DNA of 64,000 nt from Flavobacterium sp. N3904. Lineage in GTDB: Bacteria > Bacteroidota > Bacteroidia > Flavobacteriales > Flavobacteriaceae. Both the position numbers and the translations under genes were made by a program. Under the pieces are notes generated by a model, which was given only the letters and a program-made list of their open reading frames with translations, searched no databases and had not been told where the DNA came from. This document shows positions 1 to 64,000 of this stretch, piece after piece (position 1 is the first letter of the stretch; each line of letters opens with the position of its first letter). The stretch spans positions 1,674,001-1,738,000 of the forward strand of contig NZ_CP110009.1 in assembly GCF_025947305.1 (NCBI RefSeq). Reading direction: 5' to 3'.

Positions 1-48
1 TAAAGAAGCGCCAATTATAATTAAAGCTGGCAACAGGACTTTTCTCAT
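1..48 (-). CDS. mrdA: Penicillin-binding protein 2, N-terminal fragment (cut by window edge)
   Basis: Only the first 16 codons are in the window. The ATG (48-46) overlaps the mreD stop codon in an ATGA arrangement, so the two are translationally coupled. The visible peptide MRKVLLPALIIIGASL is a short basic start followed by a hydrophobic stretch, which fits the membrane anchor of a PBP2 transpeptidase. The identity rests mainly on context: in Bacteroidetes mreB-mreC-mreD is followed by mrdA and rodA. The catalytic part lies outside the window, so this is an inference from position and the anchor only. Confidence 0.7.
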   Translation of the reverse strand, partial: MRKVLLPALIIIGASL

Positions 49-551
49 CTTTTATTTGGCTTTATAAGGTAAATCAGAATGATACAACAAATGATGGTAA
101 ATACTGTACTTAAAATAGTTCTAAGTAAAACATCGAAAAAGAAACTTATTTGAAAAGATTCTAATAAAAACAAGGTAAAATTATGAGTGACAACCGAAAG
201 TAAAATAAAAGAGAATCGTTCGGGTGTTAAGACATCATTTAATTTTACAGTTTGATATTCATAACTGAGTCCAAATGAAAATTTAAAAAAGAAAGGTCTA
301 AAGTAGGCAAGAAGTAAACAAGCGGTAGCATGTACTCCTCCCGAATTACAAAATAAATCCATTATCAAACCTAGTAAAAAACTGGACATCAGTAATCCAG
401 CTCTATTACCATTTACTGGATACAAAATGATAAAAAGAATATAAGGAAATGCACTTATATAACCCCAAAAATTCATGTTATTAAAAACTAGAATTTGTAA
501 GGCTAATAAGGAGATAAATCGAAAAATGTTCACCAAAAACGTGCTATTCAT
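45..551 (-). CDS. mreD: Rod shape-determining protein MreD
   Basis: A protein of 168 residues that is almost entirely hydrophobic, with about five membrane segments starting at residue 8. MreD is the integral membrane partner of MreC in the elongasome, which directs lateral peptidoglycan synthesis. The family is weakly conserved, so the call depends on length, membrane topology and position: it overlaps the end of mreC by 8 nt and the start of the downstream mrdA by 4 nt. The tight overlaps imply one polycistronic message with translational coupling. Confidence 0.9.
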   Translation of the reverse strand: MNSTFLVNIFRFISLLALQILVFNNMNFWGYISAFPYILFIILYPVNGNRAGLLMSSFLLGLIMDLFCNSGGVHATACLLLAYFRPFFFKFSFGLSYEYQTVKLNDVLTPERFSFILLSVVTHNFTLFLLESFQISFFFDVLLRTILSTVFTIICCIILIYLIKPNKR

Positions 552-1368
552 CTTTACCTTGTTTTTCTAAATTTTTAATTTCTTCGCTGTTCCCAGATTT
601 TATAATGTAAACATGGCCCAAATTGGTCATATCGTTAAATAGTTTTACTGTTATGGTATAATAATGCGTTTCAGTATCTGTTTCCAATTTAGAAATAGTT
701 CCAATCCCTATGTTTTCTGGAAATATAACTGATTGTCCACCAGTAACAATTGTGTCACCTTTTTTTACCGTAGCCAATCTAGGGACGTCTATCAACTGAA
801 CGTAACCTGTACTTTTTCCATTCCAATTCAAGGAGCCAAAGTGATCGGAATTTTTGATTTTGGCATTGATTTGTGATTTAATATTCAAGATACTTATAAC
901 AGTAGAATAATTGGCCGATACATTGTCAGTAATTCCAACAATTCCAAGACTGTTTACAACACCCATATCAGGTTTCACCCCTTTTTTAGAACCTGCATTC
1001 AGAGTTAAAAAGTTTTCGTATACATTGAAAGAGTTATGAATAACTTTGGCAACTACAATGTCTTCTGGTTCAACTCCTTTTAGATTTTCTAAATCAGGAA
1101 CTTTGGTACTGTCTTGAGTTTTAAAAAGTAAACTTTTTAAATTGGCATTCTCCATGGCGAGTTCATCATTTTGCTCTTTTAGATGAAGGTATTCATCGAA
1201 AGCATTGATTTGTTCATAGACACCGCCACTCAAAAAATTGGCAGAACTAATGACTTTACTCCTGTGAAATGAATGGGATTGAATAGTGAGCGATAACGAA
1301 ATACCCAAAAGCAGCAAAAACAGCAATCTATTACTGTTTTTTATAATAAATGAAAATATTTGCTGCAT
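544..1368 (-). CDS. mreC: Rod shape-determining protein MreC
   Basis: The 274-residue protein has a short cytoplasmic start, one membrane helix (about residues 12-30), a coiled-coil-like stretch (about 55-85, EYLHLKEQNDELAMENANLK) and then the beta-rich periplasmic domain typical of MreC, including NAGSKKGVKPDMGVV and a GDTIVTGG-type turn. MreC scaffolds MreB, MreD and the PBP2/RodA synthase. Its stop overlaps mreD. It starts about 80 nt downstream of mreB, and that gap contains a strong hairpin, so mreCD expression may be reduced relative to mreB. Confidence 0.96.
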   Translation of the reverse strand: MQQIFSFIIKNSNRLLFLLLLGISLSLTIQSHSFHRSKVISSANFLSGGVYEQINAFDEYLHLKEQNDELAMENANLKSLLFKTQDSTKVPDLENLKGVEPEDIVVAKVIHNSFNVYENFLTLNAGSKKGVKPDMGVVNSLGIVGITDNVSANYSTVISILNIKSQINAKIKNSDHFGSLNWNGKSTGYVQLIDVPRLATVKKGDTIVTGGQSVIFPENIGIGTISKLETDTETHYYTITVKLFNDMTNLGHVYIIKSGNSEEIKNLEKQGKDE

Positions 1369-1393
1369 TTTTTAAATTTAAAAATTTAAAAAA

Positions 1394-1440
1394 TTCCAAA
1401 TACCAAATTAGATAAAATCTAACTTGGTATTTGGGATTTT
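1394..1440 (-). terminator. Hairpin with U-tract between mreB and mreC
   Basis: The arms CCAAATACCAA (1396-1406) and TTGGTATTTGG (1424-1434) pair, extended by an inner TTAGAT/ATCTAA. Read on the minus strand the hairpin follows the mreB stop and is followed by a run of T. It looks like an intrinsic terminator or partial terminator placed inside the mreBCD cluster, which would give more mreB than mreCD transcript. The stem is AT-rich, so readthrough is likely. Confidence 0.6.
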
Positions 1441-1449
1441 TTTTAGTTA

Positions 1450-2478
1450 CTATTTTATAAGAATGTTTTTGAACTTTGCTATATTCTTAAGTGCCATTCC
1501 AGTTCCTCTTACAACAGCTCTTAATGGATCTTCTGCAATATAAACGGGTAAGTCTGTTTTTTGAGAAATTCTTTTATCAAGTCCTCTCAACATTGAACCA
1601 CCACCTGCAAGATAGATACCTGTATTATAGATATCGGCAGCTAATTCTGGTGGAGTTTGAGATAAAGTTTCCATTACTGCATCTTCAATTCTTTGTATGG
1701 ATTTGTCTAATGCTTTAGCAATTTCTCTATAAGATACTTCAACCTGTTTTGGTTTTCCAGTCAATAAATCTCTTCCCTGAACAGACATATCTTCTGGAGG
1801 AGTTTCTAGATCTTCTATAGCTGCTCCAATTTGAATTTTTATTTTTTCAGCTGTACTTTCTCCAACAAATAAGTTGTGTTGCGTACGCATATAATACACA
1901 ATGTCATTTGTAAAAACATCACCTGCAATTTTCACAGATTTGTCACATACAATTCCACCTAATGCAATTACTGCAATTTCAGTCGTTCCACCACCTATAT
2001 CAACAATCATGTTTCCTTTAGGTTGCATAATATCGATTCCGATACCAATTGCTGCAGCCATAGGCTCATGTATCAAGTACACTTCTTTTCCATTTACTCT
2101 TTCGCACGATTCTTTTACCGCTCTCATCTCTACTTCGGTAATTCCAGAGGGAATACAAACTACCATTCTCAAAGCAGGTGTAAACATTCTCTTTTTTAAT
2201 GCCGGTATGCTTTTGATAAACATACTGATCATTTTTTCAGAGGCATCAAAATCTGCAATTACACCATCTTTTAGAGGCCTAATTGTTTTAATATTTTCAT
2301 GCGTCTTCCCCTGCATCATATTGGCTTCTTTTCCAACTGCAATTATTTTGCCAGATATTCTATCACGAGCAACTATAGACGGACTGTCAATTACGACTTT
2401 GTCATTGTGAATGATTAAAGTGTTTGCTGTACCAAGGTCTATCGCAATATCCTCGGTCATGAAATCAAAAAATCCCAT
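1450..2478 (-). CDS. mreB: Rod shape-determining protein MreB (actin-like ATPase)
   Basis: This is a 342-residue actin-fold ATPase that polymerises under the inner membrane and organises cell-wall elongation. The actin signatures are clear: phosphate-1 AIDLGTANTLI (about 12-22), phosphate-2 DIGGGTTEIAVI (about 161-172) and the adenosine motif GIYLAGGGSMLRGL (about 288-301). The N-terminal MGFFDF is a short amphipathic membrane-binding start typical of MreB. It lies 54 nt downstream of purH on the same strand. A -7-like TAACTTTG sits in that gap (2526-2519), so mreB may also have its own promoter. Confidence 0.98.
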   Translation of the reverse strand: MGFFDFMTEDIAIDLGTANTLIIHNDKVVIDSPSIVARDRISGKIIAVGKEANMMQGKTHENIKTIRPLKDGVIADFDASEKMISMFIKSIPALKKRMFTPALRMVVCIPSGITEVEMRAVKESCERVNGKEVYLIHEPMAAAIGIGIDIMQPKGNMIVDIGGGTTEIAVIALGGIVCDKSVKIAGDVFTNDIVYYMRTQHNLFVGESTAEKIKIQIGAAIEDLETPPEDMSVQGRDLLTGKPKQVEVSYREIAKALDKSIQRIEDAVMETLSQTPPELAADIYNTGIYLAGGGSMLRGLDKRISQKTDLPVYIAEDPLRAVVRGTGMALKNIAKFKNILIK

Positions 2479-2532
2479 ATGTCTTTTTGGGGTTAAAAAG
2501 TTATAAATATATTACGCACAAAGTTAAACAAA

Positions 2533-4059
2533 TTAATGTTTAAAATGACGCGTTCCTGTAAATACCATTGCAACATTATTTTCGTTGCAATAATTAATGC
2601 TCAATTCGTCTTTTATTGATCCTCCAGGTTGAATTACTGCTGTTATTCCAGCTTTTTTTGCAATTTCAACACAATCTGGAAATGGGAAAAAAGCATCGCT
2701 TGCCATAGAAGCTCCTTCTAAGCTAAATCCAAAAACTTTCGCTTTTTCGATAGCTTGCAACAATGCATCTACTCTTGAAGTTTGTCCTGTTCCAGAAGAA
2801 ATTAAAGTACCGTTTTTGGCAAATACAATTGTATTTGACTTAGTGTTTTTACAAACTTTGGATGCAAAAATCAAATCTTCAATTTCTTGTTCTGTAGGTG
2901 CAGTTAATGTAACGGTTTTTAAGTCTGCTTTAGTATCAGTGATGTTATTTCTTTCTTGAATCAGTAATCCATTCAAACACGTTCTTACTTGTTTTTGAGG
3001 CAACTCAACATCATTTTGGATTAAAATAATTCTGTTTTTCTTTTCCTGTAATATTGCTAATGCTTCTGCATCATAAGAAGGAGCGATAACTACTTCACAA
3101 AACAACTTGTTGATTTCATTGGCAGTTGCCACATCAATTGTTGTGTTGGCGATTAATACACCTCCAAAAGCAGAGGTAGGATCACAAGCCAACGCCACAT
3201 TGTATGCTTCGCTAATGGTTTTTCTTGTTGCCAATCCGCAAGCGTTGTTGTGTTTTAAAATACCAAAAGTTGGTCCGTCTGTTTTAAATTCATGGATCAA
3301 ATTAACGGCAGCATCAACATCTAGCAAATTGTTATATGACAATTCCTTGCCGTGAACTTTGGTAAACATAGCATCAAAATCGCCAAAGAAAAATCCTTTT
3401 TGATGTGGATTTTCTCCGTAACGCAACACTTGTCCATTTTCTATACTGGCTTTATAAATCGTTTCGTCAGTATTAAAATAATTGAAAATGGCGCCATCGT
3501 AATGAGAAGAAACATGAAAAGCTTTTGTAGCCAATAGTTTTCTGTCGGCTAATGTTGTAGCTCCATTTTGAGTAGTAATCATATCCAAAAACAAACCGTA
3601 TTGATCCATTGACGAAACAATTACCGTGTCTTTGAAGTTTTTTGCAGCAGCGCGAATCAATGAAATACCACCAATATCTATTTTTTCGATAATATCTTCT
3701 TCGCTTGCGCCAGAAGCAACTGTTTTTTCAAAAGGGTATAAATCAACAATTACCAAATCAAGTTGCGGAATGTTGTATTCCTGCATTTGCTGCATATCGC
3801 TTTCGTTGTCCTGACGATTTAGGATTCCTCCAAAAACCTTTGGATGTAGTGTTTTTACTCTTCCGCCTAAAATAGAAGGATACGAAGTTACATCTTCAAC
3901 GGGAATAACGGGTATTCCTAAATTTTTAATGAATTCCTCGGTGCCTCCTGTAGAATAAAAAATTACATTTTGCTCGTGCAATTTTCTTACAATTGGTTCA
4001 AGGCCTTCTTTTGAAAAGACCGAAATTAATGCTGATTGGATTGTTTTTGTTGTGTTCAT
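2533..4059 (-). CDS. purH: Bifunctional AICAR transformylase / IMP cyclohydrolase
   Basis: PurH catalyses the last two steps of de novo IMP synthesis, using 10-formyl-THF to formylate AICAR and then closing the ring. The N-terminal MGS-like cyclohydrolase domain begins MNTTKTIQSALISVFSKEGL. The transformylase domain carries NPHQKGFF, SYNNLLDVDAA and ILKHNNACGLA, and the C-terminus has the usual IQPGGSIKDE. The frame stays open 93 nt further upstream to 4152, but that extra stretch is Phe/Tyr-rich and unlike the family. The ATG at 4059 gives 508 residues, the normal length, and lies just downstream of a good promoter. Confidence 0.97.
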   Translation of the reverse strand: MNTTKTIQSALISVFSKEGLEPIVRKLHEQNVIFYSTGGTEEFIKNLGIPVIPVEDVTSYPSILGGRVKTLHPKVFGGILNRQDNESDMQQMQEYNIPQLDLVIVDLYPFEKTVASGASEEDIIEKIDIGGISLIRAAAKNFKDTVIVSSMDQYGLFLDMITTQNGATTLADRKLLATKAFHVSSHYDGAIFNYFNTDETIYKASIENGQVLRYGENPHQKGFFFGDFDAMFTKVHGKELSYNNLLDVDAAVNLIHEFKTDGPTFGILKHNNACGLATRKTISEAYNVALACDPTSAFGGVLIANTTIDVATANEINKLFCEVVIAPSYDAEALAILQEKKNRIILIQNDVELPQKQVRTCLNGLLIQERNNITDTKADLKTVTLTAPTEQEIEDLIFASKVCKNTKSNTIVFAKNGTLISSGTGQTSRVDALLQAIEKAKVFGFSLEGASMASDAFFPFPDCVEIAKKAGITAVIQPGGSIKDELSINYCNENNVAMVFTGTRHFKH

Positions 4060-4083
4060 CGAGGTAGTTATGATTATAAAGTG

Positions 4084-4114
4084 CAAAAATAGTTTTTTTC
4101 TATAATATAATTCA
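4084..4114 (-). promoter_or_regulatory. purH promoter, Bacteroidetes sigma type
   Basis: On the minus strand a TTG (4114-4112) is followed after 20 nt by TATTTTTGC (4091-4083), matching the TTG/N19-21/TAnnTTTG consensus of Bacteroidetes. It lies 25 nt upstream of the chosen purH ATG and supports the shorter start. Confidence 0.7.
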
Positions 4115-4224
4115 ATAAAAAAATGTAACAATCTCTTAAAATAACATACCAATTGTTAAATGTATTTTTTTTAGGATTTTGAAAAAAAAAGATAGAATTT
4201 TACAGTAACACAAATTTAAAAACT

Positions 4225-5475
4225 ATGTTAGTTTACCTACGATTATTAAAAGAGAGTTTTGGTTTTGCCATGAATGCTTTACGCAGTAATAAATTGCGAA
4301 CATTGCTTTCTTTATTGGGGGTTACTATCGGTATTTTCTCAATAATTGCGGTACTTGCCGCAGTAGACTCTTTGGATAGAAAAATCTCTAAGGATTTAAG
4401 CAGCCTTGATAAAAATACTATTTATTTATTGAAATTTTCCTTCGGACCTTCGGATATACCACAATGGAAAAGAGAACAATTTCCTAATGTAAAATATTCG
4501 GAATATGTCTATTTGAAAGGAGCAATGACACATACCGATCAATTGGGGTATCAAATATTTACGAAAAGCGAATCAATTAAATACGAATCCAACACTGTTA
4601 GCGCAGTGAATATTGTTCCAGTTTCTTATGAATTTATTGATATTCAGGGATTGGAATTTGAAAAAGGACGTTTTTATAATGAATCGGAAGCAAATTCGGG
4701 CTCGACTGTAATTGTACTTGGAAATGAAATTGCAAAATCTCTTTTCGAAGATGCTGAACCTATTGGAAAAAATGTGAGATTGTATGGGCAACGCTTTACT
4801 GTTATTGGGGTTTTGAAAAAACAAGGGTCCAGTATGTTTGGAGATAGCGATGATTCATCTGCTTTTATACCTGTTAATTTTGTTCGAAGATTGTACGGAG
4901 ATAATAATCCGAATTTAACGAATGTTATTATATTCAAACCCGAAAAAGGAGTGGATATGGAGGAATATAAAAGTGAAATTTCACAAAAACTTAGAAATTT
5001 TAGAGGATTGAAAGCGGGAGAAATAGACAATTTTTTTATTAATGTCTTTGCTGGTTTTCTAGATCTTATTGATGGTATAATTGGTCAAATGAATGTGGTG
5101 GGATGGATTATCAGTGGTTTTTCTTTACTGGTGGGCGGTTTTGGAATTGCAAATATTATGTTTGTGTCCGTAAAAGAACGCACCAATCTTATAGGAATTC
5201 AAAAATCTTTGGGCGCTAAAAACCGATTTATATTGTTTCAATTTTTATTCGAAGCTATAATTCTTTCTGTATTGGGCGGAATTATAGGATTGTTTATGGT
5301 TTGGATTATAGCACTGGTTTTGACTAATGCATTAGATTTTGAATTTGTTCTTGGTATGAAAAATATTCTTTTAGGAACCGGATTGGCTGCTATAATTGGA
5401 TTGATTTCAGGAATCCTTCCTGCCATTGCAGCTTCAAAGCTTGATCCTGTTGAAGCGATCAGAACCGGAATGTAG
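4225..5475 (+). CDS. ABC transporter permease, MacB/FtsX type
   Basis: The 416 residues have the MacB layout: a first membrane helix (about 22-45, TLLSLLGVTIGIFSIIAVLA), a large periplasmic core domain (about 50-280), and three more helices in the C-terminal FtsX domain (about 290-410) ending in the family signature DPVEAIRTGM. Proteins of this family move substrates such as lipoproteins, macrolides or peptides, or act as mechanotransmission permeases. There is no ATP-binding subunit next to it, so the partner must be elsewhere and the substrate cannot be named. It is divergent from purH with about 165 nt between the starts. Confidence 0.9.
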   Translation: MLVYLRLLKESFGFAMNALRSNKLRTLLSLLGVTIGIFSIIAVLAAVDSLDRKISKDLSSLDKNTIYLLKFSFGPSDIPQWKREQFPNVKYSEYVYLKGAMTHTDQLGYQIFTKSESIKYESNTVSAVNIVPVSYEFIDIQGLEFEKGRFYNESEANSGSTVIVLGNEIAKSLFEDAEPIGKNVRLYGQRFTVIGVLKKQGSSMFGDSDDSSAFIPVNFVRRLYGDNNPNLTNVIIFKPEKGVDMEEYKSEISQKLRNFRGLKAGEIDNFFINVFAGFLDLIDGIIGQMNVVGWIISGFSLLVGGFGIANIMFVSVKERTNLIGIQKSLGAKNRFILFQFLFEAIILSVLGGIIGLFMVWIIALVLTNALDFEFVLGMKNILLGTGLAAIIGLISGILPAIAASKLDPVEAIRTGM

Positions 5476-5506
5476 TATGTCACTATAGATTATTTTATTG
5501 TAAATT

Positions 5507-5536
5507 TTGAGAGATATGAATATTTAGGTATTTTTG
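5507..5536 (+). promoter_or_regulatory. Promoter of the cupin-like gene
   Basis: TTG (5507-5509), 19 nt, then TATTTTTG (5529-5536), a full match to the Bacteroidetes consensus, 38 nt upstream of the ATG at 5574. A second TTTGC lies a little further on and could be an alternative -7. Confidence 0.55.
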
Positions 5537-5573
5537 AGTAAAATTTGCATTATAATTATTAAAAAATAAATAG

Positions 5574-6458
5574 ATGAGTTTTATTTTAAAGCCAGTTGAT
5601 ACAGTTGAATCAATTACCAGAGATGATTTTAAAAAAAACTATTTAGTTAAAAGAAAACCTTTAATTATAAAGGGACTGACTAAAGATTGGCCAGCTAGAG
5701 AAAAGTGGTCGACAGATTATTTCAAGCAAATTGCCGGAGATATCGAAGTTAAGTTAGTCGATAATTCAAAAGCAGATCCTTCTAAAGTTATAAATGCGTC
5801 AATCGCCAGTATGAAGTTCGGGGAATATTTAGATCTTATAAAAAGAGAGCCAACAGAATTGCGTATTTTTTTCTTGAACCTATTCAAACACAATCCCGAA
5901 TTAATTGATGATATAAAAATCCCAAAAGACTTAATGGGTGGTTTTATAGAAAGTATGCCAGCGATGTTTTTTGGTGGTTCAAGTGCAATCACTTTTTTGC
6001 ATTACGATATTGATTTGCCTCATCTTTTTCATACTCATTTTGGAGGACGAAAACATATTATATTGTTTGATAATAAATGGAAAAAAAGACTTTACTGTAT
6101 TCCTAATACCACTTATGCACTTGAAGATTATGATGTTGCCAATCCCGATTTTGAAAAATTCCCGGCACTAAAAGGAGTAGAAGGATATGAAGTTTTTCTA
6201 GAGCATGGAGATACATTGTTTATGCCAACAGGAATGTGGCATTGGATGCGCTATATTGATGGTTCTTTCTCCTTGACACTTCGCGCATGGGATAAATCTA
6301 TAACCAGAAAAATGGCCAGTGTTTGGAGTCTGTTTATGCATGGCGCAGTAGATAGTGCTCTTAAAGTAGTTTTTAGAGTTCGTTATGCAAAATGGAGAGA
6401 AAAATTGGCTTTTACAATTGCCAAAAAAGAATTAAAAAACGGAAAACCAAGAGTTTAA
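5574..6458 (+). CDS. Cupin-like (JmjC-type) domain protein
   Basis: A 294-residue protein of the cupin_8/JmjC-like superfamily, whose members are Fe(II)/2-oxoglutarate dioxygenases such as protein or ribosomal hydroxylases. Likely metal ligands are visible: HYD at about 142-144 within FLHYDIDLPHLFHTHFGG, and a histidine in GDTLFMPTGMWHWM near residue 223. The N-terminal VKRKPLIIKGLTKDWPA is the usual lead-in of the fold. The last 60 residues are basic and helical. The real substrate is unknown. It is convergent with the next gene; the two stop codons are directly adjacent. Confidence 0.85.
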   Translation: MSFILKPVDTVESITRDDFKKNYLVKRKPLIIKGLTKDWPAREKWSTDYFKQIAGDIEVKLVDNSKADPSKVINASIASMKFGEYLDLIKREPTELRIFFLNLFKHNPELIDDIKIPKDLMGGFIESMPAMFFGGSSAITFLHYDIDLPHLFHTHFGGRKHIILFDNKWKKRLYCIPNTTYALEDYDVANPDFEKFPALKGVEGYEVFLEHGDTLFMPTGMWHWMRYIDGSFSLTLRAWDKSITRKMASVWSLFMHGAVDSALKVVFRVRYAKWREKLAFTIAKKELKNGKPRV

Positions 6459-7241
6459 TTAAAAGAGATTTTTTAGCTCCACAATTTTTTGTTCTGTACT
6501 GTTTACATTGATCATTCCTCTTCTGGGTCTGTCTAAATTTAAAATTATAAAGACCGTAAAGACTACAGTTATTGAAAACACAATCGCCAAAAGATGGTTT
6601 TTTTGTTTCTCGATGTTGGTATATCCTACTGTAAAGCTAGCTAGTAAAACAGCAATAAATAAAAGATATAATACCAATTTTGGTACTTTTGCAGTTATAA
6701 TGGCATCTCTAGAAGCAACCACATTTATCATTTTATTTAAAGCTGGAATCATTTGTTGAGAACGGATTAGGTGCTCCGGATTTTCAGCATCCTTGATGAC
6801 TGCAGTCCATATTTTTTTGAACACTTGATTTGAATTGCGTTTGGCCAAATCGATTTTTTGCTCATTTATGTCAGCAGTATAATAGGTGATTCTAAAATCT
6901 ACGTATTTTTCTAATTCGGTTAGAAGATTTTTTTTCAAAGCTTCGGGATACATATCAGTGCATAAAATAGCTGTTCTAATGCTATTTGCTTCTTCAACAA
7001 TAACTGCTCTTCTATTGTCATATCTGACGGCTGCCATATTAAAAGTAAAAGAAAGAAGTAATGCTACCAAACCAAAAAAAGAGGCTTGAATTGGGTTTAA
7101 GCCATCATTAGAAATTACATCATTTTTTTTTATTTCAAACACTCTGAAGAGATAACCCAATCGGTAGGTTAAAAACATTAAAATCAGCAAAACAATAATT
7201 ATGATGTAAGCTGGAGTTTGATTTAAAAGAGTTTCATCCAT
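6459..7241 (-). CDS. DUF4239 (bestrophin-like) membrane protein
   Basis: The 260-residue protein has two N-terminal membrane helices (about 11-30 and 50-72) and two C-terminal helices (about 186-207 and 217-235) around a soluble middle. The stretch SFFGLVALLLSFTFNMAAVRYDNRRAVIVEEAN is the recognisable DUF4239 core, with the invariant-looking RYDNRR and EEAN. The family resembles bestrophin channels, but no function is established. It lies downstream of accD on the same strand, separated by the accD terminator, so it probably has its own promoter. Confidence 0.8.
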   Translation of the reverse strand: MDETLLNQTPAYIIIIVLLILMFLTYRLGYLFRVFEIKKNDVISNDGLNPIQASFFGLVALLLSFTFNMAAVRYDNRRAVIVEEANSIRTAILCTDMYPEALKKNLLTELEKYVDFRITYYTADINEQKIDLAKRNSNQVFKKIWTAVIKDAENPEHLIRSQQMIPALNKMINVVASRDAIITAKVPKLVLYLLFIAVLLASFTVGYTNIEKQKNHLLAIVFSITVVFTVFIILNLDRPRRGMINVNSTEQKIVELKNLF

Positions 7242-7271
7242 GATTCAATTTTTTCCATTTGATATAAATAT

Positions 7272-7301
7272 AAAAAAAAATCCTGATTTCTCAGGATTTT
7301 C
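7272..7301 (-). terminator. accD terminator
   Basis: On the minus strand AAAATCCTGA, loop GAAA, TCAGGATTTT is followed by a T run, immediately after the accD stop at 7304. It is a canonical intrinsic terminator. Confidence 0.85.
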
Positions 7302-7303
7302 AA

Positions 7304-8158
7304 TTATCTAATTGGATTGTTTTGAATTAAATCAAGGTATAGGTTAATCTTATTTTTCAACTCTTTTCTGGCGGTGATAAAGTCCAAGAAACCATGTTCG
7401 AGTAGAAACTCCGCGGTTTGAAATCCTTCTGGGAGATCTTTACCGGTAGTGTCTCTTACTACACGAGGCCCTGCAAATCCTATTAAAGCACCTGGTTCAG
7501 AAATATTAATATCTCCTAGCATGGCGTAAGATGCTGTTGTTCCTCCTGTTGTTGGATCTGTACAAAGTGAAATGTAAGGCAGTTTTGCTTCGGCGAGTTG
7601 TGCCAATTTTACAGATGTTTTTGCCAATTGCATCAAGGAATAAGCAGCTTCCATCATTCTGGCACCACCCGATTTTGATATCATTACAAAAGGCAATCTG
7701 TTTTTGATAGCATGATCTATTCCTCTTGCAATTTTTTCTCCTACAACTGCTCCCATCGATCCGCCAATAAAGGCAAAATCCATGCAACATATAACTACGT
7801 CTTTTCCTTTTGATTTTCCAACTCCTGTTCGAACCGCATCCTTAAGTTGCGTTTTCTCCATAACCTCTTTCAATCGGTCTGCATATTTTTTTGTATCAAC
7901 AAAATGCAAAGGATCTTTTGATGTCATGTTTTTGTCCAATTCAACAAATTCATTGTTATCAAACAAAATATCAAAATAGGCAGCACTTCCAATTCGTACA
8001 TGAAAACCATCTTCGGGGCTTACAAATAGATTACGAGCCAATTCATCAGCATCAATAATTTTTCCTGTAGGTGATTTGTACCAAAGTCCTTTTGGAATAT
8101 CCATTTTGTCTTCAGTAGCCGTAGTAATTCCTTTTTCGTGTCGTTTAAACCAAGCCAT
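7304..8158 (-). CDS. accD: Acetyl-CoA carboxylase carboxyltransferase subunit beta, zinc-ribbon cysteines absent
   Basis: With AccA it transfers carboxyl from biotin to acetyl-CoA, making malonyl-CoA for fatty acid synthesis. The crotonase-fold core is clear: [48 protein letters not shown] and [14 protein letters not shown], in 284 residues. In typical AccD the N-terminus forms a four-cysteine zinc ribbon (CPxC...CPxC). Here the equivalent positions read SPTG (29-32) and SPED (47-50), so no zinc site can form, although the surrounding GLWYK and HVRIGS are kept. The gene lies about 70 nt downstream of fbaA with an inverted repeat between. Confidence 0.95.
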
Positions 8159-8162
8159 TTAT

Positions 8163-8225
8163 TTTATTTTAGATATAAAATTTTAGATTTTAGATTTCCT
8201 CGTGAAACCTAAAATCTAAAATTCA
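8163..8225. repeat. Intergenic inverted repeat, TTTTAGAT arms
   Basis: Two arms built from TTTTAGATTTTAGATTT and AAACCTAAAATCTAAAATT pair almost perfectly around a unique centre CCTCGTG. There is no T run to make it a standard terminator. It fills the fbaA-accD gap and resembles the TTTAAA-type inverted repeats at 17180, 19030, 53362 and 58340 in design, not in sequence. Confidence 0.7.
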
Positions 8226-8230
8226 AAATA

Positions 8231-9298
<1,068 letters not shown>

Positions 9299-9366
9299 TG
9301 TAATTTCTTTTAATTGTTTTTTTTAGTTTTTAGATTATAGTTTGCAAAAATAAGAATTAATTAGCA

Positions 9367-11928
9367 TTAGAACGGGTAATTTATACCAAAATTAAAAACA
9401 GAATTTGCAAAATTATATTGGGTAAACCATCTTTGACCAATTTCGTTGGCGGGATTATAGGTTTTGAACCCCATATCAACGCGAACAACAAAAAAACTCA
9501 AGTCGTATCGAATTCCAAATCCAGTTCCCAAAGCAATTTCGCCTAAGTCACTCAGACTTGTAAACTTTGCAGGTTCATAAGTAACATCGTCGTAAACATT
9601 CCAGATATTCCCTGCATCTGCAAATAAAGCACCATTCCATCTGCCTACTATTTGAAAACGAAATTCGGCACTAAGTGCAATTTTCATGTTGGCTTCATTA
9701 AAGTCATTAGAAAAAGAACTGCTTCCCGGACCCAAACTATAAGGTTGCCAAGCTCTATTGTCATTTGATCCTCCGCCATAATAACTTTTTGAAAACGGAA
9801 TAGAATTTGAATTTCCGTAAGGAATGGCAATCCCAAAAAACGATCGTACAGCAAAGACTTTTCCTTTGTTCAAATTCCAATGTTTGATGTAATCAAACTC
9901 AGTTTTGATATATTCTGAATATTCTAAATTAAAAATTTCATAATTTCCATTATCGTTTTTAGGAAGGTTTCCAATATTTGAAATGGCGGACAGTATAGTT
10001 CCGGCTGATTCTACTTTTGTTCGAAATATGTAGTAATCATTATCCTGTAAATCTTTTTTGGTGGTTTTTGTGAAAGTAATATTGGTAGCCAATATAAAAT
10101 CATTATCGGTAAGTCTAATTCTTTGTTGCTCAATACTGTTTACATCCTGATAATCTGGGTCATTTGGTGTTAAAGCTGTTTGTTCAGACAGAACTTCATT
10201 CGTAAATCCAGTTGTACCACTTTCAATTATTAAGTTTCCAAATTTATCAACATTTTCAGAATTTATATTGTAGGTTTGTGCAATAGCGTTCAGCGCATCA
10301 TAGGAACTGCCATAAACATTAAAATAATTTTCTGGGTTCAGATTTCGTACAAATTGAAAATTTAGAAGATCCAATCGCGTTGTATTGTTCCTTTTTGGCG
10401 TCCAATTATAGGAAAATGAGCCGGTAAAATTTTCTTTGTCTAATCCGATGTTTGTTTGTTTTGAAAGCCCCAAACTCATTACGGTAGAAGGAATCATACT
10501 CTTCGGAATGATTTTTTCAGTTTTAAACGGGAATATAATTCGAGGAAAGTTAAGTTTTGCATCCACTCCATATTCCGAAACATTAAAGAAACTATCTCTG
10601 GCATCGGCTATGTCATTTGAGGCGCCAATATTTCCTCTTGCTGAAAGTTCTAATGTTTCAGCTCCATTAAAAACATTTCTGACGGTCTCTGTGATGCTGC
10701 CGGTAATACCAAAATCTTCTATGTTGGAGTGCGTGACATCCAGTGTATATCCAAAACTATACTTTTTCCTTGGTGTCAAGTAAATGTTGGCTATTAAAGA
10801 TTGCGCGGTACTGTCTCTTTTGTCTACTTCGTATTGTATCGAAGGATAATTAAAGATTTTAAGATTATTCAAATACCGGGTTGATAATACTGTTTTATAA
10901 TCTGCAAATGTTGTTCCTTTTGTAATGAAAACCGCATCGGTTATGGCGTGAGGCGTGTATTTTATTTTGTCATAAGCATACAAATGCATATTATTATAGG
11001 AAACACTGTCTTTTATTGTTGAACTGTGATTGGCAGCAGAGTAGTCTGTATAAATATTAATATCGCTTATTTTATACAATTTAAAGGGTTCAGTTTTAGT
11101 AGAATCGTTTTCTTGATATAAATAATTGCCAATATTCAAATTCACATTTGCTTTGTCTTTTTTGTTGATAGTATCAATATCAAAAGTTACATAATTGGAC
11201 TGAAAACGGTATGCACCATTATTTCTAAACAGCGTATTAATTCTGTTTTTCTCATTTTCAAAGTCTTCTGTTTTGTATTGATTTCCCGAAACAATCAGTG
11301 ATTTTGACGTTTTATAAAGAGAATCCAAAACGGGAGTCAGAATGGTGTTTTTTATCGTGTCTAAAAAATAAGGATTTCCTGTGGTTAAATAATATTTTAC
11401 TTCCGCTCTTTTGGGCGCCAATGAATCTAATTTATAAGAAGCTTTTACATTAAAATAGCCATTGTTAAAATAATAACTTTTAAGACGGGTTAATGATTTT
11501 TTTGACTTTAAAGTATCAGCAATAACCGGAGCTTCTCCCGTTTCTTTCAAAAACTCATGTATTCCGTGGTACCAAAATGATTTGCGAAGTCTTTCTACTT
11601 GTTTTGCAGAGAGCCATTTGACTTCTCTGTCGTATTTTTTTTGCTTGTTTAAATATTTTAAATTGAATGTTGAATCTGGATTTGGATTGGCCAAATTATA
11701 AATATTCAGCTGCATGCGATATCCAAGTATAGAGCTATTTGGTTGTTGATACAGTTGATCATAAATGGTTTGATTCTTTGTCAGTTTGCCATTTTGAATA
11801 ATTTCATTCTTAACCAGAAGTTGTTTTCTGGCCGGAACTCTTTTTTCTGAATTACAGGCCAAAATAAATATTGCAATTAGACTAAATGCTGCTATTTTTG
11901 TATAATTCTTTTTCTTCTGAAAAAGCAT
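9367..11928 (-). CDS. tamL: TamL-type BamA/TamA family outer membrane lipoprotein
   Basis: A long outer-membrane protein with a lipoprotein signal (KKKNYTKIAAFSLIAIFILAC, cysteine just after the hydrophobic stretch), POTRA-like repeats in the first half and a C-terminal surface-antigen beta-barrel ending in Phe (NFGINYPF). This combination of lipid anchor, POTRA domains and Omp85 barrel is the TamL variant of TamA known from Bacteroidetes, thought to help insert outer-membrane proteins with TamB. The frame is open to an ATG at 11991, but the ATG at 11928 places the signal peptide properly at the N-terminus, giving 853 residues. No tamB is seen nearby. It is divergent from the RNA methyltransferase. 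Confidence 0.85.
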   Translation of the reverse strand: MLFQKKKNYTKIAAFSLIAIFILACNSEKRVPARKQLLVKNEIIQNGKLTKNQTIYDQLYQQPNSSILGYRMQLNIYNLANPNPDSTFNLKYLNKQKKYDREVKWLSAKQVERLRKSFWYHGIHEFLKETGEAPVIADTLKSKKSLTRLKSYYFNNGYFNVKASYKLDSLAPKRAEVKYYLTTGNPYFLDTIKNTILTPVLDSLYKTSKSLIVSGNQYKTEDFENEKNRINTLFRNNGAYRFQSNYVTFDIDTINKKDKANVNLNIGNYLYQENDSTKTEPFKLYKISDINIYTDYSAANHSSTIKDSVSYNNMHLYAYDKIKYTPHAITDAVFITKGTTFADYKTVLSTRYLNNLKIFNYPSIQYEVDKRDSTAQSLIANIYLTPRKKYSFGYTLDVTHSNIEDFGITGSITETVRNVFNGAETLELSARGNIGASNDIADARDSFFNVSEYGVDAKLNFPRIIFPFKTEKIIPKSMIPSTVMSLGLSKQTNIGLDKENFTGSFSYNWTPKRNNTTRLDLLNFQFVRNLNPENYFNVYGSSYDALNAIAQTYNINSENVDKFGNLIIESGTTGFTNEVLSEQTALTPNDPDYQDVNSIEQQRIRLTDNDFILATNITFTKTTKKDLQDNDYYIFRTKVESAGTILSAISNIGNLPKNDNGNYEIFNLEYSEYIKTEFDYIKHWNLNKGKVFAVRSFFGIAIPYGNSNSIPFSKSYYGGGSNDNRAWQPYSLGPGSSSFSNDFNEANMKIALSAEFRFQIVGRWNGALFADAGNIWNVYDDVTYEPAKFTSLSDLGEIALGTGFGIRYDLSFFVVRVDMGFKTYNPANEIGQRWFTQYNFANSVFNFGINYPF

Positions 11929-12039
11929 TGTTCGTCCAAGGTAATTTGGAACCCACTTTTTTATTTTAAAGAAAGAAAGCTTTTTGTGCATGTGGGGTTC
12001 AATTGTTATAAAAATATTAAATCAAAAGTACATTTTTTT

Positions 12040-12768
12040 ATGCTTAGTAAAAACCAAATAAAGCTTATATCGAGTTTACAACAAAAAAAACATCGTTTTG
12101 CAAATCAGCTGTTTTTTGCCGAGGGTGTAAAAGTAATTCAAGAATTACTAAAATCAAATTTTGAGTTGGAACATCTTTACGCCATTAAGCCAGATTTTGA
12201 TGAAGTACAAAGTATAAAGAAATCAATTGTTTCAGAAAGTGAGTTGAAAAAAATTAGCGCTTTGGCAACGCCAAATACGTGTCTGGCTGTTTTTAAAATT
12301 CCTTCAAATGAAAAAATCATAGAATCGGGTTTGATTGTGGCTCTTGATTCTGTAAGAGATCCGGGTAATTTAGGTACAATATTAAGGTTATGCGATTGGT
12401 TTGGAATTCAGCAATTAATCTGTTCAAATGAAACAGTAGATATTTATAATCCAAAAGTCATTCAGGCAACTATGGGTTCTATTGCACGGGTAAATGTTAA
12501 TTATATTGATTTAAAATCTTTTATATCAAAAACGCATCTGCCAGTTTTTGGAACATTTATGGATGGTGATAATATTTATAAAACCACTTTACCTCAGGAG
12601 GGTATAATCGTAATGGGGAATGAAGCCAATGGGATTTCAGAAGAGTTGGAGTTAATGATTCAAAATAGATTAACCATTCCCCGTTTTGGAGATCTTCAAA
12701 AAACCGAAAGCTTAAATGTAGCTACAGCAACTTCAATTATTTTAAGTGAATTTAAAAGGAGAAGTTAA
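12040..12768 (+). CDS. TrmH/SpoU-family RNA 2'-O-methyltransferase
   Basis: A 242-residue SPOUT methyltransferase with an N-terminal substrate-binding domain (QKKHRFANQLFFAEGVKVI) and the three C-terminal knot motifs: ALDSVRDPGNLGTILR (about 108-123), IVMGNEANGIS (about 188-198) and SLNVATATSIILSEF near the end. The arrangement resembles RlmB- or TsnR-like rRNA methyltransferases; the exact target nucleotide cannot be told. The frame extends upstream to 11986, overlapping the tamL start region, but the ATG at 12040 begins the conserved MLSKNQIKLI and is preferred. Confidence 0.9.
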   Translation: MLSKNQIKLISSLQQKKHRFANQLFFAEGVKVIQELLKSNFELEHLYAIKPDFDEVQSIKKSIVSESELKKISALATPNTCLAVFKIPSNEKIIESGLIVALDSVRDPGNLGTILRLCDWFGIQQLICSNETVDIYNPKVIQATMGSIARVNVNYIDLKSFISKTHLPVFGTFMDGDNIYKTTLPQEGIIVMGNEANGISEELELMIQNRLTIPRFGDLQKTESLNVATATSIILSEFKRRS

Positions 12769-12781
12769 GTTTTAATTAAAT

Positions 12782-13492
12782 TTAATGAAAAGTAAAATTA
12801 ATTAAAACTGCTCTTGACTTCATAGATTCAATATTCCCGGTCCAAGGACTGTTTGGGTCTTTGTCACGAATTAATTCGTCTGAAATGCCAAAAGAACCTC
12901 TTATCGATGGCGAAAATATAAAGTACTCTGAGAAAATATCGATTCCAAAACCCAATTCATAATTAGTTGTCCAGGTTTTTACTCTAAATCGTTCTTCAAG
13001 ATTATCATCTAGGGATTTTGCATTACTGGATAAATTTAAATTTGCCGAAACACCACCCAAAAGATATGGACGAACATTGCCAGTTCTAAGAGAAGAGAAT
13101 TTTAATAATAAAGGGAAATTGATATAAGTGCTGTTTACTTCCCTGATTGCATCACTTGAAGAGTTAAAACTTGCATTGGGAGGATAATGCAAAATCCTAT
13201 TGGCATAATACAAACCGGGTTCAAAACGTAAATCCAAATACTCCATAAGTCTGACATTGGTTACCAATCCAACATTGAATCCTACTGATTTGTCAACTTG
13301 GATATCTGGCCCGACAGTTTTGTAATCAATTTTGAAATCATAAGAGTTGACTCCTAAAAAGAAACCAAAATAGACATATTTTTTTTGCCAGTTTTCAAGA
13401 TTTATTATGGGGTCTTTACTGAATATTCCCTTTGACTGGGCATTTCCTTTTACAGCCAAAGCTAGAAGAACTATTACAATTATTTTTTTCAT
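12782..13492 (-). CDS. porT: PorT-like outer membrane protein of type IX secretion
   Basis: The 236-residue protein has a signal peptide (MKKIIVIVLLALAVKGNAQ) and a beta-barrel body with alternating aromatic strands such as KYVYFGFFLGVNSYDFKI and YLDLRFEPGLYY, ending in Phe-His. This matches PorT, an integral outer-membrane protein required for the type IX secretion system that exports adhesins and enzymes and supports gliding. The position directly downstream of menG/ubiE (23 nt) is the usual neighbourhood of porT in Flavobacteria, and the two probably share a transcript. Confidence 0.85.
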   Translation of the reverse strand: MKKIIVIVLLALAVKGNAQSKGIFSKDPIINLENWQKKYVYFGFFLGVNSYDFKIDYKTVGPDIQVDKSVGFNVGLVTNVRLMEYLDLRFEPGLYYANRILHYPPNASFNSSSDAIREVNSTYINFPLLLKFSSLRTGNVRPYLLGGVSANLNLSSNAKSLDDNLEERFRVKTWTTNYELGFGIDIFSEYFIFSPSIRGSFGISDELIRDKDPNSPWTGNIESMKSRAVLINFTFH

Positions 13493-13515
13493 ATAGATGC
13501 TGAATATTTTCAGTA

Positions 13516-14247
13516 TTAACTTTTAGAGGCAGAGTATATAGTAGCTACTCCAAATGTTTGTGGCATAGCTTCAACATTTATAAACCCAGTTTTTCTCAAA
13601 ATATTGTTTAATGCTTCGCCATAAGGGAAAGAAGCAGCAGATTCAGACAAATAGCCATAGGCGACATCATCTTTTGAAAATAATTTTCCTATAATGGGTA
13701 ATATGTTGTTACTATAAAAATGATAACCTTGTTTATAAGGAGTTTTGTCAGGAACCGAAGTTTCTAAAATGACGAAAATCCCTCCAGGTTTTAAGACTCT
13801 TAAAATTTCCGAAAGCCCTGTTTCCAGATGCTCAAAATTTCTAACACCAAAGGCAACAGTAATTGCATCAAAATAATCATTTTCAAATGGCATGTTCTCA
13901 GAATCACCCAAGACCATTTCTATAGTTTTAGAAAGATTTTTTTCTCGAATTTTGTTTACACCAATTTCCAGCATTCCCGATGAAATGTCTAGTCCAATAA
14001 TTTTTGAGGCTTTTGTTTGGGCTAGCAAAATAGCTAAATCTCCCGTACCAGTTGCAATATCCAAAATAGTATCAGGATTTGTTCCTGCCACTAATTGTAA
14101 AACTTTTTTTCTCCATTTAATATCTATCCCAAACGAAATGACACGGTTTAGATTGTCATAATTCCCGGATATGTTATCAAACATAGTTGCAACTTGTTCT
14201 TTTTTACTTAGAGTCGAATTTTTATAAGGTGTGATTTCTTTTGGCAT
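13516..14247 (-). CDS. ubiE: Demethylmenaquinone methyltransferase (MenG/UbiE)
   Basis: A 243-residue class I SAM methyltransferase that completes menaquinone synthesis, the respiratory quinone of Flavobacteria. Motifs are [11 protein letters not shown] (SAM-binding, about 63-73), [35 protein letters not shown] (about 109-131) and LRVLKPGG. The N-terminal [21 protein letters not shown] is the UbiE/COQ5 signature. A TATATTTG -7 element (14269-14262, minus strand) sits 15 nt upstream of the ATG, so the message is nearly leaderless. porT follows closely. Confidence 0.95.
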
Positions 14248-14550
14248 TTTTTTAATTTGTACAAATATAACATAAACTATAAGAACTATAAATGTGTTTT
14301 TTGAAATGGAGAAATTTATTTTAAAGAAAGCAAAAAAAACACGAGGAAGTAAAATTTTCTTTGAATTTTCCGAGCAGTAAATTTTTTAAAAGTAAGAAAA
14401 AAACGAATAATACTTTCGAATAGCCTGTATTCGTTGAGAAAATACAAAATTTATTTAAAGTAAAAATAATTGAAATATCACCAAAAGTGGGTATTGTGGA
14501 TGCTATAATTATTGTAGATGTTTGTACTTTAAAATTTAAATATTTTATAA
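14248..14550. other. Intergenic region between ubiE and a small membrane gene
   Basis: About 300 nt of AT-rich divergent spacer. It holds the ubiE -7 element at its left edge. I see no open frame of note, no strong hairpin and no repeat in the rest. Confidence 0.5.
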
Positions 14551-14868
14551 ATGATTAGTAGGGAATTAATGACCCAAATCAAATGGATAATTTTTGCGCT
14601 CTTTATCTCATTTGTTCTTGTGATTTTTTTTGAAGGTACTATCAGTAACGGTAGTATTAATTTAAAAGCGCAAAATACGTTCTTAGGATTAAATTTGTTT
14701 TTGGAAATTTTAATTTTCTTTGCCTTTAGTACCTTTGTGGTATTTGGTACTAAAGGCTTTTTTGAGTTGTACTCTCAAAAAATATCAAATACTATCGTCT
14801 TCATTTCTGGAGTGATATTGATATTTGTAATTTGTATACTATGTTATCAAATTTTAGCACAAGAGTAG
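14551..14868 (+). CDS. Small hypothetical membrane protein, three transmembrane helices
   Basis: I do not recognise the family. The 105 residues contain three hydrophobic segments (about 10-27, 45-67 and 78-101) separated by short polar turns. An N-terminal IKWIIFALFISFVLVIFF suggests an uncleaved first helix. A strong bidirectional terminator follows immediately, which supports it being a real transcription unit. Nothing in the neighbours points to a role. Confidence 0.6.
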   Translation: MISRELMTQIKWIIFALFISFVLVIFFEGTISNGSINLKAQNTFLGLNLFLEILIFFAFSTFVVFGTKGFFELYSQKISNTIVFISGVILIFVICILCYQILAQE

Positions 14869-14893
14869 GTCATTCCTCTAATCATTATCAAAA

Positions 14894-14925
14894 AACATCT
14901 CTCAAAAAAGAGATGTTTTTTTTTG
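14894..14925. terminator. Bidirectional terminator
   Basis: ACATCTCT (14895-14902), loop CAAAAA, AGAGATGT (14909-14916), then nine T. On the minus strand the same hairpin also ends in T runs, so it serves both the small membrane gene and folA, which converge here. Confidence 0.9.
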
Positions 14926-15408
14926 CTATTTTTTAGCAAAAGTTTGGTAGGTATAATCAAAAAGATGCTTGTCGTCTTTGGGATTAAATTCAGTTTGAAC
15001 TTGAGTCCATTCGTCAGTATTTATTGCAGGAAAAAAGACATCAGCTTCAAAATTATGATGTACTCTGGTAATTTCCAATTTATCAGTATAGGGAAGTCCT
15101 AAATTATAGATTTCACCTCCACCAATTATAAAAGAAATTTCATTTTCGGGACAAATTGCAATTGCATCTTCCATGCTTTCAACAACAATACAACCTTCTG
15201 GATTATAATTTTTTTGTCGAGTTATTACAATATGTGTTCGATTTGGGAGCGGCTTAGGGAAGCTTTCAAATGTTTTTCTTCCCATTATAATATGATGGCC
15301 AGTTGTTAAGGATTTGAATCTTTTGAAATCGTTGGGCAAGTGCCAAACGAGTTCGTTATTTTTCCCAAGTGCATTATTTTCTGCAACTGCAGCAATCATA
15401 ATTATCAT
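14926..15408 (-). CDS. folA: Dihydrofolate reductase
   Basis: A 160-residue NADPH-dependent reductase that regenerates tetrahydrofolate, which thymidylate synthase (thyA, 1 kb away) consumes. DHFR signatures are AAVAENNALGKNNELVWHLPNDFKRFKSL (about 5-33, with the active-site Asp in LPNDFKRF), HHIIMGRKTFESF (about 38-50) and FIIGGGEIYN (about 93-102). Length is standard. It starts 12 nt after the stop of the 2TM-domain gene, so the two are probably co-transcribed. Confidence 0.97.
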   Translation of the reverse strand: MIIMIAAVAENNALGKNNELVWHLPNDFKRFKSLTTGHHIIMGRKTFESFPKPLPNRTHIVITRQKNYNPEGCIVVESMEDAIAICPENEISFIIGGGEIYNLGLPYTDKLEITRVHHNFEADVFFPAINTDEWTQVQTEFNPKDDKHLFDYTYQTFAKK

Positions 15409-15419
15409 ATTTCGAGATT

Positions 15420-15755
15420 TTATTTTTTAGTTGTATCCTCTTCAATTTTGGACTCTAATTGCGCTATTTTTTTTTGCTGTAATGTAACAAGACGATTTAT
15501 TTGGTCTCTTTCCCAATATTTATTCATAAAACGATCGGTTATAAAGACTTTTATAAAATGTAAAACAAAAAGGAATAACCATAATGTAATAATCCAAATA
15601 CACCAATTGGTATCTATACCAATATCAAAAAAGCGATGTGCAGTAAATATAAATAAGCTTGTTAAGGTAAAGAGAACAAAATGATAATAGAGTCTTTTCT
15701 TTTGTTTTAAACGTCTTCTTGCATATTCGTATTGTTCGTGTAACTCTTTTTCCAT
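15420..15755 (-). CDS. 2TM-domain protein
   Basis: The 111 residues contain a charged N-terminus (EYARRRLKQKKRLYYHF), two adjacent membrane helices (about 27-43 and 52-70) and a coiled-coil-like charged tail (QQKKIAQLESKIEED). This is the layout of the 2TM domain family, common in Bacteroidetes; in some proteins the domain is fused to histidine kinases, but alone its function is unknown. It is upstream of folA on the same strand. Confidence 0.75.
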   Translation of the reverse strand: MEKELHEQYEYARRRLKQKKRLYYHFVLFTLTSLFIFTAHRFFDIGIDTNWCIWIITLWLFLFVLHFIKVFITDRFMNKYWERDQINRLVTLQQKKIAQLESKIEEDTTKK

Positions 15756-15988
15756 GGCTAATTTTTTGCTTATAAAGATAAAATTTATTTCTTAATGCGA
15801 CTAATCTGATTATTGATTATTTATACTGAAAACGATTTCTTAATTTGAATTCAAAATTTAAAGGATTCAATTTCTTTATATAATTAAAAAAGGGGGATGT
15901 TTATTGCTATTATGCTAAAAATTTACCTGGTTGATGAAATCTAAAATTAATTCAGTTACTTTGTTATAACTTTAAAAATGAAATAGTT

Positions 15989-16285
15989 ATGTCTATCAAG
16001 AAACAATTTATAAAAACTAAGCCTGTTTGTAAAGTTACTTTTAGTGTAGAAGCAAAAGAGGCAAACGAAGCATCGGTTATTGGAGATTTTAATAATTGGA
16101 GTGTTGAAGAAGGGGCTTTGAGTAAGCTGAAAAATGGTACTTTTAAAGCTACTTTCGATCTGAATAAAGATGCAACTTATGAATTTAAGTATGTCATAGA
16201 TGGTAAATTTGTAAATGAGCCAGAAGCTGATTCCTTCAAATGGAATGATTTTGCAGGTGCAGAAAATAGTGTATTAGCAATATAG
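15989..16285 (+). CDS. CBM48 / isoamylase early-set domain protein
   Basis: A single-domain protein of 98 residues with an immunoglobulin-like early-set fold. The core SVIGDFNNWS (about 30-39) followed by LSKLKNGTFKATFDL and YEFKYVIDGKF is typical of AMPK/CBM48 glycogen-binding domains. It has no catalytic domain. Stand-alone versions are common in Bacteroidetes and may bind glycogen or regulate an enzyme, but no partner lies next to it. Confidence 0.8.
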   Translation: MSIKKQFIKTKPVCKVTFSVEAKEANEASVIGDFNNWSVEEGALSKLKNGTFKATFDLNKDATYEFKYVIDGKFVNEPEADSFKWNDFAGAENSVLAI

Positions 16286-16296
16286 TTGGTGCAGAA

Positions 16297-16330
16297 AAAA
16301 ATCCGCTTTTTAGCGGATTTTTTTTTTTAA
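16297..16330. terminator. Bidirectional terminator
   Basis: AAATCCGCT (16299-16307), loop TTTT, AGCGGATTT (16312-16320), with ten T after and six A before. It ends both the CBM48 gene and the converging thyA, overlapping the thyA stop region. Confidence 0.9.
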
Positions 16331-17178
16331 ACGGCTACATTCCCTTTAATCAAGGCATGTGGTTCATAACTTTCTAATGTAAAATCATCAAAATCAAAAT
16401 CGAAGATGTTTTTTATCGCAGGATTTAAGATCATTTTTGGCAATGGTTTTGGCTCACGTGTCAGTTGCAACTCAAGTTGTTCAAAATGATTATTGTAAAT
16501 GTGTGCATCACCAAAAGTGTGTATAAATTCACCAACTTCCAGATTGCAAACTTGTGCAATCATCATGGTTAGCAAGGCGTAAGAGGCTATATTGAAAGGA
16601 ACTCCCAGAAATATATCGGCACTGCGTTGGTACAATTGGCAGGATAATTTTCCTTTAGTTTCTCCTTTGGTTTCATCTGCTGATGTTACATAAAACTGAA
16701 AAAACGCATGGCAAGGAGGCAGAGCGGCTTTGTTATTGGCTACATTTTCCTCAAATGATTTTGTGGTGTCTGGAAGTACTGATGGATTCCAAGCTGAAAC
16801 TAGCATTCTTCGACTGTTTGGATTCGTTTTCAGTTCTGTAATTAGTTCTGAAATTTGATCTATTTCTTCACTATTCCAATTGCGCCATTGGTGACCATAC
16901 ACAGGACCCAAATCTCCATTGCTATCTGCCCAGGCATCCCAAATTTTAACACCATTTTCTTGTAGGTATTTTATATTGGTATCGCCTTTTAAAAACCAAA
17001 GCAATTCGTAAATTATCGATTTAAGATGTAATTTTTTGGTGGTCACCATTGGAAATCCTTCACTTAAATCAAAACGCATCTGGTAACCAAATACACTTTT
17101 TGTTCCGGTACCGGTACGATCTCCTTTTTGACAACCGTTGGTCATAACATGTTGGACTAAGTCTAGGTATTGTTTCAT
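16327..17178 (-). CDS. thyA: Thymidylate synthase
   Basis: Converts dUMP to dTMP with methylene-THF. The 283 residues include [17 protein letters not shown] (about 22-38), [19 protein letters not shown] (about 49-67), the catalytic region [11 protein letters not shown] (about 152-162, nucleophile Cys) and [23 protein letters not shown] (about 179-201). All ThyA motifs are present at normal length. The family and the presence of folA imply the classical, not the ThyX, route. Confidence 0.98.
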
Positions 17179-17179
17179 T

Positions 17180-17266
17180 TATGTTTAATAGTTAAACTGT
17201 TTAATCGTAATTTGTAAGTTTGCTTAACGATAAACAGTTCAACAAATCAACGATTCAACTATTTTA
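17180..17266. repeat. Intergenic inverted repeat between thyA and the bifunctional nuclease
   Basis: A left arm with AATAGTTAAACTGTTTAATCG and a right arm with ACAGTTCAACAAATCAACG and ATTCAACTATT form an imperfect inverted repeat around GTAAGTTTGCTTAACG. It is composed of GTTtAAC-like units and has no terminator T run. Confidence 0.55.
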
Positions 17267-17267
17267 A

Positions 17268-17897
17268 TTAGGATTCTCTCTTAGAAATTTCGTCACGGAT
17301 TTTTGCAGCTTTTTCGTAATCTTCATGTTCCACAGCTTGATCCAATAATTCATTTAATTCAGACAAACTGTGCTTTGAATAGGTGTTTCCCGATTCGTTG
17401 CTTTCTTCGTTATGTCCAAAAGTCTCTGGATTTGAAAGTATATCGTCTATTTCTTGCGATGCCGCATCAGCTTCCAGAGGATTTGCTTTTAAATAGATTC
17501 CGGCTTTGTCTAAAATATTTTTATAAGTAAAGATTGGAGCATTGAAACGCAAGGCCAATGCAATAGCATCGGAGGTTCTGGCATCAATAATTTCCTCAAT
17601 TTTATCTCTTTCACATATTATACTGGAATAAAAAACACCATCCACTAGTTTGTGGATAATAACCTGCTTTACAACAATGTCAAATCGTTCTGCAAAATTT
17701 TTGAATAAATCATGCGTTAACGGACGAGGCGGTTTAATTTCTTTTTCTAATGCAATAGCAATCGATTGAGCCTCAAAAGCGCCAATGACAATGGGTAATT
17801 TTCGTTCGCCATCAACCTCATTCAAAATCAATGCATAGGCACCGTTTTGGGTTTGACTATATGAAATTCCTTTTATGGATAATTTAACTAAGCTCAT
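17268..17897 (-). CDS. Bifunctional nuclease (DUF151) with UVR motif
   Basis: The N-terminal two thirds (MSLVKLSIKGISYSQTQNGAYALIL through TSDAIALALRFNAPIF, about 1-130) is the BFN/DUF151 domain. The C-terminus (LLDQAVEHEDYEKAAKIRDEI, about 185-205) is a UvrB/UvrC-type UVR motif that mediates protein contacts. Proteins of this form are widespread in Bacteroidetes; nuclease activity has been reported for distant plant homologues only. The frame is open to 17975, but the ATG at 17897 starts the conserved domain exactly. 209 residues. Confidence 0.85.
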   Translation of the reverse strand: MSLVKLSIKGISYSQTQNGAYALILNEVDGERKLPIVIGAFEAQSIAIALEKEIKPPRPLTHDLFKNFAERFDIVVKQVIIHKLVDGVFYSSIICERDKIEEIIDARTSDAIALALRFNAPIFTYKNILDKAGIYLKANPLEADAASQEIDDILSNPETFGHNEESNESGNTYSKHSLSELNELLDQAVEHEDYEKAAKIRDEISKRES

Positions 17898-17984
17898 GTT
17901 GATATAATAGAAAGTACAAAGTACCTTATTAATGGTGTAAATGTCAATTTTAAAATATAGTGCAATTTTAGTCAAAATTTATCG

Positions 17985-18037
17985 AACAAAAAAGCCGTCT
18001 AAAGCAAAGATACGATTATCTTGTTTTTAGGCGACTT
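17985..18037 (-). terminator. etfA terminator, with an embedded -7 element
   Basis: On the minus strand AAGTCGCCTAAA (18037-18026) pairs with TTTAGACGGCTT (18003-17992) with one mismatch and one G-U pair, then a T run. The loop holds TATCTTTG (18012-18005), a perfect -7 match that could start the message of the bifunctional nuclease from inside the terminator of the preceding unit. Confidence 0.6.
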
Positions 18038-18059
18038 AATTTATAAGAGAAATTTATTT

Positions 18060-19028
18060 TTAAGAATGTTGCTCTTTGAATGCTTTTAATTTGGTTATTA
18101 ATTGTGGGACAATTTCAAAAGCATCTCCAACAACTCCGTAGTCTGCTACTTTGAAGAAAGGCGCTTCTGGATCACTATTGATGACAACTTTTACTTTAGA
18201 TGAATTGATACCGGCGATATGTTGTATTGCTCCAGAAATTCCTATGGCAATATACAAGTTGGTAGCTACAGGTTTTCCTGTTTGTCCCACGTGTTCGCTA
18301 TGAGGTCTCCAGCCTAAATCGGATACCGGTTTTGAACAGGCAGTTGCAGCTCCTAGAACGCTAGCCAATTCTTCAATCATTCCCCAGTTTTCGGGTCCTT
18401 TTAGACCGCGACCTGCAGAAACAACAATATCAGCATCTGCTATAGAAACTTTACCTGAAACTTTTTCTACAGACACCACTTTAACTCCAAAATCTGCATC
18501 TCCGATGGTTGGATTGAAATCTTCTTCTGTTAATGCAGAAGCACTTTCAAATATACCGTAAGAGTTTTTAGCAAGAGCCAATACTTTTACATCTGTACTG
18601 ATTTCTGTGATATTGAACGCTTTGTTTGAAAAAGCATTTCTTTTTACTTGAAAAGGAGCAGTGCTTACCGGTAACCCAACAACGTTTGAAGCAAAGCCAG
18701 CTTCTAATGCAACAGCAACCAATGAAGACAAGTAAATGCTATCTGTTGTTGAGGAAAGCAAAACTACTTTAGCCCCTTCTTTTTGAGCTGCTTGTTTGAT
18801 TACATCGGCATAAGCTTTGGCAGTAAAACCGGCTAATTTATCGTTGTTTACTTTTAAAACTTTGTCTACACCGTATTTTGACAATTCAGAAACATCTCCG
18901 GTGTTTATTGTTACTGCTGTTACGGTTGTTCCCAAAGATTCAGCAACTTTTTTTGCATAAGAAGCAAGTTCTAACGCTACTTTTTTGAATTTTCCTTCTG
19001 CAGATTCTGCGTATATTAATATTGACAT
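18060..19028 (-). CDS. etfA: Electron transfer flavoprotein subunit alpha
   Basis: Pairs with EtfB to carry electrons from acyl-CoA dehydrogenases to the quinone pool. The 322 residues have the N-terminal alpha/beta domain and the C-terminal FAD domain: ADIVVSAGRGLKGPENWG (about 199-216), GATACSKPVSDLGWRPHSEHVGQTGK (about 230-255), AIGISGAIQHIAGI and VINSDPEAPFFKVADYGVVGD. It follows etfB on the same strand after 73 nt and ends in a hairpin terminator. Confidence 0.97.
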   Translation of the reverse strand: MSILIYAESAEGKFKKVALELASYAKKVAESLGTTVTAVTINTGDVSELSKYGVDKVLKVNNDKLAGFTAKAYADVIKQAAQKEGAKVVLLSSTTDSIYLSSLVAVALEAGFASNVVGLPVSTAPFQVKRNAFSNKAFNITEISTDVKVLALAKNSYGIFESASALTEEDFNPTIGDADFGVKVVSVEKVSGKVSIADADIVVSAGRGLKGPENWGMIEELASVLGAATACSKPVSDLGWRPHSEHVGQTGKPVATNLYIAIGISGAIQHIAGINSSKVKVVINSDPEAPFFKVADYGVVGDAFEIVPQLITKLKAFKEQHS

Positions 19029-19029
19029 G

Positions 19030-19098
19030 ATTTTTTGTTTAAGAGTTTAAAGTTTAAGGTTTAAAGTTTTACAACTGAAAACTGTAACTGAAAACGGA
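19030..19098. repeat. TTTAAAGT-type intergenic repeat inside etfBA
   Basis: The etfB-etfA gap carries GTTTAAGAGTTTAAAGTTTAAGG units followed by ACTGAAAACTGTAACTGAAAAC. Read as RNA it can fold weakly. It is one of several TTTAAA-rich spacers in the window. Confidence 0.5.
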
Positions 19099-19101
19099 TT
19101 A

Positions 19102-19848
19102 CTAGATTACTTTCGCTTCGTTGTGTAATAAATTGATTAACTCGTCCAGATTATCTGGTGAAATCAATTTCACTGCCGATTTTGGAGCTGGTTTTTCAAA
19201 TTTTACCGCTTTAGTATTTATTGCTGCATCAACAGGCTCAAGGATTGTTAATACTTTAGTTCTTGCAGTCATAATTCCTCTCATGTTTGGAATACGCAAA
19301 TCCTTTTCTTCTACAAGTCCTTTTTGACCACCAATGATTATTGGCAAAGTTGTGCTTACGGTTTCTTTACCTCCATCAATTTCGCGTACTGCAGTGACAT
19401 TTGTACCGTCAACGGTAATGCTGGTGCAAGAGTTTAGAAAATTATATCCCAAAATACCTGCAATCATACCCGGAACCATTCCACCATTATAGTCTAATGA
19501 TTCTTTTCCTGCAATTACAATATCGTAACCACCATTTTTAATGACTTCGGCTAGTTGTTTAGCAACAAAAAAACCATCGGTAGGATTTGCATTGACACGA
19601 ATAGCTTCGTTTGCTCCAATTGCCAATGCTTTTCTCAATGTAGGTTCAGTATCTGGTCCGCCAACATTTACTATGGTTACAGTAGCACCTTGTTGCTCTT
19701 GGAACCAAATAGCACGGGTAAGACCAAATTCGTCATTTGGATTAATTACATATTGAACCCCATTGGTATCAAATTCAGCGTCTCCGTTTGTGAAGTTGAT
19801 TTTTGAAGTAGTATCAGGAACGTGACTGATGCAAACTAATATTTTCAT
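19102..19848 (-). CDS. etfB: Electron transfer flavoprotein subunit beta
   Basis: The 248-residue partner of EtfA, holding AMP and forming the ETF heterodimer. Signatures: MKILVCISHVPDTTSKINF, VINPNDEFGLTRAIW (about 34-48), VIAGKESLDYNGGMVPGMIAG (about 110-130) and VREIDGGKETV. First gene of the etfBA unit. TAAATTTG at 19887-19880 (minus strand), about 30 nt upstream of the ATG, is a good -7 element. Confidence 0.97.
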   Translation of the reverse strand: MKILVCISHVPDTTSKINFTNGDAEFDTNGVQYVINPNDEFGLTRAIWFQEQQGATVTIVNVGGPDTEPTLRKALAIGANEAIRVNANPTDGFFVAKQLAEVIKNGGYDIVIAGKESLDYNGGMVPGMIAGILGYNFLNSCTSITVDGTNVTAVREIDGGKETVSTTLPIIIGGQKGLVEEKDLRIPNMRGIMTARTKVLTILEPVDAAINTKAVKFEKPAPKSAVKLISPDNLDELINLLHNEAKVI

Positions 19849-20294
19849 AATTATATATTTAAATTCTTTTTTTCTTGGACAAATTTAAAATAATAAATTG
19901 AATAATATACTATGCATGCATAACATTTTTGACAACTATTACGATTTCGTCAGTTATGATCGATTATGATAGGTTTTAATCAGAATTATTATAAATAATC
20001 GGGATGATTTTGTGAATTAGTTCCTGTTTTTTGATTTTGCCTTTGATTTGCAAGTAGTTTCAATTTCGAAAATTTCCTTTTTTGCACTGATATTTTAGCC
20101 CGGATAGTAGCGGCATCCTTCTTGTGGTCCCGTTTTTTCTAACGGGATTACAAGAAGATATAGCGAATAGCCGGAAACAGCTCCTAAAAAAAAACAATAG
20201 CATAAATCGGTGTTATTTTAAAGTATTTTATGCTTTTAAGTAATTTAAAATAATTATTTTTGCGGTTCTAAAAATTACACACAGACAATATAAT
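19849..20294. other. Divergent intergenic region etfB / pdhB
   Basis: Contains the etfB -7 element (19887-19880), a palindromic TATGCATGCATA (19912-19923), one copy of the dispersed hairpin repeat (20094-20185), and TATTTTTGC (20255-20263), a perfect -7 for pdhB. No open frame of note. Confidence 0.6.
20094..20185 (+). repeat. Dispersed hairpin repeat, copy A
   Basis: Outer segments TTTAGCCCGGATAGTAGCGG and GATATAGCGAATAGCCGG flank an inner hairpin whose outer arms are TTCTTGT and ACAAGAA and whose tip is CCCGTT/AACGGG. The 3' border is AGCTCCT. The same borders reappear inverted at 23837-23906, and in more diverged form at 53731-53808 and 55440-55530. Confidence 0.75.
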
Positions 20295-21272
20295 ATGAGA
20301 ACGATACAATTTAGAGAGGCCATTTGCGAAGCGATGAGTGAAGAAATGCGTCGCGATGAGTCCATATACTTAATGGGTGAAGAGGTAGCAGAGTACAACG
20401 GTGCCTACAAAGCATCGAAAGGTATGCTTGCCGAATTTGGTGAAAAAAGAGTAATAGACACGCCAATCGCCGAACTTGGTTTTACTGGAATTGCAGTAGG
20501 ATCGGCAATGAATGGTTGTCGCCCGATAGTGGAGTATATGACTTTCAACTTTTGTTTGGTTGGAATTGATCAAATTATAAATAATGCCGCCAAAATGCGT
20601 CAGATGACAGGTGGGCAATTTAATGTGCCTATCGTTTTTCGTGGTCCAACTGCTTCGGCAGGACAATTGGGAGCGACACACTCTCAAGCTCTTGAGAACT
20701 GGTTTGCAAATACTCCAGGTCTTAAAGTGGTAGTTCCATCGAACGTATATGATGCCAAAGGTTTGTTGAAATCGGCTATTCGTGATAATGACCCAGTTAT
20801 TTTCATGGAATCTGAACAAATGTATGGTGACAAAGGGGAAGTGCCGGATGGTGAATATACTATTCCTATTGGTGTTGCCGATATCAAACGTGAAGGAACT
20901 GATGTAACTATCGTTTCTTTCGGAAAAATTATCAAAGAAGCTTATATCGCTGCAGATGAATTGGCCAAAGAAGGAATTTCGTGCGAGATTATCGATTTGA
21001 GAACAGTGCGCCCAATGGATAATGAAGCGATTTTAACTTCGGTTAGAAAAACAAATAGGTTGGTGATTCTTGAAGAAGCTTGGCCTTTTGCAAGTGTATC
21101 TTCAGAGATTGCTTTCTTGGTTCAAGAGCAGGCATTTGATTTTCTGGATGCGCCAATTCAACGTATTACGACAGCTGATACTCCAGCACCTTATTCTCCA
21201 GTATTATTGAAAGAATGGTTGCCAAATGCTGCCGATGTTGTGAAAGCAGTTAAGAAAGTATTATACAAATAA
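20295..21272 (+). CDS. pdhB: Pyruvate dehydrogenase E1 component subunit beta
   Basis: A 325-residue transketolase-fold subunit that with E1-alpha decarboxylates pyruvate on thiamine diphosphate. Signatures: EVAEYNGAYKASKGM, RVIDTPIAELGFTGIAVGSAM (about 50-70), HSQALENWFANTPGLKVVVPS (about 129-149) and LEEAWPFASVSSEIA (about 257-271). Neither E1-alpha nor E2/E3 is adjacent, which is usual in Flavobacteria. It has a clear -7 element 33 nt upstream of the ATG and a terminator downstream. Confidence 0.95.
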   Translation: MRTIQFREAICEAMSEEMRRDESIYLMGEEVAEYNGAYKASKGMLAEFGEKRVIDTPIAELGFTGIAVGSAMNGCRPIVEYMTFNFCLVGIDQIINNAAKMRQMTGGQFNVPIVFRGPTASAGQLGATHSQALENWFANTPGLKVVVPSNVYDAKGLLKSAIRDNDPVIFMESEQMYGDKGEVPDGEYTIPIGVADIKREGTDVTIVSFGKIIKEAYIAADELAKEGISCEIIDLRTVRPMDNEAILTSVRKTNRLVILEEAWPFASVSSEIAFLVQEQAFDFLDAPIQRITTADTPAPYSPVLLKEWLPNAADVVKAVKKVLYK

Positions 21273-21289
21273 TTGAATATTACTATTTG

Positions 21290-21329
21290 AAAAGCTTCAT
21301 CATGATTCCATTTGATGAAGCTTTTTTTT
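21290..21329 (+). terminator. pdhB terminator
   Basis: AAAGCTTCATC (21291-21301) pairs with GATGAAGCTTT (21314-21324) around a 12-nt loop and is followed by a T run. The DUF5686 gene starts only 8 nt further on, so it may depend on readthrough. Confidence 0.85.
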
Positions 21330-21336
21330 ATATATT

Positions 21337-23838
21337 ATGAAAAGAAAGCTGTCCGTTATTTTATTTTTTTTGTTTGCTTTTGCAAATTCCATTTTTGGCC
21401 AAACAAAAGTGAGCGGTATTGTGGTTGATAAATCCAACCAGCCTATTCCTTTTGCTAATGTAGTTTTTAAAAATTCCAGCGAAGGCACAGTAACCAATGA
21501 AGACGGTCGGTTTTATTTTGAATCTCCAAAAACATATAAAACACTTGTAGTTTCTTCGGTTGGATTTTCGGAAAAAGAAATTACGCTTACAAAATCAGTC
21601 AATTATAATTTCAGTATTGTTTTAAACGAACAGGAAAGTTTGAAAGAAGTTGTTATTTTTACTGGTAAAACTTCAAAAAAAAACAATCCTGCACTTGATA
21701 TTCTTAGAAAAATTTGGGAAAAGAAACGTAAAAACGGCTTGTATCAATTTGACCAGTACCAAATGGAAAAATATGAGAAAGTAGAATTTGACATCAATTC
21801 TATTGACAGTGCCTACATGAAACAAAAAATATTCAAAGGCATGGAATTTATTTTTGACCATGTTGATACCTCCAAAATTACAGGAAAAACCTATTTGCCT
21901 ATTTTTGTAAACGAAGCATTGGTCGATGTGTACGGCGACAATAAAACAGGAAAAATAAAACAGATAACAAAAGCCAATAAAACATCTGGATTTGATGGGA
22001 ATCAACAAATTTTGTCTTTTATAAAGGATTTGTATTCAGACTATAATATTTATAATAATTACATTGCCTTATTCGACAAAAGTTTTACCTCTCCACTCTC
22101 TACAACAGGAATTGATGTGTATAATTATGTTTTGAGAGACAGTACATTTATAGATAACAAATGGTGTTATAATATTGTTTTTTATCCAAGAAGGAAAAAC
22201 GAACTGACTTTCAAAGGTGATTTTTGGGTAAATGACACCACGTTTGCCATCAAAAAAATCAATATGGCCGTTACCAAAAGCGCCAACATCAACTGGGTTA
22301 AGGACATCTATGTTGAGCAGGAATTTGATGTTTTGAATGATTCAGTTTTTTTGCTGACCAAGGATTATCTTATGTCTGATTTTGCTTTAAACAAAAAAGA
22401 AAAATCGCCTGGAGTTTATGGAAAGCGAACCACCTATTATCAAAACCATAAATTCAATATTGAAAAGCCTGCTAAATTCTACAAAGAAGAAGTCAATTTT
22501 GTCGATAACGAAGTATATAAAAAGAGTGACGAGTATTGGGAAGAAAACCGTTTTGAAAAACTGAGTAAAGACGAGATCGGGGTTTATAAAATGCTGGATA
22601 CGTTGCAAAATGTAAAAGCATTCAAACGACTTACTGATATCGTTACCGTTTTGGCAAGTGGTTACATTAATTACGGCAACTTTGATTTGGGCCCAATTTT
22701 TTCCACGTTTGGATACAATGAAGTCGAGGGATTTAGGGTGCAATTGGGAGGGCGAACGTATTTTGGTCCCAATGATCCTTGGCGAGTACAGGCCTTTACC
22801 GCTTATGGCTTTCAGGATCAAAAGTTTAAATATGGTTTTGCAGGCAAATGGATGATTGAAAAGAAAAACCGAGTTATTATTTCGGGAGGAAATAGGCGCG
22901 ATATCGAGCAATTGGGTGCCAGTTTGACCACGACCAATGATATTTTGGCTAGAAACTACGGATCGACAGCATTTTTTACGACAGGATCAAACGGAAAATT
23001 GACCAATGTAGCGCTGACAAATGCCTATGTTGCTATCGAACCAATCAAAAATCTGACTTTTCAGACAGGAGTGACCTACAAGACATTAGAATCGGCTTCG
23101 CCAGTTTTTAGCCTTGATTATTATACCACATTACCAAGTGCTGCAAACCCTCAAGGGGTAATAAGCGGGAAAGTGGTTCAATCAGAATTTAACATCCAAG
23201 CCGAATATACTCCAAAACGCAGAACTATTGCCTATGGCGTCGAACGCAGTATTGCCAATAGCCCCTATACCACACTTTTTGTCAATTATAGTCAGGGTTA
23301 TAAAGGAATTATAAACAGCGATTTTGATTATAAAAAAATTGAAATTTATTATAAACAGCCCATCATTATTGGTCCGCTAGGTCGTTCGAACATAATAATG
23401 GAACTGGGAAAAACGTATGGGACAATTCCGTTGGGCTTATTGAGTATTGTGCCTGGAAACCAGACTTATTTTACTATCGAAAATGCTTTTAGTAATCTTA
23501 ATTACTACGAATTTGTAACTGATCAATATGCGTTGTTGCAATGGAATCATGATTTCAATGGAAGGTTATTTGCCAGAATTCCTTTTATGAGGAAACTCAA
23601 TTGGAGGGAAATCATTGGAGTAAAAGCAGTTTATGGAACCGTTTCAGATGCTAATAGAGCTATAAATGCCTCTGGCCTACAATATGTCGCTCCAGAGAAT
23701 GTGTATTGGGAATACAACGCAGGAATCGGAAATATTTTCAAAGTATTTCGTTTGGATTTTTCGTGGAGAGGCAATTATCTAAACACACCGGGAGTAAATC
23801 CATTTACTGTAAAAGGATCGTTTGGATTCTATTTTTAG
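21337..23838 (+). CDS. DUF5686 outer membrane protein with carboxypeptidase-like regulatory domain
   Basis: An 833-residue surface protein with a signal peptide (MKRKLSVILFFLFAFANSIFGQ), then a CarboxypepD_reg-like beta-sandwich (about 24-105, VSGIVVDKSNQPIPFANVVFKN and TNEDGRFYFESP), a DUF5686 middle, and a C-terminal beta-barrel ending in Phe (TVKGSFGFYF). This is a typical Bacteroidetes outer-membrane protein that resembles TonB-dependent receptors but lacks a recognisable plug. The function is not known. The stop codon falls inside the first bases of a dispersed hairpin repeat. Confidence 0.85.
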   Translation: MKRKLSVILFFLFAFANSIFGQTKVSGIVVDKSNQPIPFANVVFKNSSEGTVTNEDGRFYFESPKTYKTLVVSSVGFSEKEITLTKSVNYNFSIVLNEQESLKEVVIFTGKTSKKNNPALDILRKIWEKKRKNGLYQFDQYQMEKYEKVEFDINSIDSAYMKQKIFKGMEFIFDHVDTSKITGKTYLPIFVNEALVDVYGDNKTGKIKQITKANKTSGFDGNQQILSFIKDLYSDYNIYNNYIALFDKSFTSPLSTTGIDVYNYVLRDSTFIDNKWCYNIVFYPRRKNELTFKGDFWVNDTTFAIKKINMAVTKSANINWVKDIYVEQEFDVLNDSVFLLTKDYLMSDFALNKKEKSPGVYGKRTTYYQNHKFNIEKPAKFYKEEVNFVDNEVYKKSDEYWEENRFEKLSKDEIGVYKMLDTLQNVKAFKRLTDIVTVLASGYINYGNFDLGPIFSTFGYNEVEGFRVQLGGRTYFGPNDPWRVQAFTAYGFQDQKFKYGFAGKWMIEKKNRVIISGGNRRDIEQLGASLTTTNDILARNYGSTAFFTTGSNGKLTNVALTNAYVAIEPIKNLTFQTGVTYKTLESASPVFSLDYYTTLPSAANPQGVISGKVVQSEFNIQAEYTPKRRTIAYGVERSIANSPYTTLFVNYSQGYKGIINSDFDYKKIEIYYKQPIIIGPLGRSNIIMELGKTYGTIPLGLLSIVPGNQTYFTIENAFSNLNYYEFVTDQYALLQWNHDFNGRLFARIPFMRKLNWREIIGVKAVYGTVSDANRAINASGLQYVAPENVYWEYNAGIGNIFKVFRLDFSWRGNYLNTPGVNPFTVKGSFGFYF

Positions 23839-23906
23839 GAGCTATTCCAGCTGTACACTATATCCACGCCCAAAAGCGTGGGATGCCGTTTTCATCTGTG
23901 CTAAAA
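23837..23906 (-). repeat. Dispersed hairpin repeat, copy C (inverted relative to copy A)
   Basis: Read on the plus strand it begins AGGAGCTATTCC, has CACTATATC, an inner hairpin CACGCCCAAAAGCGTG, then GGATGCCG and ends GTGCTAAAA. The borders match the reverse complement of copy A (AGGAGCTGTTTCC, CGCTATATC, GGATGCCGC, GGGCTAAAA) while the inner hairpin is different. It starts at the second base of the DUF5686 stop codon and ends 9 nt before the next ATG. Confidence 0.8.
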
Positions 23907-23915
23907 AATTAAAAC

Positions 23916-24518
23916 ATGCAACAAGCCATCGACCATCTTTTTCAAAAAAGCCCTATATTCAAACAGATTATAGATACATACGGATTTCCGACCATCCCCG
24001 TAAGACCTCAGGGATTTGAAACTTTGGTATTGTTAATTTTGGAACAACAGGTTTCGATAGATTCGGCAAAAGCCACTTTTTTAAAAATAAAAGCAAATCA
24101 TGCCACCTTCAATCCAGAATTATTAATCCAAGTTTCAGATGAAGATTACAGGACTTTTGGTGTAAGTCGGCAAAAAACGACTTACATCAAAGCATTGGCC
24201 GCAGCAATATTGAATAAAGAAATTGATCTGGAGAGTTTGCCTCACAAATCGGCGCAAGAAGTTCGTGAAGAACTCATAAAAATAAAAGGAATTGGTAATT
24301 GGACTATCGATATTTATCTGATGTTTTGCCTGGAAGAGCCTGATTTACTGCCGCTGGGGGATATTGCTGTGGTCAACACCATAGAAGAACTGCTCGATAT
24401 CCATGACAAAGCCATAATGGAAACCCATACCATAAATTGGAGCCCATATCGCTCATATGCTACTTTTTTGCTTTGGCATTATTATCTAAAAAAACGCAAA
24501 CGCATAATAGTGTATTAA
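23916..24518 (+). CDS. DNA-3-methyladenine glycosylase, AlkA-like
   Basis: A 200-residue HhH-GPD base-excision repair glycosylase. The helix-hairpin-helix is LIKIKGIGNWTIDIYLMF (about 124-141), followed by the catalytic aspartate in LLPLGDIAV (about 147-155). VLLILEQQVSIDSAKATFLKI (about 37-57) is the usual AlkA helix. It is shorter than E. coli AlkA because the N-terminal TBP-like domain is absent. There is no obvious operon partner; the upstream gap is filled by repeat copy C. Confidence 0.85.
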   Translation: MQQAIDHLFQKSPIFKQIIDTYGFPTIPVRPQGFETLVLLILEQQVSIDSAKATFLKIKANHATFNPELLIQVSDEDYRTFGVSRQKTTYIKALAAAILNKEIDLESLPHKSAQEVREELIKIKGIGNWTIDIYLMFCLEEPDLLPLGDIAVVNTIEELLDIHDKAIMETHTINWSPYRSYATFLLWHYYLKKRKRIIVY

Positions 24519-24565
24519 AGTGTCATTTTTACGAAAACGTTATAGTTATATATTGTCTTTTTTTA

Positions 24566-24595
24566 TTGTAAAAAAGTATTGTTTGTGTACTTTTG
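24566..24595 (+). promoter_or_regulatory. ppa promoter
   Basis: TTG (24566-24568), 19 nt, TACTTTTGC (24588-24596): a complete match to the Bacteroidetes housekeeping consensus, 34 nt before the ppa ATG. Confidence 0.75.
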
Positions 24596-24629
24596 CAGTC
24601 GCTAATAAATTAAGAAAAGATAAAGAATA

Positions 24630-25160
24630 ATGACTGCAGACAAATTAAAAACTTTTGATGTATTAATCGAAATACCAAGAGGAAGTAGAAATAAATACGA
24701 GTATGATTTTTCGATAAAAAGAATGCGTTTCGATAGAATGTTATTCTCTTCGATGATGTACCCAGCTGATTACGGTTTCATCCCTGAAACATTAGCTTTA
24801 GACGGTGATCCATTGGATGTTTTGGTTTTGATAAACGAACCAACTTTTCCTGGTTGTGTAATTGAAGTAAAACCTATTGGAGTTTTTCACATGGCTGATG
24901 ATAAAGGACCAGACGAAAAAGTAATCTGTGTGCCGGTTTCTGATCCGATTTGGAATTCATTGGAAAATTTATCCGATATCAACCCACACTTATTGAAAGA
25001 AATTGAGCATTTCTTCCAAGTATATAAAGACTTGGAGAACAAAGTAGTAGATGTAGAAGGATGGGGAGATGTAAATGAAGCTTTTGCAATCATTAAAGAA
25101 TGTACAGAACGTTTCGATCAAATCGAGAATAAACCAGAAGGATTATTTAGCATTAAATAA
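24630..25160 (+). CDS. ppa: Inorganic pyrophosphatase (family I)
   Basis: Hydrolyses PPi to two phosphates in the cytoplasm, driving biosynthesis. The 176 residues have EIPRGSRNKYEYD (about 14-26) and the metal-binding DGDPLDVLVL (aspartates 58, 60 and 63), plus GDVNEAF near the C-terminus. Length fits the hexameric bacterial type. It lies next to hppA, the membrane pyrophosphatase, separated by a strong terminator; having a PPi-wasting and a PPi-conserving enzyme side by side suggests a controlled choice between them. Confidence 0.97.
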   Translation: MTADKLKTFDVLIEIPRGSRNKYEYDFSIKRMRFDRMLFSSMMYPADYGFIPETLALDGDPLDVLVLINEPTFPGCVIEVKPIGVFHMADDKGPDEKVICVPVSDPIWNSLENLSDINPHLLKEIEHFFQVYKDLENKVVDVEGWGDVNEAFAIIKECTERFDQIENKPEGLFSIK

Positions 25161-25180
25161 TTTTTACCTCTATTTTTTAT

Positions 25181-25219
25181 AAAAAAAGCAATACTCTTAA
25201 TTGAGTGTTGCTTTTTTTG
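25181..25219 (+). terminator. ppa terminator
   Basis: AAAGCAATACTC (25185-25196) pairs with GAGTGTTGCTTT (25203-25214), with one G-U pair, inside flanking A and T runs. It is a strong intrinsic terminator between ppa and hppA. Confidence 0.9.
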
Positions 25220-25273
25220 TTTAAATTGCTATCGATTACATTTTTTTATATTAACAAACCAAAAAGAATATTT

Positions 25274-27856
25274 ATGAATTCAATTATGATTTATGTGCCA
25301 ATTTTTATGGCAATAATAGGGCTTATTTTTATGTCCATCAAACGATCTTGGGTCCTAAAGCAAGATGCTGGAGATGGCAAAATGAAGGAGATATCAGATT
25401 ATATATATGAGGGAGCTTTGGCTTTCTTAAAGGCTGAATACAGATTATTGGCTGTCTTTGTTGTAATAGCTAGTGTTGTATTGGCAGGTATCACTTTTAT
25501 TCCAGGAGTTAAAACCAATATATTAATAGTAGTTGCATTTGTTTTTGGCGCATTTTTCTCTGCTTTGGCAGGAAATATGGGAATGAAAATAGCAACAAAA
25601 ACTAATGTTAGAACTACCCAAGCCGCTCGTACGAGTTTGCCGCAAGCTTTGAAAGTTTCATTTGGTGGCGGAACTGTAATGGGATTAGGTGTAGCCGGTT
25701 TAGCTGTTTTAGGATTGACTGGTTTTTTTATTGTTTTCTTCCAAATTTTTATGAAAGGACAATGGACTTCTACAGAAGACATGACGGTTGTTCTGGAAAC
25801 ATTAGCAGGTTTTTCTCTTGGAGCTGAATCCATTGCTTTGTTTGCCCGTGTGGGTGGAGGAATTTATACTAAAGCAGCCGATGTAGGTGCTGATTTAGTT
25901 GGTAAAGTCGAAGCTGGGATTCCAGAAGATGATCCACGTAATCCAGCTACAATCGCTGATAATGTTGGTGATAACGTAGGTGACGTTGCCGGAATGGGTG
26001 CCGATTTATTTGGTTCTTATGTAGCAACCGTCTTGGCAGCAATGGTACTTGGAAATTATGTGATAAAAGATATGGGTGGAAACATTCAGGATGCTTTTGG
26101 CGGAATAGGACCTATTTTATTGCCAATGGCAATTGCCGGTTTCGGAATTTTGTTTTCTATAATTGGTACTATGCTCGTTAAAATTACCGATGAAAATGCT
26201 AAAGAAGCACAAGTACAAAAGGCTTTGAATATTGGAAACTGGGTTTCTATTGTATTAACCGCTATTTCATGTTACTTCTTAGTGCAATATATGCTTCCGG
26301 AAACCATGAGTATGACTTTCTTCGGTGAAGGTTCAATGGATATTTCATCAATGAGAGTATTTTATGCTACACTTATTGGTTTAGTTGTGGGTGGAGCTAT
26401 TTCATCTGTAACAGAATATTATACAGGATTAGGAACAAAACCAGTTATGGCGATTGTTCAAAAATCGAGTACCGGTGCAGGAACCAACGTAATTGCTGGT
26501 TTGGCAACAGGAATGATTTCTACTTTCCCAACGGTATTATTGTTTGCTGCAGCGATTTGGTCTTCTTACGCTTTGGCAGGATTTTACGGGGTGGCATTAG
26601 CAGCTTCTGCAATGATGGCAACTACAGCAATGCAATTGGCAATCGATGCTTTTGGTCCAATATCTGACAATGCAGGTGGAATTGCCGAAATGAGTGAATT
26701 ACCAAAAGAAGTGCGTACGAGAACCGATATTTTGGATTCAGTAGGAAACACTACAGCAGCAACTGGAAAAGGTTTTGCAATTGCTTCGGCAGCTTTAACC
26801 TCTTTGGCTTTGTTTGCAGCTTATGTAACTTTCACAGGCATAGATGGAATCAATATTTTCAAAGCACCAGTATTGGCGATGTTATTCGTTGGTGGAATGA
26901 TACCAGTTGTATTTTCTGCTTTAGCGATGAATTCTGTAGGTAAAGCCGCGATGGATATGGTATACGAAGTACGTCGTCAGTTTAAAGAAATTCCGGGAAT
27001 TATGGAAGGAACCGGAAAACCAGAATACGCAAAATGTGTTGATATTTCGACTAAAGCCGCTTTGCGCGAAATGATGTTGCCAGGGATTTTGACTATTGGT
27101 TTTCCAATTGCAATTGTTCTTTTAGGGAAATTAGTTTACGGAAGTAACAATCAATTAATCGCCGAAATGTTGGGTGGTTATATGGCTGGAGTTACTGTTT
27201 CTGGAGTACTTTGGGCAGTTTTTCAAAATAATGCCGGTGGTGCTTGGGACAATGCCAAAAAATCATTTGAAGCAGGTGTTATGATCAATGGAGAAATGAC
27301 ATACAAAGGATCTGATGCTCACAAAGCAGCCGTTACAGGTGATACTGTTGGAGATCCATTCAAGGATACTTCTGGACCATCAATGAACATCTTGATTAAA
27401 TTGACATGTTTGATTGGACTAGTTATGGCGCCGATTTTAGGAAGCGGAAGCAGTACTATTGAGACAAAAGGTGCTTGTCCTATGAAAGAAATCCGAATCA
27501 AAAAATGCACCATGGGTGAAGGTGCAATGATGATGGGCAAATGCGATATGGACAAATGCGCAAAAATGACTAAAGAAGAATGTGCAAAAATGTGCGACAG
27601 CCTAAAATGTACTCCTGAGCAAAAAGAAATGTGTTTGTCTCATTATGATAAAGATGGAAAATTTGTTGCTCCAAAAGGAAAAGCATGTTGTGCCAAAAAG
27701 CCAATGACTATGAGCAATGAAATAAGAATTGAAAAATCAAATGTTAACGGAAAAGTAACGGCTACTGTAACAAAAACGGTAAATGGTAATTCAGTAGTTA
27801 AGCAATTTCAAGGAACAGATGCTGAAGTTCAATCACAGATTGATGCTTTGAAATAG
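25274..27856 (+). CDS. hppA: Membrane-bound proton/sodium pyrophosphatase with Cys/Met-rich C-terminal extension
   Basis: Couples PPi hydrolysis to ion pumping. The many membrane helices and catalytic loops are clear: ADVGADLVGKVEAGIPEDDPRNPATIADNVGDNVGD (about 200-235) and DTVGDPFKDTSGPS (about 690-705). The sequence GNTTAATGKG has Ala where K+-independent enzymes have Lys, so K+ dependence is expected. After the last helix (LVMAPILG, about 719) there are about 135 extra residues: a stretch with ten Cys and many Met (about 733-807), then a TVTKTVNG-type tail. Both ends of this family face the periplasm. A GTG frame start at 25205 lies inside the ppa terminator and is rejected; the ATG at 25274 gives 860 residues. 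Confidence 0.95.
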   Translation: MNSIMIYVPIFMAIIGLIFMSIKRSWVLKQDAGDGKMKEISDYIYEGALAFLKAEYRLLAVFVVIASVVLAGITFIPGVKTNILIVVAFVFGAFFSALAGNMGMKIATKTNVRTTQAARTSLPQALKVSFGGGTVMGLGVAGLAVLGLTGFFIVFFQIFMKGQWTSTEDMTVVLETLAGFSLGAESIALFARVGGGIYTKAADVGADLVGKVEAGIPEDDPRNPATIADNVGDNVGDVAGMGADLFGSYVATVLAAMVLGNYVIKDMGGNIQDAFGGIGPILLPMAIAGFGILFSIIGTMLVKITDENAKEAQVQKALNIGNWVSIVLTAISCYFLVQYMLPETMSMTFFGEGSMDISSMRVFYATLIGLVVGGAISSVTEYYTGLGTKPVMAIVQKSSTGAGTNVIAGLATGMISTFPTVLLFAAAIWSSYALAGFYGVALAASAMMATTAMQLAIDAFGPISDNAGGIAEMSELPKEVRTRTDILDSVGNTTAATGKGFAIASAALTSLALFAAYVTFTGIDGINIFKAPVLAMLFVGGMIPVVFSALAMNSVGKAAMDMVYEVRRQFKEIPGIMEGTGKPEYAKCVDISTKAALREMMLPGILTIGFPIAIVLLGKLVYGSNNQLIAEMLGGYMAGVTVSGVLWAVFQNNAGGAWDNAKKSFEAGVMINGEMTYKGSDAHKAAVTGDTVGDPFKDTSGPSMNILIKLTCLIGLVMAPILGSGSSTIETKGACPMKEIRIKKCTMGEGAMMMGKCDMDKCAKMTKEECAKMCDSLKCTPEQKEMCLSHYDKDGKFVAPKGKACCAKKPMTMSNEIRIEKSNVNGKVTATVTKTVNGNSVVKQFQGTDAEVQSQIDALK

Positions 27857-27883
27857 GAATGAATCATTCTTTTATTAAATTGA

Positions 27884-27914
27884 AAATGCCTCACAATTTG
27901 TGAGGCATTTTTTT
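27884..27914. terminator. Bidirectional terminator between hppA and the deoxynucleoside kinase
   Basis: AAATGCCTCAC (27884-27894) pairs with GTGAGGCATTT (27900-27910) and is followed by T. It lies between two converging genes. Confidence 0.85.
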
Positions 27915-27946
27915 GTTATCTGTGTAAATCTGTGAAGTCTGTTTTC

Positions 27947-28561
27947 CTAAAACAACCCATTCAATTCAGCATCAATTCGATTGATGATATTTCCTAAATC
28001 TTCTGGATTATCAACAAAATTAATATTGTCCACATCGATAATCATAATTTTTCCTTTGGTATAAGTATGAACCCATGCTTCGTAACGCTCGTTGAGGCGG
28101 CTTAAATAGTCAATGGAGATCGTGTTTTCGTATTCACGTCCACGTTTGTGAATTTGCCCTACTAAGTTGGGTATAGAACTTCTTAAGTAAATCAATAAAT
28201 CCGGTGCTTTGACAAGAGATTCCATCAATTCAAAAAGAGAAGAATAATTTTCAAAATCACGATGCGTCATCAATCCCATCGCATAAAGGTTGGGAGCAAA
28301 AATATGGGCATCTTCGTAAATGGTTCTGTCCTGAATGATTTTTTTACCGCTTTCACGAATTTGCATTACTTGACGAAAACGACTGTTCAGGAAATAAATC
28401 TGCAAATTAAACGACCAACGTTCCATTTGATGGTAAAAGTCATCCAAGTAAGGATTGTCAACTACTTCCTCAAAATGAGGTTCCCATTTAAAATGTTTGG
28501 CTAACAAACGTGTTAATGTTGTTTTTCCTGATCCTATGTTTCCTGCTATAGCTACGTGCAT
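27947..28561 (-). CDS. Deoxynucleoside kinase
   Basis: A 204-residue P-loop kinase that phosphorylates deoxyadenosine or deoxyguanosine in the salvage pathway. The P-loop is AIAGNIGSGKTTLTRLLAK (about 4-22); FLNSRFRQVMQI and IIQDRTIYEDAHIFA (about 75-89) form the DRx/E base- and sugar-binding region; RGREYENTISIDYLSRLNERYE (about 139-160) is the lid. It is similar to the Gram-positive dGK/dAK pair, so the exact nucleoside is uncertain. Confidence 0.9.
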   Translation of the reverse strand: MHVAIAGNIGSGKTTLTRLLAKHFKWEPHFEEVVDNPYLDDFYHQMERWSFNLQIYFLNSRFRQVMQIRESGKKIIQDRTIYEDAHIFAPNLYAMGLMTHRDFENYSSLFELMESLVKAPDLLIYLRSSIPNLVGQIHKRGREYENTISIDYLSRLNERYEAWVHTYTKGKIMIIDVDNINFVDNPEDLGNIINRIDAELNGLF

Positions 28562-28954
28562 TACGGTGTTGCGATTTTAGATTTGGTGAAATTTGAGGTT
28601 GTAAAAATAGATAAAATTTGGTCTTTGTAATACTATTTATTGAACGATTTTAAAATATTAATTTTTGATTTTGATTTTTTTTTAAAACGAAATTTTTTCC
28701 AATAAAAAGACTTAGTGATAGCTTCTTAAAAATAAAGAGCTGTAAAGTCATTTTTTAGAGCACTGTATATTAAACCATAGCGTATAATTAGGGTCTAATA
28801 ATTTGTCAGACAATAAATGGTATCTGTCTATGCATTTTAACAACAGGTATATTTAATTTTAAATAAAGGCATATTGATGCTATCTTTGGAATAAGTATTC
28901 TAATTTTAAGAAATGAAATTCCATATTCCTATAAAAATAAAAAATCATCTACTA
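28562..28954. other. Divergent intergenic region before the GLPGLI gene
   Basis: About 390 nt, very AT-rich. A -7 element TATCTTTG (28881-28888) serves the GLPGLI gene. I see no convincing ORF, RNA motif or repeat in the remainder. Confidence 0.5.
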
Positions 28955-29845
28955 ATGAAAAAACTAATTCTCACTTTCGCGTTAATCACAACAGTAATCC
29001 AAATAAATGCTCAGGAATTTCAAGGAATGGCGGTTTACGAATCAAAAACCAGCACTTCGGATTTTAAAAATCGTATGCAAGGCAATAAGGACATCACTCC
29101 CGAAATGCAAAAAAACATGGAAGAAGGTATGAAAAAAATGTTCGAAAAAACATTTATACTCAACTTCGATAAATCTGCATCAATTTATAAAGAAGAAGAA
29201 AAACTCGATGCTCCAACACAGGGCGGTGGTTTTGGAGGAATGCGTATGATGAGTTCTATGATGGGAGGCGGCGGAACTTTTTATAAAAATGTAAAAAGCA
29301 AATCCTATACTGTTGATAAGGAATTTATGGGAAAAGAGTTTCTGGTAAAAGACTCTTTACCCAATTTAAAATGGAAAATGGAAACCGAAACAAAGGTAAT
29401 CGGTGGATACAATTGTTTTAAAGCAACTGCCGTTCGACCGGTAAGTAAATCTGATTTTAGAAATTTTAGACCCAAAAAAGAAGAGAAAACAGAAGTTGTA
29501 AAAACAGATGACAAAGAGAAAAAAACATCTTTTATGTCAGAGATTGAAATGCCAAAAGAAGTAACTATAACCGCATGGTACACACCAGAAATCCCAGTCA
29601 ATCAAGGGCCTGAAAGCTATTGGGGGTTGCCTGGTTTGATTTTGGAAGTCAACGATGGAAAAACAACGGTTTTGTGTTCTAAAGTCGTTTTGAACATTAA
29701 AGACAAAGCCGAAATCAAAGAAGCTACAAAAGGAAAAGTGGTTTCTCAAAAGGAGTATGACGATATTGTGGTTAAAAAAATGGAGGAAATGAGAGAAATG
29801 AGAGAAAGAAACGGAGGCGGAATGCCAATGCGAATTGGAGGGTAA
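28955..29845 (+). CDS. GLPGLI family protein
   Basis: A 296-residue exported protein of a Bacteroidetes-specific family named after the GLPGLI motif, here in YWGLPGLILEVND (about 221-233). The signal peptide MKKLILTFALITTVIQINAQ fixes the start at 28955; an upstream ATG at 28913 would put 14 polar residues before it. The middle has a Met/Gly-rich low-complexity part (GGFGGMRMMSSMMGGGG, about 91-107). Function is unknown. It ends 34 nt before an outer-membrane barrel gene, a pairing seen often for this family. Confidence 0.88.
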   Translation: MKKLILTFALITTVIQINAQEFQGMAVYESKTSTSDFKNRMQGNKDITPEMQKNMEEGMKKMFEKTFILNFDKSASIYKEEEKLDAPTQGGGFGGMRMMSSMMGGGGTFYKNVKSKSYTVDKEFMGKEFLVKDSLPNLKWKMETETKVIGGYNCFKATAVRPVSKSDFRNFRPKKEEKTEVVKTDDKEKKTSFMSEIEMPKEVTITAWYTPEIPVNQGPESYWGLPGLILEVNDGKTTVLCSKVVLNIKDKAEIKEATKGKVVSQKEYDDIVVKKMEEMREMRERNGGGMPMRIGG

Positions 29846-29879
29846 TTATATCAAACACTAATTTTAGAAATAATTCTAA

Positions 29880-32573
29880 ATGAAAAAAATACCATGCTTT
29901 ATTTTGTTGCTCCTAACTTCTATTTCGTTTTCTCAAAATATTAGATTTGATGGTGTCATTCTGGACAATAACAAAAATCCTTTAAAGATGGCCAATGTTA
30001 TGGCTATAAATAACGAAGCCAAAACAATGGATTCTTATGCTATTACCAACGACAAGGGAAAGTTTGTTTTGAATTTAAAGCCAAATACCAATTATTCGAT
30101 CAAACTGAGTTATCTTGGAATGAAGAATAAGGAAATTACAGTGTCTACTTCCAGTCAAAATATGACGCAAAGTATAGTGATGGATTCCGGAGGTATAGAG
30201 CTCGAAGGGGTTGAAATTGTACGGGAAATGCCTGTTTCTATAAAAGGGGATACAATTGTATATAATGCCGATTCCTTTAAATCAGGAACTGAGCGAAAAC
30301 TTGAAGATGTTTTGAAAAAACTCCCTGGAGTCGAAGTAAATTCAGACGGACAAATTGAAGTGGAGGGGAAAAAAGTATCCAAATTAATGGTGGAAGGAAA
30401 AGACTTTTTTGACGGGGACACAAAGCTTGGCGTAAAAAACATTCCAGCCGATGCGATTGATAAAATTCAGGTGCTTAGAAATTACAACGAAGTGGGCGCC
30501 TTGAAAGGGTTGGAAAACAATGAAGAAAATGTGGCCATGAACATCAAACTCAAAAGCGGAAAGAAAAACTTTTGGTTTGGAGATATAAATGCAGGTGCTG
30601 GTCCAGACGAAAGATATGTTGTGAATCCGAAATTGTTTTATTATAATCCGAAATACAGTGTCAATTTCATTTCAAATTTTAATAATATTGGGGAATTGCC
30701 TCTTACGATGCAAGATTATTTTAAATTCACTGGTGGTTTTAGGAGCATGATGAAAAAAGGAGGAAGCAACTTTAATGTTTCTTCCAATGATTTAGGGATT
30801 TCAATTTTAAAAAATAATCGCGCCAAAGAAATAACTACTCAATTCGGAGCAACAAATTTTGCTTACAATGTTACTAAATCCTGGAGTTTAAGTGGTTTTG
30901 CTATTTTATCCGAATCACAAACCGTTTTAGAAACCAAATCACAGACAAATGTTTTGGATCCCAATTCTACCACCGTGTATTCTACAGAAAATAGGGAAGA
31001 TGATACCAACCAAAAAAGTCATTTGGGATTGTTTAAAGTAAGTTCTACTTATAAACCGAATACTAGATTCCAGTTTGATTATGATTTTTTGGCTAAATTG
31101 TCCAAACAAGATGAGGTGAGTGCTATTCTAAGCCAATCGATAGATGCTACAGGAATTAGCATTCAAAATATTGATACTCATAAAATTCAAAATCCAACCT
31201 CATACAATCAGAATATCAGTTTGTATTATACCCAAAGCGACAAAAATGTTTTTGCGTTCGAAATGCAAAATTTATACCAAGATGAAGATCCTTTTTACAA
31301 TGCCATTTCGCAGTACCAACCTTTTGTTTTGCCAGGTTATGTTCCCGGACAAAGCAGCAATGACATTAACCAAAACCGATTTGTAAAAACCAATAAAGTG
31401 GATGCAAAGCTGGATTATTATTATATGATAACTCCAAAGAGCAACCTTAATTTTACTTTTGGGAATACGTATTCGTATCAAAATTTCAATTCCAGTATGT
31501 TTCAGATATTGGATAATGGAAACACGAATAATCTTGTGGATCCTGCAGATAATAATACAGTTAATTATAGTTTTAATGATGCTTTTATGGGATTGCATTA
31601 TAAAATTTTGACGGGTAAATTGACCATCACGCCGGGAGTGAGTTTTCACTATTATGATATGACCAATACACAATTGGGAGTCAGTTATACAAACAATTTT
31701 ACTCGAGTTTTACCCGATTTATATGCTTTGTATCAAATAAAAAAGGCCGAAACATTGACCTATAATTTAATTTTCACCAATGATTTTACAGACATTAATA
31801 AGTTGGCTGAAGGTTATGTTTTAAATAATTACAACAGTTTATTTAGTGGAAATAGCAGATTATCAAATGCCACTTCCCAAGTGCATTCCTTGCGCTATTT
31901 TAAATACAATATGTTCAATTTCGAGAATATTTTCGCCAACATAAATTACTCCAGAGTTGTTGATGCTGTAAAATCGAATGTGATTTTTGATGGGACAAAC
32001 CAGACTTCTACACCTTATAATTCAAATGATTTGGATCAGACCATTTCTGGAAATGGAAGCTACGGACGCTCTTTTTTGAAAAACTATAAAGCATTGGCCA
32101 ATTTGAGTTTGAACTGGTCAAAATACAATAATATTCAAAATGGTATTAAGGCGGCATCTGAGAGTTTTACTCAAAGTTATACCGTAAAAGTAGCGACAAA
32201 CTATAAAAATTTACCCAATCTAGAAATAGGTTACAATGCCGTTATAAATAATTTTGACAGTGATATTTTTTATACCGATAAACCGTTCGCAAAATTGGAC
32301 TACTATTTTTTAAAGAGTTTTTCATTTGTTACAGAATATGAGTATTACCACTATTACAACAACAATAAAACAGTAAACAATCAATATGATTTTTTGAGTG
32401 CGAGTTTGATTTATCAAAAGAAAGACAGCAAATGGGAATATAAAGTTTCTGGCACCAATTTACTGAACACAGCATCATTAAATGACGATAGTTTTTCTGA
32501 ATTTTCTACCAGAACATCAAAATATACTGTGCAACCGCGATATATTGTTTTTTCTTTGAAATACAATATATAG
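29880..32573 (+). CDS. Outer membrane beta-barrel protein, TonB-receptor-like, with carboxypeptidase-like domain
   Basis: An 897-residue surface protein with signal peptide (MKKIPCFILLLLTSISFSQ), an N-terminal CarboxypepD_reg-like domain (about 22-100), a plug-like region (TERKLEDVLKKLPGVEVNSDGQIEVEGKKV, about 136-165, followed by IPADAIDKIQVLRNYNEVGAL) and a long beta-barrel ending YIVFSLKYNI. The plug resembles that of TonB-dependent receptors, but I see no clear TonB box. Probably co-transcribed with the GLPGLI gene. The transported substrate is unknown. Confidence 0.88.
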   Translation: MKKIPCFILLLLTSISFSQNIRFDGVILDNNKNPLKMANVMAINNEAKTMDSYAITNDKGKFVLNLKPNTNYSIKLSYLGMKNKEITVSTSSQNMTQSIVMDSGGIELEGVEIVREMPVSIKGDTIVYNADSFKSGTERKLEDVLKKLPGVEVNSDGQIEVEGKKVSKLMVEGKDFFDGDTKLGVKNIPADAIDKIQVLRNYNEVGALKGLENNEENVAMNIKLKSGKKNFWFGDINAGAGPDERYVVNPKLFYYNPKYSVNFISNFNNIGELPLTMQDYFKFTGGFRSMMKKGGSNFNVSSNDLGISILKNNRAKEITTQFGATNFAYNVTKSWSLSGFAILSESQTVLETKSQTNVLDPNSTTVYSTENREDDTNQKSHLGLFKVSSTYKPNTRFQFDYDFLAKLSKQDEVSAILSQSIDATGISIQNIDTHKIQNPTSYNQNISLYYTQSDKNVFAFEMQNLYQDEDPFYNAISQYQPFVLPGYVPGQSSNDINQNRFVKTNKVDAKLDYYYMITPKSNLNFTFGNTYSYQNFNSSMFQILDNGNTNNLVDPADNNTVNYSFNDAFMGLHYKILTGKLTITPGVSFHYYDMTNTQLGVSYTNNFTRVLPDLYALYQIKKAETLTYNLIFTNDFTDINKLAEGYVLNNYNSLFSGNSRLSNATSQVHSLRYFKYNMFNFENIFANINYSRVVDAVKSNVIFDGTNQTSTPYNSNDLDQTISGNGSYGRSFLKNYKALANLSLNWSKYNNIQNGIKAASESFTQSYTVKVATNYKNLPNLEIGYNAVINNFDSDIFYTDKPFAKLDYYFLKSFSFVTEYEYYHYYNNNKTVNNQYDFLSASLIYQKKDSKWEYKVSGTNLLNTASLNDDSFSEFSTRTSKYTVQPRYIVFSLKYNI

Positions 32574-32668
32574 GAATAGAAGTTAATACTGCTTTTTTTG
32601 AATTAAATTGTATTTGTTTAGTAATTAATTATTTGTTCATAATTCAAAAAAAGGCTTCTATTCTTTAC

Positions 32669-32702
32669 AAAAAAACCATTCGGAATACGAATGGTTTTTT
32701 TA
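32669..32702. terminator. Bidirectional terminator between the barrel gene and metK
   Basis: AAAAAACCATTCG (32670-32682), loop GAATA, CGAATGGTTTTTT (32688-32700). Works for both converging genes. Confidence 0.88.
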
Positions 32703-32722
32703 TGAAATATTTTTTTAGATTA

Positions 32723-33973
32723 TTACAATCCAAAAGCAGTTTTTACTTCGTTTACAAAGTCTAATTTTTCCCAAGTAAACAAATCAACAGTTACAGTTTT
32801 AGTTAAACCACCAGGAGCGGAAAACGTTTTGGTTACAGTTTCAGGAGTACGTCCCATGTGTCCGTAAGCCGCAGTTTCGCTATAGATTGGGTTTCTTAAT
32901 TTCAAACGTTGTTCGATAAAGTAAGGACGCATATCAAAAATAGCTTCTACTTTTTTGGCAATTTCACCATTGGTCAAATTCACTTTTGATGTTCCGTAAG
33001 TATCAATAAAAATACCCATTGGTTTTGCAACTCCAATTGCATACGAAACTTGAACTAAAATCTCATCAGCAACACCAGCTGCAACAAGATTTTTAGCAAT
33101 GTGACGAGTCGCATAAGCAGCACTTCGGTCAACTTTACTCGGATCTTTTCCAGAGAAAGCACCACCACCATGGGCTCCTTTTCCACCGTAAGTATCTACA
33201 ATGATTTTTCTTCCTGTCAATCCAGTGTCTCCGTGAGGTCCTCCAATTACGAATTTACCAGTTGGATTGATATGGTATTGAATTTTATCATTGAATAAAT
33301 GAGCGTGAGCAGGATTTTTTGCAATGATTCGAGGAATCAATATTTCGATAATGTCTTTTTTGATTTTTGCAAGCATAGTAGCTTCTTCGTCAAAATCGTC
33401 ATGTTGTGTCGAAATTACGATAGCATCAATACGTGTTGGCTTGTTGTCATCGCTATATTCTAAGGTTACTTGAGATTTTGCATCAGGACGTAAATAAGTG
33501 ATTTCGTTGTTTTCACGTCTTAAAATGGCTAATTCCTGCAATAATTTATGTGATAAATCAAGTGCCAGTGGCATGTAATTGTCAGTTTCATTTGTTGCAT
33601 AACCAAACATCATTCCTTGGTCACCAGCTCCTTGCTCTTCTTTACTTGCTCTGTCTACTCCTTGATTAATATCTGCAGATTGTTCGTGAATTGCTGAAAG
33701 AATACCACAAGAATTGGCTTCAAACATGTATTCACTTTTGGTGTAACCAATTTTGCGAATTACTTCACGAGCAATTTGTTGTACATCCAAGTAAGTATTT
33801 GACTTTACTTCACCAGCCAAAATTACTTGACCAGTAGTAACCAAGGTTTCACAAGCTACTTTTGAGTCAGCATCAAATGCCAAAAAGTTATCAATTAATG
33901 CATCTGAAATTTGATCTGCAACTTTGTCTGGGTGTCCCTCACTTACAGATTCTGACGTAAATAAATAAGCCAT
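32723..33973 (-). CDS. metK: S-adenosylmethionine synthetase
   Basis: Makes SAM from methionine and ATP, the end product of the pathway encoded over the next 25 kb. The 416 residues have [17 protein letters not shown] (about 9-25), [12 protein letters not shown] (about 117-128, methionine loop), [21 protein letters not shown] (about 245-265) and [20 protein letters not shown] (about 269-288). Length is slightly above the E. coli enzyme, as usual in Bacteroidetes. It has a 5' leader of about 170 nt with several hairpins and faces away from metY. Confidence 0.98.
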
Positions 33974-34140
33974 AATAATTATAAATTTTAAAAATTAATC
34001 GAGAAAAAAATAATTGCTGGAAAGGCTAAAGGAGAGTTTCTGCTTTAGCATTTTTTCTACTGAAAATTTTTCAGCATCCATAATGAATCCGGTTCATTAT
34101 GAAGAGGTTGCAATCAGTTCAAATTTTTCCTCTTGTATTC
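33974..34140 (-). other. Structured metK 5' leader with a 30-codon open frame
   Basis: On the minus strand the leader holds CATAATGA/TTCATTATG, CTGAAAAATTTTCAG and GCTAAAG/CTTTAGC hairpins in series. An open frame of 30 codons runs from ATG 34080 to the stop at 33990-33988, 14 nt before metK; it encodes MDAEKFSVEKMLKQKL and a hydrophobic end. It does not match the SAM-I pattern found twice elsewhere in the window, and I cannot assign it to a known SAM-sensing class. It may be chance. Confidence 0.35.
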
Positions 34141-34145
34141 GGGTG

Positions 34146-34174
34146 CAAATGTATGAAACCATTTTGAATTGCAA
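34146..34174 (-). promoter_or_regulatory. metK promoter
   Basis: On the minus strand TTG (34174-34172), 18 nt, TACATTTGC (34153-34145). The -7 is perfect and the spacer one base short of the usual range. Confidence 0.6.
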
Positions 34175-34727
34175 ATTATTCTTTTGTTTTTTTTAATTAA
34201 TTAAGAGGAATTTAACAAGTTCTATTAATTCTATAGAATTTATAAAAATAAATTGATTTTTGCTTGGTGGTTTAAAAAATAGTTTGCAATTTTGTCCCGC
34301 CGAAATAGGATTAATTAGAAATAAAATTAATGATTTCAATATTTGTTGTATGATATGTGTTGTGGAAAGCTTCCTGAGAGCATAGTATGTTATGTTGTTC
34401 TTTTTGTTTTTAAAAATCCATTACTCACCATTGCTATTGTATTATTAGGTTTGGTCGCCAAATTATTTTGAAAGTCAATTCATTCAAATTGGTAAGAGTT
34501 CTTGTTTTTGACCTAATTTTTAGTTTTAAATCTATTTATATGAGAAATTTTTGTTAAATAAAAGACAGTAAAATTTAGAATTAAGAGCTTTTGTTTTTAT
34601 AATAATCTCATTTTTAATATGTTCTAATTTTAATTATTTGTTTTGTAAGTGTTAAATTTTGTGTTTAGTATTAGGATTATTAAAAAAAAGTTTGGATATT
34701 TGTAAAACAGAAATAAAAAAGTAAGAA
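34175..34727. other. Long AT-rich divergent spacer between metK and the metY leader region
   Basis: About 550 nt with no supported gene. Mostly T-rich stretches. A weak -7-like GATATTTG lies at 34695-34702, about 26 nt before the small open frame at 34728. Confidence 0.4.
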
Positions 34728-34796
34728 ATGAAGTTTAATGTATGCAATATGTCAAAAAAAGCCATTCAGGATGAATCCTGTGGGGAGTGTGTATAG
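34728..34796 (+). CDS. Candidate 22-codon leader or small peptide with three Cys codons
   Basis: ATG 34728 to TAG 34796 encodes a 22-residue peptide beginning MKFNVCNMSKK and ending SCGECV, with Cys at 6, 18 and 21 and Met at 1 and 8. It is followed 29 nt later by a strong terminator. The GGGAG at 34783-34787, within its last codons, can pair with CTCCC (34831-34835) in the terminator arm, so translation could influence termination. It could be a first leader in series with the one at 34962, or an independent short RNA. No family is recognised. Confidence 0.45.
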   Translation: MKFNVCNMSKKAIQDESCGECV

Positions 34797-34825
34797 CTTA
34801 ATTTTAAATTCAAAAATATATAGCA

Positions 34826-34858
34826 AAAACCTCCCAAAAATACGGGAGGTTTTTTTTT
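34826..34858 (+). terminator. Terminator 1 in the metY upstream region
   Basis: AAAACCTCCC (34826-34835) pairs with GGGAGGTTTT (34844-34853), loop AAAAATAC, nine T. It is GC-rich for this genome and very likely a real intrinsic terminator, placed well upstream of metY. Confidence 0.88.
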
Positions 34859-34961
34859 GTCATTTTCAAGGTTAAAAAAACGATAACAATAAGTAAAAAA
34901 ATAATAAAGCATGCCCCAACTCTACACGTTTAAAACTACCATTTGCAAGGCAAATAAGATT

Positions 34962-35003
34962 ATGATGTGCATATGCGCCATGGTGTGTGTTTGTGTCTGT
35001 TGA
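34962..35003 (+). CDS. Cys/Met-rich leader peptide of metY
   Basis: ATG 34962 to TGA 35003 encodes MMCICAMVCVCVC: five Cys and three Met codons out of thirteen, an extreme composition for chance. Cys or Met starvation would stall ribosomes along the whole frame. The antiterminator strand begins two bases after the stop codon and a strong terminator follows, so the arrangement is that of a classical amino acid attenuator. The downstream gene is O-acetylhomoserine sulfhydrylase, which uses sulfide to make homocysteine. A hairpin ATTTGC-AAG-GCAAAT (34941-34955) precedes the start. No Shine-Dalgarno is visible, as is normal here. Confidence 0.8.
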   Translation: MMCICAMVCVCVC

Positions 35004-35004
35004 T

Positions 35005-35070
35005 TCCAAAAGTATAAGTTTATCATACAACTTAAAACCCTTTTGGATACGTATCTAAAAGGGTTTTTTG
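35005..35070 (+). promoter_or_regulatory. metY attenuator: alternative antiterminator and terminator hairpins
   Basis: Terminator: AAAACCCTTTT (35034-35044) pairs with AAAAGGGTTTT (35057-35067), with GGAT/TCT extension and a T run. Antiterminator: TCCAAAAG (35005-35012) pairs with all eight bases of CTTTTGGA (35040-35047), which belong to the terminator 5' arm, so the two folds exclude each other. A small AAGTT/AACTT stem (35016-35020 and 35029-35033) would sit inside the antiterminator. A ribosome at the leader stop codon would cover TCCAAAAG and favour termination; a ribosome stalled earlier on Cys codons would leave it free. Confidence 0.78.
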
Positions 35071-35161
35071 TTTTTCTGTCCTCAAAGGATAAGAAAATCA
35101 GAATTAAAAAATAAATAGTAAAGCCAAATAAGCTTAAAATAAAAATTAAAAAAAAGAAATT

Positions 35162-36448
35162 ATGAGTTCAAATAAATTTGCAACGAATGCATTGCACGCA
35201 GGACATGATGTAACAAAACACGGTGGTACACGAGCAGTGCCTATTTATCAAACGACTTCTTATGTATTTAATAATTCAGAACATGCTGCCAATTTATTTG
35301 GTCTTGCCGAAGCTGGATTTATATATACCCGATTGAATAACCCAACCAATGATATTTTAGAGCAACGTTTGGCGGCTTTGGAAGGCGGTATTGGAGCAGT
35401 GGTAACGGCATCTGGAACAGCGGCTATTGCAACTACATTATTGGTTTTGTTAAAAACTGGAGACCATATAGTAGCTTCCAACAGTTTGTATGGAGGAACC
35501 TATAATTTATTGAGTGCTACTTTACCGAGATTGGGAATCACAACCACATTTGTGGATCCGTCAGATTCGGCAAATTTTACCAAAGCTGCCAAAGAAAATA
35601 CAAGAGTATTTTTTGCAGAAAGTTTGGGAAATCCAAAATTAGACGTTCTTGATCTTAAAGCCATTTCGGAAGAAGCCAAAGAGTATAATGTTCCTTTCAT
35701 TGTAGATAATACGGTTCCGTCACCTTATTTATTGAATCCAATTGAGTATGGAGCCAACATAGTGATACACTCCCTTACCAAATATATTTCTGGAAACGGG
35801 ACTTCACTGGGAGGAGTTGTTATTGATGCAGGAACATTTGACTGGAGCAGTGGTAAGTTTCCTGAGTTTACAGAACCGTCACCGGGATATCACGGATTAG
35901 TGTATCACGAAGCACTCGGAAATGCCGCTTTTATTGCCAAAGTAAGAATCGAAGGATTGCGAGATTATGGTGCGGCACTTAGTCCATTTAATGCTTTTCA
36001 GATTATACAGGGATTGGAAACCCTGCCTGTTCGAGTCCAGAAGCACAGCGAAAACGGATTGGCATTGGCTCAGTGGTTGGAAAAACAGGAAGCCGTAGCT
36101 TGGGTCAATTATCCCGGTTTGAAGTCGAGTAAATATTATGATTTGGCTCAGAAATATTTGCCAAAAGGACAAAACGGATTGCTGACATTTGGTTTAAAAG
36201 GCGGATTTGAAGCAGCTAAGAAAGTAGCTGATGAAACAAAGCTGTTTTCACTTTTAGCCAATATTGGAGACACCAAATCCTTGATTATCCATCCGGCCAG
36301 TACAACGCATCAGCAGTTGTCCGATGCAGAGCAGGTCGCCACGGGAGTAACCAAAGATTTGATTCGACTCTCAGTAGGATTGGAAGATATTGAAGATTTA
36401 AAAGCCGATTTAGCAGCCGTTTTTGCAGAATTAACAGTAAAAGTATAA
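35162..36448 (+). CDS. metY: O-acetylhomoserine sulfhydrylase
   Basis: A 428-residue PLP enzyme that joins O-acetylhomoserine with sulfide to make homocysteine. It has the long MetY form: ATNALHAGHDVTKHGGTRAVPIYQTTSYVF (about 7-36), YTRLNNPTNDILEQRLAALEGG (about 55-76), the PLP lysine in VIHSLTKYISGNGTSLGG (about 200-217) and IHPASTTHQQLSD (about 374-386). Its substrate is made by metX, 740 nt downstream of its end. Expression appears to be set by the Cys/Met-rich leader, not by a SAM riboswitch as for metX and metH. Confidence 0.95.
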   Translation: MSSNKFATNALHAGHDVTKHGGTRAVPIYQTTSYVFNNSEHAANLFGLAEAGFIYTRLNNPTNDILEQRLAALEGGIGAVVTASGTAAIATTLLVLLKTGDHIVASNSLYGGTYNLLSATLPRLGITTTFVDPSDSANFTKAAKENTRVFFAESLGNPKLDVLDLKAISEEAKEYNVPFIVDNTVPSPYLLNPIEYGANIVIHSLTKYISGNGTSLGGVVIDAGTFDWSSGKFPEFTEPSPGYHGLVYHEALGNAAFIAKVRIEGLRDYGAALSPFNAFQIIQGLETLPVRVQKHSENGLALAQWLEKQEAVAWVNYPGLKSSKYYDLAQKYLPKGQNGLLTFGLKGGFEAAKKVADETKLFSLLANIGDTKSLIIHPASTTHQQLSDAEQVATGVTKDLIRLSVGLEDIEDLKADLAAVFAELTVKV

Positions 36449-36565
36449 ATGCACAATTGATTTTTTAGGAAACGAAACTCATTGTGCTATAAAAAAAAAC
36501 AGAATGTTGCAGAACATTTGAAATATAAGCCATAAAACAAACATTAATTACAAAAATAAAGTATC

Positions 36566-36775
36566 ATGAAAACTATAACATATATCACAAGCAAAGTAGA
36601 GTTACTAAAAAATATAATTTTGAAATCAATAAAAGTAGAACCTTTTAATCTTATGAAAGAGTTGGATCACACCAGGTTTCATGTAGACGAGAACTTCGAT
36701 TTGAAAGCAAAAAAAGGCAACACCTCTTTATTGTTTCATATGTACTCTAAAGAAAATGAAACTCTTTTTATATAA
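36566..36775 (+). CDS. Small hypothetical protein
   Basis: A 69-residue protein that I do not recognise: a basic N-terminus (MKTITYITSKVELLKNIILKSIKV) and a charged C-terminus ending in Leu-Phe-Ile. No signal peptide or membrane helix. It lies 117 nt downstream of metY on the same strand and is followed by a long hairpin with a T run, so it may be the last gene of the metY transcript. A sulfur role is a guess from position only. Confidence 0.5.
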   Translation: MKTITYITSKVELLKNIILKSIKVEPFNLMKELDHTRFHVDENFDLKAKKGNTSLLFHMYSKENETLFI

Positions 36776-36810
36776 GTTAAAGAGAAGTATCACAGGAAAT
36801 GTGTAGGTAA

Positions 36811-36910
36811 AAATTATTTGCCAAGAATTGCACGGATAAAAACACGAAATGTTCTTTTTTGAATGGAAAGAAACACGTGAGAATTAGTGCGATTCTTGGC
36901 AATTTTTTAA
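36811..36910 (+). terminator. Long hairpin with T run after the small gene
   Basis: TTGCCAAGAATTGCAC (36818-36833) pairs with GTGCGATTCTTGGCAA (36887-36902), one mismatch. The interior folds further through CACG/CGTG and GTTCTTT/AAAGAAAC. Six T follow. It acts as a terminator at its base, but the 85-nt folded body is unusually long and may be a diverged mobile hairpin element. Confidence 0.6.
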
Positions 36911-36951
36911 TTGACGAGCGACAATTGTTTCAAAGATGAATTGAATAATAA

Positions 36952-36983
36952 TTTGGTTGTTTCATAAAATTGTAGTTAATTTG
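36952..36983 (+). promoter_or_regulatory. Promoter of the metX SAM riboswitch transcript
   Basis: TTTG (36952-36955), 20 nt, TTAATTTGC (36976-36984), one mismatch to TAnnTTTG. Transcription would begin about 20-25 nt before the riboswitch P1 stem. Confidence 0.55.
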
Positions 36984-37011
36984 CACCTTTAAGTTCAGAA
37001 ACGTATTGAAA

Positions 37012-37117
37012 TGTTATAAAGAAAGGCAGAGGGATTAGACCCGATGAAGCCTTAGCAACCCTTCGATTTATCGAAGAAGGTGCTGCATTCTACCACGCCA
37101 AACGTGGAAAGATAACA
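37012..37117 (+). ncRNA. SAM-I (S-box) riboswitch upstream of metX-thrA
   Basis: The conserved SAM-I core is present: AGGCAGAGGGATTAGACCCG followed by ATGAAGCC, TTAGCAACC, GAAGGTGCTGCATTC and GGAAAGATAACA. P1 is closed by TGTTAT (37012-37017) with ATAACA (37112-37117), and CTTCGATTTATCGAAG forms the P3-type hairpin. High SAM should repress the metX transcript. No clear U-tract terminator follows, so control of translation or a noncanonical expression platform is possible. Confidence 0.95.
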
Positions 37118-37190
37118 CAAAGAATTCAACTAGTTTTTTCTAGCTTTCTTCATAATATTTCCAGGTACAAATCAAAAAATCAAAATAGAT

Positions 37191-38183
37191 TTGAAATTGG
37201 AAAATATACCAACCACAATTACAATACAAAATTTTACTACCGAAAGTGGTGCTTTTTATGCTGCCATCAATTTGAGTTATCAGCTTTTTGGTCCAGCATT
37301 GCATACGGCACCTATCGTTTTGGTCAATCACGCATTAACAGGGAATTCACAAGTGGTGGGTTTGAAAGGATGGTGGAATGTACTTATTGGCGAAAACAGA
37401 ACCATAGACACCAACAAATATACCATACTCGCTTTTAATGTGCCTGGAAATGGTTTTGACGATACTATAATCGATAACTATTTGGATTTTACGGCCAGAG
37501 ATGTGGCTAGACTTTTTATAGAAGGACTTAAAATACTTCAAATTAAGCAATTGTTTGCGATTATTGGAGGTTCTGTAGGTGGCGGAATAGCTTGGGAAAT
37601 CGCTGCTTTGTCACCACAAATCACAAAACATTTAATTCCGATTGCAACCGATTGGAAATCTACTGATTGGTTGATTGCCAATTGTTTTTTGCAAGAACAA
37701 ATTTTGAATAATTCGGCAAAGCCAATTGAAGACGCTCGCATTCACGCGATGTTGTGTTACCGAACACCGGAGTCTTTTAAAGCAAAATTTGATCGAACAA
37801 CCAATGAAGAATTGGCCGTTTTTAATATCGAAAGCTGGCTGAACCATCACGGGGAGAAGTTGCAAAAAAGGTTTCAGCTTTCGGCGTATAAATTGATGAA
37901 TCAATTATTGAAAACGATAGATATTTCTAGAAACAGAGATTCTTTTGTTGCTGTCGCGTCACAAATTGAAGCAGATATTCATATTATTGGAATTAATTCA
38001 GATTTGTTTTTTACGGTAAATGAGAACAAAGAGACCTACGAAATATTGAAAAAACACAAAGAGAATGTGACGTTTCAAGAGATTGATTCCATTCACGGAC
38101 ACGATGCTTTCTTGATTGAATATAAACAATTGGATAATTTGTTGAAAGGAGTTTTTAAGTTAGAAAAAAATATATCAAAATGA
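37191..38183 (+). CDS. metX: Homoserine O-acetyltransferase (MetX-like alpha/beta hydrolase)
   Basis: Acetylates homoserine to give the MetY substrate. The 330-residue alpha/beta-hydrolase fold has an oxyanion-side VLVNHALTGNSQVVG (about 43-57), the nucleophile Ser128 in IIGGSVGGGIAWE, the acid Asp271 in IGINSDLFF, and His304 in IHGHDAFL, the MetX signature. It is a little shorter than typical MetX. The start is the TTG at 37191; the frame is open about 55 nt further upstream but has no ATG or GTG. The stop overlaps thrA by 4 nt (ATGA). The product, acetyl- rather than succinyl-homoserine, is inferred from the family. Confidence 0.88.
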   Translation: MKLENIPTTITIQNFTTESGAFYAAINLSYQLFGPALHTAPIVLVNHALTGNSQVVGLKGWWNVLIGENRTIDTNKYTILAFNVPGNGFDDTIIDNYLDFTARDVARLFIEGLKILQIKQLFAIIGGSVGGGIAWEIAALSPQITKHLIPIATDWKSTDWLIANCFLQEQILNNSAKPIEDARIHAMLCYRTPESFKAKFDRTTNEELAVFNIESWLNHHGEKLQKRFQLSAYKLMNQLLKTIDISRNRDSFVAVASQIEADIHIIGINSDLFFTVNENKETYEILKKHKENVTFQEIDSIHGHDAFLIEYKQLDNLLKGVFKLEKNISK

Positions 38184-40594
38184 AAATATTAAAATTTGGA
38201 GGAAAGTCTTTGTCAAATGGAGACGGAATCAATAAGGTAGTGGCAATTATTGCCGGAAAGGTAAATAATGGAGAGCAGATTGCTGTGGTGGTTTCTGCAC
38301 GTGGGAACGCAACGGACGAATTGGAAGAAATATTGGCTTTGGCTTCTAAAAACGGAGATTACAAACCGCTTTTTGAAGATTTTAAGAGTTATCAGCAAGA
38401 CGTTTATGAGGATGTGGATTTGTCTGAAGAGTTCAATAAATTGGAAAAACTTTTTGAAGGAGTAAGCCTGATTGGAGATTATAGTGTAAAAATTAAGGAT
38501 GAAGTGTTGTCTAAAGGCGAGCTGATTTCGGCTAAATTACTGACGGCTATTTTAATAAAAAACGGTATAAATGCTCACTTTGCAGATACAAGAGAGTTGA
38601 TAAAAACCGACTCGAATTATGGTGATGCGCAACCAGTTGAGCAATTGTCTAAGAAAAATGTGGTGGCTTATTTTAAGGCACATAATGGTACAACGGTTAA
38701 TGTTGTGACAGGTTTTATTGGTTCGAATAGTAAAAATGAAGCGACAACATTAGGTAGAAACGGTAGTAATTATACCGCTTCATTGTTAGCGAATTATCTG
38801 GATGCAACGGAACTTCAAAATTACACACACGTTGACGGAATTTATACAGCAAACCCTGATTTGGTTTTGGATGCCAAAAAAATAGATCATTTGTCTTTTA
38901 ACGAAGCGAATGAGTTGGCCAATTTTGGAGCAACTATTTTGCACGCAAAAACTATTATTCCTTTGTTGGAAAAAAATATTCCGCTTCGAATTTTGAATAC
39001 ATTCAATCACGAAAATCAAGGAACATTAATTACTTCCAGAGCAGATAAAGAAGGAATCAAAACACTTTCTGTTCTTGAAAATGTAGCTTTGGTTAATCTG
39101 GAAGGTCGAGGATTACTTGGAAAAACCGGAGTTGACGCCCGTATTTTTAAGGTAATGGGAGATAACGAAATTAGCGTTAGCATAATTTCACAAGGTTCGT
39201 CTGAAAGAGGAATCGGGCTCGTGGTTGATGCTGACAAAGCGACGAAGGCGATGATCGAACTCGAAAGAGAATTTGAAAATGATTTTTATTCGAAAGATGT
39301 CAATAAAATTACGGTTACCGATAATGTTTCGGTAATTTCGATTATCGGACAGGATTTGAGTACGTTTCATAAACCGTATACGGCTTTGATCAAAAACAAA
39401 ATTGTTCCAATCCTTTTCAACAACACGGTGACGGGTAAAAACGTTAGTTTGGTGGTGAAAAAATCGGAGTTGAACAAAGCGTTGAATGTGATTCATGGAG
39501 AGATTTTTGGAGTTTCGAAGAAAATAAATATTGCAATTTTTGGTCACGGATTGGTAGGAGGAACGTTGATTAATCAAATTTTAGAATCGGCTGGAGCTAT
39601 CGAAAAACGCAAAGGAATCAAACTGAATGTTTTTGCTATTGCCAATTCCAAAAATGTGCTTTTGAATAAAAATGGAGTCTCGCCAAATTGGAGAAATGAA
39701 ATTCAAACCAACGGAACTTCATACACAATCGAGGATGTTATTGCTTTTGCCAATGAGCATCACTTGGAGAATTTGATTGCTATTGACAATTCGGCATCTA
39801 CTACTTTTGTTGAAAATTATATCAAATTGGCCGAGAACAGTTTTGACTTAATTTCGTCCAATAAAGTGGCGAATACGTTGAGTTATTCATTCTACAAACA
39901 GTTGAGACAAGTATTGGAAGACAATCAAAAAACCTACCTTTATGAAACCAATGTTGGCGCGGGTTTACCATTGATTGATACCATAAAATTATTGCACCTT
40001 TCGGGTGAAAATATCACTAAGATAAAAGGAGTTTTCTCAGGAACTTTGAGTTACTTATTCAATAATTTCTCTGCGAAAGACGCTCCTTTTAGCGAAATAC
40101 TAAAAGAAGCCATCGATAACGGCTATACAGAGCCAGACCCAAGAGAGGACCTTTGCGGAAACGACGTGGGTAGAAAATTATTGATTTTGGCGAGAGAATT
40201 GGATTTGCAAAATGAGTTTGAGGAAATTAATATTCAGAATTTAATTCCGGAACATTTGCGTGAAGGTGATGTTCCTGATTTCTTGAACAAATTGACAGAG
40301 TTTGATCCCATTTATGCTAAAATCAAAGCAGATCAACAACCCAATCACGTGTTGCGATACATTGGAGAATTATCGGGTGATTTGCAAAACGATAAAGGAA
40401 ATCTGGAAGTGAAATTGGTTTCGGTACCAAAAGAAACTGCTTTGGGTGGATTGAAAGGTTCAGATTCGTTCTTCGAAATTTACACAGAATCTTATGGAGA
40501 TCGACCAATTGTAATTCAAGGTGCAGGAGCAGGTTCGGCAGTTACGGCTAGAGGGGTTTTTGGTGATATTTTGAGATTATCGGATAAAGGGTAA
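38180..40594 (+). CDS. thrA: Bifunctional aspartokinase / homoserine dehydrogenase
   Basis: Performs the first and third steps from aspartate to homoserine. The N-terminal kinase domain (about 1-270) starts KILKFGGKSLSNG, with Lys where most aspartokinases have Thr (KFGGTS). ACT domains occupy about 300-440 (FKVMGDNEISVSIISQGSSE). The homoserine dehydrogenase domain (about 450-804) has NIAIFGHGLVGGTLINQ as dinucleotide-binding motif and ETNVGAGLPLIDTIKLL. It is translationally coupled to metX, so this copy is under the SAM riboswitch and dedicated to methionine. Confidence 0.96.
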   Translation: MKILKFGGKSLSNGDGINKVVAIIAGKVNNGEQIAVVVSARGNATDELEEILALASKNGDYKPLFEDFKSYQQDVYEDVDLSEEFNKLEKLFEGVSLIGDYSVKIKDEVLSKGELISAKLLTAILIKNGINAHFADTRELIKTDSNYGDAQPVEQLSKKNVVAYFKAHNGTTVNVVTGFIGSNSKNEATTLGRNGSNYTASLLANYLDATELQNYTHVDGIYTANPDLVLDAKKIDHLSFNEANELANFGATILHAKTIIPLLEKNIPLRILNTFNHENQGTLITSRADKEGIKTLSVLENVALVNLEGRGLLGKTGVDARIFKVMGDNEISVSIISQGSSERGIGLVVDADKATKAMIELEREFENDFYSKDVNKITVTDNVSVISIIGQDLSTFHKPYTALIKNKIVPILFNNTVTGKNVSLVVKKSELNKALNVIHGEIFGVSKKINIAIFGHGLVGGTLINQILESAGAIEKRKGIKLNVFAIANSKNVLLNKNGVSPNWRNEIQTNGTSYTIEDVIAFANEHHLENLIAIDNSASTTFVENYIKLAENSFDLISSNKVANTLSYSFYKQLRQVLEDNQKTYLYETNVGAGLPLIDTIKLLHLSGENITKIKGVFSGTLSYLFNNFSAKDAPFSEILKEAIDNGYTEPDPREDLCGNDVGRKLLILARELDLQNEFEEINIQNLIPEHLREGDVPDFLNKLTEFDPIYAKIKADQQPNHVLRYIGELSGDLQNDKGNLEVKLVSVPKETALGGLKGSDSFFEIYTESYGDRPIVIQGAGAGSAVTARGVFGDILRLSDKG

Positions 40595-40621
40595 AAAAAG
40601 TAATCAGTGATCAGTTTTTAA

Positions 40622-40679
40622 ATAAAAAATCCGTTGAATCCGCGTTAGAAAATCGCATTATTAGCATTTAAAATAATAG
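40622..40679 (+). repeat. Intergenic direct repeat, copy 1
   Basis: Contains TCCGTTGAATCCGCGTTAG and AAAATCGCATTATTAGCATTT. It is a near copy of 40922-40980 and, like it, ends directly before a start codon. Confidence 0.7.
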
Positions 40680-40681
40680 TT

Positions 40682-40924
40682 ATGGTAGAAGTTTTTAGTG
40701 GGTCATATTTTGAAGCAATGAATGTTAGAAATTTATTAGAAGGAAAAGAAATTTCAGTTTTTACCCAAAACGAATATATGTCAAATATTGAGCCTTGGGT
40801 TGTTGCTTCGGGAGGTTTAAATCCTGTAAAACTTCAAGTTGATGAGCTGGATTTTGATGCATCAAAAATAATAATTGAGGATTATTTAAATGGCAATAAT
40901 AATTTAGAAACTGAAGATCAATAA
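40682..40924 (+). CDS. DUF2007 domain protein
   Basis: An 80-residue protein of the DUF2007 (putative signal-transducing) family: VEVFSGSYFEAMNVRNLLEG at the start, a middle VASGGLNPVKLQVDELD and a short acidic tail. Such proteins are small ferredoxin-like folds with no proven role. It is flanked on both sides by the same intergenic repeat and lies between thrA and the OsmC gene in the same direction. Confidence 0.78.
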   Translation: MVEVFSGSYFEAMNVRNLLEGKEISVFTQNEYMSNIEPWVVASGGLNPVKLQVDELDFDASKIIIEDYLNGNNNLETEDQ

Positions 40925-40980
40925 AAAAATCTGCTGAATCTGCGTTTGAAAATCTGCATCATCAGCGTTTAAAAAAGATA
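40922..40980 (+). repeat. Intergenic direct repeat, copy 2
   Basis: TCTGCTGAATCTGCGTTTG followed by AAAATCTGCATCATCAGCGTTT. It overlaps the DUF2007 stop codon and ends 4 nt before the OsmC ATG. Aligns with copy 1 over its full length. Confidence 0.7.
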
Positions 40981-40983
40981 ATA

Positions 40984-41418
40984 ATGAAAATAACACTTAA
41001 CAGAGTAAACGACAACTTCCATTTCGAAATGAAAAACGAACGTGGAATGGTTGTAAATGTAGATAGCCGTCCAGAATTTGGTGGTAATGACATGGGGCCA
41101 AGCCCAATGGAATTGGTATTAATGGGTGTTGCAGGATGTAGCGGAATTGATATGATTTCGATTCTAAAGAAACAGCGTCAGGAAATCACTTCTTTCAAGG
41201 CTGAGGTAGAAGGCGAACGCGTGCAAGTTGGTGAAGCAAAACCATTCAAAGATATTCACGTTGTGTTTTATTTGGAAGGACCAATCAACGGAGAAAAGGC
41301 GTTGAAAGCAGCACAACTTTCTTTCGAGAAATATTGTTCGGTTTCCAAAACACTAGAACCAACCGCAACAATACATTATAAAGTAGTTTTGAACGGAGAA
41401 GAATTAGCGAAAATCTAA
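40984..41418 (+). CDS. OsmC family protein
   Basis: A 144-residue protein of the OsmC/Ohr superfamily, thiol peroxidases that reduce organic hydroperoxides. The second cysteine region VAGCSGIDMISILKK (about 49-63) and the downstream LSFEKYCSVSKTLEPTATIHY (about 109-129) give the two-cysteine pattern of OsmC. It sits between thrA and metZ in one direction, so it is probably part of the methionine transcript and may protect sulfur intermediates or enzyme thiols. Confidence 0.88.
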   Translation: MKITLNRVNDNFHFEMKNERGMVVNVDSRPEFGGNDMGPSPMELVLMGVAGCSGIDMISILKKQRQEITSFKAEVEGERVQVGEAKPFKDIHVVFYLEGPINGEKALKAAQLSFEKYCSVSKTLEPTATIHYKVVLNGEELAKI

Positions 41419-41549
41419 ATTCATCAACTTTTGAACTTTAATATTAAATAATTATAAAGCCTTTTATTTACAAATCTCAAGAAAAAACTTTGCGAATCTT
41501 TGCTTTTTCTTTGTGAATCTTCGTGATATAGCTTTAAAAATAAATAACA

Positions 41550-42722
41550 ATGAACGAACAAGAATTTGGTTTTGAAACGCAAGCCATACGTACCCAATTA
41601 GAAAGAACGCAATTTCAAGAGCACTCAGTGCCTTTATACTTAACATCTAGTTTTGTATTTGAAGATGCCGAAGATATGCGTGCTTCATTTGCAGACGAGA
41701 AAGATCGAAATATCTATAGCCGTTACAGTAACCCCAATACTAACGAATTTATAGAAAAAATTTGTAAAATGGAAGGTGCTGAGTCGGGATTTGCCTTTGC
41801 TTCGGGAATGGCAGCCGTGTATTCAACTTTGGCGGCTTTGTTGAACTCCGGAGAACATATTGTTTCGGCAAGCAGTGTTTTTGGAGCAACACATTCGTTA
41901 TTTATCAATTATTTTCCAAAATGGGGAATTGAAACATCATATTTTGATATCGATAAACCCGAAACCATTGAAAGTTTTATAAAGCCAAACACAAAGATTC
42001 TTTTTGCCGAATCGCCAACCAATCCAGCAGTAGATATTATTGATTTGGAATTGTTAGGAGCTATTGCCAAAAAGCACAATTTGATTTTAATTATCGACAA
42101 CTGTTTTGCTACACCGTATTTACAGCAACCGATAAAATGGGGCGCACATTTGGTGGTACATTCAGCAACAAAATTAATAGATGGACAAGGTAGAGTTTTG
42201 GGTGGGATAACAGTTGGAGATGCTGAATTAATTCAGAAAATCTATTTATTTTCTCGACTTACCGGTCCTTCCTTATCCCCATTTAATGCCTGGGTATTAT
42301 CAAAAAGCTTAGAGACTTTGGCTATTCGTTTAGACAGACATTGTGAAAACGCCTTGAAAGTGGCAGAGTTTCTGGAAAGCCATCCTCAGGTTAATAAAGT
42401 AAAGTATCCTTTCTTAAAATCACATCCACAATACGAAATTGCCAAAAAGCAAATGAAATTAGGAGGCAATATAGTTGCTTTTGAAATCAAAGGCGGAATT
42501 GAAGCGGGAAGAGCTTTTTTGGATAAAATAAAATTATGTTCGTTGTCACCAAATTTAGGCGATACGAGAACAATCGTTACGCATCCGGCCTCTACAACTC
42601 ACAGTAAATTGACTATTGAGGAGCGTTTGGCGGTGAGTATTACTGATGGATTGGTACGCGTTTCTGTAGGTTTGGAAACTGTAGAAGATGTTATTGCCGA
42701 TTTAACGCAGGCCTTATCGTAA
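41550..42722 (+). CDS. metZ: O-succinylhomoserine sulfhydrylase-like / cystathionine gamma-synthase family PLP enzyme
   Basis: A second trans-sulfuration enzyme, 390 residues: FETQAIRTQLERTQFQEHSVPLYLTSSFVF (about 8-37), YSRYSNPNTNEFIEKICKMEG, the PLP lysine in VVHSATKLIDGQGRVLGG and VTHPASTTHSKLT near the C-terminus. The motifs fit MetZ better than MetB, but specificity cannot be decided from sequence alone. With metY it gives two apparent routes to homocysteine. The upstream gap holds short ctttgYgaatctt repeats typical of these spacers. Confidence 0.85.
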   Translation: MNEQEFGFETQAIRTQLERTQFQEHSVPLYLTSSFVFEDAEDMRASFADEKDRNIYSRYSNPNTNEFIEKICKMEGAESGFAFASGMAAVYSTLAALLNSGEHIVSASSVFGATHSLFINYFPKWGIETSYFDIDKPETIESFIKPNTKILFAESPTNPAVDIIDLELLGAIAKKHNLILIIDNCFATPYLQQPIKWGAHLVVHSATKLIDGQGRVLGGITVGDAELIQKIYLFSRLTGPSLSPFNAWVLSKSLETLAIRLDRHCENALKVAEFLESHPQVNKVKYPFLKSHPQYEIAKKQMKLGGNIVAFEIKGGIEAGRAFLDKIKLCSLSPNLGDTRTIVTHPASTTHSKLTIEERLAVSITDGLVRVSVGLETVEDVIADLTQALS

Positions 42723-42812
42723 GTAAAGATTTTAGTTGATTTTTCTTAAATAAAAAAGATTATATTTGTAAGAAATCAAAATAGTCATAATCAATTAGAA
42801 TTAATTTTAGAT

Positions 42813-43313
42813 ATGAAAAACACTACTTATTATTTAGACGAAAAATTATTAGCATCAAGTGGAACTAGGTTTATGAATTATATTTTAGACTTAGTTTTTT
42901 ATATAATCGTAATTGTTTTTATTGCTTTTATAGGAGCTATAGTTGCTGCGTTATTGGGTTTGTCAAATTTACTTCTTTGGATGCAAAATATTTCGGACTT
43001 ACAATCCAACTTAATAGCTATTGTTGTGATGATAATTTATTACACTCTAACGGAAGGTTTTTTAGGTAGGTCTTTTGCTAAATTTATAACCGGAACTATA
43101 GTGGTAGATGAAAATGGTGAAAAGCCATCATTTGGGATTCTTTTTCAAAGAACGCTTTGTCGCTTAATTCCGTTTGAAGCTTTTTCTTTTTTAGGTAGTT
43201 CCGGAAGGGGTTGGCATGATTCCATTTCAGATACTTATGTTGTCGACAAAAAAGGATTGGAAGAAAGTCTAAGATTATTTCATGAAGTGGATCAAATAGG
43301 GGAACTTTCATAA
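42813..43313 (+). CDS. RDD family membrane protein
   Basis: A 166-residue protein with the RDD pattern: SGTRFMNYILDLVFYIIVIV with conserved Arg and Asp in the first helix (about 16-35), a second and a third membrane segment (about 60-85), and GRSFAKFITGTIVVDENGEKPSFG in the middle. Function of RDD proteins is generally unknown; some move small ions. TATATTTG (42761-42768) is a -7 element 44 nt upstream. Confidence 0.85.
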   Translation: MKNTTYYLDEKLLASSGTRFMNYILDLVFYIIVIVFIAFIGAIVAALLGLSNLLLWMQNISDLQSNLIAIVVMIIYYTLTEGFLGRSFAKFITGTIVVDENGEKPSFGILFQRTLCRLIPFEAFSFLGSSGRGWHDSISDTYVVDKKGLEESLRLFHEVDQIGELS

Positions 43314-43334
43314 AGAGGCCTAAATATAGCAATA

Positions 43335-43363
43335 GCCCACGGTTTTAATCGTGGGTTTTGTGT
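43335..43363 (+). terminator. Terminator after the RDD gene
   Basis: CCCACG (43338-43343), loop GTTTTAAT, CGTGGG (43352-43357), then TTTT. Short but GC-rich. Confidence 0.65.
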
Positions 43364-43456
43364 TTAATAGGGTTGATGTTATTGTTGATTTGGAACAAAA
43401 TAAATCTGTTTTGATTTGTTAAAATTGTAAATTTGGTTTTGTAACATCACAAACAA

Positions 43457-43975
43457 ATGAAATCAAGATTAATCATTTTATCGGATTTATGGGGAAAAGA
43501 AAAATCTGATTGGGTTTCAGTCTATGTTGAATTATTGAAGGATAAATTCGAAATTCAATATTATGATTGTTGTGATTTGGGAGCAATAGATAAAACTCTT
43601 TATACCGAAGAAAATCTTCACACTCAGTTTGTTAATGCAGGAATCGAAAAGGCAGTTGAGCAACTTTTGAAAGAAGAAAAGAATGAAATTGATGTTCTAG
43701 CCTTTAGTATCGGTGGAATAATTGCTTGGAAAGCAACTTTGAAGGGATTGACTGTTAAAAGTCTATTTGCAGTTTCATCGACAAGATTACGATATGAGAA
43801 TGAAATTCCGAATGGAACAATAAAGCTTTATTATGGAGAAAATGACAGCAATAGACCAAATGATAATTGGTTTGAAAAACATCCCATAAATTCCGAAATT
43901 ATAAAAAATAAGGAACACAATTTTTATACGGAAAAACATTTTGCAGAATCGATTTGCAAGGAAATTTTAAAATAG
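43457..43975 (+). CDS. Small alpha/beta hydrolase-like protein
   Basis: A 172-residue protein with a compact hydrolase-type fold: SRLIILSDLWGKEKSDW at the start and a nucleophile elbow VLAFSIGGIIAWKATL (about 80-95, Ser in FSIGG). A later Asp (YYGENDSNRP) and His (NKEHNFYTEKHF) could complete a triad. No substrate can be assigned. TAAATTTG (43428-43435) is a -7 element 21 nt before the ATG. Confidence 0.65.
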   Translation: MKSRLIILSDLWGKEKSDWVSVYVELLKDKFEIQYYDCCDLGAIDKTLYTEENLHTQFVNAGIEKAVEQLLKEEKNEIDVLAFSIGGIIAWKATLKGLTVKSLFAVSSTRLRYENEIPNGTIKLYYGENDSNRPNDNWFEKHPINSEIIKNKEHNFYTEKHFAESICKEILK

Positions 43976-44084
43976 TTTCATACAATTTGCTAAAAAAAGG
44001 ATAAAGTTTGTAGTTTCGTAATCAGATAAAAATCAAAAATAAGTTCCGATTGCTATCGGGATTAATCCACAATCTTAAATCACA

Positions 44085-44495
44085 ATGCTTTCAAAGAAAA
44101 CAAAATACGGAATAAAAGCACTGACTTTTTTGGCTCGACAAGAAGATAATTCGCCCGTTCAAATTGCCGAAATTGCAAAAAGCGAAAACATTTCGATTAA
44201 ATTTTTGGAAAGTATTTTATTACTCCTAAGATATTCTGGTTTTTTAGGAGCCAAAAAAGGAAAAGGTGGTGGTTATTATTTGATAAAAGATCCTAAAGAT
44301 ATCAATATGGCTCAAGTATATCGAATACTGGAAGGACCTATTGCACTTTTACCTTGTGTGAGTCATAACTTTTATGAGCCCTGCGAGGATTGTATTGACG
44401 AAGCCAATTGTTCTGTACATAAATTAATGACAGAAGTTCGCGACAATACTTTGATGATTTTAGAAAATAATTCCTTAGCAGATATTGCTTTTTAA
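44085..44495 (+). CDS. Rrf2 family transcriptional regulator with four C-terminal cysteines
   Basis: A 136-residue winged-helix regulator: MLSKKTKYGIKALTFLARQ at the start, helix-turn-helix at about 25-60 (VQIAEIAKSENISIKFLESIL) and the wing AKKGKGGGYYL. The C-terminal part has Cys91, Cys100, Cys103 and Cys109, so it may bind an Fe-S cluster like IscR or NsrR, although the spacing differs from IscR. It precedes the sulfate-assimilation operon and the TauE gene, both of which carry palindromic sites over their promoters, so I infer it is their regulator. Confidence 0.9.
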   Translation: MLSKKTKYGIKALTFLARQEDNSPVQIAEIAKSENISIKFLESILLLLRYSGFLGAKKGKGGGYYLIKDPKDINMAQVYRILEGPIALLPCVSHNFYEPCEDCIDEANCSVHKLMTEVRDNTLMILENNSLADIAF

Positions 44496-44637
44496 AAGAT
44501 TATCGAAAATTCACAAATTTTAGAATATTTAACATTCTTTTATTTTATGAATTTGCTTTTTTTACAAATTAGTATGGATGCTTAGGACTATTTTTTGAAA
44601 ACAGCTTAGATTTTTAATCTAAACAGACTTCTTTTGG

Positions 44638-45420
44638 CTAAAAAACCAATTTATATCCTACGAAAAATAACATTATTGCAATGGCATTTCTAAGAATTAA
44701 ATCTGGTACTTTTCCGCTCAACATACTTCCAACATAGATTCCTGGGAGAGATCCCATTAGCAACTGTCCTAATAGACCTAAATCTAAATTTCCCATCGAG
44801 GCATGTCCTATTCCTGCAACAAGAGTTAAAGGAACAGCATGAGCGATTTCGGTTCCAACCAATCGTGGAGTAGGCAAAAGTGGGTATAAGAAAAATAAAG
44901 TAACCGTACCCAAAGCACCAGCTCCAATTGAAGTTAGTGTAACGGTGGCTCCCAAAAGTACTCCAATAAGAATCGTTAATACATTTTGAGTTTTACTCTC
45001 ACTATGAAATTTATCACCAGCATGTTTTTGTGAAAATACGAGTAGTTTCTTTTTGAATAAAATGGCAATTGAAGTAAAAAGTAATGCCCAACCCAAGCTG
45101 TATTTTATAATTGTATTTATAGTAGTAATATCTGTTTTTATACTATGTAAAATCCACAAAGTTAGCATTGCGGCCGGAACACTGCCTAAAGAAAGCCAAC
45201 CTGTGATGGCCCAATTGATATTCTTTTTTTTGTGATGTACAAATACACCTCCCATTTTGGTAAATGCAGCATATAATAAATCGGTGCCCACTGCTGTTGT
45301 TGGTGGAATTCCAAACCACAATAAAATAGGTGTCATCAAAGAACCGCCACCAACTCCGGTTAATCCCACTACAAATCCAACTGTCAAACCTGCTACTACT
45401 AATCCTATTTGGAAATCCAT
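44638..45420 (-). CDS. TauE/SafE-family transporter
   Basis: A 260-residue membrane protein with eight hydrophobic segments and the family motifs GLTGVGGGSLMTPILLWFG (about 20-38) and TSIGAGALGTVTLFFLYPL (about 162-180), the two inverted repeats of TauE/SafE. Members export sulfite or sulfoacetate or import sulfur compounds. Because it is divergent from cysH and shares the candidate Rrf2 control region, and no CysPTWA transporter is present here, I suggest a role in sulfate or sulfite traffic. Confidence 0.88.
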   Translation of the reverse strand: MDFQIGLVVAGLTVGFVVGLTGVGGGSLMTPILLWFGIPPTTAVGTDLLYAAFTKMGGVFVHHKKKNINWAITGWLSLGSVPAAMLTLWILHSIKTDITTINTIIKYSLGWALLFTSIAILFKKKLLVFSQKHAGDKFHSESKTQNVLTILIGVLLGATVTLTSIGAGALGTVTLFFLYPLLPTPRLVGTEIAHAVPLTLVAGIGHASMGNLDLGLLGQLLMGSLPGIYVGSMLSGKVPDLILRNAIAIMLFFVGYKLVF

Positions 45421-45438
45421 GATATTTTAAAATTTTGA

Positions 45439-45476
45439 CAAAAATACATATTTTTTACAATACTCCTATAGGAGTA
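45439..45476 (-). promoter_or_regulatory. tauE promoter with palindromic candidate Rrf2 operator
   Basis: On the minus strand TATTTTTG (45446-45439) is a perfect -7 element. Just upstream, TACTCCTATAGGAGTA (45461-45476) is a perfect 16-bp palindrome placed between the -33 and -7 regions. A repressor bound there would block the polymerase. The CCnATAGG core recurs at the cysH promoter. Confidence 0.6.
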
Positions 45477-45526
45477 GTAGAATTTATTATTTATTATTTT
45501 TTAATATAAAAAGTCAAGGTATTATT

Positions 45527-45584
45527 TTGATATATAGAAATAAGTAGTATTTTTGCATTTTAATCTAGTATTCCGATAGGGTAA
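45527..45584 (+). promoter_or_regulatory. cysH promoter with second candidate Rrf2 site
   Basis: TTG (45527-45529), 18 nt, TATTTTTGC (45548-45556). TATTCCGATAGGGTAA (45569-45584) starts 13 nt after the -7, across the expected transcription start; it shares TAnTCCnATAGG with the perfect palindrome at 45461. Position and similarity suggest an operator, imperfectly palindromic. Confidence 0.58.
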
Positions 45585-45610
45585 TAGATTTACAAAATAC
45601 AGACATAAAT

Positions 45611-46312
45611 ATGAGCACAGCGATAGTAAATACTTTATTGGAAAAAACGGCAGATTTCACGATTGAGGAAACTTTGGCTTTTTTGGCTAATGAACACAAA
45701 GGGAAAGTGGTTTTTTCAACTTCATTTGGCCAAGAAGATCAGGTTATAACTGCATTAATTGCTAAGGATGATTTGCCTATCAATATATTCACACTTGACA
45801 CGGGAAGATTATTTCAGGAAACGTATGATGTTTTTCATAGAACAATAAAAAAATACAAAGTTGCGATTCAGACGTATTTTCCTGAAGCTAGTGATGTAGA
45901 AAATTTGCTGAATAAAAAAGGACCAAACAGCTTTTACGAATCGGTGGAGAACAGAAAAGAATGTTGTTTTATTCGAAAAGTAGCGCCGTTGACAAAAGCT
46001 TTGAAAGGAAATGAAATTTGGATTACGGGTTTGCGTGCCGAACAATCCGAAAACAGAAATGATTTGGCAGCTTTTGAATACGATGCACATTTCAATATTA
46101 TAAAATTCAACCCATTGTTGAAATGGACTTTAGAAGACGTCCAAAAATACATTGATGATAATAATGTACCACAAAACGCTTTACACAAAAAAGGGTTTGT
46201 AAGCATTGGTTGTGCGCCTTGTACCAGAGCGATTGCCGAAGGAGAGGACATCAGAGCAGGAAGATGGTCGTGGGAATCCAGTCATAAAGAATGTGGATTG
46301 CACCAGAAGTAA
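45611..46312 (+). CDS. cysH: Assimilatory adenylyl-sulfate (APS) reductase
   Basis: Reduces activated sulfate to sulfite. The 233 residues have the PP-loop-like VVFSTSFGQEDQVI (about 33-46), LDTGRLFQETY, and the C-terminal ECGLH whose Cys228 takes part in catalysis. Cys118-Cys119 and Cys201-x-x-Cys204 form the CC...CxxC signature of enzymes that bind a [4Fe-4S] cluster and use APS, not PAPS. Consistent with this, no APS kinase (cysC) is present in the operon. First gene of the cysHDN-sulfite reductase unit. Confidence 0.93.
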   Translation: MSTAIVNTLLEKTADFTIEETLAFLANEHKGKVVFSTSFGQEDQVITALIAKDDLPINIFTLDTGRLFQETYDVFHRTIKKYKVAIQTYFPEASDVENLLNKKGPNSFYESVENRKECCFIRKVAPLTKALKGNEIWITGLRAEQSENRNDLAAFEYDAHFNIIKFNPLLKWTLEDVQKYIDDNNVPQNALHKKGFVSIGCAPCTRAIAEGEDIRAGRWSWESSHKECGLHQK

Positions 46313-46426
46313 GGTAAGAGATTAGAAAATAGAAGTTAGAAAAAAGAAAAAAATAATAATAGTTTGAAGATTTAATACAGGGGACAACCTTAAACTTTTA
46401 AACTTTAAACTTTTAAACTAAAAATA

Positions 46427-47326
46427 ATGAGTTCAGTTTTAAAAACAAATGCTTTAGAAAGCGAAGCAATTTACATATTCAGAGAAGTGATTTCTCAATT
46501 TGACAAACCCGTTTTGCTTTTCTCAGGCGGTAAAGATTCCATTACATTAGTGCGTTTGGCACAAAAAGCATTTTTCCCAGCGAAAATTCCTTTTCCATTA
46601 TTACATGTGGATACAGGCCACAACTTTCCGGAGACTATTGAATTTAGAGACCGATTGGTAGCTGAATTGGGATTGGAATTAATCGTTCGTAATGTGCAGG
46701 ATGCAATTGATGAGGGGAAAGTGGTTGAAGAGTCTGGTAAATATTCCAGCCGAAATAGCTTGCAAACCACTACATTATTAGATGCTATCGAAGAATTTAA
46801 ATTTGACGCTTGTATTGGTGGAGCGCGACGTGATGAGGAAAAAGCAAGAGCCAAAGAACGTATTTTTTCTGTTCGTGATGATTTTGGTCAATGGGATGAA
46901 AAAAACCAACGTCCCGAATTGTTTGACTTATTGAACGGAAAAATTGAAAATGGCCAAAACGTACGTGTTTTTCCAATTTCAAACTGGACAGAATTAGATG
47001 TTTGGAGTTATATCGAACAAGAGCAAATCGAAATTCCATCGATTTACTTTTCACACAAACGTAAAGTTTTTTTGAGAGACGGTTTAATTTGGTCGCACTC
47101 TCCTTTTGTGTACCAAGAAGAAGACGAACAAATCGAAGAACGAATTGTTCGCTTCAGAACCGTTGGAGATATGAGTTGTACTGCCGCAGTTGAATCGTAT
47201 GCCGCAACCATTCAGGAAGTAGTTGGGGAGATCCGTACTTCGACTATTTCTGAAAGAGGAGCCAGAATCGATGACAAACGTTCTGAAGCTGCTATGGAGA
47301 AAAGAAAACAACAAGGTTATTTTTAG
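46427..47326 (+). CDS. cysD: Sulfate adenylyltransferase subunit 2
   Basis: The catalytic small subunit of ATP sulfurylase. In 299 residues: LFSGGKDSITLVRLAQKAF (PP-loop, about 26-44), LLHVDTGHNFPETIEFRD (about 51-68), GGARRDEEKARAKERIFS and the C-terminal RGARIDDKRSEAAMEKRKQQGYF. Works with the GTPase CysN. Separated from cysH and cysN by about 110-nt spacers rich in TTTAAAC units. Confidence 0.97.
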   Translation: MSSVLKTNALESEAIYIFREVISQFDKPVLLFSGGKDSITLVRLAQKAFFPAKIPFPLLHVDTGHNFPETIEFRDRLVAELGLELIVRNVQDAIDEGKVVEESGKYSSRNSLQTTTLLDAIEEFKFDACIGGARRDEEKARAKERIFSVRDDFGQWDEKNQRPELFDLLNGKIENGQNVRVFPISNWTELDVWSYIEQEQIEIPSIYFSHKRKVFLRDGLIWSHSPFVYQEEDEQIEERIVRFRTVGDMSCTAAVESYAATIQEVVGEIRTSTISERGARIDDKRSEAAMEKRKQQGYF

Positions 47327-47436
47327 AATTTAATTTTTAGAAATTTATAAAGTAAGTATAAAAACATAAGAAGTTTATAAGCGAAGTTTTCAAAACGTGA
47401 AACGGTAAACTTTTAAACTTTAAACAAAAAATAAGG

Positions 47437-48681
47437 ATGGAAGTTTTAAAAATAGCAACAGCAGGAAGTGTAGATGACGGAAAGAGTACTTTAATAGGGA
47501 GATTATTATACGATACACAATCGTTAACTACTGATAAATTAGAAGCAATAGAAAAAAGCAGTAAGCAAAAAGGATATGATTATCTAGATTTTTCTTTGGC
47601 TACCGATGGTTTGGTTGCAGAGAGAGAACAAGGAATTACGATAGATGTAGCACATATTTATTTTTCGACAGCGAAAAAAAGTTACATAATTGCCGATACT
47701 CCAGGTCACGTAGAATATACACGTAACATGGTTACCGGAGCTTCGACTTCACAAGTGTCCATCATTTTAATCGATGCCCGTAAAGGCGTGATTGAGCAAA
47801 CATACCGTCACTTTTTCATCAATAATTTATTGAGAGTAAAAGACGTGATTGTTGCGGTAAACAAAATGGATTTGGTTGATTATTCGGAAGAAGTGTACAA
47901 CAAAATCAAAGCCGATTTCCAAGCATTAAATGCAAAAAGCGCCTACAAGGAACAAAACGTAAGTTACATTCCATTGAGTGCTTTGACAGGAGATAATGTG
48001 GTAGAAACATTAGGAAAAATGCCTTGGTATACTGGACAAACTATCCTGCAACATTTGGAAAATTTAGAAGCAAAAGATGTTTACGATAATGGACAAGCAC
48101 GTTTTCCGGTTCAAACAGTTATTCGTCCAAAAACGGAAGAATATCACGATTTTAGAGGTTATGCCGGAAAACTATACGGTAACAATATCAAAGTAGGAGA
48201 TGCGGTAACGGTTCTTCCTTCTTTGACAGAATCTACAGTGACCAATATTCACTTTTTCGATAAACAATTTGATGAGGCGAGCGTTGGTTCTTCCATAACA
48301 ATCGAATTAGAAAATGATATCAATGTAACGAGAGGTGATATGATTGTAAAATCAAATGAGCTTCCTAGAATTGAAAAAGACATCACAACAACGGTTTGTT
48401 GGATGGACAGCAAAAAATTAGTGGCAGGCGCAAAATATTTTGTGCAGCACAACACTAACAGAGTTTTGGCAAAAATTGATAGTGTGAAAAACGTAATCGC
48501 TACCGATTATTCTGGAGTAACACCAGCAACTCAATTGGCCATTAATGAGATCGGAGAGGTAACCATTAAATTGAGCAAAGCCATTTATTTTGATGCTTAC
48601 AATGACAACAAATCTAACGGAGCTTTCATTTTGATAGATTCAGCAACCAACACAACAGCAGGTGTTGGATTTATAAAATAG
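47437..48681 (+). CDS. cysN: Sulfate adenylyltransferase subunit 1 (GTPase)
   Basis: A 414-residue EF-Tu-like GTPase that powers APS synthesis. G motifs: GSVDDGKST (about 10-18), EREQGITIDVA, DTPGHVEYTRN (about 88-98) and VNKMD (about 144-148). No C-terminal APS kinase domain is fused, unlike CysNC, which agrees with the use of APS directly by CysH. Confidence 0.97.
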   Translation: MEVLKIATAGSVDDGKSTLIGRLLYDTQSLTTDKLEAIEKSSKQKGYDYLDFSLATDGLVAEREQGITIDVAHIYFSTAKKSYIIADTPGHVEYTRNMVTGASTSQVSIILIDARKGVIEQTYRHFFINNLLRVKDVIVAVNKMDLVDYSEEVYNKIKADFQALNAKSAYKEQNVSYIPLSALTGDNVVETLGKMPWYTGQTILQHLENLEAKDVYDNGQARFPVQTVIRPKTEEYHDFRGYAGKLYGNNIKVGDAVTVLPSLTESTVTNIHFFDKQFDEASVGSSITIELENDINVTRGDMIVKSNELPRIEKDITTTVCWMDSKKLVAGAKYFVQHNTNRVLAKIDSVKNVIATDYSGVTPATQLAINEIGEVTIKLSKAIYFDAYNDNKSNGAFILIDSATNTTAGVGFIK

Positions 48682-48769
48682 TTTTTAGTTTTTGCTAAAG
48701 AATTAAAGGAATTAAAAAGATATCGATTAACAGCTAAGAGCCAGTGCTAGTAGCCTAAAACCATACAAA

Positions 48770-50860
48770 ATGCAAAGTTTTAGAACCGAAATAGAAGACC
48801 CGATTGTTCAAAAAGACATTATCGATTTAGAAAGAAAAATTGCTTTATTCCGTGATGGAAAAATCGATGACGAACGTTTTCGCAGTCTTCGTCTAGCAAG
48901 AGGAATATACGGTCAGCGTCAGGAAGGCGTGCAAATGATTCGCATCAAATTGCCTTATGGAAAAGTGACAAGCGAACAATTGCACCGTATTTGTAAAGTT
49001 TCGGATGAATATTCAACTGGACGCTTGCACATTACAACGCGCCAGGATATTCAAATTCACTATGTAAGTTTGGATAGAACTCCTGAACTTTGGGCTGAGT
49101 TAGAAAAAGACGATGTTACTTTGAGAGAAGCTTGTGGGAACACCGTAAGAAATATTACGGCAAGTGAAACGGCCGGAATCGATGTTGATGAGCCTTTTGA
49201 CGTATCGCCTTATGCGCATGCTTTGTTTCAATTTTTGTTGAGAAACCCAGTTTGTCAGGAAATGGGACGTAAATTCAAAATGGCATTTTCTTCTTCGGAT
49301 AAAGATACCGCTTTGAGTTATTTACATGATTTAGGATTTATTCCAAAAGTGGTAAACGGAGAAAAAGGATTCAAAGTAATGCTTGGAGGAGGTTTAGGAT
49401 CTCAACCACATCATGCCGAATTATTGTCTGAATTTATTCCAGTAAATCAAATTATACCAACAACTGAGGGGATTCTTAGAGTGTTTGACCGTCATGGAGA
49501 AAGAACCAAACGATTGAAAGCACGATTGAAATTTTTAGTAAAAGAGTTAGGTAGAGACGAGTTTTTAAGATTGGTAGAGGAAGAGAAAAAAGCCTTGTCT
49601 TGCCAAACTTTTGAAATCGATACCACTGCATTTGAAGGAGCTATTCCAGCACCTTTGTTGGCAGCACCAAAAGTTGTTATTGAAGACACTGCAGCTTTTG
49701 AAGCTTGGAAAAAATCAAATGTATTTGCTCAAAAACAAGCTGGATATGTAGCGATCGGAATCAAAGTGGTTTTGGGTGATTTTTATACAGACAAAGCGAG
49801 ACTATTAGCTGATTTAATCAAAAATTATGCTACGAATGAATTGCGTTTTTCATTAAGACAAAATATAGTTCTTCGTCATATTAGGGAAGAAGATTTGCCA
49901 TTTTTCTATCAAGAATTAGCCAAACTGGATTTTGTAACTTTAGGATACGATACTATTGGTGATATTACAGCTTGTCCTGGTACTGATACCTGTAATCTTG
50001 GAATTGCAAGCAGTACTGGAATTGCAGTAGAGCTAGAAAGAGTTTTGGCAACAGAATATCCACAATACAGCAACAATCAAGGAATCACTATCAAAATTAG
50101 TGGGTGTATGAATGCTTGCGGACAACACAATATGGCCGAAATTGGTTTTCAAGGGATGTCCATCAATTCCGGAAAATTGGTAGCTCCAGCACTTCAAGTA
50201 TTGTTGGGTGGTGGAAATTTAGGAAATGGTCAAGGTCGTTTTTCAGATAAAGTTATAAAAATTCCTAGCCGAAGAGGACCAGAAGCTTTGCGTTCTATTC
50301 TAAATGATTTTGAAGCAAACGCAAACGGATTATCCTTTTTGAATTACTATGATGCCAAAGGAGAGAAATATTTTTTCGAATTATTGAAACCGCTTTCGGA
50401 TATTACGAATTTAACAGAAGCCGATTTTGTAGATTGGGGAAATGCAGACAACTACGTAAAAGCAATTGGAGTTGGAGAATGTGCTGGTGTTGTTATTGAT
50501 TTAGTTGCTACTTTAATCTTTGAAGCAAAAGATAAACTAACATTTGCTAAGGAAGCTTTTGATGACAAAAAATGGTCAGATGCTATTTATTTGGCTTATG
50601 CAGGATTTGTAAATGGAGCCAAAGCATTATTATTGGCCGAAAACGAAAAAACAAACCACCACGCAGGAATAATCGATTTGTTTGATACGGTTTTTATAGA
50701 AAGCAAAAAAATTGAGTTGGATTCAAGCTTTAAAGATTTGGTTTATCAAATCAAATCAAATGAACCATCTGAAGCCTTTGCACTAAAATACATTCAAGAA
50801 GGAGTTGTCTTTTTTGATAAAATAGAAACATACAGAGCCAAAGATTTAGCCGATGCTTAA
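48770..50860 (+). CDS. Sulfite/nitrite reductase-family hemoprotein with C-terminal HEPN-like domain
   Basis: Residues 1 to about 560 form a siroheme reductase: RLHITTRQDIQIHYV, RNITASETAGI, and the four cluster cysteines in TACPGTDTCNLG (about 402-413) and GCMNACGQHN (about 444-453). In this operon it must reduce sulfite to sulfide. The last 130 residues (about 565-696, DLVATLIFEAKDKLTFAKEAF, DAIYLAYAGFVNGAKALLLAEN) are all-helical and resemble a HEPN domain. The frame overlaps cobA by 8 nt. Electrons may come from ferredoxin through the reductase at 52303. Confidence 0.88.
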   Translation: MQSFRTEIEDPIVQKDIIDLERKIALFRDGKIDDERFRSLRLARGIYGQRQEGVQMIRIKLPYGKVTSEQLHRICKVSDEYSTGRLHITTRQDIQIHYVSLDRTPELWAELEKDDVTLREACGNTVRNITASETAGIDVDEPFDVSPYAHALFQFLLRNPVCQEMGRKFKMAFSSSDKDTALSYLHDLGFIPKVVNGEKGFKVMLGGGLGSQPHHAELLSEFIPVNQIIPTTEGILRVFDRHGERTKRLKARLKFLVKELGRDEFLRLVEEEKKALSCQTFEIDTTAFEGAIPAPLLAAPKVVIEDTAAFEAWKKSNVFAQKQAGYVAIGIKVVLGDFYTDKARLLADLIKNYATNELRFSLRQNIVLRHIREEDLPFFYQELAKLDFVTLGYDTIGDITACPGTDTCNLGIASSTGIAVELERVLATEYPQYSNNQGITIKISGCMNACGQHNMAEIGFQGMSINSGKLVAPALQVLLGGGNLGNGQGRFSDKVIKIPSRRGPEALRSILNDFEANANGLSFLNYYDAKGEKYFFELLKPLSDITNLTEADFVDWGNADNYVKAIGVGECAGVVIDLVATLIFEAKDKLTFAKEAFDDKKWSDAIYLAYAGFVNGAKALLLAENEKTNHHAGIIDLFDTVFIESKKIELDSSFKDLVYQIKSNEPSEAFALKYIQEGVVFFDKIETYRAKDLADA

Positions 50861-51629
50861 TACAATTCAACCCAAAGTAACTTTAGTAGGTGCAGGTCCT
50901 GGCGACCCAGACTTGCTTACTCTAAAAGGTGTAAAAGCACTTGCTGAAGCGAATGTGGTTTTGTATGATGCCTTGGCCAATGAAGAAATAATGAATCACG
51001 CTCCTCAAAATTCCATAAAAATATTTGTGGGGAAAAGAATTGGTTGTCACGAATATTCGCAAGATCAAATCAACCAATTGATTGTTGATAATGCGCTTAC
51101 TTACGGGCACGTGGTTCGGTTAAAAGGTGGAGATCCATTTATCTTTGGAAGAGGAAGCGAAGAAATTGAATTCGCAGAAAGTTTTGGAATCCCTACCTTT
51201 GTAGTTCCGGGAATTTCATCGGCAATTGCAGTTCCTGCTTATCAGGGAATTTCATTGACCAAAAGAGGAACTTCCGAAAGTTTTTGGGTAATCACAGGAA
51301 CTACTTCCAACAGAAATTTGTCTAGTGATATCGCTCTTGCAGCAAAATCATCAGCAACTGTTGTGATTTTGATGGGAATGAGTAAACTATCACAAATTGT
51401 TAGTTTATTTCAAAAAGAATCAAAAGGAGAAACTCCCGTTGCGATTATTCAAAACGGAACAACACCAAATGAAAAAATAGGTGTAGGAACAATTGATACC
51501 ATTCAAGAAGTGGTTGCCGAAAAGAATTTAAGTTTGCCAGCAATTATCGTAATTGGAGAAGTGGTCAAAGAAAGCAATAAATTAAAAGGGTTTTACGAAG
51601 AATTTGTAGCTGCTGAAATAAAATCATAA
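50853..51629 (+). CDS. cobA: Uroporphyrinogen-III C-methyltransferase
   Basis: Converts uroporphyrinogen III to precorrin-2, the first step to siroheme. In 258 residues: VTLVGAGPGDPDLLTLKGVKAL (about 9-30), VRLKGGDPFIFGRGSEE (about 89-105) and VVPGISSAIAVPAYQGISLTKRG (about 115-137), the SUMT signature. It overlaps the sulfite reductase gene and the next siroheme gene, so the cofactor is made along with the enzyme that needs it. Confidence 0.96.
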   Translation: MLNTIQPKVTLVGAGPGDPDLLTLKGVKALAEANVVLYDALANEEIMNHAPQNSIKIFVGKRIGCHEYSQDQINQLIVDNALTYGHVVRLKGGDPFIFGRGSEEIEFAESFGIPTFVVPGISSAIAVPAYQGISLTKRGTSESFWVITGTTSNRNLSSDIALAAKSSATVVILMGMSKLSQIVSLFQKESKGETPVAIIQNGTTPNEKIGVGTIDTIQEVVAEKNLSLPAIIVIGEVVKESNKLKGFYEEFVAAEIKS

Positions 51630-52207
51630 TGGAAAGAAACGAATTATATCCTATTTTTTTAAAACTGAACAACCTCAATGTACTTATTGTGGGTGGGGGA
51701 AATGTAGGGTTAGAAAAGTTATCTTTTATGTTGAAATCCAGTCCCAATGCCAATGTTGAAGTGGTAGCGCCAAAGTTCTTACCGGAGTTGGAAGCTTTAG
51801 TCGAAAAACATCCTTCTGTAAAGTTGACCCAAGCGAAGTTTAAGAAAAAAATGCTCAAGAAACGTAACATGGTCATTGCCTGTACGGATGATTTGAAAGT
51901 AAACAAGCGAGTATATGATTTGTCCCGAAAAAGATATCTCATCTGCAATATTGCCGACACTCCAGATTTATGTGATTATTATTTGGGTGGTATTGTAACC
52001 AAAGGAAACGTAAAAATTGCCATTTCGACCAATGGAAAATCACCAACAACGGCCAAAAGATTGCGCCAGTTTTTTGAAGAAGTAATTCCGGAAGACATCA
52101 ATAAAATGGTAGAAAACCTCAATGAATATCGTAAAACACTGAAAGGTGATTTCGAAGAAAAAGTTCAAAAGATGAACGAAATCACAGAGTCATTGAAAAA
52201 AGAATAA
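51629..52207 (+). CDS. Precorrin-2 dehydrogenase / sirohydrochlorin ferrochelatase (Met8 or CysG N-terminal type)
   Basis: A 192-residue protein with NAD-binding LNVLIVGGGNVGLEKLSFM (about 13-31) and the Met8/CysG-N region CNIADTPDLCDYYLGGIVTKGNVKIAISTNGKSP (about 108-141). It finishes siroheme by oxidation and iron insertion. Its ATG shares one base with the cobA stop codon. Splitting SUMT and the dehydrogenase into two genes corresponds to CobA plus CysG-N, fused in E. coli CysG. Confidence 0.93.
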   Translation: MERNELYPIFLKLNNLNVLIVGGGNVGLEKLSFMLKSSPNANVEVVAPKFLPELEALVEKHPSVKLTQAKFKKKMLKKRNMVIACTDDLKVNKRVYDLSRKRYLICNIADTPDLCDYYLGGIVTKGNVKIAISTNGKSPTTAKRLRQFFEEVIPEDINKMVENLNEYRKTLKGDFEEKVQKMNEITESLKKE

Positions 52208-52302
52208 GTAGATTTAATAGACAAAAAAAGAATAAATAAAAACAGAACTCAACCCAATATCTTCTTTCTTAGAGGGGTTGGAGGGAGAAAAATTTAAACA
52301 CG

Positions 52303-53355
52303 ATGATTAAAACAGACATACTTATTATTGGAGCAGGACCAACAGGTCTATTCGCCGTTTTTGAAGCAGGATTATTAAAATTAAAATGTCATATTCTGGA
52401 TGCTTTGCCACAACCAGGGGGGCAATTGTCAGAGTTGTATCCAAAGAAACCGATCTATGATATTCCGGGATTTCCAGAAGTATTGGCTGGTGATTTGGTG
52501 GATAATTTAATGGAACAAATCAAGCAATTCGAACCAGGATTTACTCTGGGAGAACGTGCAGAAACGATTGATAAGCTAGAAGACGGAAGTTTTATTGTAA
52601 CATCTAATAAAGGAAAAAAATTCCATGCTTCGGTAGTAGCCATTGCGGGTGGTTTAGGAAGTTTTGAACCAAGAAAGCCTTTAATTGAAGATATTGCATT
52701 TTATGAAGATAAGGGAATCAAATATTTTATCAAAAATCCAGAGAAATTTAGAGACAAAAGGGTCGTAATATCCGGAGGTGGAGACTCCGCTTTGGACTGG
52801 AGTATTTTCTTGTCGAATGTGGCTTCAGAGGTAACTTTGATTCACCGCAGAAACGAGTTTAGAGGAGCTTTAGATTCTGTAGAAAAAGTACAGGAATTAA
52901 AAAATGCCGGAAAAATTAAAATGATTACGCCAGGTGAAGTTATCGGTTTAAACGGAGCAGAACATTTAGAGTCTGTTGATGTAGATATTGACGGAGCGCA
53001 CAGAAACATACCAACAGATTATTTCATTCCGCTTTTCGGTCTTACACCAAAATTAGGTCCTATCGCCGATTGGGGATTGGAAATCGAAAAAAATGCAATC
53101 AAAGTGAACAACGCTTTAGATTATCAAACAAATATCCCTGGAATTTTCGCCATCGGTGACGTAAATACTTATCCGGGAAAACTAAAATTGATTCTTTGCG
53201 GATTCCACGAAGCCACATTAATGTGTCAAGCGGCTTACCAAATTATCAATCCAGGTAAAAAATATGTAATGAAATACACTACCGTTTCGGGAGTTGACGG
53301 ATTCGATGGTACTCGTAAAGAAGCGCCAAAAGCAGTGGTGAAAGCTATTGTGTAG
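52303..53355 (+). CDS. Ferredoxin-NADP reductase, thioredoxin-reductase-like
   Basis: A 350-residue flavoprotein: FAD-binding ILIIGAGPTGLFAVFEAGLL (about 5-24), PQPGGQLSELYP, NADPH-binding VVISGGGDSALDWSIFL (about 150-166) and GIFAIGDVNTYPGKLKLI near the C-terminus. The redox-active CxxC of thioredoxin reductase is missing, which marks the FNR-type group. As last gene of the cys run it probably supplies reduced ferredoxin to the sulfite reductase and to CysH. Confidence 0.9.
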   Translation: MIKTDILIIGAGPTGLFAVFEAGLLKLKCHILDALPQPGGQLSELYPKKPIYDIPGFPEVLAGDLVDNLMEQIKQFEPGFTLGERAETIDKLEDGSFIVTSNKGKKFHASVVAIAGGLGSFEPRKPLIEDIAFYEDKGIKYFIKNPEKFRDKRVVISGGGDSALDWSIFLSNVASEVTLIHRRNEFRGALDSVEKVQELKNAGKIKMITPGEVIGLNGAEHLESVDVDIDGAHRNIPTDYFIPLFGLTPKLGPIADWGLEIEKNAIKVNNALDYQTNIPGIFAIGDVNTYPGKLKLILCGFHEATLMCQAAYQIINPGKKYVMKYTTVSGVDGFDGTRKEAPKAVVKAIV

Positions 53356-53361
53356 TTTCGT

Positions 53362-53475
53362 TTAATAAGTTTAAAAGTTTAAATTGTTTAAAAGTTTAGG
53401 TGTTGCGTCTGTTCGGCGACAATCTTAAACAACTTTAAGCAATTTAAACTTTTAAACAATTTAAACTTTTAAAAA
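53362..53475. repeat. TTTAAAC-type intergenic inverted repeat
   Basis: Left arm of AAGTTTAAAAGTTTAAATTG and GTTTAAAAGTTTAGG, centre GCGTCTGTTCGGCGAC, right arm of CTTAAACAACTTTAAGC, AATTTAAACTTTTAAAC and a second AATTTAAACTTTTAAA. It may act as a terminator or mRNA stabiliser for the cys operon. Confidence 0.65.
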
Positions 53476-53479
53476 AAAC

Positions 53480-53510
53480 TTGCAATTGTTGGCGCTATGT
53501 CGTTTCTTTG
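53480..53510 (+). promoter_or_regulatory. Promoter of the metH SAM riboswitch transcript
   Basis: TTG (53480-53482), 20 nt, TTTCTTTGC (53503-53511), one mismatch to TAnnTTTG. It places the start about 15-20 nt before the P1 stem. Confidence 0.5.
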
Positions 53511-53533
53511 CACTGTTCCTATTTTTATTGAAA

Positions 53534-53637
53534 GTTATCACGAAAGGCGGAGGGAAAAGACCCGATGAAACCTTAGCAACCCTTTACTTTTTTAAAGAAG
53601 GTGCTACATTCTACCACGCATTGCGCGGATAGATAAC
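53534..53637 (+). ncRNA. SAM-I (S-box) riboswitch upstream of metH
   Basis: Core AAGGCGGAGGGAAAAGACCC, then GATGAAACC, TTAGCAACCC, GAAGGTGCTACATTC, CCACGCATTGCGCGG and GATAAC. P1 is GTTATC (53534-53539) with GATAAC (53632-53637). It is a close relative of the one at 37012. A GAATAC/GTATTC hairpin follows (53642-53659), but no strong U-tract is visible. Confidence 0.94.
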
Positions 53638-53730
53638 ACAAGAATACATCCCCGTATTCCTCAAACCTTTTCCTGACAACATATCGATATTTTTTTTAGA
53701 GCGAATTATTGGCGCATTTTTTGCAGTCAA

Positions 53731-53808
53731 CGTTCCCGCTTTCCGTTGCAATCTTTTTTGTTTTTAAAGAAAAAACAAAAAAGGATTTTCATTGCAATCG
53801 GGGCTAAA
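53731..53808 (-). repeat. Dispersed hairpin repeat, copy D (diverged)
   Basis: Reads CGTTCCCGCTTTCCGTTGC, then AATC, an inner stem TTTTTTG/CAAAAAA, then GGATTTTCATTGCAATCGG and GGGCTAAA. The TTCCCGC, ATC, GGAT and GGGCTAAA landmarks match the reverse complement of copy A in the same order. Confidence 0.6.
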
Positions 53809-53882
53809 GAGCCGAAAATAGTGATTTTTTGGAAATAATAATCAGCTTAGCGCCTTTGTGCCTTTGCGAGAAATAAAAAAAT

Positions 53883-54884
53883 ATGTCAACAATTCAAGAA
53901 GAAATAAAAAAGAGAATACTCGTGCTCGATGGAGCAATGGGGACAATGCTGCAACGTTATAATTTCTCCGAAGAAGATTTTCGTGGCGAACGATTCAAAG
54001 ATTTCCCGCATCCGCTAAAGGGGAACAATGATTTATTGTCTCTCACGCAACCACAGGCCATAAAAGCCGTGCACGCCGCCTATTTTGAGGCAGGAGCTGA
54101 TATTGTGGAAACCAATACTTTCTCAGGAACCACTATAGGAATGGCGGATTATCACTTGGAGGATTTAGTTTATGAATTGAATTACGAATCGGCCAAACTA
54201 GCCCGTGAAGTAGCCGATGAATTCACAGCCAAAAATCCAAACCAGCCTCGCTTTGTTGCCGGTTCAATTGGACCGACAAACCGTACGGCAAGTATGTCAC
54301 CGGACGTAAACGACCCGGGATACAGAGCCGTAACTTTTGATGATTTACGTACCGCCTACAAACAACAAGTCGAAGCCTTAATGGACGGCGGGTGCGACTT
54401 GCTTTTGGTAGAAACAATTTTTGATACGCTAAATGCCAAAGCGGCACTTTTCGCCATCGAACAAGTAAAAGAAGAACGCAATATTGATATTCCAATTATG
54501 GTTTCGGGAACTATTACCGATGCTTCGGGAAGAACACTTTCTGGGCAAACGGTTGAAGCCTTTTTGGTTTCAGTATCGCATATTCCGTTGTTGAGCGTAG
54601 GATTCAATTGTGCCCTTGGTGCCGATTTATTGAAACCGTATTTGCAAACTTTGTCGCATAACACTTCTTTCAACGTGTCGGCGCATCCAAATGCTGGATT
54701 GCCAAACGCTTTTGGGGAATACGATGAAACACCGGAAGAAATGCAAGCCCAAATTAAAAGTTATTTAGACGATAATTTAATAAACATAATAGGCGGTTGT
54801 TGCGGAACAACTCCAAACCATATTAAATTGATTGCTGATATTGCCAAGGATTACAAGCCTAGAGTTTCGACTGCGGTGATGTAA
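53883..54884 (+). CDS. metH: Methionine synthase, homocysteine-binding part (split MetH, N-terminal module)
   Basis: A 333-residue zinc methyltransferase module that binds homocysteine. It contains [16 protein letters not shown] (about 13-28), [16 protein letters not shown] (about 69-84), the first zinc cysteine in GFNCALG (about 240-246) and the pair in GGCCGTT (about 306-312). It corresponds to the first third of E. coli MetH; the rest is encoded at 55653-58334. The first module is under the SAM riboswitch. Confidence 0.94.
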
Positions 54885-54952
54885 ATTGATAAAATTGTAA
54901 TAGTTCCAAGATGAAATTTGAGTTTAGTGATAAATAAATTTTTTTAAAACCA

Positions 54953-55342
54953 ATGTATTATTTTGTTTTAATAACGATAGTTCTTTTGACGAACTATTTT
55001 ATATATAAAATATTAAAGAAAAAGGATGGTTTAATTGAATTACTAGGATATTGCATCTTTATTTTTTTTGGTATTATATTAATAACAAAAATTTATGATT
55101 TTACTATTCATATAGCTAGTATGCCTAAAAGTCAAAGCATTTTTATTTTTTTAAGTTTTAGTTGGGGCATATCTATAATGAATTTAATAAAAAAATATAA
55201 TAACAGGAGAGTTGACATTTATAAGCAACTTAATTTGGTAGAATATTTTGGGGAAATTACATTTCTGAAATTTTTTTCTATACTTATAACTGTTTTTCAG
55301 ATATATTTAATTTTTTCAAAAATAGTTTATGAACTAAATTAA
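54953..55342 (+). CDS. Hypothetical membrane protein inserted between the metH halves
   Basis: A 129-residue protein that I do not recognise, with about four hydrophobic segments (about 2-19, 28-50, 62-78 and 103-124) and the basic loop KKYNNRRVDIYKQ. It is very rich in Ile, Leu, Phe and Lys, and its DNA is visibly more AT-rich than the metH genes on either side, which may reflect recent arrival or simply its hydrophobicity. It starts 68 nt after the first metH module and reads in the same direction. Confidence 0.5.
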   Translation: MYYFVLITIVLLTNYFIYKILKKKDGLIELLGYCIFIFFGIILITKIYDFTIHIASMPKSQSIFIFLSFSWGISIMNLIKKYNNRRVDIYKQLNLVEYFGEITFLKFFSILITVFQIYLIFSKIVYELN

Positions 55343-55652
55343 TAATGAAACAGATATGACGGATTTGCAATCCGTGCCCGCAAAGAGAGTCAAATAAAAG
55401 GTTTTGGAAAAAACTAAAAGTTGATTTATAGCACAATGCCCGCGTGAGGGATAGAAGTGGAGCTTTTTTATTGATTTTTTCATCAAGAAAAAAAGCGGGA
55501 ACGTATAGCCCGACCCGACCTTTTTTGGAGGGTCACGCCCAAATAAAGTTGAAATTAAAATAAAATATAGCTGCAGTTTTTTGGACCGTAGACAAAATAA
55601 TAAAAACTTAGAACCTAATTCACATAGGAACTTAGTAACTCAAAATAAAAAA
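55343..55652. other. Spacer before the second metH module
   Basis: Contains the putative repeat copy B (55430-55530), then GAGGGTCACGCCC and an AT-rich lead into metH. No convincing promoter. The frame of the next gene is open from a TTG at 55581, but the family start lies at 55653. Confidence 0.5.
55430..55530 (+). repeat. Dispersed hairpin repeat, copy B (most diverged)
   Basis: GCCCGCGTGAGGGATAGAAG, TGGAGC, an inner TTTTTT...AAAAAA fold, then GCGGGAACGTATAGCCCG and a GACCTTTTTTGGAGGGTC hairpin. It shares GGATAGnAG, the TATAGCC segment and the overall plan with copy A, but is less similar than C or D. Confidence 0.45.
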
Positions 55653-58334
55653 ATGGGACACAATAAACATAGAAGAAACCTGGTATTGTCGGGATTGGAG
55701 CCTTTAATCATTACGCCGGACAGTGTATTTGTGAATGTTGGGGAAAGAACCAATGTAACAGGTTCTAGAAAGTTCCTTCGATTGATCAAGGAAGAAAAAT
55801 ACGAGGAAGCACTGGATATTGCGAGACAGCAGGTAGAAGGAGGCGCGCAAATTATCGATATTAATATGGATGAGGGGATGCTTGACGGCGTTTATGCGAT
55901 GACCAAATTCCTGAATCTGATTGCCGCCGAGCCGGATATTTCTCGTGTGCCCATTATGATTGACAGCTCGAAGTGGGAAATCATAGAGGCTGGTTTGAAA
56001 GTGGTTCAGGGAAAATGTGTGGTAAACTCGATTTCGCTAAAAGAAGGAGAGGAAGCTTTTATACACCATGCCAAATTAATCAAACGTTACGGTGCTGCTG
56101 CAATTATTATGGCTTTTGATGAGGTGGGACAAGCCGATAATTTTGATAGAAGAGTTGAAATTTGCCAACGCTCGTATGATATTTTGGTAAACAAAGTTGG
56201 TTTTCCTGCACAGGATATTATTTTCGATTTGAATATATTCCCCGTGGCAACTGGTATGGAGGAACACCGCTTGAACGCTTTGGATTTCTTTAGAGGAACC
56301 AAATGGGTTCGGGAAAATTTACCGCACGCACACATCAGCGGCGGGGTGAGTAACGTTTCGTTTTCGTTTAGAGGAAATGACACAGTGAGAGAAGCGATGC
56401 ACTCGGTTTTCTTGTATCACGCCATTAAAAACGGAATGACAATGGGAATTGTAAATCCGGAAATGTTGTCGATTTACGATGAGATTCCAAAAGATTTATT
56501 GGAACATGTAGAAGATGTAATCTTGGACAGACGTGACGATGCCACAGAACGTTTATTGGACTTTGCAGAAAATGTAAAAGGCGATGCCAAAAGCAATGAA
56601 GTTGCTGTGCAAGAATGGCGTTCGGGAACAGTTCAGGAAAGAATCACGCATTCTTTGGTAAAAGGAATAGATGCCTTTATAGAAATTGATGTAGAGGAAG
56701 CTCGTTTAGCTGCCACAAAACCGATTGAAGTTATCGAAATCAATTTGATGACGGGGATGAATGTTGTGGGAGATTTGTTTGGATCTGGGAAAATGTTTTT
56801 GCCACAGGTGGTAAAATCGGCTCGTGTGATGAAAAAAGCGGTAGCTTATTTATTACCATTTATTGAAGCTGCTAAACAGGTAGGGGACAAATCTGGAAAC
56901 GGAAAGATCCTGATGGCAACCGTAAAAGGGGATGTTCACGATATTGGTAAAAATATTGTTTCGGTGGTGTTGGCCTGTAATAATTATGAGATCGTAGATT
57001 TAGGTGTTATGGTGCCTCCCGAAAAAATTATTGCAGCTGCTATAGAACATGAAGTAGATATTATTGGATTGAGCGGATTGATCACGCCGTCTTTGGACGA
57101 AATGGTGTATCTCGCCAAAGAATTGGATAAAAGAGGAATGAAAATTCCAGTGATGATTGGTGGCGCAACCACTTCACGTGCACATACTGCCGTGAAAATT
57201 GCACCTCAATACAGAGAAACCGTGATTCACGTAAACGATGCGTCAAGAGCGGTTACCGTTGCTGGAAATTTATTGGATCACAATAGAAAAATTTATGCCA
57301 GCGATATTCGTGCCGATTACGATGCATTTAGAGAAACGTTTTTGAATCGTTCGCGCGACAAGAATTTCTTGACGATTGAGCAAGCCCGTAAGAATAAATT
57401 GCAATTGGATTGGAGGCATTTTGAACCTGTAAAACCAAAAGTTATTGGCGAGCAAATTGTTGAAGTGGATTTGGATGTGTTGGTTCCTTATATTGATTGG
57501 ACTCCGTTTTTCAGAACTTGGGAATTGTTCGGGAAATATCCGGCGATTTTGACGGATGAAGTTGTGGGTGAACAAGCCACTTCTGTTTTTGCGGATGCAC
57601 AAGCAATGTTGGAAGTAATTTTGAAAGAGAAAAAATTACAAGCCAAAGGAATCTACGGAATCTTCCATGCGAATCAAATCAATGATGACGATATTGAGTT
57701 GACTGATGAAAACGGAAAACCATTACAGACATTCTTGACTTTGCGTCAGCAGTCACAAAAAACAAAAGGAGCTCCAAATATTGCATTGGCCGATTTTATT
57801 GCACCAAAAGAAAGCGGAAAAGTGGATTATATGGGAGCGTTTTGCGTGACCACCGGTTTTGGCGTTGACGAATGGGCGGCTGAATTCGAAAAGGATTTGG
57901 ACGATTACAATTCGATTATGGTCAAAGCTTTGGCTGACCGTTTTGCAGAAGCATTCGCCGAATATTTACACGAAAAAATCCGTAAAGAAATTTGGGGTTA
58001 TGAGGCCGATGAGGTTTTAAGCAAACAGGCACTTATTGAAGAAGATTATAAAGGAATTCGTCCGGCACCGGGTTATCCTGCCTGTCCGGATCACTTGGAA
58101 AAACCAACTATTTGGAAACTGTTGAATGTGGAGGCAGCAATTGGAGTGACCTTGACCGAAAGTATGGCCATGTGGCCCGCTTCATCTGTTTCTGGTTATT
58201 ATTTTGGAAATCCTGAAAGTAAGTATTTTGGTCTTGGAAAAATAAAAGAAGATCAGGTTATTGATTACGCCAAACGAAGAAGTGTTTCAAACGAAGTCGC
58301 TATGAAATGGTTGAATCCGAATATTGCAGATTAA
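55653..58334 (+). CDS. metH: Methionine synthase, folate/cobalamin/activation part (split MetH, C-terminal modules)
   Basis: An 893-residue protein with the remaining three MetH domains: methyl-THF-binding ([19 protein letters not shown], about 25-43), cobalamin-binding with the histidine motif [26 protein letters not shown] (about 428-453) and the AdoMet reactivation domain ([18 protein letters not shown], about 805-822). It needs the separate homocysteine module encoded upstream. The ATG at 55653 begins [18 protein letters not shown], close to the usual start; the TTG 72 nt upstream adds 24 polar residues and is rejected. metF follows. Confidence 0.95.
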
Positions 58335-58339
58335 AAATA

Positions 58340-58424
58340 GTTTAAAGTTGAAATTTTGTTTAAAGTTTAAAGGTTAAAGTTGTTCGAGAGAACCTTAAAC
58401 CTTAAACCTTAAACTTCAAACTAA
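58340..58424. repeat. TTTAAAGT-type intergenic inverted repeat
   Basis: Left arm AGTTTAAAGTT...GTTTAAAGTTTAAAGG, centre GTTGTTCGAGAGAAC, right arm CTTAAACCTTAAACCTTAAAC and TTCAAACT. Designed like 53362-53475 but with an unrelated centre. Confidence 0.65.
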
Positions 58425-58429
58425 AGAAA

Positions 58430-59386
58430 ATGAAAGTAACAGAACATATAGAAAATGCCAAAGGAGAAACGTTATTCTCTTTCGAAATTATTCCGCCGCA
58501 GAAAGGCAAAAGCATTCAGGAGTTATACGACAATATTGACCCGTTGATGGAGTTCAAACCGCCATTTATAGATGTAACTACTTCACGTGAAGAGTATATT
58601 TATGTAGATAAAGGCAATGGTTTACTAGAAAAAAAACTGACTAGAATGCGTCCTGGAACCTTGGGGATTTGCGCTTCTATTAAACATAAATACAATGTGG
58701 ATACGGTTCCTCATGTGCTTTGTGGTGGTTTCACTAAAGAGGAAACAGAATATTTGTTGGTCGATTGTCATTATTTAGGAATTGACAATGTTATGGCGCT
58801 TCGTGGTGATGCGATGAAAGACGAACAGTCCTTTGTACCCAAAGAAGGTGGAAATAATTATGCATCCGACTTAGTGAGTCAAATTTATCAATTGAATAAC
58901 GGAAAGTATTTACACGATGTAATGGACATCGACAACAAAGCCGATTTTTGCATTGGAGTGGCCGGTTATCCAGAGAAACATTTGGAATCACCTTCTCTAA
59001 TTTCGGACTTAAAAAGGCTGAAAGAAAAAGTGGATGCTGGAGCCGATTATGTAGTGACACAAATGTTTTTTGATAATGCCAAATATTTTGAGTTTGTTGC
59101 CAAAGCCAGAGAAATGGGAATCACCGTTCCGATTATTCCAGGGATTAAGCCGATTGCAGTACAAAGACATTTACAAGTTTTGCCTCAAATTTTCCGTATC
59201 GATTTACCCGAAGATTTGATAAATGCTGTGGATAAATGTAAGAATAATGCTGAAATACGTCAAGTAGGAATTGAATGGGCCATTCAGCAATCCATAGAAT
59301 TGAAAGCAGCAGGAGTTCCTGTTTTGCATTATTATTCTATGGGAAAATCAGAAAATATTAGACAAATAGCGAGCAAGGTTTTTTAA
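58430..59386 (+). CDS. metF: 5,10-methylenetetrahydrofolate reductase
   Basis: Makes the methyl-THF used by MetH. A 318-residue FAD-dependent TIM barrel: FSFEIIPPQKGKSIQELYDNID (about 16-37), DNVMALRGD (about 118-126), CIGVAGYPEKH (about 173-183) and the FAD/NADH region GADYVVTQMFFDN (about 203-215). Co-directional with metH after the inverted repeat; a terminator follows. Confidence 0.97.
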   Translation: MKVTEHIENAKGETLFSFEIIPPQKGKSIQELYDNIDPLMEFKPPFIDVTTSREEYIYVDKGNGLLEKKLTRMRPGTLGICASIKHKYNVDTVPHVLCGGFTKEETEYLLVDCHYLGIDNVMALRGDAMKDEQSFVPKEGGNNYASDLVSQIYQLNNGKYLHDVMDIDNKADFCIGVAGYPEKHLESPSLISDLKRLKEKVDAGADYVVTQMFFDNAKYFEFVAKAREMGITVPIIPGIKPIAVQRHLQVLPQIFRIDLPEDLINAVDKCKNNAEIRQVGIEWAIQQSIELKAAGVPVLHYYSMGKSENIRQIASKVF

Positions 59387-59413
59387 ATAAAAAATTAGTA
59401 TTAATTTCAATTT

Positions 59414-59459
59414 GAAATACTCGATTGGTTATTTTAACTGATTGAGTATTTCTTTTTTC
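59414..59459 (+). terminator. metF terminator
   Basis: GAAATACTC (59414-59422) pairs with GAGTATTTC (59444-59452), a 21-nt loop with weak internal pairing, then six T. It also lies just after the end of gldA on the other strand. Confidence 0.75.
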
Positions 59460-59483
59460 TATAAAAATCTTTAGGCTGCTAAT

Positions 59484-60380
59484 TTACTTCGTAATTTCCC
59501 TAAACATAGCTTCCAAATTCTTGTTCTTTTGATTGAGCTGTAATGTCTTTAAGCCATTGTCGTAAGCAAAATCAAAAACGGTTGGGCGCATATCTTTATC
59601 CGAAACAAAAATTAATTCCCAAGAACTGCCCTGAATGTTTTTATACGATTTTAAATGCGGAATTTGAGCAATAAGATTTTCTTCCACTTTCAAATCAAAT
59701 TCGACTTCGATTACTTGTTCCTTATCGGCAGAGATTAAGTTGTCTAGTTTTTTGTCGGCAACTATTTTTCCTTTGTCGATTATGATTACTCGGTCGCAAA
59801 TCGCTTCGACTTCCTGCATAATGTGTGTGGAAAGAAAAACCGTCTTGTCTTTCCCGACGTTTTTAATCACGTTTCTGATTTCGACCAATTGATTTGGATC
59901 CAATCCTGTTGTGGGTTCGTCTAGTATCAAAACATCTGGATTGTGCAATAAGGCATTGGCCAATCCAACACGTTGGCGATATCCTTTAGACAATTGTCCT
60001 ATTTTTTTATGACTTCCGGTTTGTAAACCGGTAATCTGAATTACCTCTTCGATTCTTGATTTTTCTACTTTATAAACATCGGCATTAAAAGCCAAATACT
60101 CTCTCACATACAAATCCAAATACAACGGGTTGTGTTCTGGTAAATAACCAATAGAAAGCTGCACTGATTTTTCTTGGGTATTTACATCAAAACTATTCAC
60201 TATTGCAACACCAGAATCTGCGTTAATATAAGTCGTCAAAATTTTCATCAAAGTCGATTTTCCGGCGCCATTAGGCCCTAAAAAACCAACAATCTCTCCT
60301 TTTTTAACAGCAAATGAAATGTTGTCTAATGCTTTTTGGGCGCCATAACTTTTCGAAATGTTTTTTACTTCTATTGACAT
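59484..60380 (-). CDS. gldA: GldA-type ABC transporter ATP-binding protein (gliding motility)
   Basis: A 298-residue ABC ATPase: Walker A GFLGPNGAGKSTLMKIL (about 32-48), signature LSKGYRQRVGLANALLHNPDVLILDEPTTGLDPNQ (about 133-167) with Walker B, and the switch His in TVFLSTHIMQEVEAICDR. The opening MSIEVKNISKSYGAQKALDNISF and the C-terminal KNKNLEAMFREITK agree with GldA, the ATPase of the gliding transporter GldAFG. gldF and gldG are not adjacent. TACTTTTGC (60405-60397, minus strand) is a perfect -7 element 17 nt before the ATG. Confidence 0.88.
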   Translation of the reverse strand: MSIEVKNISKSYGAQKALDNISFAVKKGEIVGFLGPNGAGKSTLMKILTTYINADSGVAIVNSFDVNTQEKSVQLSIGYLPEHNPLYLDLYVREYLAFNADVYKVEKSRIEEVIQITGLQTGSHKKIGQLSKGYRQRVGLANALLHNPDVLILDEPTTGLDPNQLVEIRNVIKNVGKDKTVFLSTHIMQEVEAICDRVIIIDKGKIVADKKLDNLISADKEQVIEVEFDLKVEENLIAQIPHLKSYKNIQGSSWELIFVSDKDMRPTVFDFAYDNGLKTLQLNQKNKNLEAMFREITK

Positions 60381-60397
60381 AAAAATTTTATTTGTTG

Positions 60398-60405
60398 CAA
60401 AAGTA
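60398..60405 (-). promoter_or_regulatory. gldA -7 element
   Basis: TACTTTTG on the minus strand with the extra C matches the consensus. A plausible -33 region (one mismatch) lies 20 nt upstream. Confidence 0.55.
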
Positions 60406-60571
60406 AATAGAAAATGTATAGTTCTCCATTAATAGACAAAATTTATATTTTGATTGATAAATAATCAAAATACTTAGGACAAATAAAATTAATTCGAATT
60501 GTATGAAAATTATTAATTACTGGCACAGTTCTTGTTAAATATTTACTAATTTTTAACAAATCAAATAAACT

Positions 60572-61153
60572 ATGAAAAAAACATTAGTAATTCTTGCTTT
60601 GGCTATGATAAGCTTTGCAAATGCTCAAAAAGGGACGGTTTTGGTATCAGGAAATATGGGATTTGTTTCCCAGAAAGAGTCTACTCAATCGAATGACTCC
60701 AAAAATAAATATGTCAGTTTTTACCCGAAAGTAGGATATCAGTTCAAGGATAATTGGACTCTTGGAATTGAATCTGGATTCTCATCTGCTAAAAATGAGT
60801 ATACTAGTCAGGAAAGTATATCTAAAAACTTCACAGCAGGGGCTTTTGTTCGATATTCAAAATCATTAAGTCCAATGTTTTTATTATATGCGGATTTGGG
60901 AGCTGGTTACCAGAATCGTAAAGTAACTGATACTTATCCATTACAGCCTAGCTCAACATTTACACTTGATGGAGTTTATATGAATTTGACCCCTGGTTTA
61001 TTTCTAAACATTAAAAATAATTTTGGATTGAATTTTGGTATTGGGGGCTTGTTATATTCCGATACAAAGAGTAATCAAACTAACGGGAGTAATCAATATT
61101 TTTATTTCAATTTTGGTCAATCGTTTACTGCAGGAATTTCAAAAAACTTTTAA
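60572..61153 (+). CDS. Small porin-family outer membrane beta-barrel protein
   Basis: The 193-residue protein has a signal peptide (MKKTLVILALAMISFANAQ) and an eight-stranded-barrel style body of alternating strands (GNMGFVSQKES, WTLGIESGFSS, FTAGAFVRYSKSL, FNFGQSFTAGISKNF), ending in Phe. It resembles the OmpA-like or OMP_b-brl porin families of Bacteroidetes, of unclear function. Confidence 0.78.
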   Translation: MKKTLVILALAMISFANAQKGTVLVSGNMGFVSQKESTQSNDSKNKYVSFYPKVGYQFKDNWTLGIESGFSSAKNEYTSQESISKNFTAGAFVRYSKSLSPMFLLYADLGAGYQNRKVTDTYPLQPSSTFTLDGVYMNLTPGLFLNIKNNFGLNFGIGGLLYSDTKSNQTNGSNQYFYFNFGQSFTAGISKNF

Positions 61154-61174
61154 TCTCTATTCTCTATAAATTTC

Positions 61175-61210
61175 AAAAAAGCATTCATGAAATCATGGAT
61201 GCTTTTTATT
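61175..61210 (+). terminator. Terminator of the small barrel gene
   Basis: AAAAAGCATTCATG pairs with CATGGATGCTTTTT (61194-61207) with one mismatch near the middle. Followed by ATTTTT. Confidence 0.75.
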
Positions 61211-61262
61211 TTTAGAATTAATTTCATTAAGATTTATATATTTACAATTAAACTAAATCAAT

Positions 61263-62507
61263 ATGGGAAATTATCAATCGGGCAGTTTCTTGAAAAATTA
61301 CAGCAGTATTCTATTACTTCTTGGTGGAATAATGGTAGGTAGCATATTAGGTTTGGTTTTTGGAAATGGAGTTGAAGTCATAAGACCATTAGGCGATATC
61401 TTTCTGAATTTGCTTTTCACGGCGATCATTCCTCTAGTGTTTTTCACCATTGCTTCCTCCATCGCCAATTTGCAAAAAACCGAAAAACTGGGCAAACTAT
61501 TTGCGATAGTTTTGGGAGTATTTCTAACAACTGTGATTATTTCGGCCATTATCATGCTGATTGGGGTTTTGCTTTTTCCCATTCATCAGGGAATAACAAT
61601 CTCAAAAGTAGCCTTAGAAACCATTCAGGAAAGCAGCACGAGTTCTCAAATCACGCAACTTTTAACGGTAAATGATTTCTATGAAATATTATCTCGAAAA
61701 AATATGCTGGCACTTATATTGTTTTCTTTTCTAATCGGTTTTTCAACTTTGCGTGTAGGCGAAACCGGAAAAGATTTTGCTCGATTCCTGAATTCGGGTA
61801 ACGAAGTGATGAAACAATTACTTCATCTCATTATGAAAACGGCACCTGTCGGTCTTGGCGCTTATTTTGCGTATCAAGTCGGAATCTTCGGGCCACAATT
61901 ATTTGGTGCTTATGCCAAACCGTTGGCACTTTATTATGCTGTTTGTGCTTTTTATTTCATTGTATTTTTTAGTTTTTATGCTTTTTTCGCTGGCGGAAAT
62001 CAAGGACTTAAGCTGTTTTGGAAAAACAACATCACACCGGCATTTACCGCCGTAGGAACTTGCAGTAGCATCGCAACTATTCCAGCCAATCTCGAAGCGG
62101 CAAAGCAAATGAATATTCCAAGCCACATACGTAATCTTGTAATTCCGCTTGGAGCGCCTTTGCACAAAGATGGTTCCAGTATGTCGTCGATTGTCAAAAT
62201 TGCAGTTCTTTTTGCGCTGTTTGGCAAAGATTTAACGGATCCCTATACCCTAATTACAGCAATCGGTATCACTATAATAGTATCGATAGTCGAAGGTGGT
62301 ATTCCAAACGGTGGTTATATAGGAGAGATTCTGGCCATAACGGTGTATGGATTCCCGATGGAACAAGCCTTGCCTGCCGCCATGATTATAGGGACCTTAG
62401 TCGATCCCATCGCCACTTTGCTAAATGCCAATGGTGATTTAATTTGTGCAATGGTAGTCACCCGAATCTCCGAAGGCAAGAAATGGATTTCCCAAAGTAA
62501 CATCTAA
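61263..62507 (+). CDS. Dicarboxylate/amino acid:cation symporter (DAACS family)
   Basis: A 414-residue glutamate/dicarboxylate transporter with eight membrane helices and the two re-entrant loops: CSSIATIPANLEAAKQM (about 269-285), GAPLHKDGSSMSSIVKIAVLFALFG (about 298-322) and the transport-core signature LVDPIATLLNANGDLICAMVV (about 379-399). It is of the DctA/GltP type; whether it moves glutamate, aspartate or C4-dicarboxylates with H+ or Na+ cannot be fixed from motifs alone. Confidence 0.9.
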   Translation: MGNYQSGSFLKNYSSILLLLGGIMVGSILGLVFGNGVEVIRPLGDIFLNLLFTAIIPLVFFTIASSIANLQKTEKLGKLFAIVLGVFLTTVIISAIIMLIGVLLFPIHQGITISKVALETIQESSTSSQITQLLTVNDFYEILSRKNMLALILFSFLIGFSTLRVGETGKDFARFLNSGNEVMKQLLHLIMKTAPVGLGAYFAYQVGIFGPQLFGAYAKPLALYYAVCAFYFIVFFSFYAFFAGGNQGLKLFWKNNITPAFTAVGTCSSIATIPANLEAAKQMNIPSHIRNLVIPLGAPLHKDGSSMSSIVKIAVLFALFGKDLTDPYTLITAIGITIIVSIVEGGIPNGGYIGEILAITVYGFPMEQALPAAMIIGTLVDPIATLLNANGDLICAMVVTRISEGKKWISQSNI

Positions 62508-62583
62508 TCATACATTACCCCAGAAATGAGGCGTTTTTTCAACAACATTTAAAAGCAAAGGCACTCAAAAACACAATTTTTAT

Positions 62584-62609
62584 ATAAAAGGCGGTTATCC
62601 TTTTATTTT
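62584..62609 (+). terminator. Weak terminator of the symporter gene
   Basis: ATAAAAGG (62584-62591), loop CGGTTAT, CCTTTTAT (62599-62606), then TTT. Short and AT-rich. Confidence 0.45.
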
Positions 62610-62726
62610 GTCGTTTGGAATTCAATAATTTTAGTGCTTAAAAAAGTGTTATTTTTATGAAATTATGACTCAGAATCCCTTTTAACAAACAAATCTTTTT
62701 TTGTTACATAAAAAATTATTTTTATT

Positions 62727-62756
62727 TTGGCTGACTCAAAATATGTTATACATTTG
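62727..62756 (+). promoter_or_regulatory. pheA operon promoter
   Basis: TTG (62727-62729), 19 nt, TACATTTGC (62749-62757): a complete match. Transcription should start near 62763, about 23 nt before the leader ATG. Confidence 0.78.
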
Positions 62757-62785
62757 CATTAAATAATTGAAAAACAAAGAATACA

Positions 62786-62842
62786 ATGTCAACTAACCGT
62801 TTTTATTTTAGCAACTCTTTTTATTTCTTCTTTAGGAAGTAA
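62786..62842 (+). CDS. Phe-rich leader peptide of the pheA operon
   Basis: ATG 62786 to TAA 62842 encodes MSTNRFYFSNSFYFFFRK: six Phe and two Tyr codons of eighteen, including three Phe in a row at 62825-62833. The next full gene is prephenate dehydratase, the first committed step to Phe, so the parallel to the enterobacterial pheA leader is direct. The antiterminator begins at the base after the stop codon. Confidence 0.85.
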   Translation: MSTNRFYFSNSFYFFFRK

Positions 62843-62924
62843 GGGATTGTGCTATGGTTATTTGAAAGATTAAAAAACAAATAAAACTAATATACAATCC
62901 TGATGAAAATCAGGATTTTTTTTT
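62843..62924 (+). promoter_or_regulatory. pheA attenuator: alternative antiterminator and terminator hairpins
   Basis: Terminator: AATCCTGAT (62896-62904), loop GAAA, ATCAGGATT (62909-62917), nine T. Antiterminator: GGGATTGTG (62843-62851) pairs with TACAATCCT (62893-62901) by seven Watson-Crick and two G-U pairs, taking the first six bases of the terminator arm. A ribosome that reaches the leader stop masks GGGATTGTG and lets the terminator form; a ribosome stalled at the Phe codons leaves it free. Confidence 0.82.
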
Positions 62925-62930
62925 GACCCA

Positions 62931-63758
62931 ATGAGAACGAAAATTGCAATACAAGGAATTAAAGGATCTTTCCACCATCAAGTGGCTCAAGACTATTTTT
63001 ATCAAAATGTAGAAGTGGATGAATGTCTGTCTTTTGAGGAATTGGTAGCTAGTTTATTGTCGGGAAAATCAGATCAGGCAGTAATGGCTATAGAAAATTC
63101 TATCGCTGGACCGATCATTCCAAATTATGCGTTGATTGACAAAAACAATCTACACATTATTGGGGAGCACTATTTGGATATTCACCAAAATTTAATGGCA
63201 CTCAAAGGTCAAAAGATTGAAGATATTCAGGAAGTACATTCCCATCCGATGGCTTTGTTGCAATGTATGGAATTCTTGAAAAAATATCCAAATATAAAAC
63301 TGGTTGAGGACAAGGATACTGCCGAAACAGCTAGAAGAATTCACGAAAAACAGCTAACGGGAATTGCAGCTATTGCCAGCAAAACAGCTTCCGAAATGTA
63401 TGATTTGGAAATCTTGGCACCAGAAATCCAGACAATAAACAATAACATGACACGCTTTGTTATTATTAAAAAAGAGAATTCGTTTGTAGCTGAAGAAGAA
63501 ATCAATAGAGCATCCATCAAATTCGAGTTGGATCACAAACGAGGTAGTCTGGCAGCGGTGCTAAATGTGATGAGCGATTGCAAATTGAATTTGACCAAAA
63601 TACAATCATTACCAAAAATTGAAACACCTTGGAAATATTCTTTTTTTGTGGATGTTACCTTCGATAAATATGAGGATTACGCCAAGTCCAAAGCATTGTT
63701 AACGATAATGGCCGAATATTTTAAAGTATTGGGAGAATACAAAAACACCAAACCATAA
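62931..63758 (+). CDS. pheA: Prephenate dehydratase
   Basis: Converts prephenate to phenylpyruvate. The 275 residues comprise the dehydratase domain (IAIQGIKGSFHHQVAQDYF at about 4-22; MAIENSIAGPIIPNYALI at about 51-68; NNMTRFVII with the catalytic Thr-Arg-Phe) and a C-terminal ACT domain (about 195-270). The usual ACT Phe-binding motifs GALV and ESRP appear as GSLA and QSLP, so feedback by Phe may be altered. No chorismate mutase is fused. First gene of the attenuated operon. Confidence 0.95.
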   Translation: MRTKIAIQGIKGSFHHQVAQDYFYQNVEVDECLSFEELVASLLSGKSDQAVMAIENSIAGPIIPNYALIDKNNLHIIGEHYLDIHQNLMALKGQKIEDIQEVHSHPMALLQCMEFLKKYPNIKLVEDKDTAETARRIHEKQLTGIAAIASKTASEMYDLEILAPEIQTINNNMTRFVIIKKENSFVAEEEINRASIKFELDHKRGSLAAVLNVMSDCKLNLTKIQSLPKIETPWKYSFFVDVTFDKYEDYAKSKALLTIMAEYFKVLGEYKNTKP

Positions 63759-63839
63759 TTTGGCATATAGTTAGAATTCAAAAGTAAAAAGGAAGCATAA
63801 AGCTTACGGCTTAAAGCCTAAAGCAAAAAAATAAAAATT

Positions 63840-64000
63840 ATGATTACAACAGCAAAACGTCTCGATATCATTGAAGAATACTACTTCTCCTCCAAGTTGA
63901 GAGAAGTGAGACAACTGGCCTCAGAAGGGAAACCGATTATCAATATGGGAATTGGAAGTCCGGATTTAAAACCATCACAAGCAGTTATTGACGCTGTGGT
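63840..64000 (+). CDS. Class I/II aminotransferase, N-terminal fragment (cut by window edge)
   Basis: The first 53 codons are present. AKRLDIIEEYYFSSKLREV followed by INMGIGSPDLKPSQAV is the start of a fold-type I aminotransferase of the aspartate aminotransferase family. Position after pheA suggests a transaminase for phenylpyruvate or prephenate in the aromatic operon, usually followed by tyrA in Flavobacteria. The spacer before it has TAAAGC-type repeats. Confidence 0.85.
   Translation, partial: MITTAKRLDIIEEYYFSSKLREVRQLASEGKPIINMGIGSPDLKPSQAVIDAV

Follow-up and report, generated by a model that had tools for sequence, protein, structure and literature searches.

The locus studied here is the upstream region of metY in Flavobacterium sp. 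N3904. It lies in a window of 64,000 nt, the whole stretch of DNA which was analysed, and all positions are counted from its first base. The gene codes for a protein which matches PF01053 and passes the cut-off of TIGR01326. In front of it we find two complete leader units in tandem on the plus strand, unit 1 (34728-34854) and unit 2 (34911-35067); unit 1 is placed between the divergent metK and unit 2. The features of the locus and its surroundings are the following:

34035-34138, minus strand: SAM-II riboswitch at metK, found by Rfam search
34728-34796, plus strand: leader ORF 1, MKFNVCNMSKKAIQDESCGECV*, 22 codons and stop
34767-34780, plus strand: small inverted repeat CAGGATGAATCCTG, adjoining the 5' side of the unit 1 antiterminator arm
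34783-34787, plus strand: unit 1 antiterminator arm GGGAG, with its partner CTCCC at 34831-34835
34825-34854, plus strand: unit 1 intrinsic terminator, with a T run directly after it
34911-35003, plus strand: leader ORF 2, MPQLYTFKTTICKANKIMMCICAMVCVCVC, likely 30 codons and stop, with its ATG at 34911
35005-35012, plus strand: unit 2 antiterminator arm TCCAAAAG, with its partner at 35040-35047
35015-35034, plus strand: inner stem of the unit 2 antiterminator, 35015-35020 with 35029-35034, from the fold of 35003-35049
35034-35067, plus strand: unit 2 intrinsic terminator, whose 5' arm includes CTTTTGGA at 35040-35047
35162-36448, plus strand: metY, O-acetylhomoserine/O-acetylserine sulfhydrylase family, the predicted regulated gene
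36566-36775, plus strand: conserved small ORF of 69 aa, ending in SLLFHMYSKENETLFI
37011-37118, plus strand: SAM-I riboswitch ahead of metX (78.5 bits), a second control layer downstream
53532-53639, plus strand: SAM-I riboswitch upstream of a homocysteine methyltransferase gene at 53883

Around a single leader, predicted to be of the charged-tRNA type, this window has three SAM sensors. There are also four matches to Flavo-1 RNA, a family with no function attached to it (20093-20181, 23840-23906, 53728-53809 and 55426-55519). The small ORF of 69 aa matches no Pfam or NCBIfam family; possibly it belongs to the same operon as metY. In relatives a similar small ORF is found either in the interval between leader and metY (L006 and L008-L010) or ahead of metX (L038 and L040).

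Unit 2 had already been described in a first-pass annotation as a 13-codon leader rich in Cys and Met, followed by two structures which exclude each other. Direct reading confirms the exact placement of the frame at 34962-35003, of the arm at 35005-35012 with its complement at 35040-35047, and of the terminator at 35034-35067. The frame MMCICAMVCVCVC* does exist, but its length has to be revised: it is probably the 3' end of a leader of 30 codons, because the same frame is open from 34911 and eight relatives with a similar leader 2 have 29-33 codons, for example MNNLKQKQMNTCNVKSMICAKAMMCICVC (L002) and MINLNFKQINPSIVKSLICTKSLMCVCFR (L043). The arm TCCAAAAG begins at the second base past the stop codon. 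The terminator folds with -17.1 kcal/mol (z -5.7, equalled by 0 of 200 shuffles); among the 12 consensus pairs of its helix, 5 have two-sided changes. The alternative fold, TCCAAAAG:CTTTTGGA, has -10.3 kcal/mol (z -3.8, equalled by 1 of 200 shuffles).

Unit 1 is absent from that annotation. It has a Met/Cys leader, an antiterminator arm and an intrinsic terminator, which folds with -15.7 kcal/mol (z -4.8) and has 8 consensus pairs, 5 of them with two-sided changes. The antiterminator fold of the window's own unit 1 is weak (z -1.4, equalled by 20 of 200 shuffles). The repeat CAGGATGAATCCTG is also listed on the minus strand and similar repeats are seen by eye in alignment A1: it might correspond to a 1:2 hairpin of unit 1. 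The window gives 93.8 bits with model R1, whose alignment includes it, and 82.2 bits with model R2; both scores are high by construction. Alignments A1 and A2 contain the window with 41 of 47 and 41 of 56 named loci.

Terminator 1 and leader 2 are separated by a gap of 17-270 nt, which in some loci is as small as 17-30 nt. The promoter motif of Bacteroidetes is TAnnTTTG. It is found in none of 40 such gaps, and 15 of 40 loci have it in the 110-nt stretch which precedes unit 1. The window is not among these: its only TAnnTTTG in 34401-35165 is found at 34446. Given the short gaps and the lack of this motif in all 40 of them, both units are likely to lie on one transcript.

We have compared two sets of metY upstream regions. 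The first one has 91 distinct sequences: 15 from the same genus, including the window, and 76 of 80 named loci. L048, L050, L069 and L086 were removed as duplicates; L003, whose start was not found, and L017-L030, which are distant or paralogous, lie outside it. The wider set has 216 distinct sequences: the 91 near the genus of the window and 125 family-wide. The latter are left from a sample of 128 loci after removal of three further duplicates; the sample takes the best 128 of 270 family genomes with a match. In 18 of these 128 no start was found; they were placed by their last 60 bases and left out of the terminator-site control described below. A unit called in L133 at 645 nt upstream is regarded as spurious and not counted, and L043, L061 and L073 are counted only under a looser threshold.

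A short Met/Cys leader with a predicted terminator precedes metY in many flavobacteria, as one or two units. Among the 91 sequences of the first set unit 1 is present in 57 and unit 2 in 68; 40 have both and 6 have neither. Some of the loci with unit 2 only, such as L005, hold a unit 1 whose frame has no suitable ATG. Leader 1 has exactly 22 codons in 39 of the 57 cases and 16-36 codons in the others, and its arm usually lies about 20 nt before the end of the stop codon. Leader 2 has 19-35 codons and often ends in ..CQK; in most loci its arm is found at most some 23 nt before the stop or just past it. When model R1 was applied to the whole order with stricter filters, it found the element in 27 genomes out of 246; 26 of the 27 belong to the genus of the window, and 15 have it twice. 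The frame-based scan also detects units in further genera.

The terminators might simply stand in series to insulate metY, with the frames in front of them due to chance. Terminator 1 would suit this role, as it is nearly symmetric and is listed on both strands. The distribution of the frames argues strongly against it. For 108 non-SAM metY genes we examined the 520 nt ahead of the gene and found a Met/Cys-rich frame at 123 of 139 terminator-like sites; it accompanies none of 63 such sites upstream of 90 SAM-type metY genes and none of 15 in shuffled sequence. The remaining parts of the named loci have 462 sites, and 32 of these, in 31 loci, do have such a frame; by eye all 32 look like further copies of the type of leader found in the window, on the forward strand and downstream of metY. 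Together with the preference for own arm/terminator pairs described below, these counts make plain insulation highly improbable.

The gene context of these 32 extra sites covers L038 and L040 only. In L038 the extra leader is followed by a small ORF of 66 aa, a SAM-I-like element and metX. In L040 (5600-6650) there is a full tandem of the type of the window, then an ORF of 83 aa which resembles the C-terminus of metY, then a small ORF: the second leader seems to have outlived its copy of metY.

The arm of unit 1 is found in several types (GCAGAG, GTGGG, GCGGG, GCAGCG), and the terminator arm varies in step with it. The arms of unit 2 are mostly alike. Since the register of the antiterminator/terminator pairing differs from clade to clade, covariation was not assessed column by column; a swap test took its place, in which each arm is paired with its own terminator or with those of other loci. 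In unit 1 the duplex energy is -11.77 kcal/mol for matched and -9.23 kcal/mol for swapped pairs (n=55); in unit 2 the values are -11.02 and -9.87 kcal/mol (n=61), a small effect. In each unit 0 of 5000 permutations, which ignore phylogeny, are as low. The own terminator arm is usually not the best partner: a median of 8 others in unit 1 and 12 in unit 2 bind better. With phylogeny ignored, conservation of the shared-arm antiterminator is clear for unit 1 and modest for unit 2. The first-pass annotation had proposed an alignment across relatives, and the pairing is conserved in them rather than absent. Its two mutually exclusive structures behind a leader peptide, which form a predicted attenuator, are kept in relatives, according to the swap test.

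We have also studied how the position of the ribosome influences the nascent RNA. It was folded up to the 5' arm of the terminator, after removal of all the RNA up to 12 nt from the first base of the A-site codon; this reach of the ribosome is an assumption. With a stall at Met/Cys codons the mean sequestration of the 5' arm is 0.66 in unit 1 and 0.64 in unit 2, versus 0.07 and 0.14 with the ribosome at the stop, values whose lowness is partly built in because the footprint removes the arm. The best Met/Cys stall has an advantage of more than 0.2 over the stop in 55 of 55 cases in unit 1 and in 66 of 67 in unit 2. With a fixed upstream stall the real spacers give 0.71 and 0.72 in units 1 and 2, the shuffled spacers 0.36 and 0.35; the real value is reached by 36 of 660 and 64 of 804 shuffled spacers, respectively. 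The switch point lies at codons -10 to -8 from the stop in unit 1 and -7 to -5 in unit 2. In equilibrium folds of the full leader the terminator wins at nearly every ribosome position; the difference exceeds 0.3 in just 8 of 55 cases (unit 1) and 5 of 67 (unit 2). The switch must therefore be kinetic, acting before the 3' arm is made.

The codon content of the leaders indicates which amino acid would be sensed. In 139 distinct leaders internal Met represents 18.6% and Cys 13.3% of the residues, figures which are conditioned on the joint Met/Cys threshold used to pick the units. Met and Cys together make 32.3% in frame, versus 10.8% and 3.8% out of frame. On the antiterminating side of the switch point Met codons are about ten-fold denser in unit 1 (26.7% versus 2.6% on the other side) and about seven-fold in unit 2 (28.0% versus 4.2%). 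Cys codons are also denser there in unit 1 (13.5% versus 4.2%), whereas in unit 2 they are found mostly on the opposite side (15.2% versus 30.8%). In the nascent folds the placement of the control codons fits an attenuator, apart from these Cys codons of unit 2.

In the first-pass annotation Cys-tRNA was the chief signal and Met-tRNA only a perhaps. A cysteine switch, in which the Met codons would be incidental, draws on leader 2 of the window, with six Cys and three internal Met, on the 29 of 139 distinct leaders in which Cys exceeds internal Met, and on the MetY family, which by its name can make cysteine. The whole set of leaders reverses this order: internal Met is present in 139 of 139, Cys is missing from 6, and four loci (L159, L164, L218 and L221) have leaders without any Cys. 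In L017, which belongs to a different family of the order, a leader rich in Met but lacking Cys is followed by a terminator. Furthermore the antiterminating positions of both units are matched by the Met codons and not by the Cys codons, and the alternative device found at the same place in other species senses SAM, a product of methionine. Cysteine as the main signal is thus unlikely, and the best reading of the codons is Met as the first input and Cys as the second. Since the metY product passes TIGR01326, O-acetylhomoserine aminocarboxypropyltransferase/cysteine synthase, and belongs to a family whose name refers to the making of homocysteine (for Met) or cysteine, a leader which reads both amino acids would fit either possible product.

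The leader peptide itself could act as a sensor of copper or another thiophilic metal, of redox state or of a methionine metabolite, through ribosome arrest rather than codon starvation; runs such as MMCCMM do resemble metal-binding peptides. However, the peptide varies widely, as a comparison of MKTIAKRNMMCCEMMQMCIPICCCQK with MTLLTNTMMMVMMMSMMMLPPPRCQKSKS makes clear, and Cys is dispensable. The downstream genes do not favour it either: using seven proteins of the window as queries for the 29 unit 1 loci found with R1, we detect in the 1.5 kb which follow the unit metY, a metY-like gene, metX or the small ORF in 16 cases, a homoserine-dehydrogenase-like match in 2 and none of the seven queries in 11. 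A further leader in the same genome also speaks for codon reading. The search of this genome with R1 gives 62 matches at E <= 5; the best one is unit 1 and the second one (39.8 bits) is a leader which is rich in the amino acids of the pathway of its own gene:

G000:C1:2991888-2992028 (L112): leader of ilvD (dihydroxy-acid dehydratase), with the Val/Ile/Leu-rich MKRITNVLVVLSVIVIITDEKGLV and an intrinsic terminator

A peptide sensor is therefore very unlikely. The next seven R1 matches (L113-L119) are terminators without a convincing leader; model R2 gives two further weak matches in this genome, which were inspected and not counted.

The distribution of the units becomes clear when it is compared with that of the SAM-I riboswitch. 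Among the 216 distinct upstream regions, 101 have units, 104 have the SAM-I sequence pattern and 11 have neither. Near the genus of the window (91 regions) units predominate, 85 versus 6 with SAM-I; family-wide (125 regions) there are 16 with units, 98 with SAM-I and 11 with neither. The SAM-I pattern is thus present in 104 of the 115 loci which have no unit. An Rfam search finds SAM-I directly upstream of metY in all six unit-less loci of the first set, the six that were tested, and in none of 26 tested loci with units. The only nominal overlap among the 216 is L185, where the unit lies 739 nt away. The putative units of L137, L145 and L185 are found 739-986 nt upstream of metY, beyond the riboswitch, and are not counted. 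L231, with the frame MITAISKHNHCMRMSFLLGTI and a terminator, has few Met/Cys codons; it is a weak leader, perhaps a degenerate unit, counted among the 101. In five of the 11 loci with neither device (L176, L194, L234, L235 and L240) metK is found directly upstream of metY. A quick tree was made of 117 metY proteins; on it the three states require 4 changes, compared with a mean of 23.4 when shuffled. The well-supported branches of the tree force only one change, which means at least one exchange between units and SAM-I, in either direction; perhaps it has taken place more than once.

As relatives carry SAM-I at this very place, a riboswitch of a SAM class or a T-box might be hidden in the window, with an aptamer overlapping the leader frame. 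The Rfam search of 34640-35165 gives no support to it: no family reaches its gathering score (the best permissive matches have 25-28 bits, with cut-offs of 47-65), there is no match to the SAM-I aptamer RF00162, and no T-box is found among the 19 matches at E <= 1. What is conserved is a frame with its codons and not an aptamer fold, and RNAalifold only gives the terminator helices. We find this explanation scarcely credible.

All these features lead us to conclude that the leader of metY probably consists of two tandem ribosome-mediated transcription attenuators, which would turn the gene on when Met-tRNA, and secondarily Cys-tRNA, is scarce. From the sequences compared we give this reading a probability of about 0.8. 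When Met and Cys are plentiful, the ribosome would trail the RNA polymerase up to the stop codon of the leader and cover the antiterminator arm, so that the terminator would form. A shortage of elongator Met-tRNA or Cys-tRNA would make the ribosome stall on Met/Cys codons some 7-10 or more codons before the stop, or nearer to it in leader 2 of the window. The arm would then be left free to pair with the 5' arm of the terminator ahead of the synthesis of the 3' arm; with its 5' arm captured, the terminator would not form and the polymerase would read through. As both units would have to be passed, they may be described as a lock with two gates opened by the same key.

Ribosome-mediated attenuation by leader peptides is well known in the trp, his, thr, ilv, leu and phe operons. 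The metY units share with these classical attenuators a leader frame with cognate codons, an antiterminator arm near its stop, an intrinsic terminator which shares this arm and a downstream biosynthetic gene. They differ by the use of Met together with Cys codons, by the presence of two full units in series and by the alternation with SAM-I. No Met leader-peptide attenuator is found among the matches listed in the open-licence PMC literature. The mechanism we predict is a known one; the Met/Cys specificity, the doubled layout and the alternation with a riboswitch would be new.

Several related systems have been described in part. For Flavobacterium psychrophilum, sections of PMC9723704 present clues for leader-peptide attenuation ahead of amino-acid operons and name elements of pheA and hisG. 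This species belongs to the same family as the window, and another strain of it (L032) carries both units, although the call of its leader 1 is doubtful. Neither metY nor methionine is mentioned in the main text of that paper; its Table S7 could list the region. Small ORFs similar to leader peptides are found in 5' UTRs of Bacteroides thetaiotaomicron, according to passages of PMC7366714. The cysteine leaders of mycobacteria and other Actinobacteria, as they appear in parts of PMC1262725, also are short frames with Cys runs ahead of sulfur amino-acid genes, but their Cys run is near the stop and they have no conserved terminator hairpin; for the methionine operons of Actinobacteria the same sections report no conserved RNA structure.

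A leader RNA with two frames in series is also present in mgtCBR of Salmonella, which a passage of PMC3641672 calls a singular example of tandem attenuators. It responds to two signals, ATP and proline, and its stem-loops are unlike intrinsic terminators, as described there; in metY the two units share one codon bias, and each ends in a predicted intrinsic terminator. The SAM-I and SAM-II riboswitches have in common with the metY units the control of met genes by methionine status, and in 104 of 216 cases it is SAM-I which stands at this position before metY. They bind SAM, while the metY units have no Rfam aptamer and would read charged tRNA. A section of PMC2965389 describes the exchange of sensing systems at one and the same gene, and a section of PMC4239095 an unexplained RNA element of metXZ in beta-proteobacteria.

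We are inclined to see in these units a class of Met-specific leader-peptide attenuators with Met and Cys codons and two similar gates, exchanged with SAM-I at metY, so that some flavobacteria would now sense charged Met-tRNA instead of SAM, the end product. A leader which reads Met must tell the use of the elongator tRNA from that of the initiator; the one found here would read two sulfur amino acids, both linked with a single enzyme family. The doubled units allow a direct test of what the doubling of an attenuator brings, a lower leak or a sharper response. Since metY is found either with SAM-I or with Met/Cys leaders, and not with both, these species offer a natural experiment in which the sensing of a metabolite may be compared with the sensing of charged tRNA.
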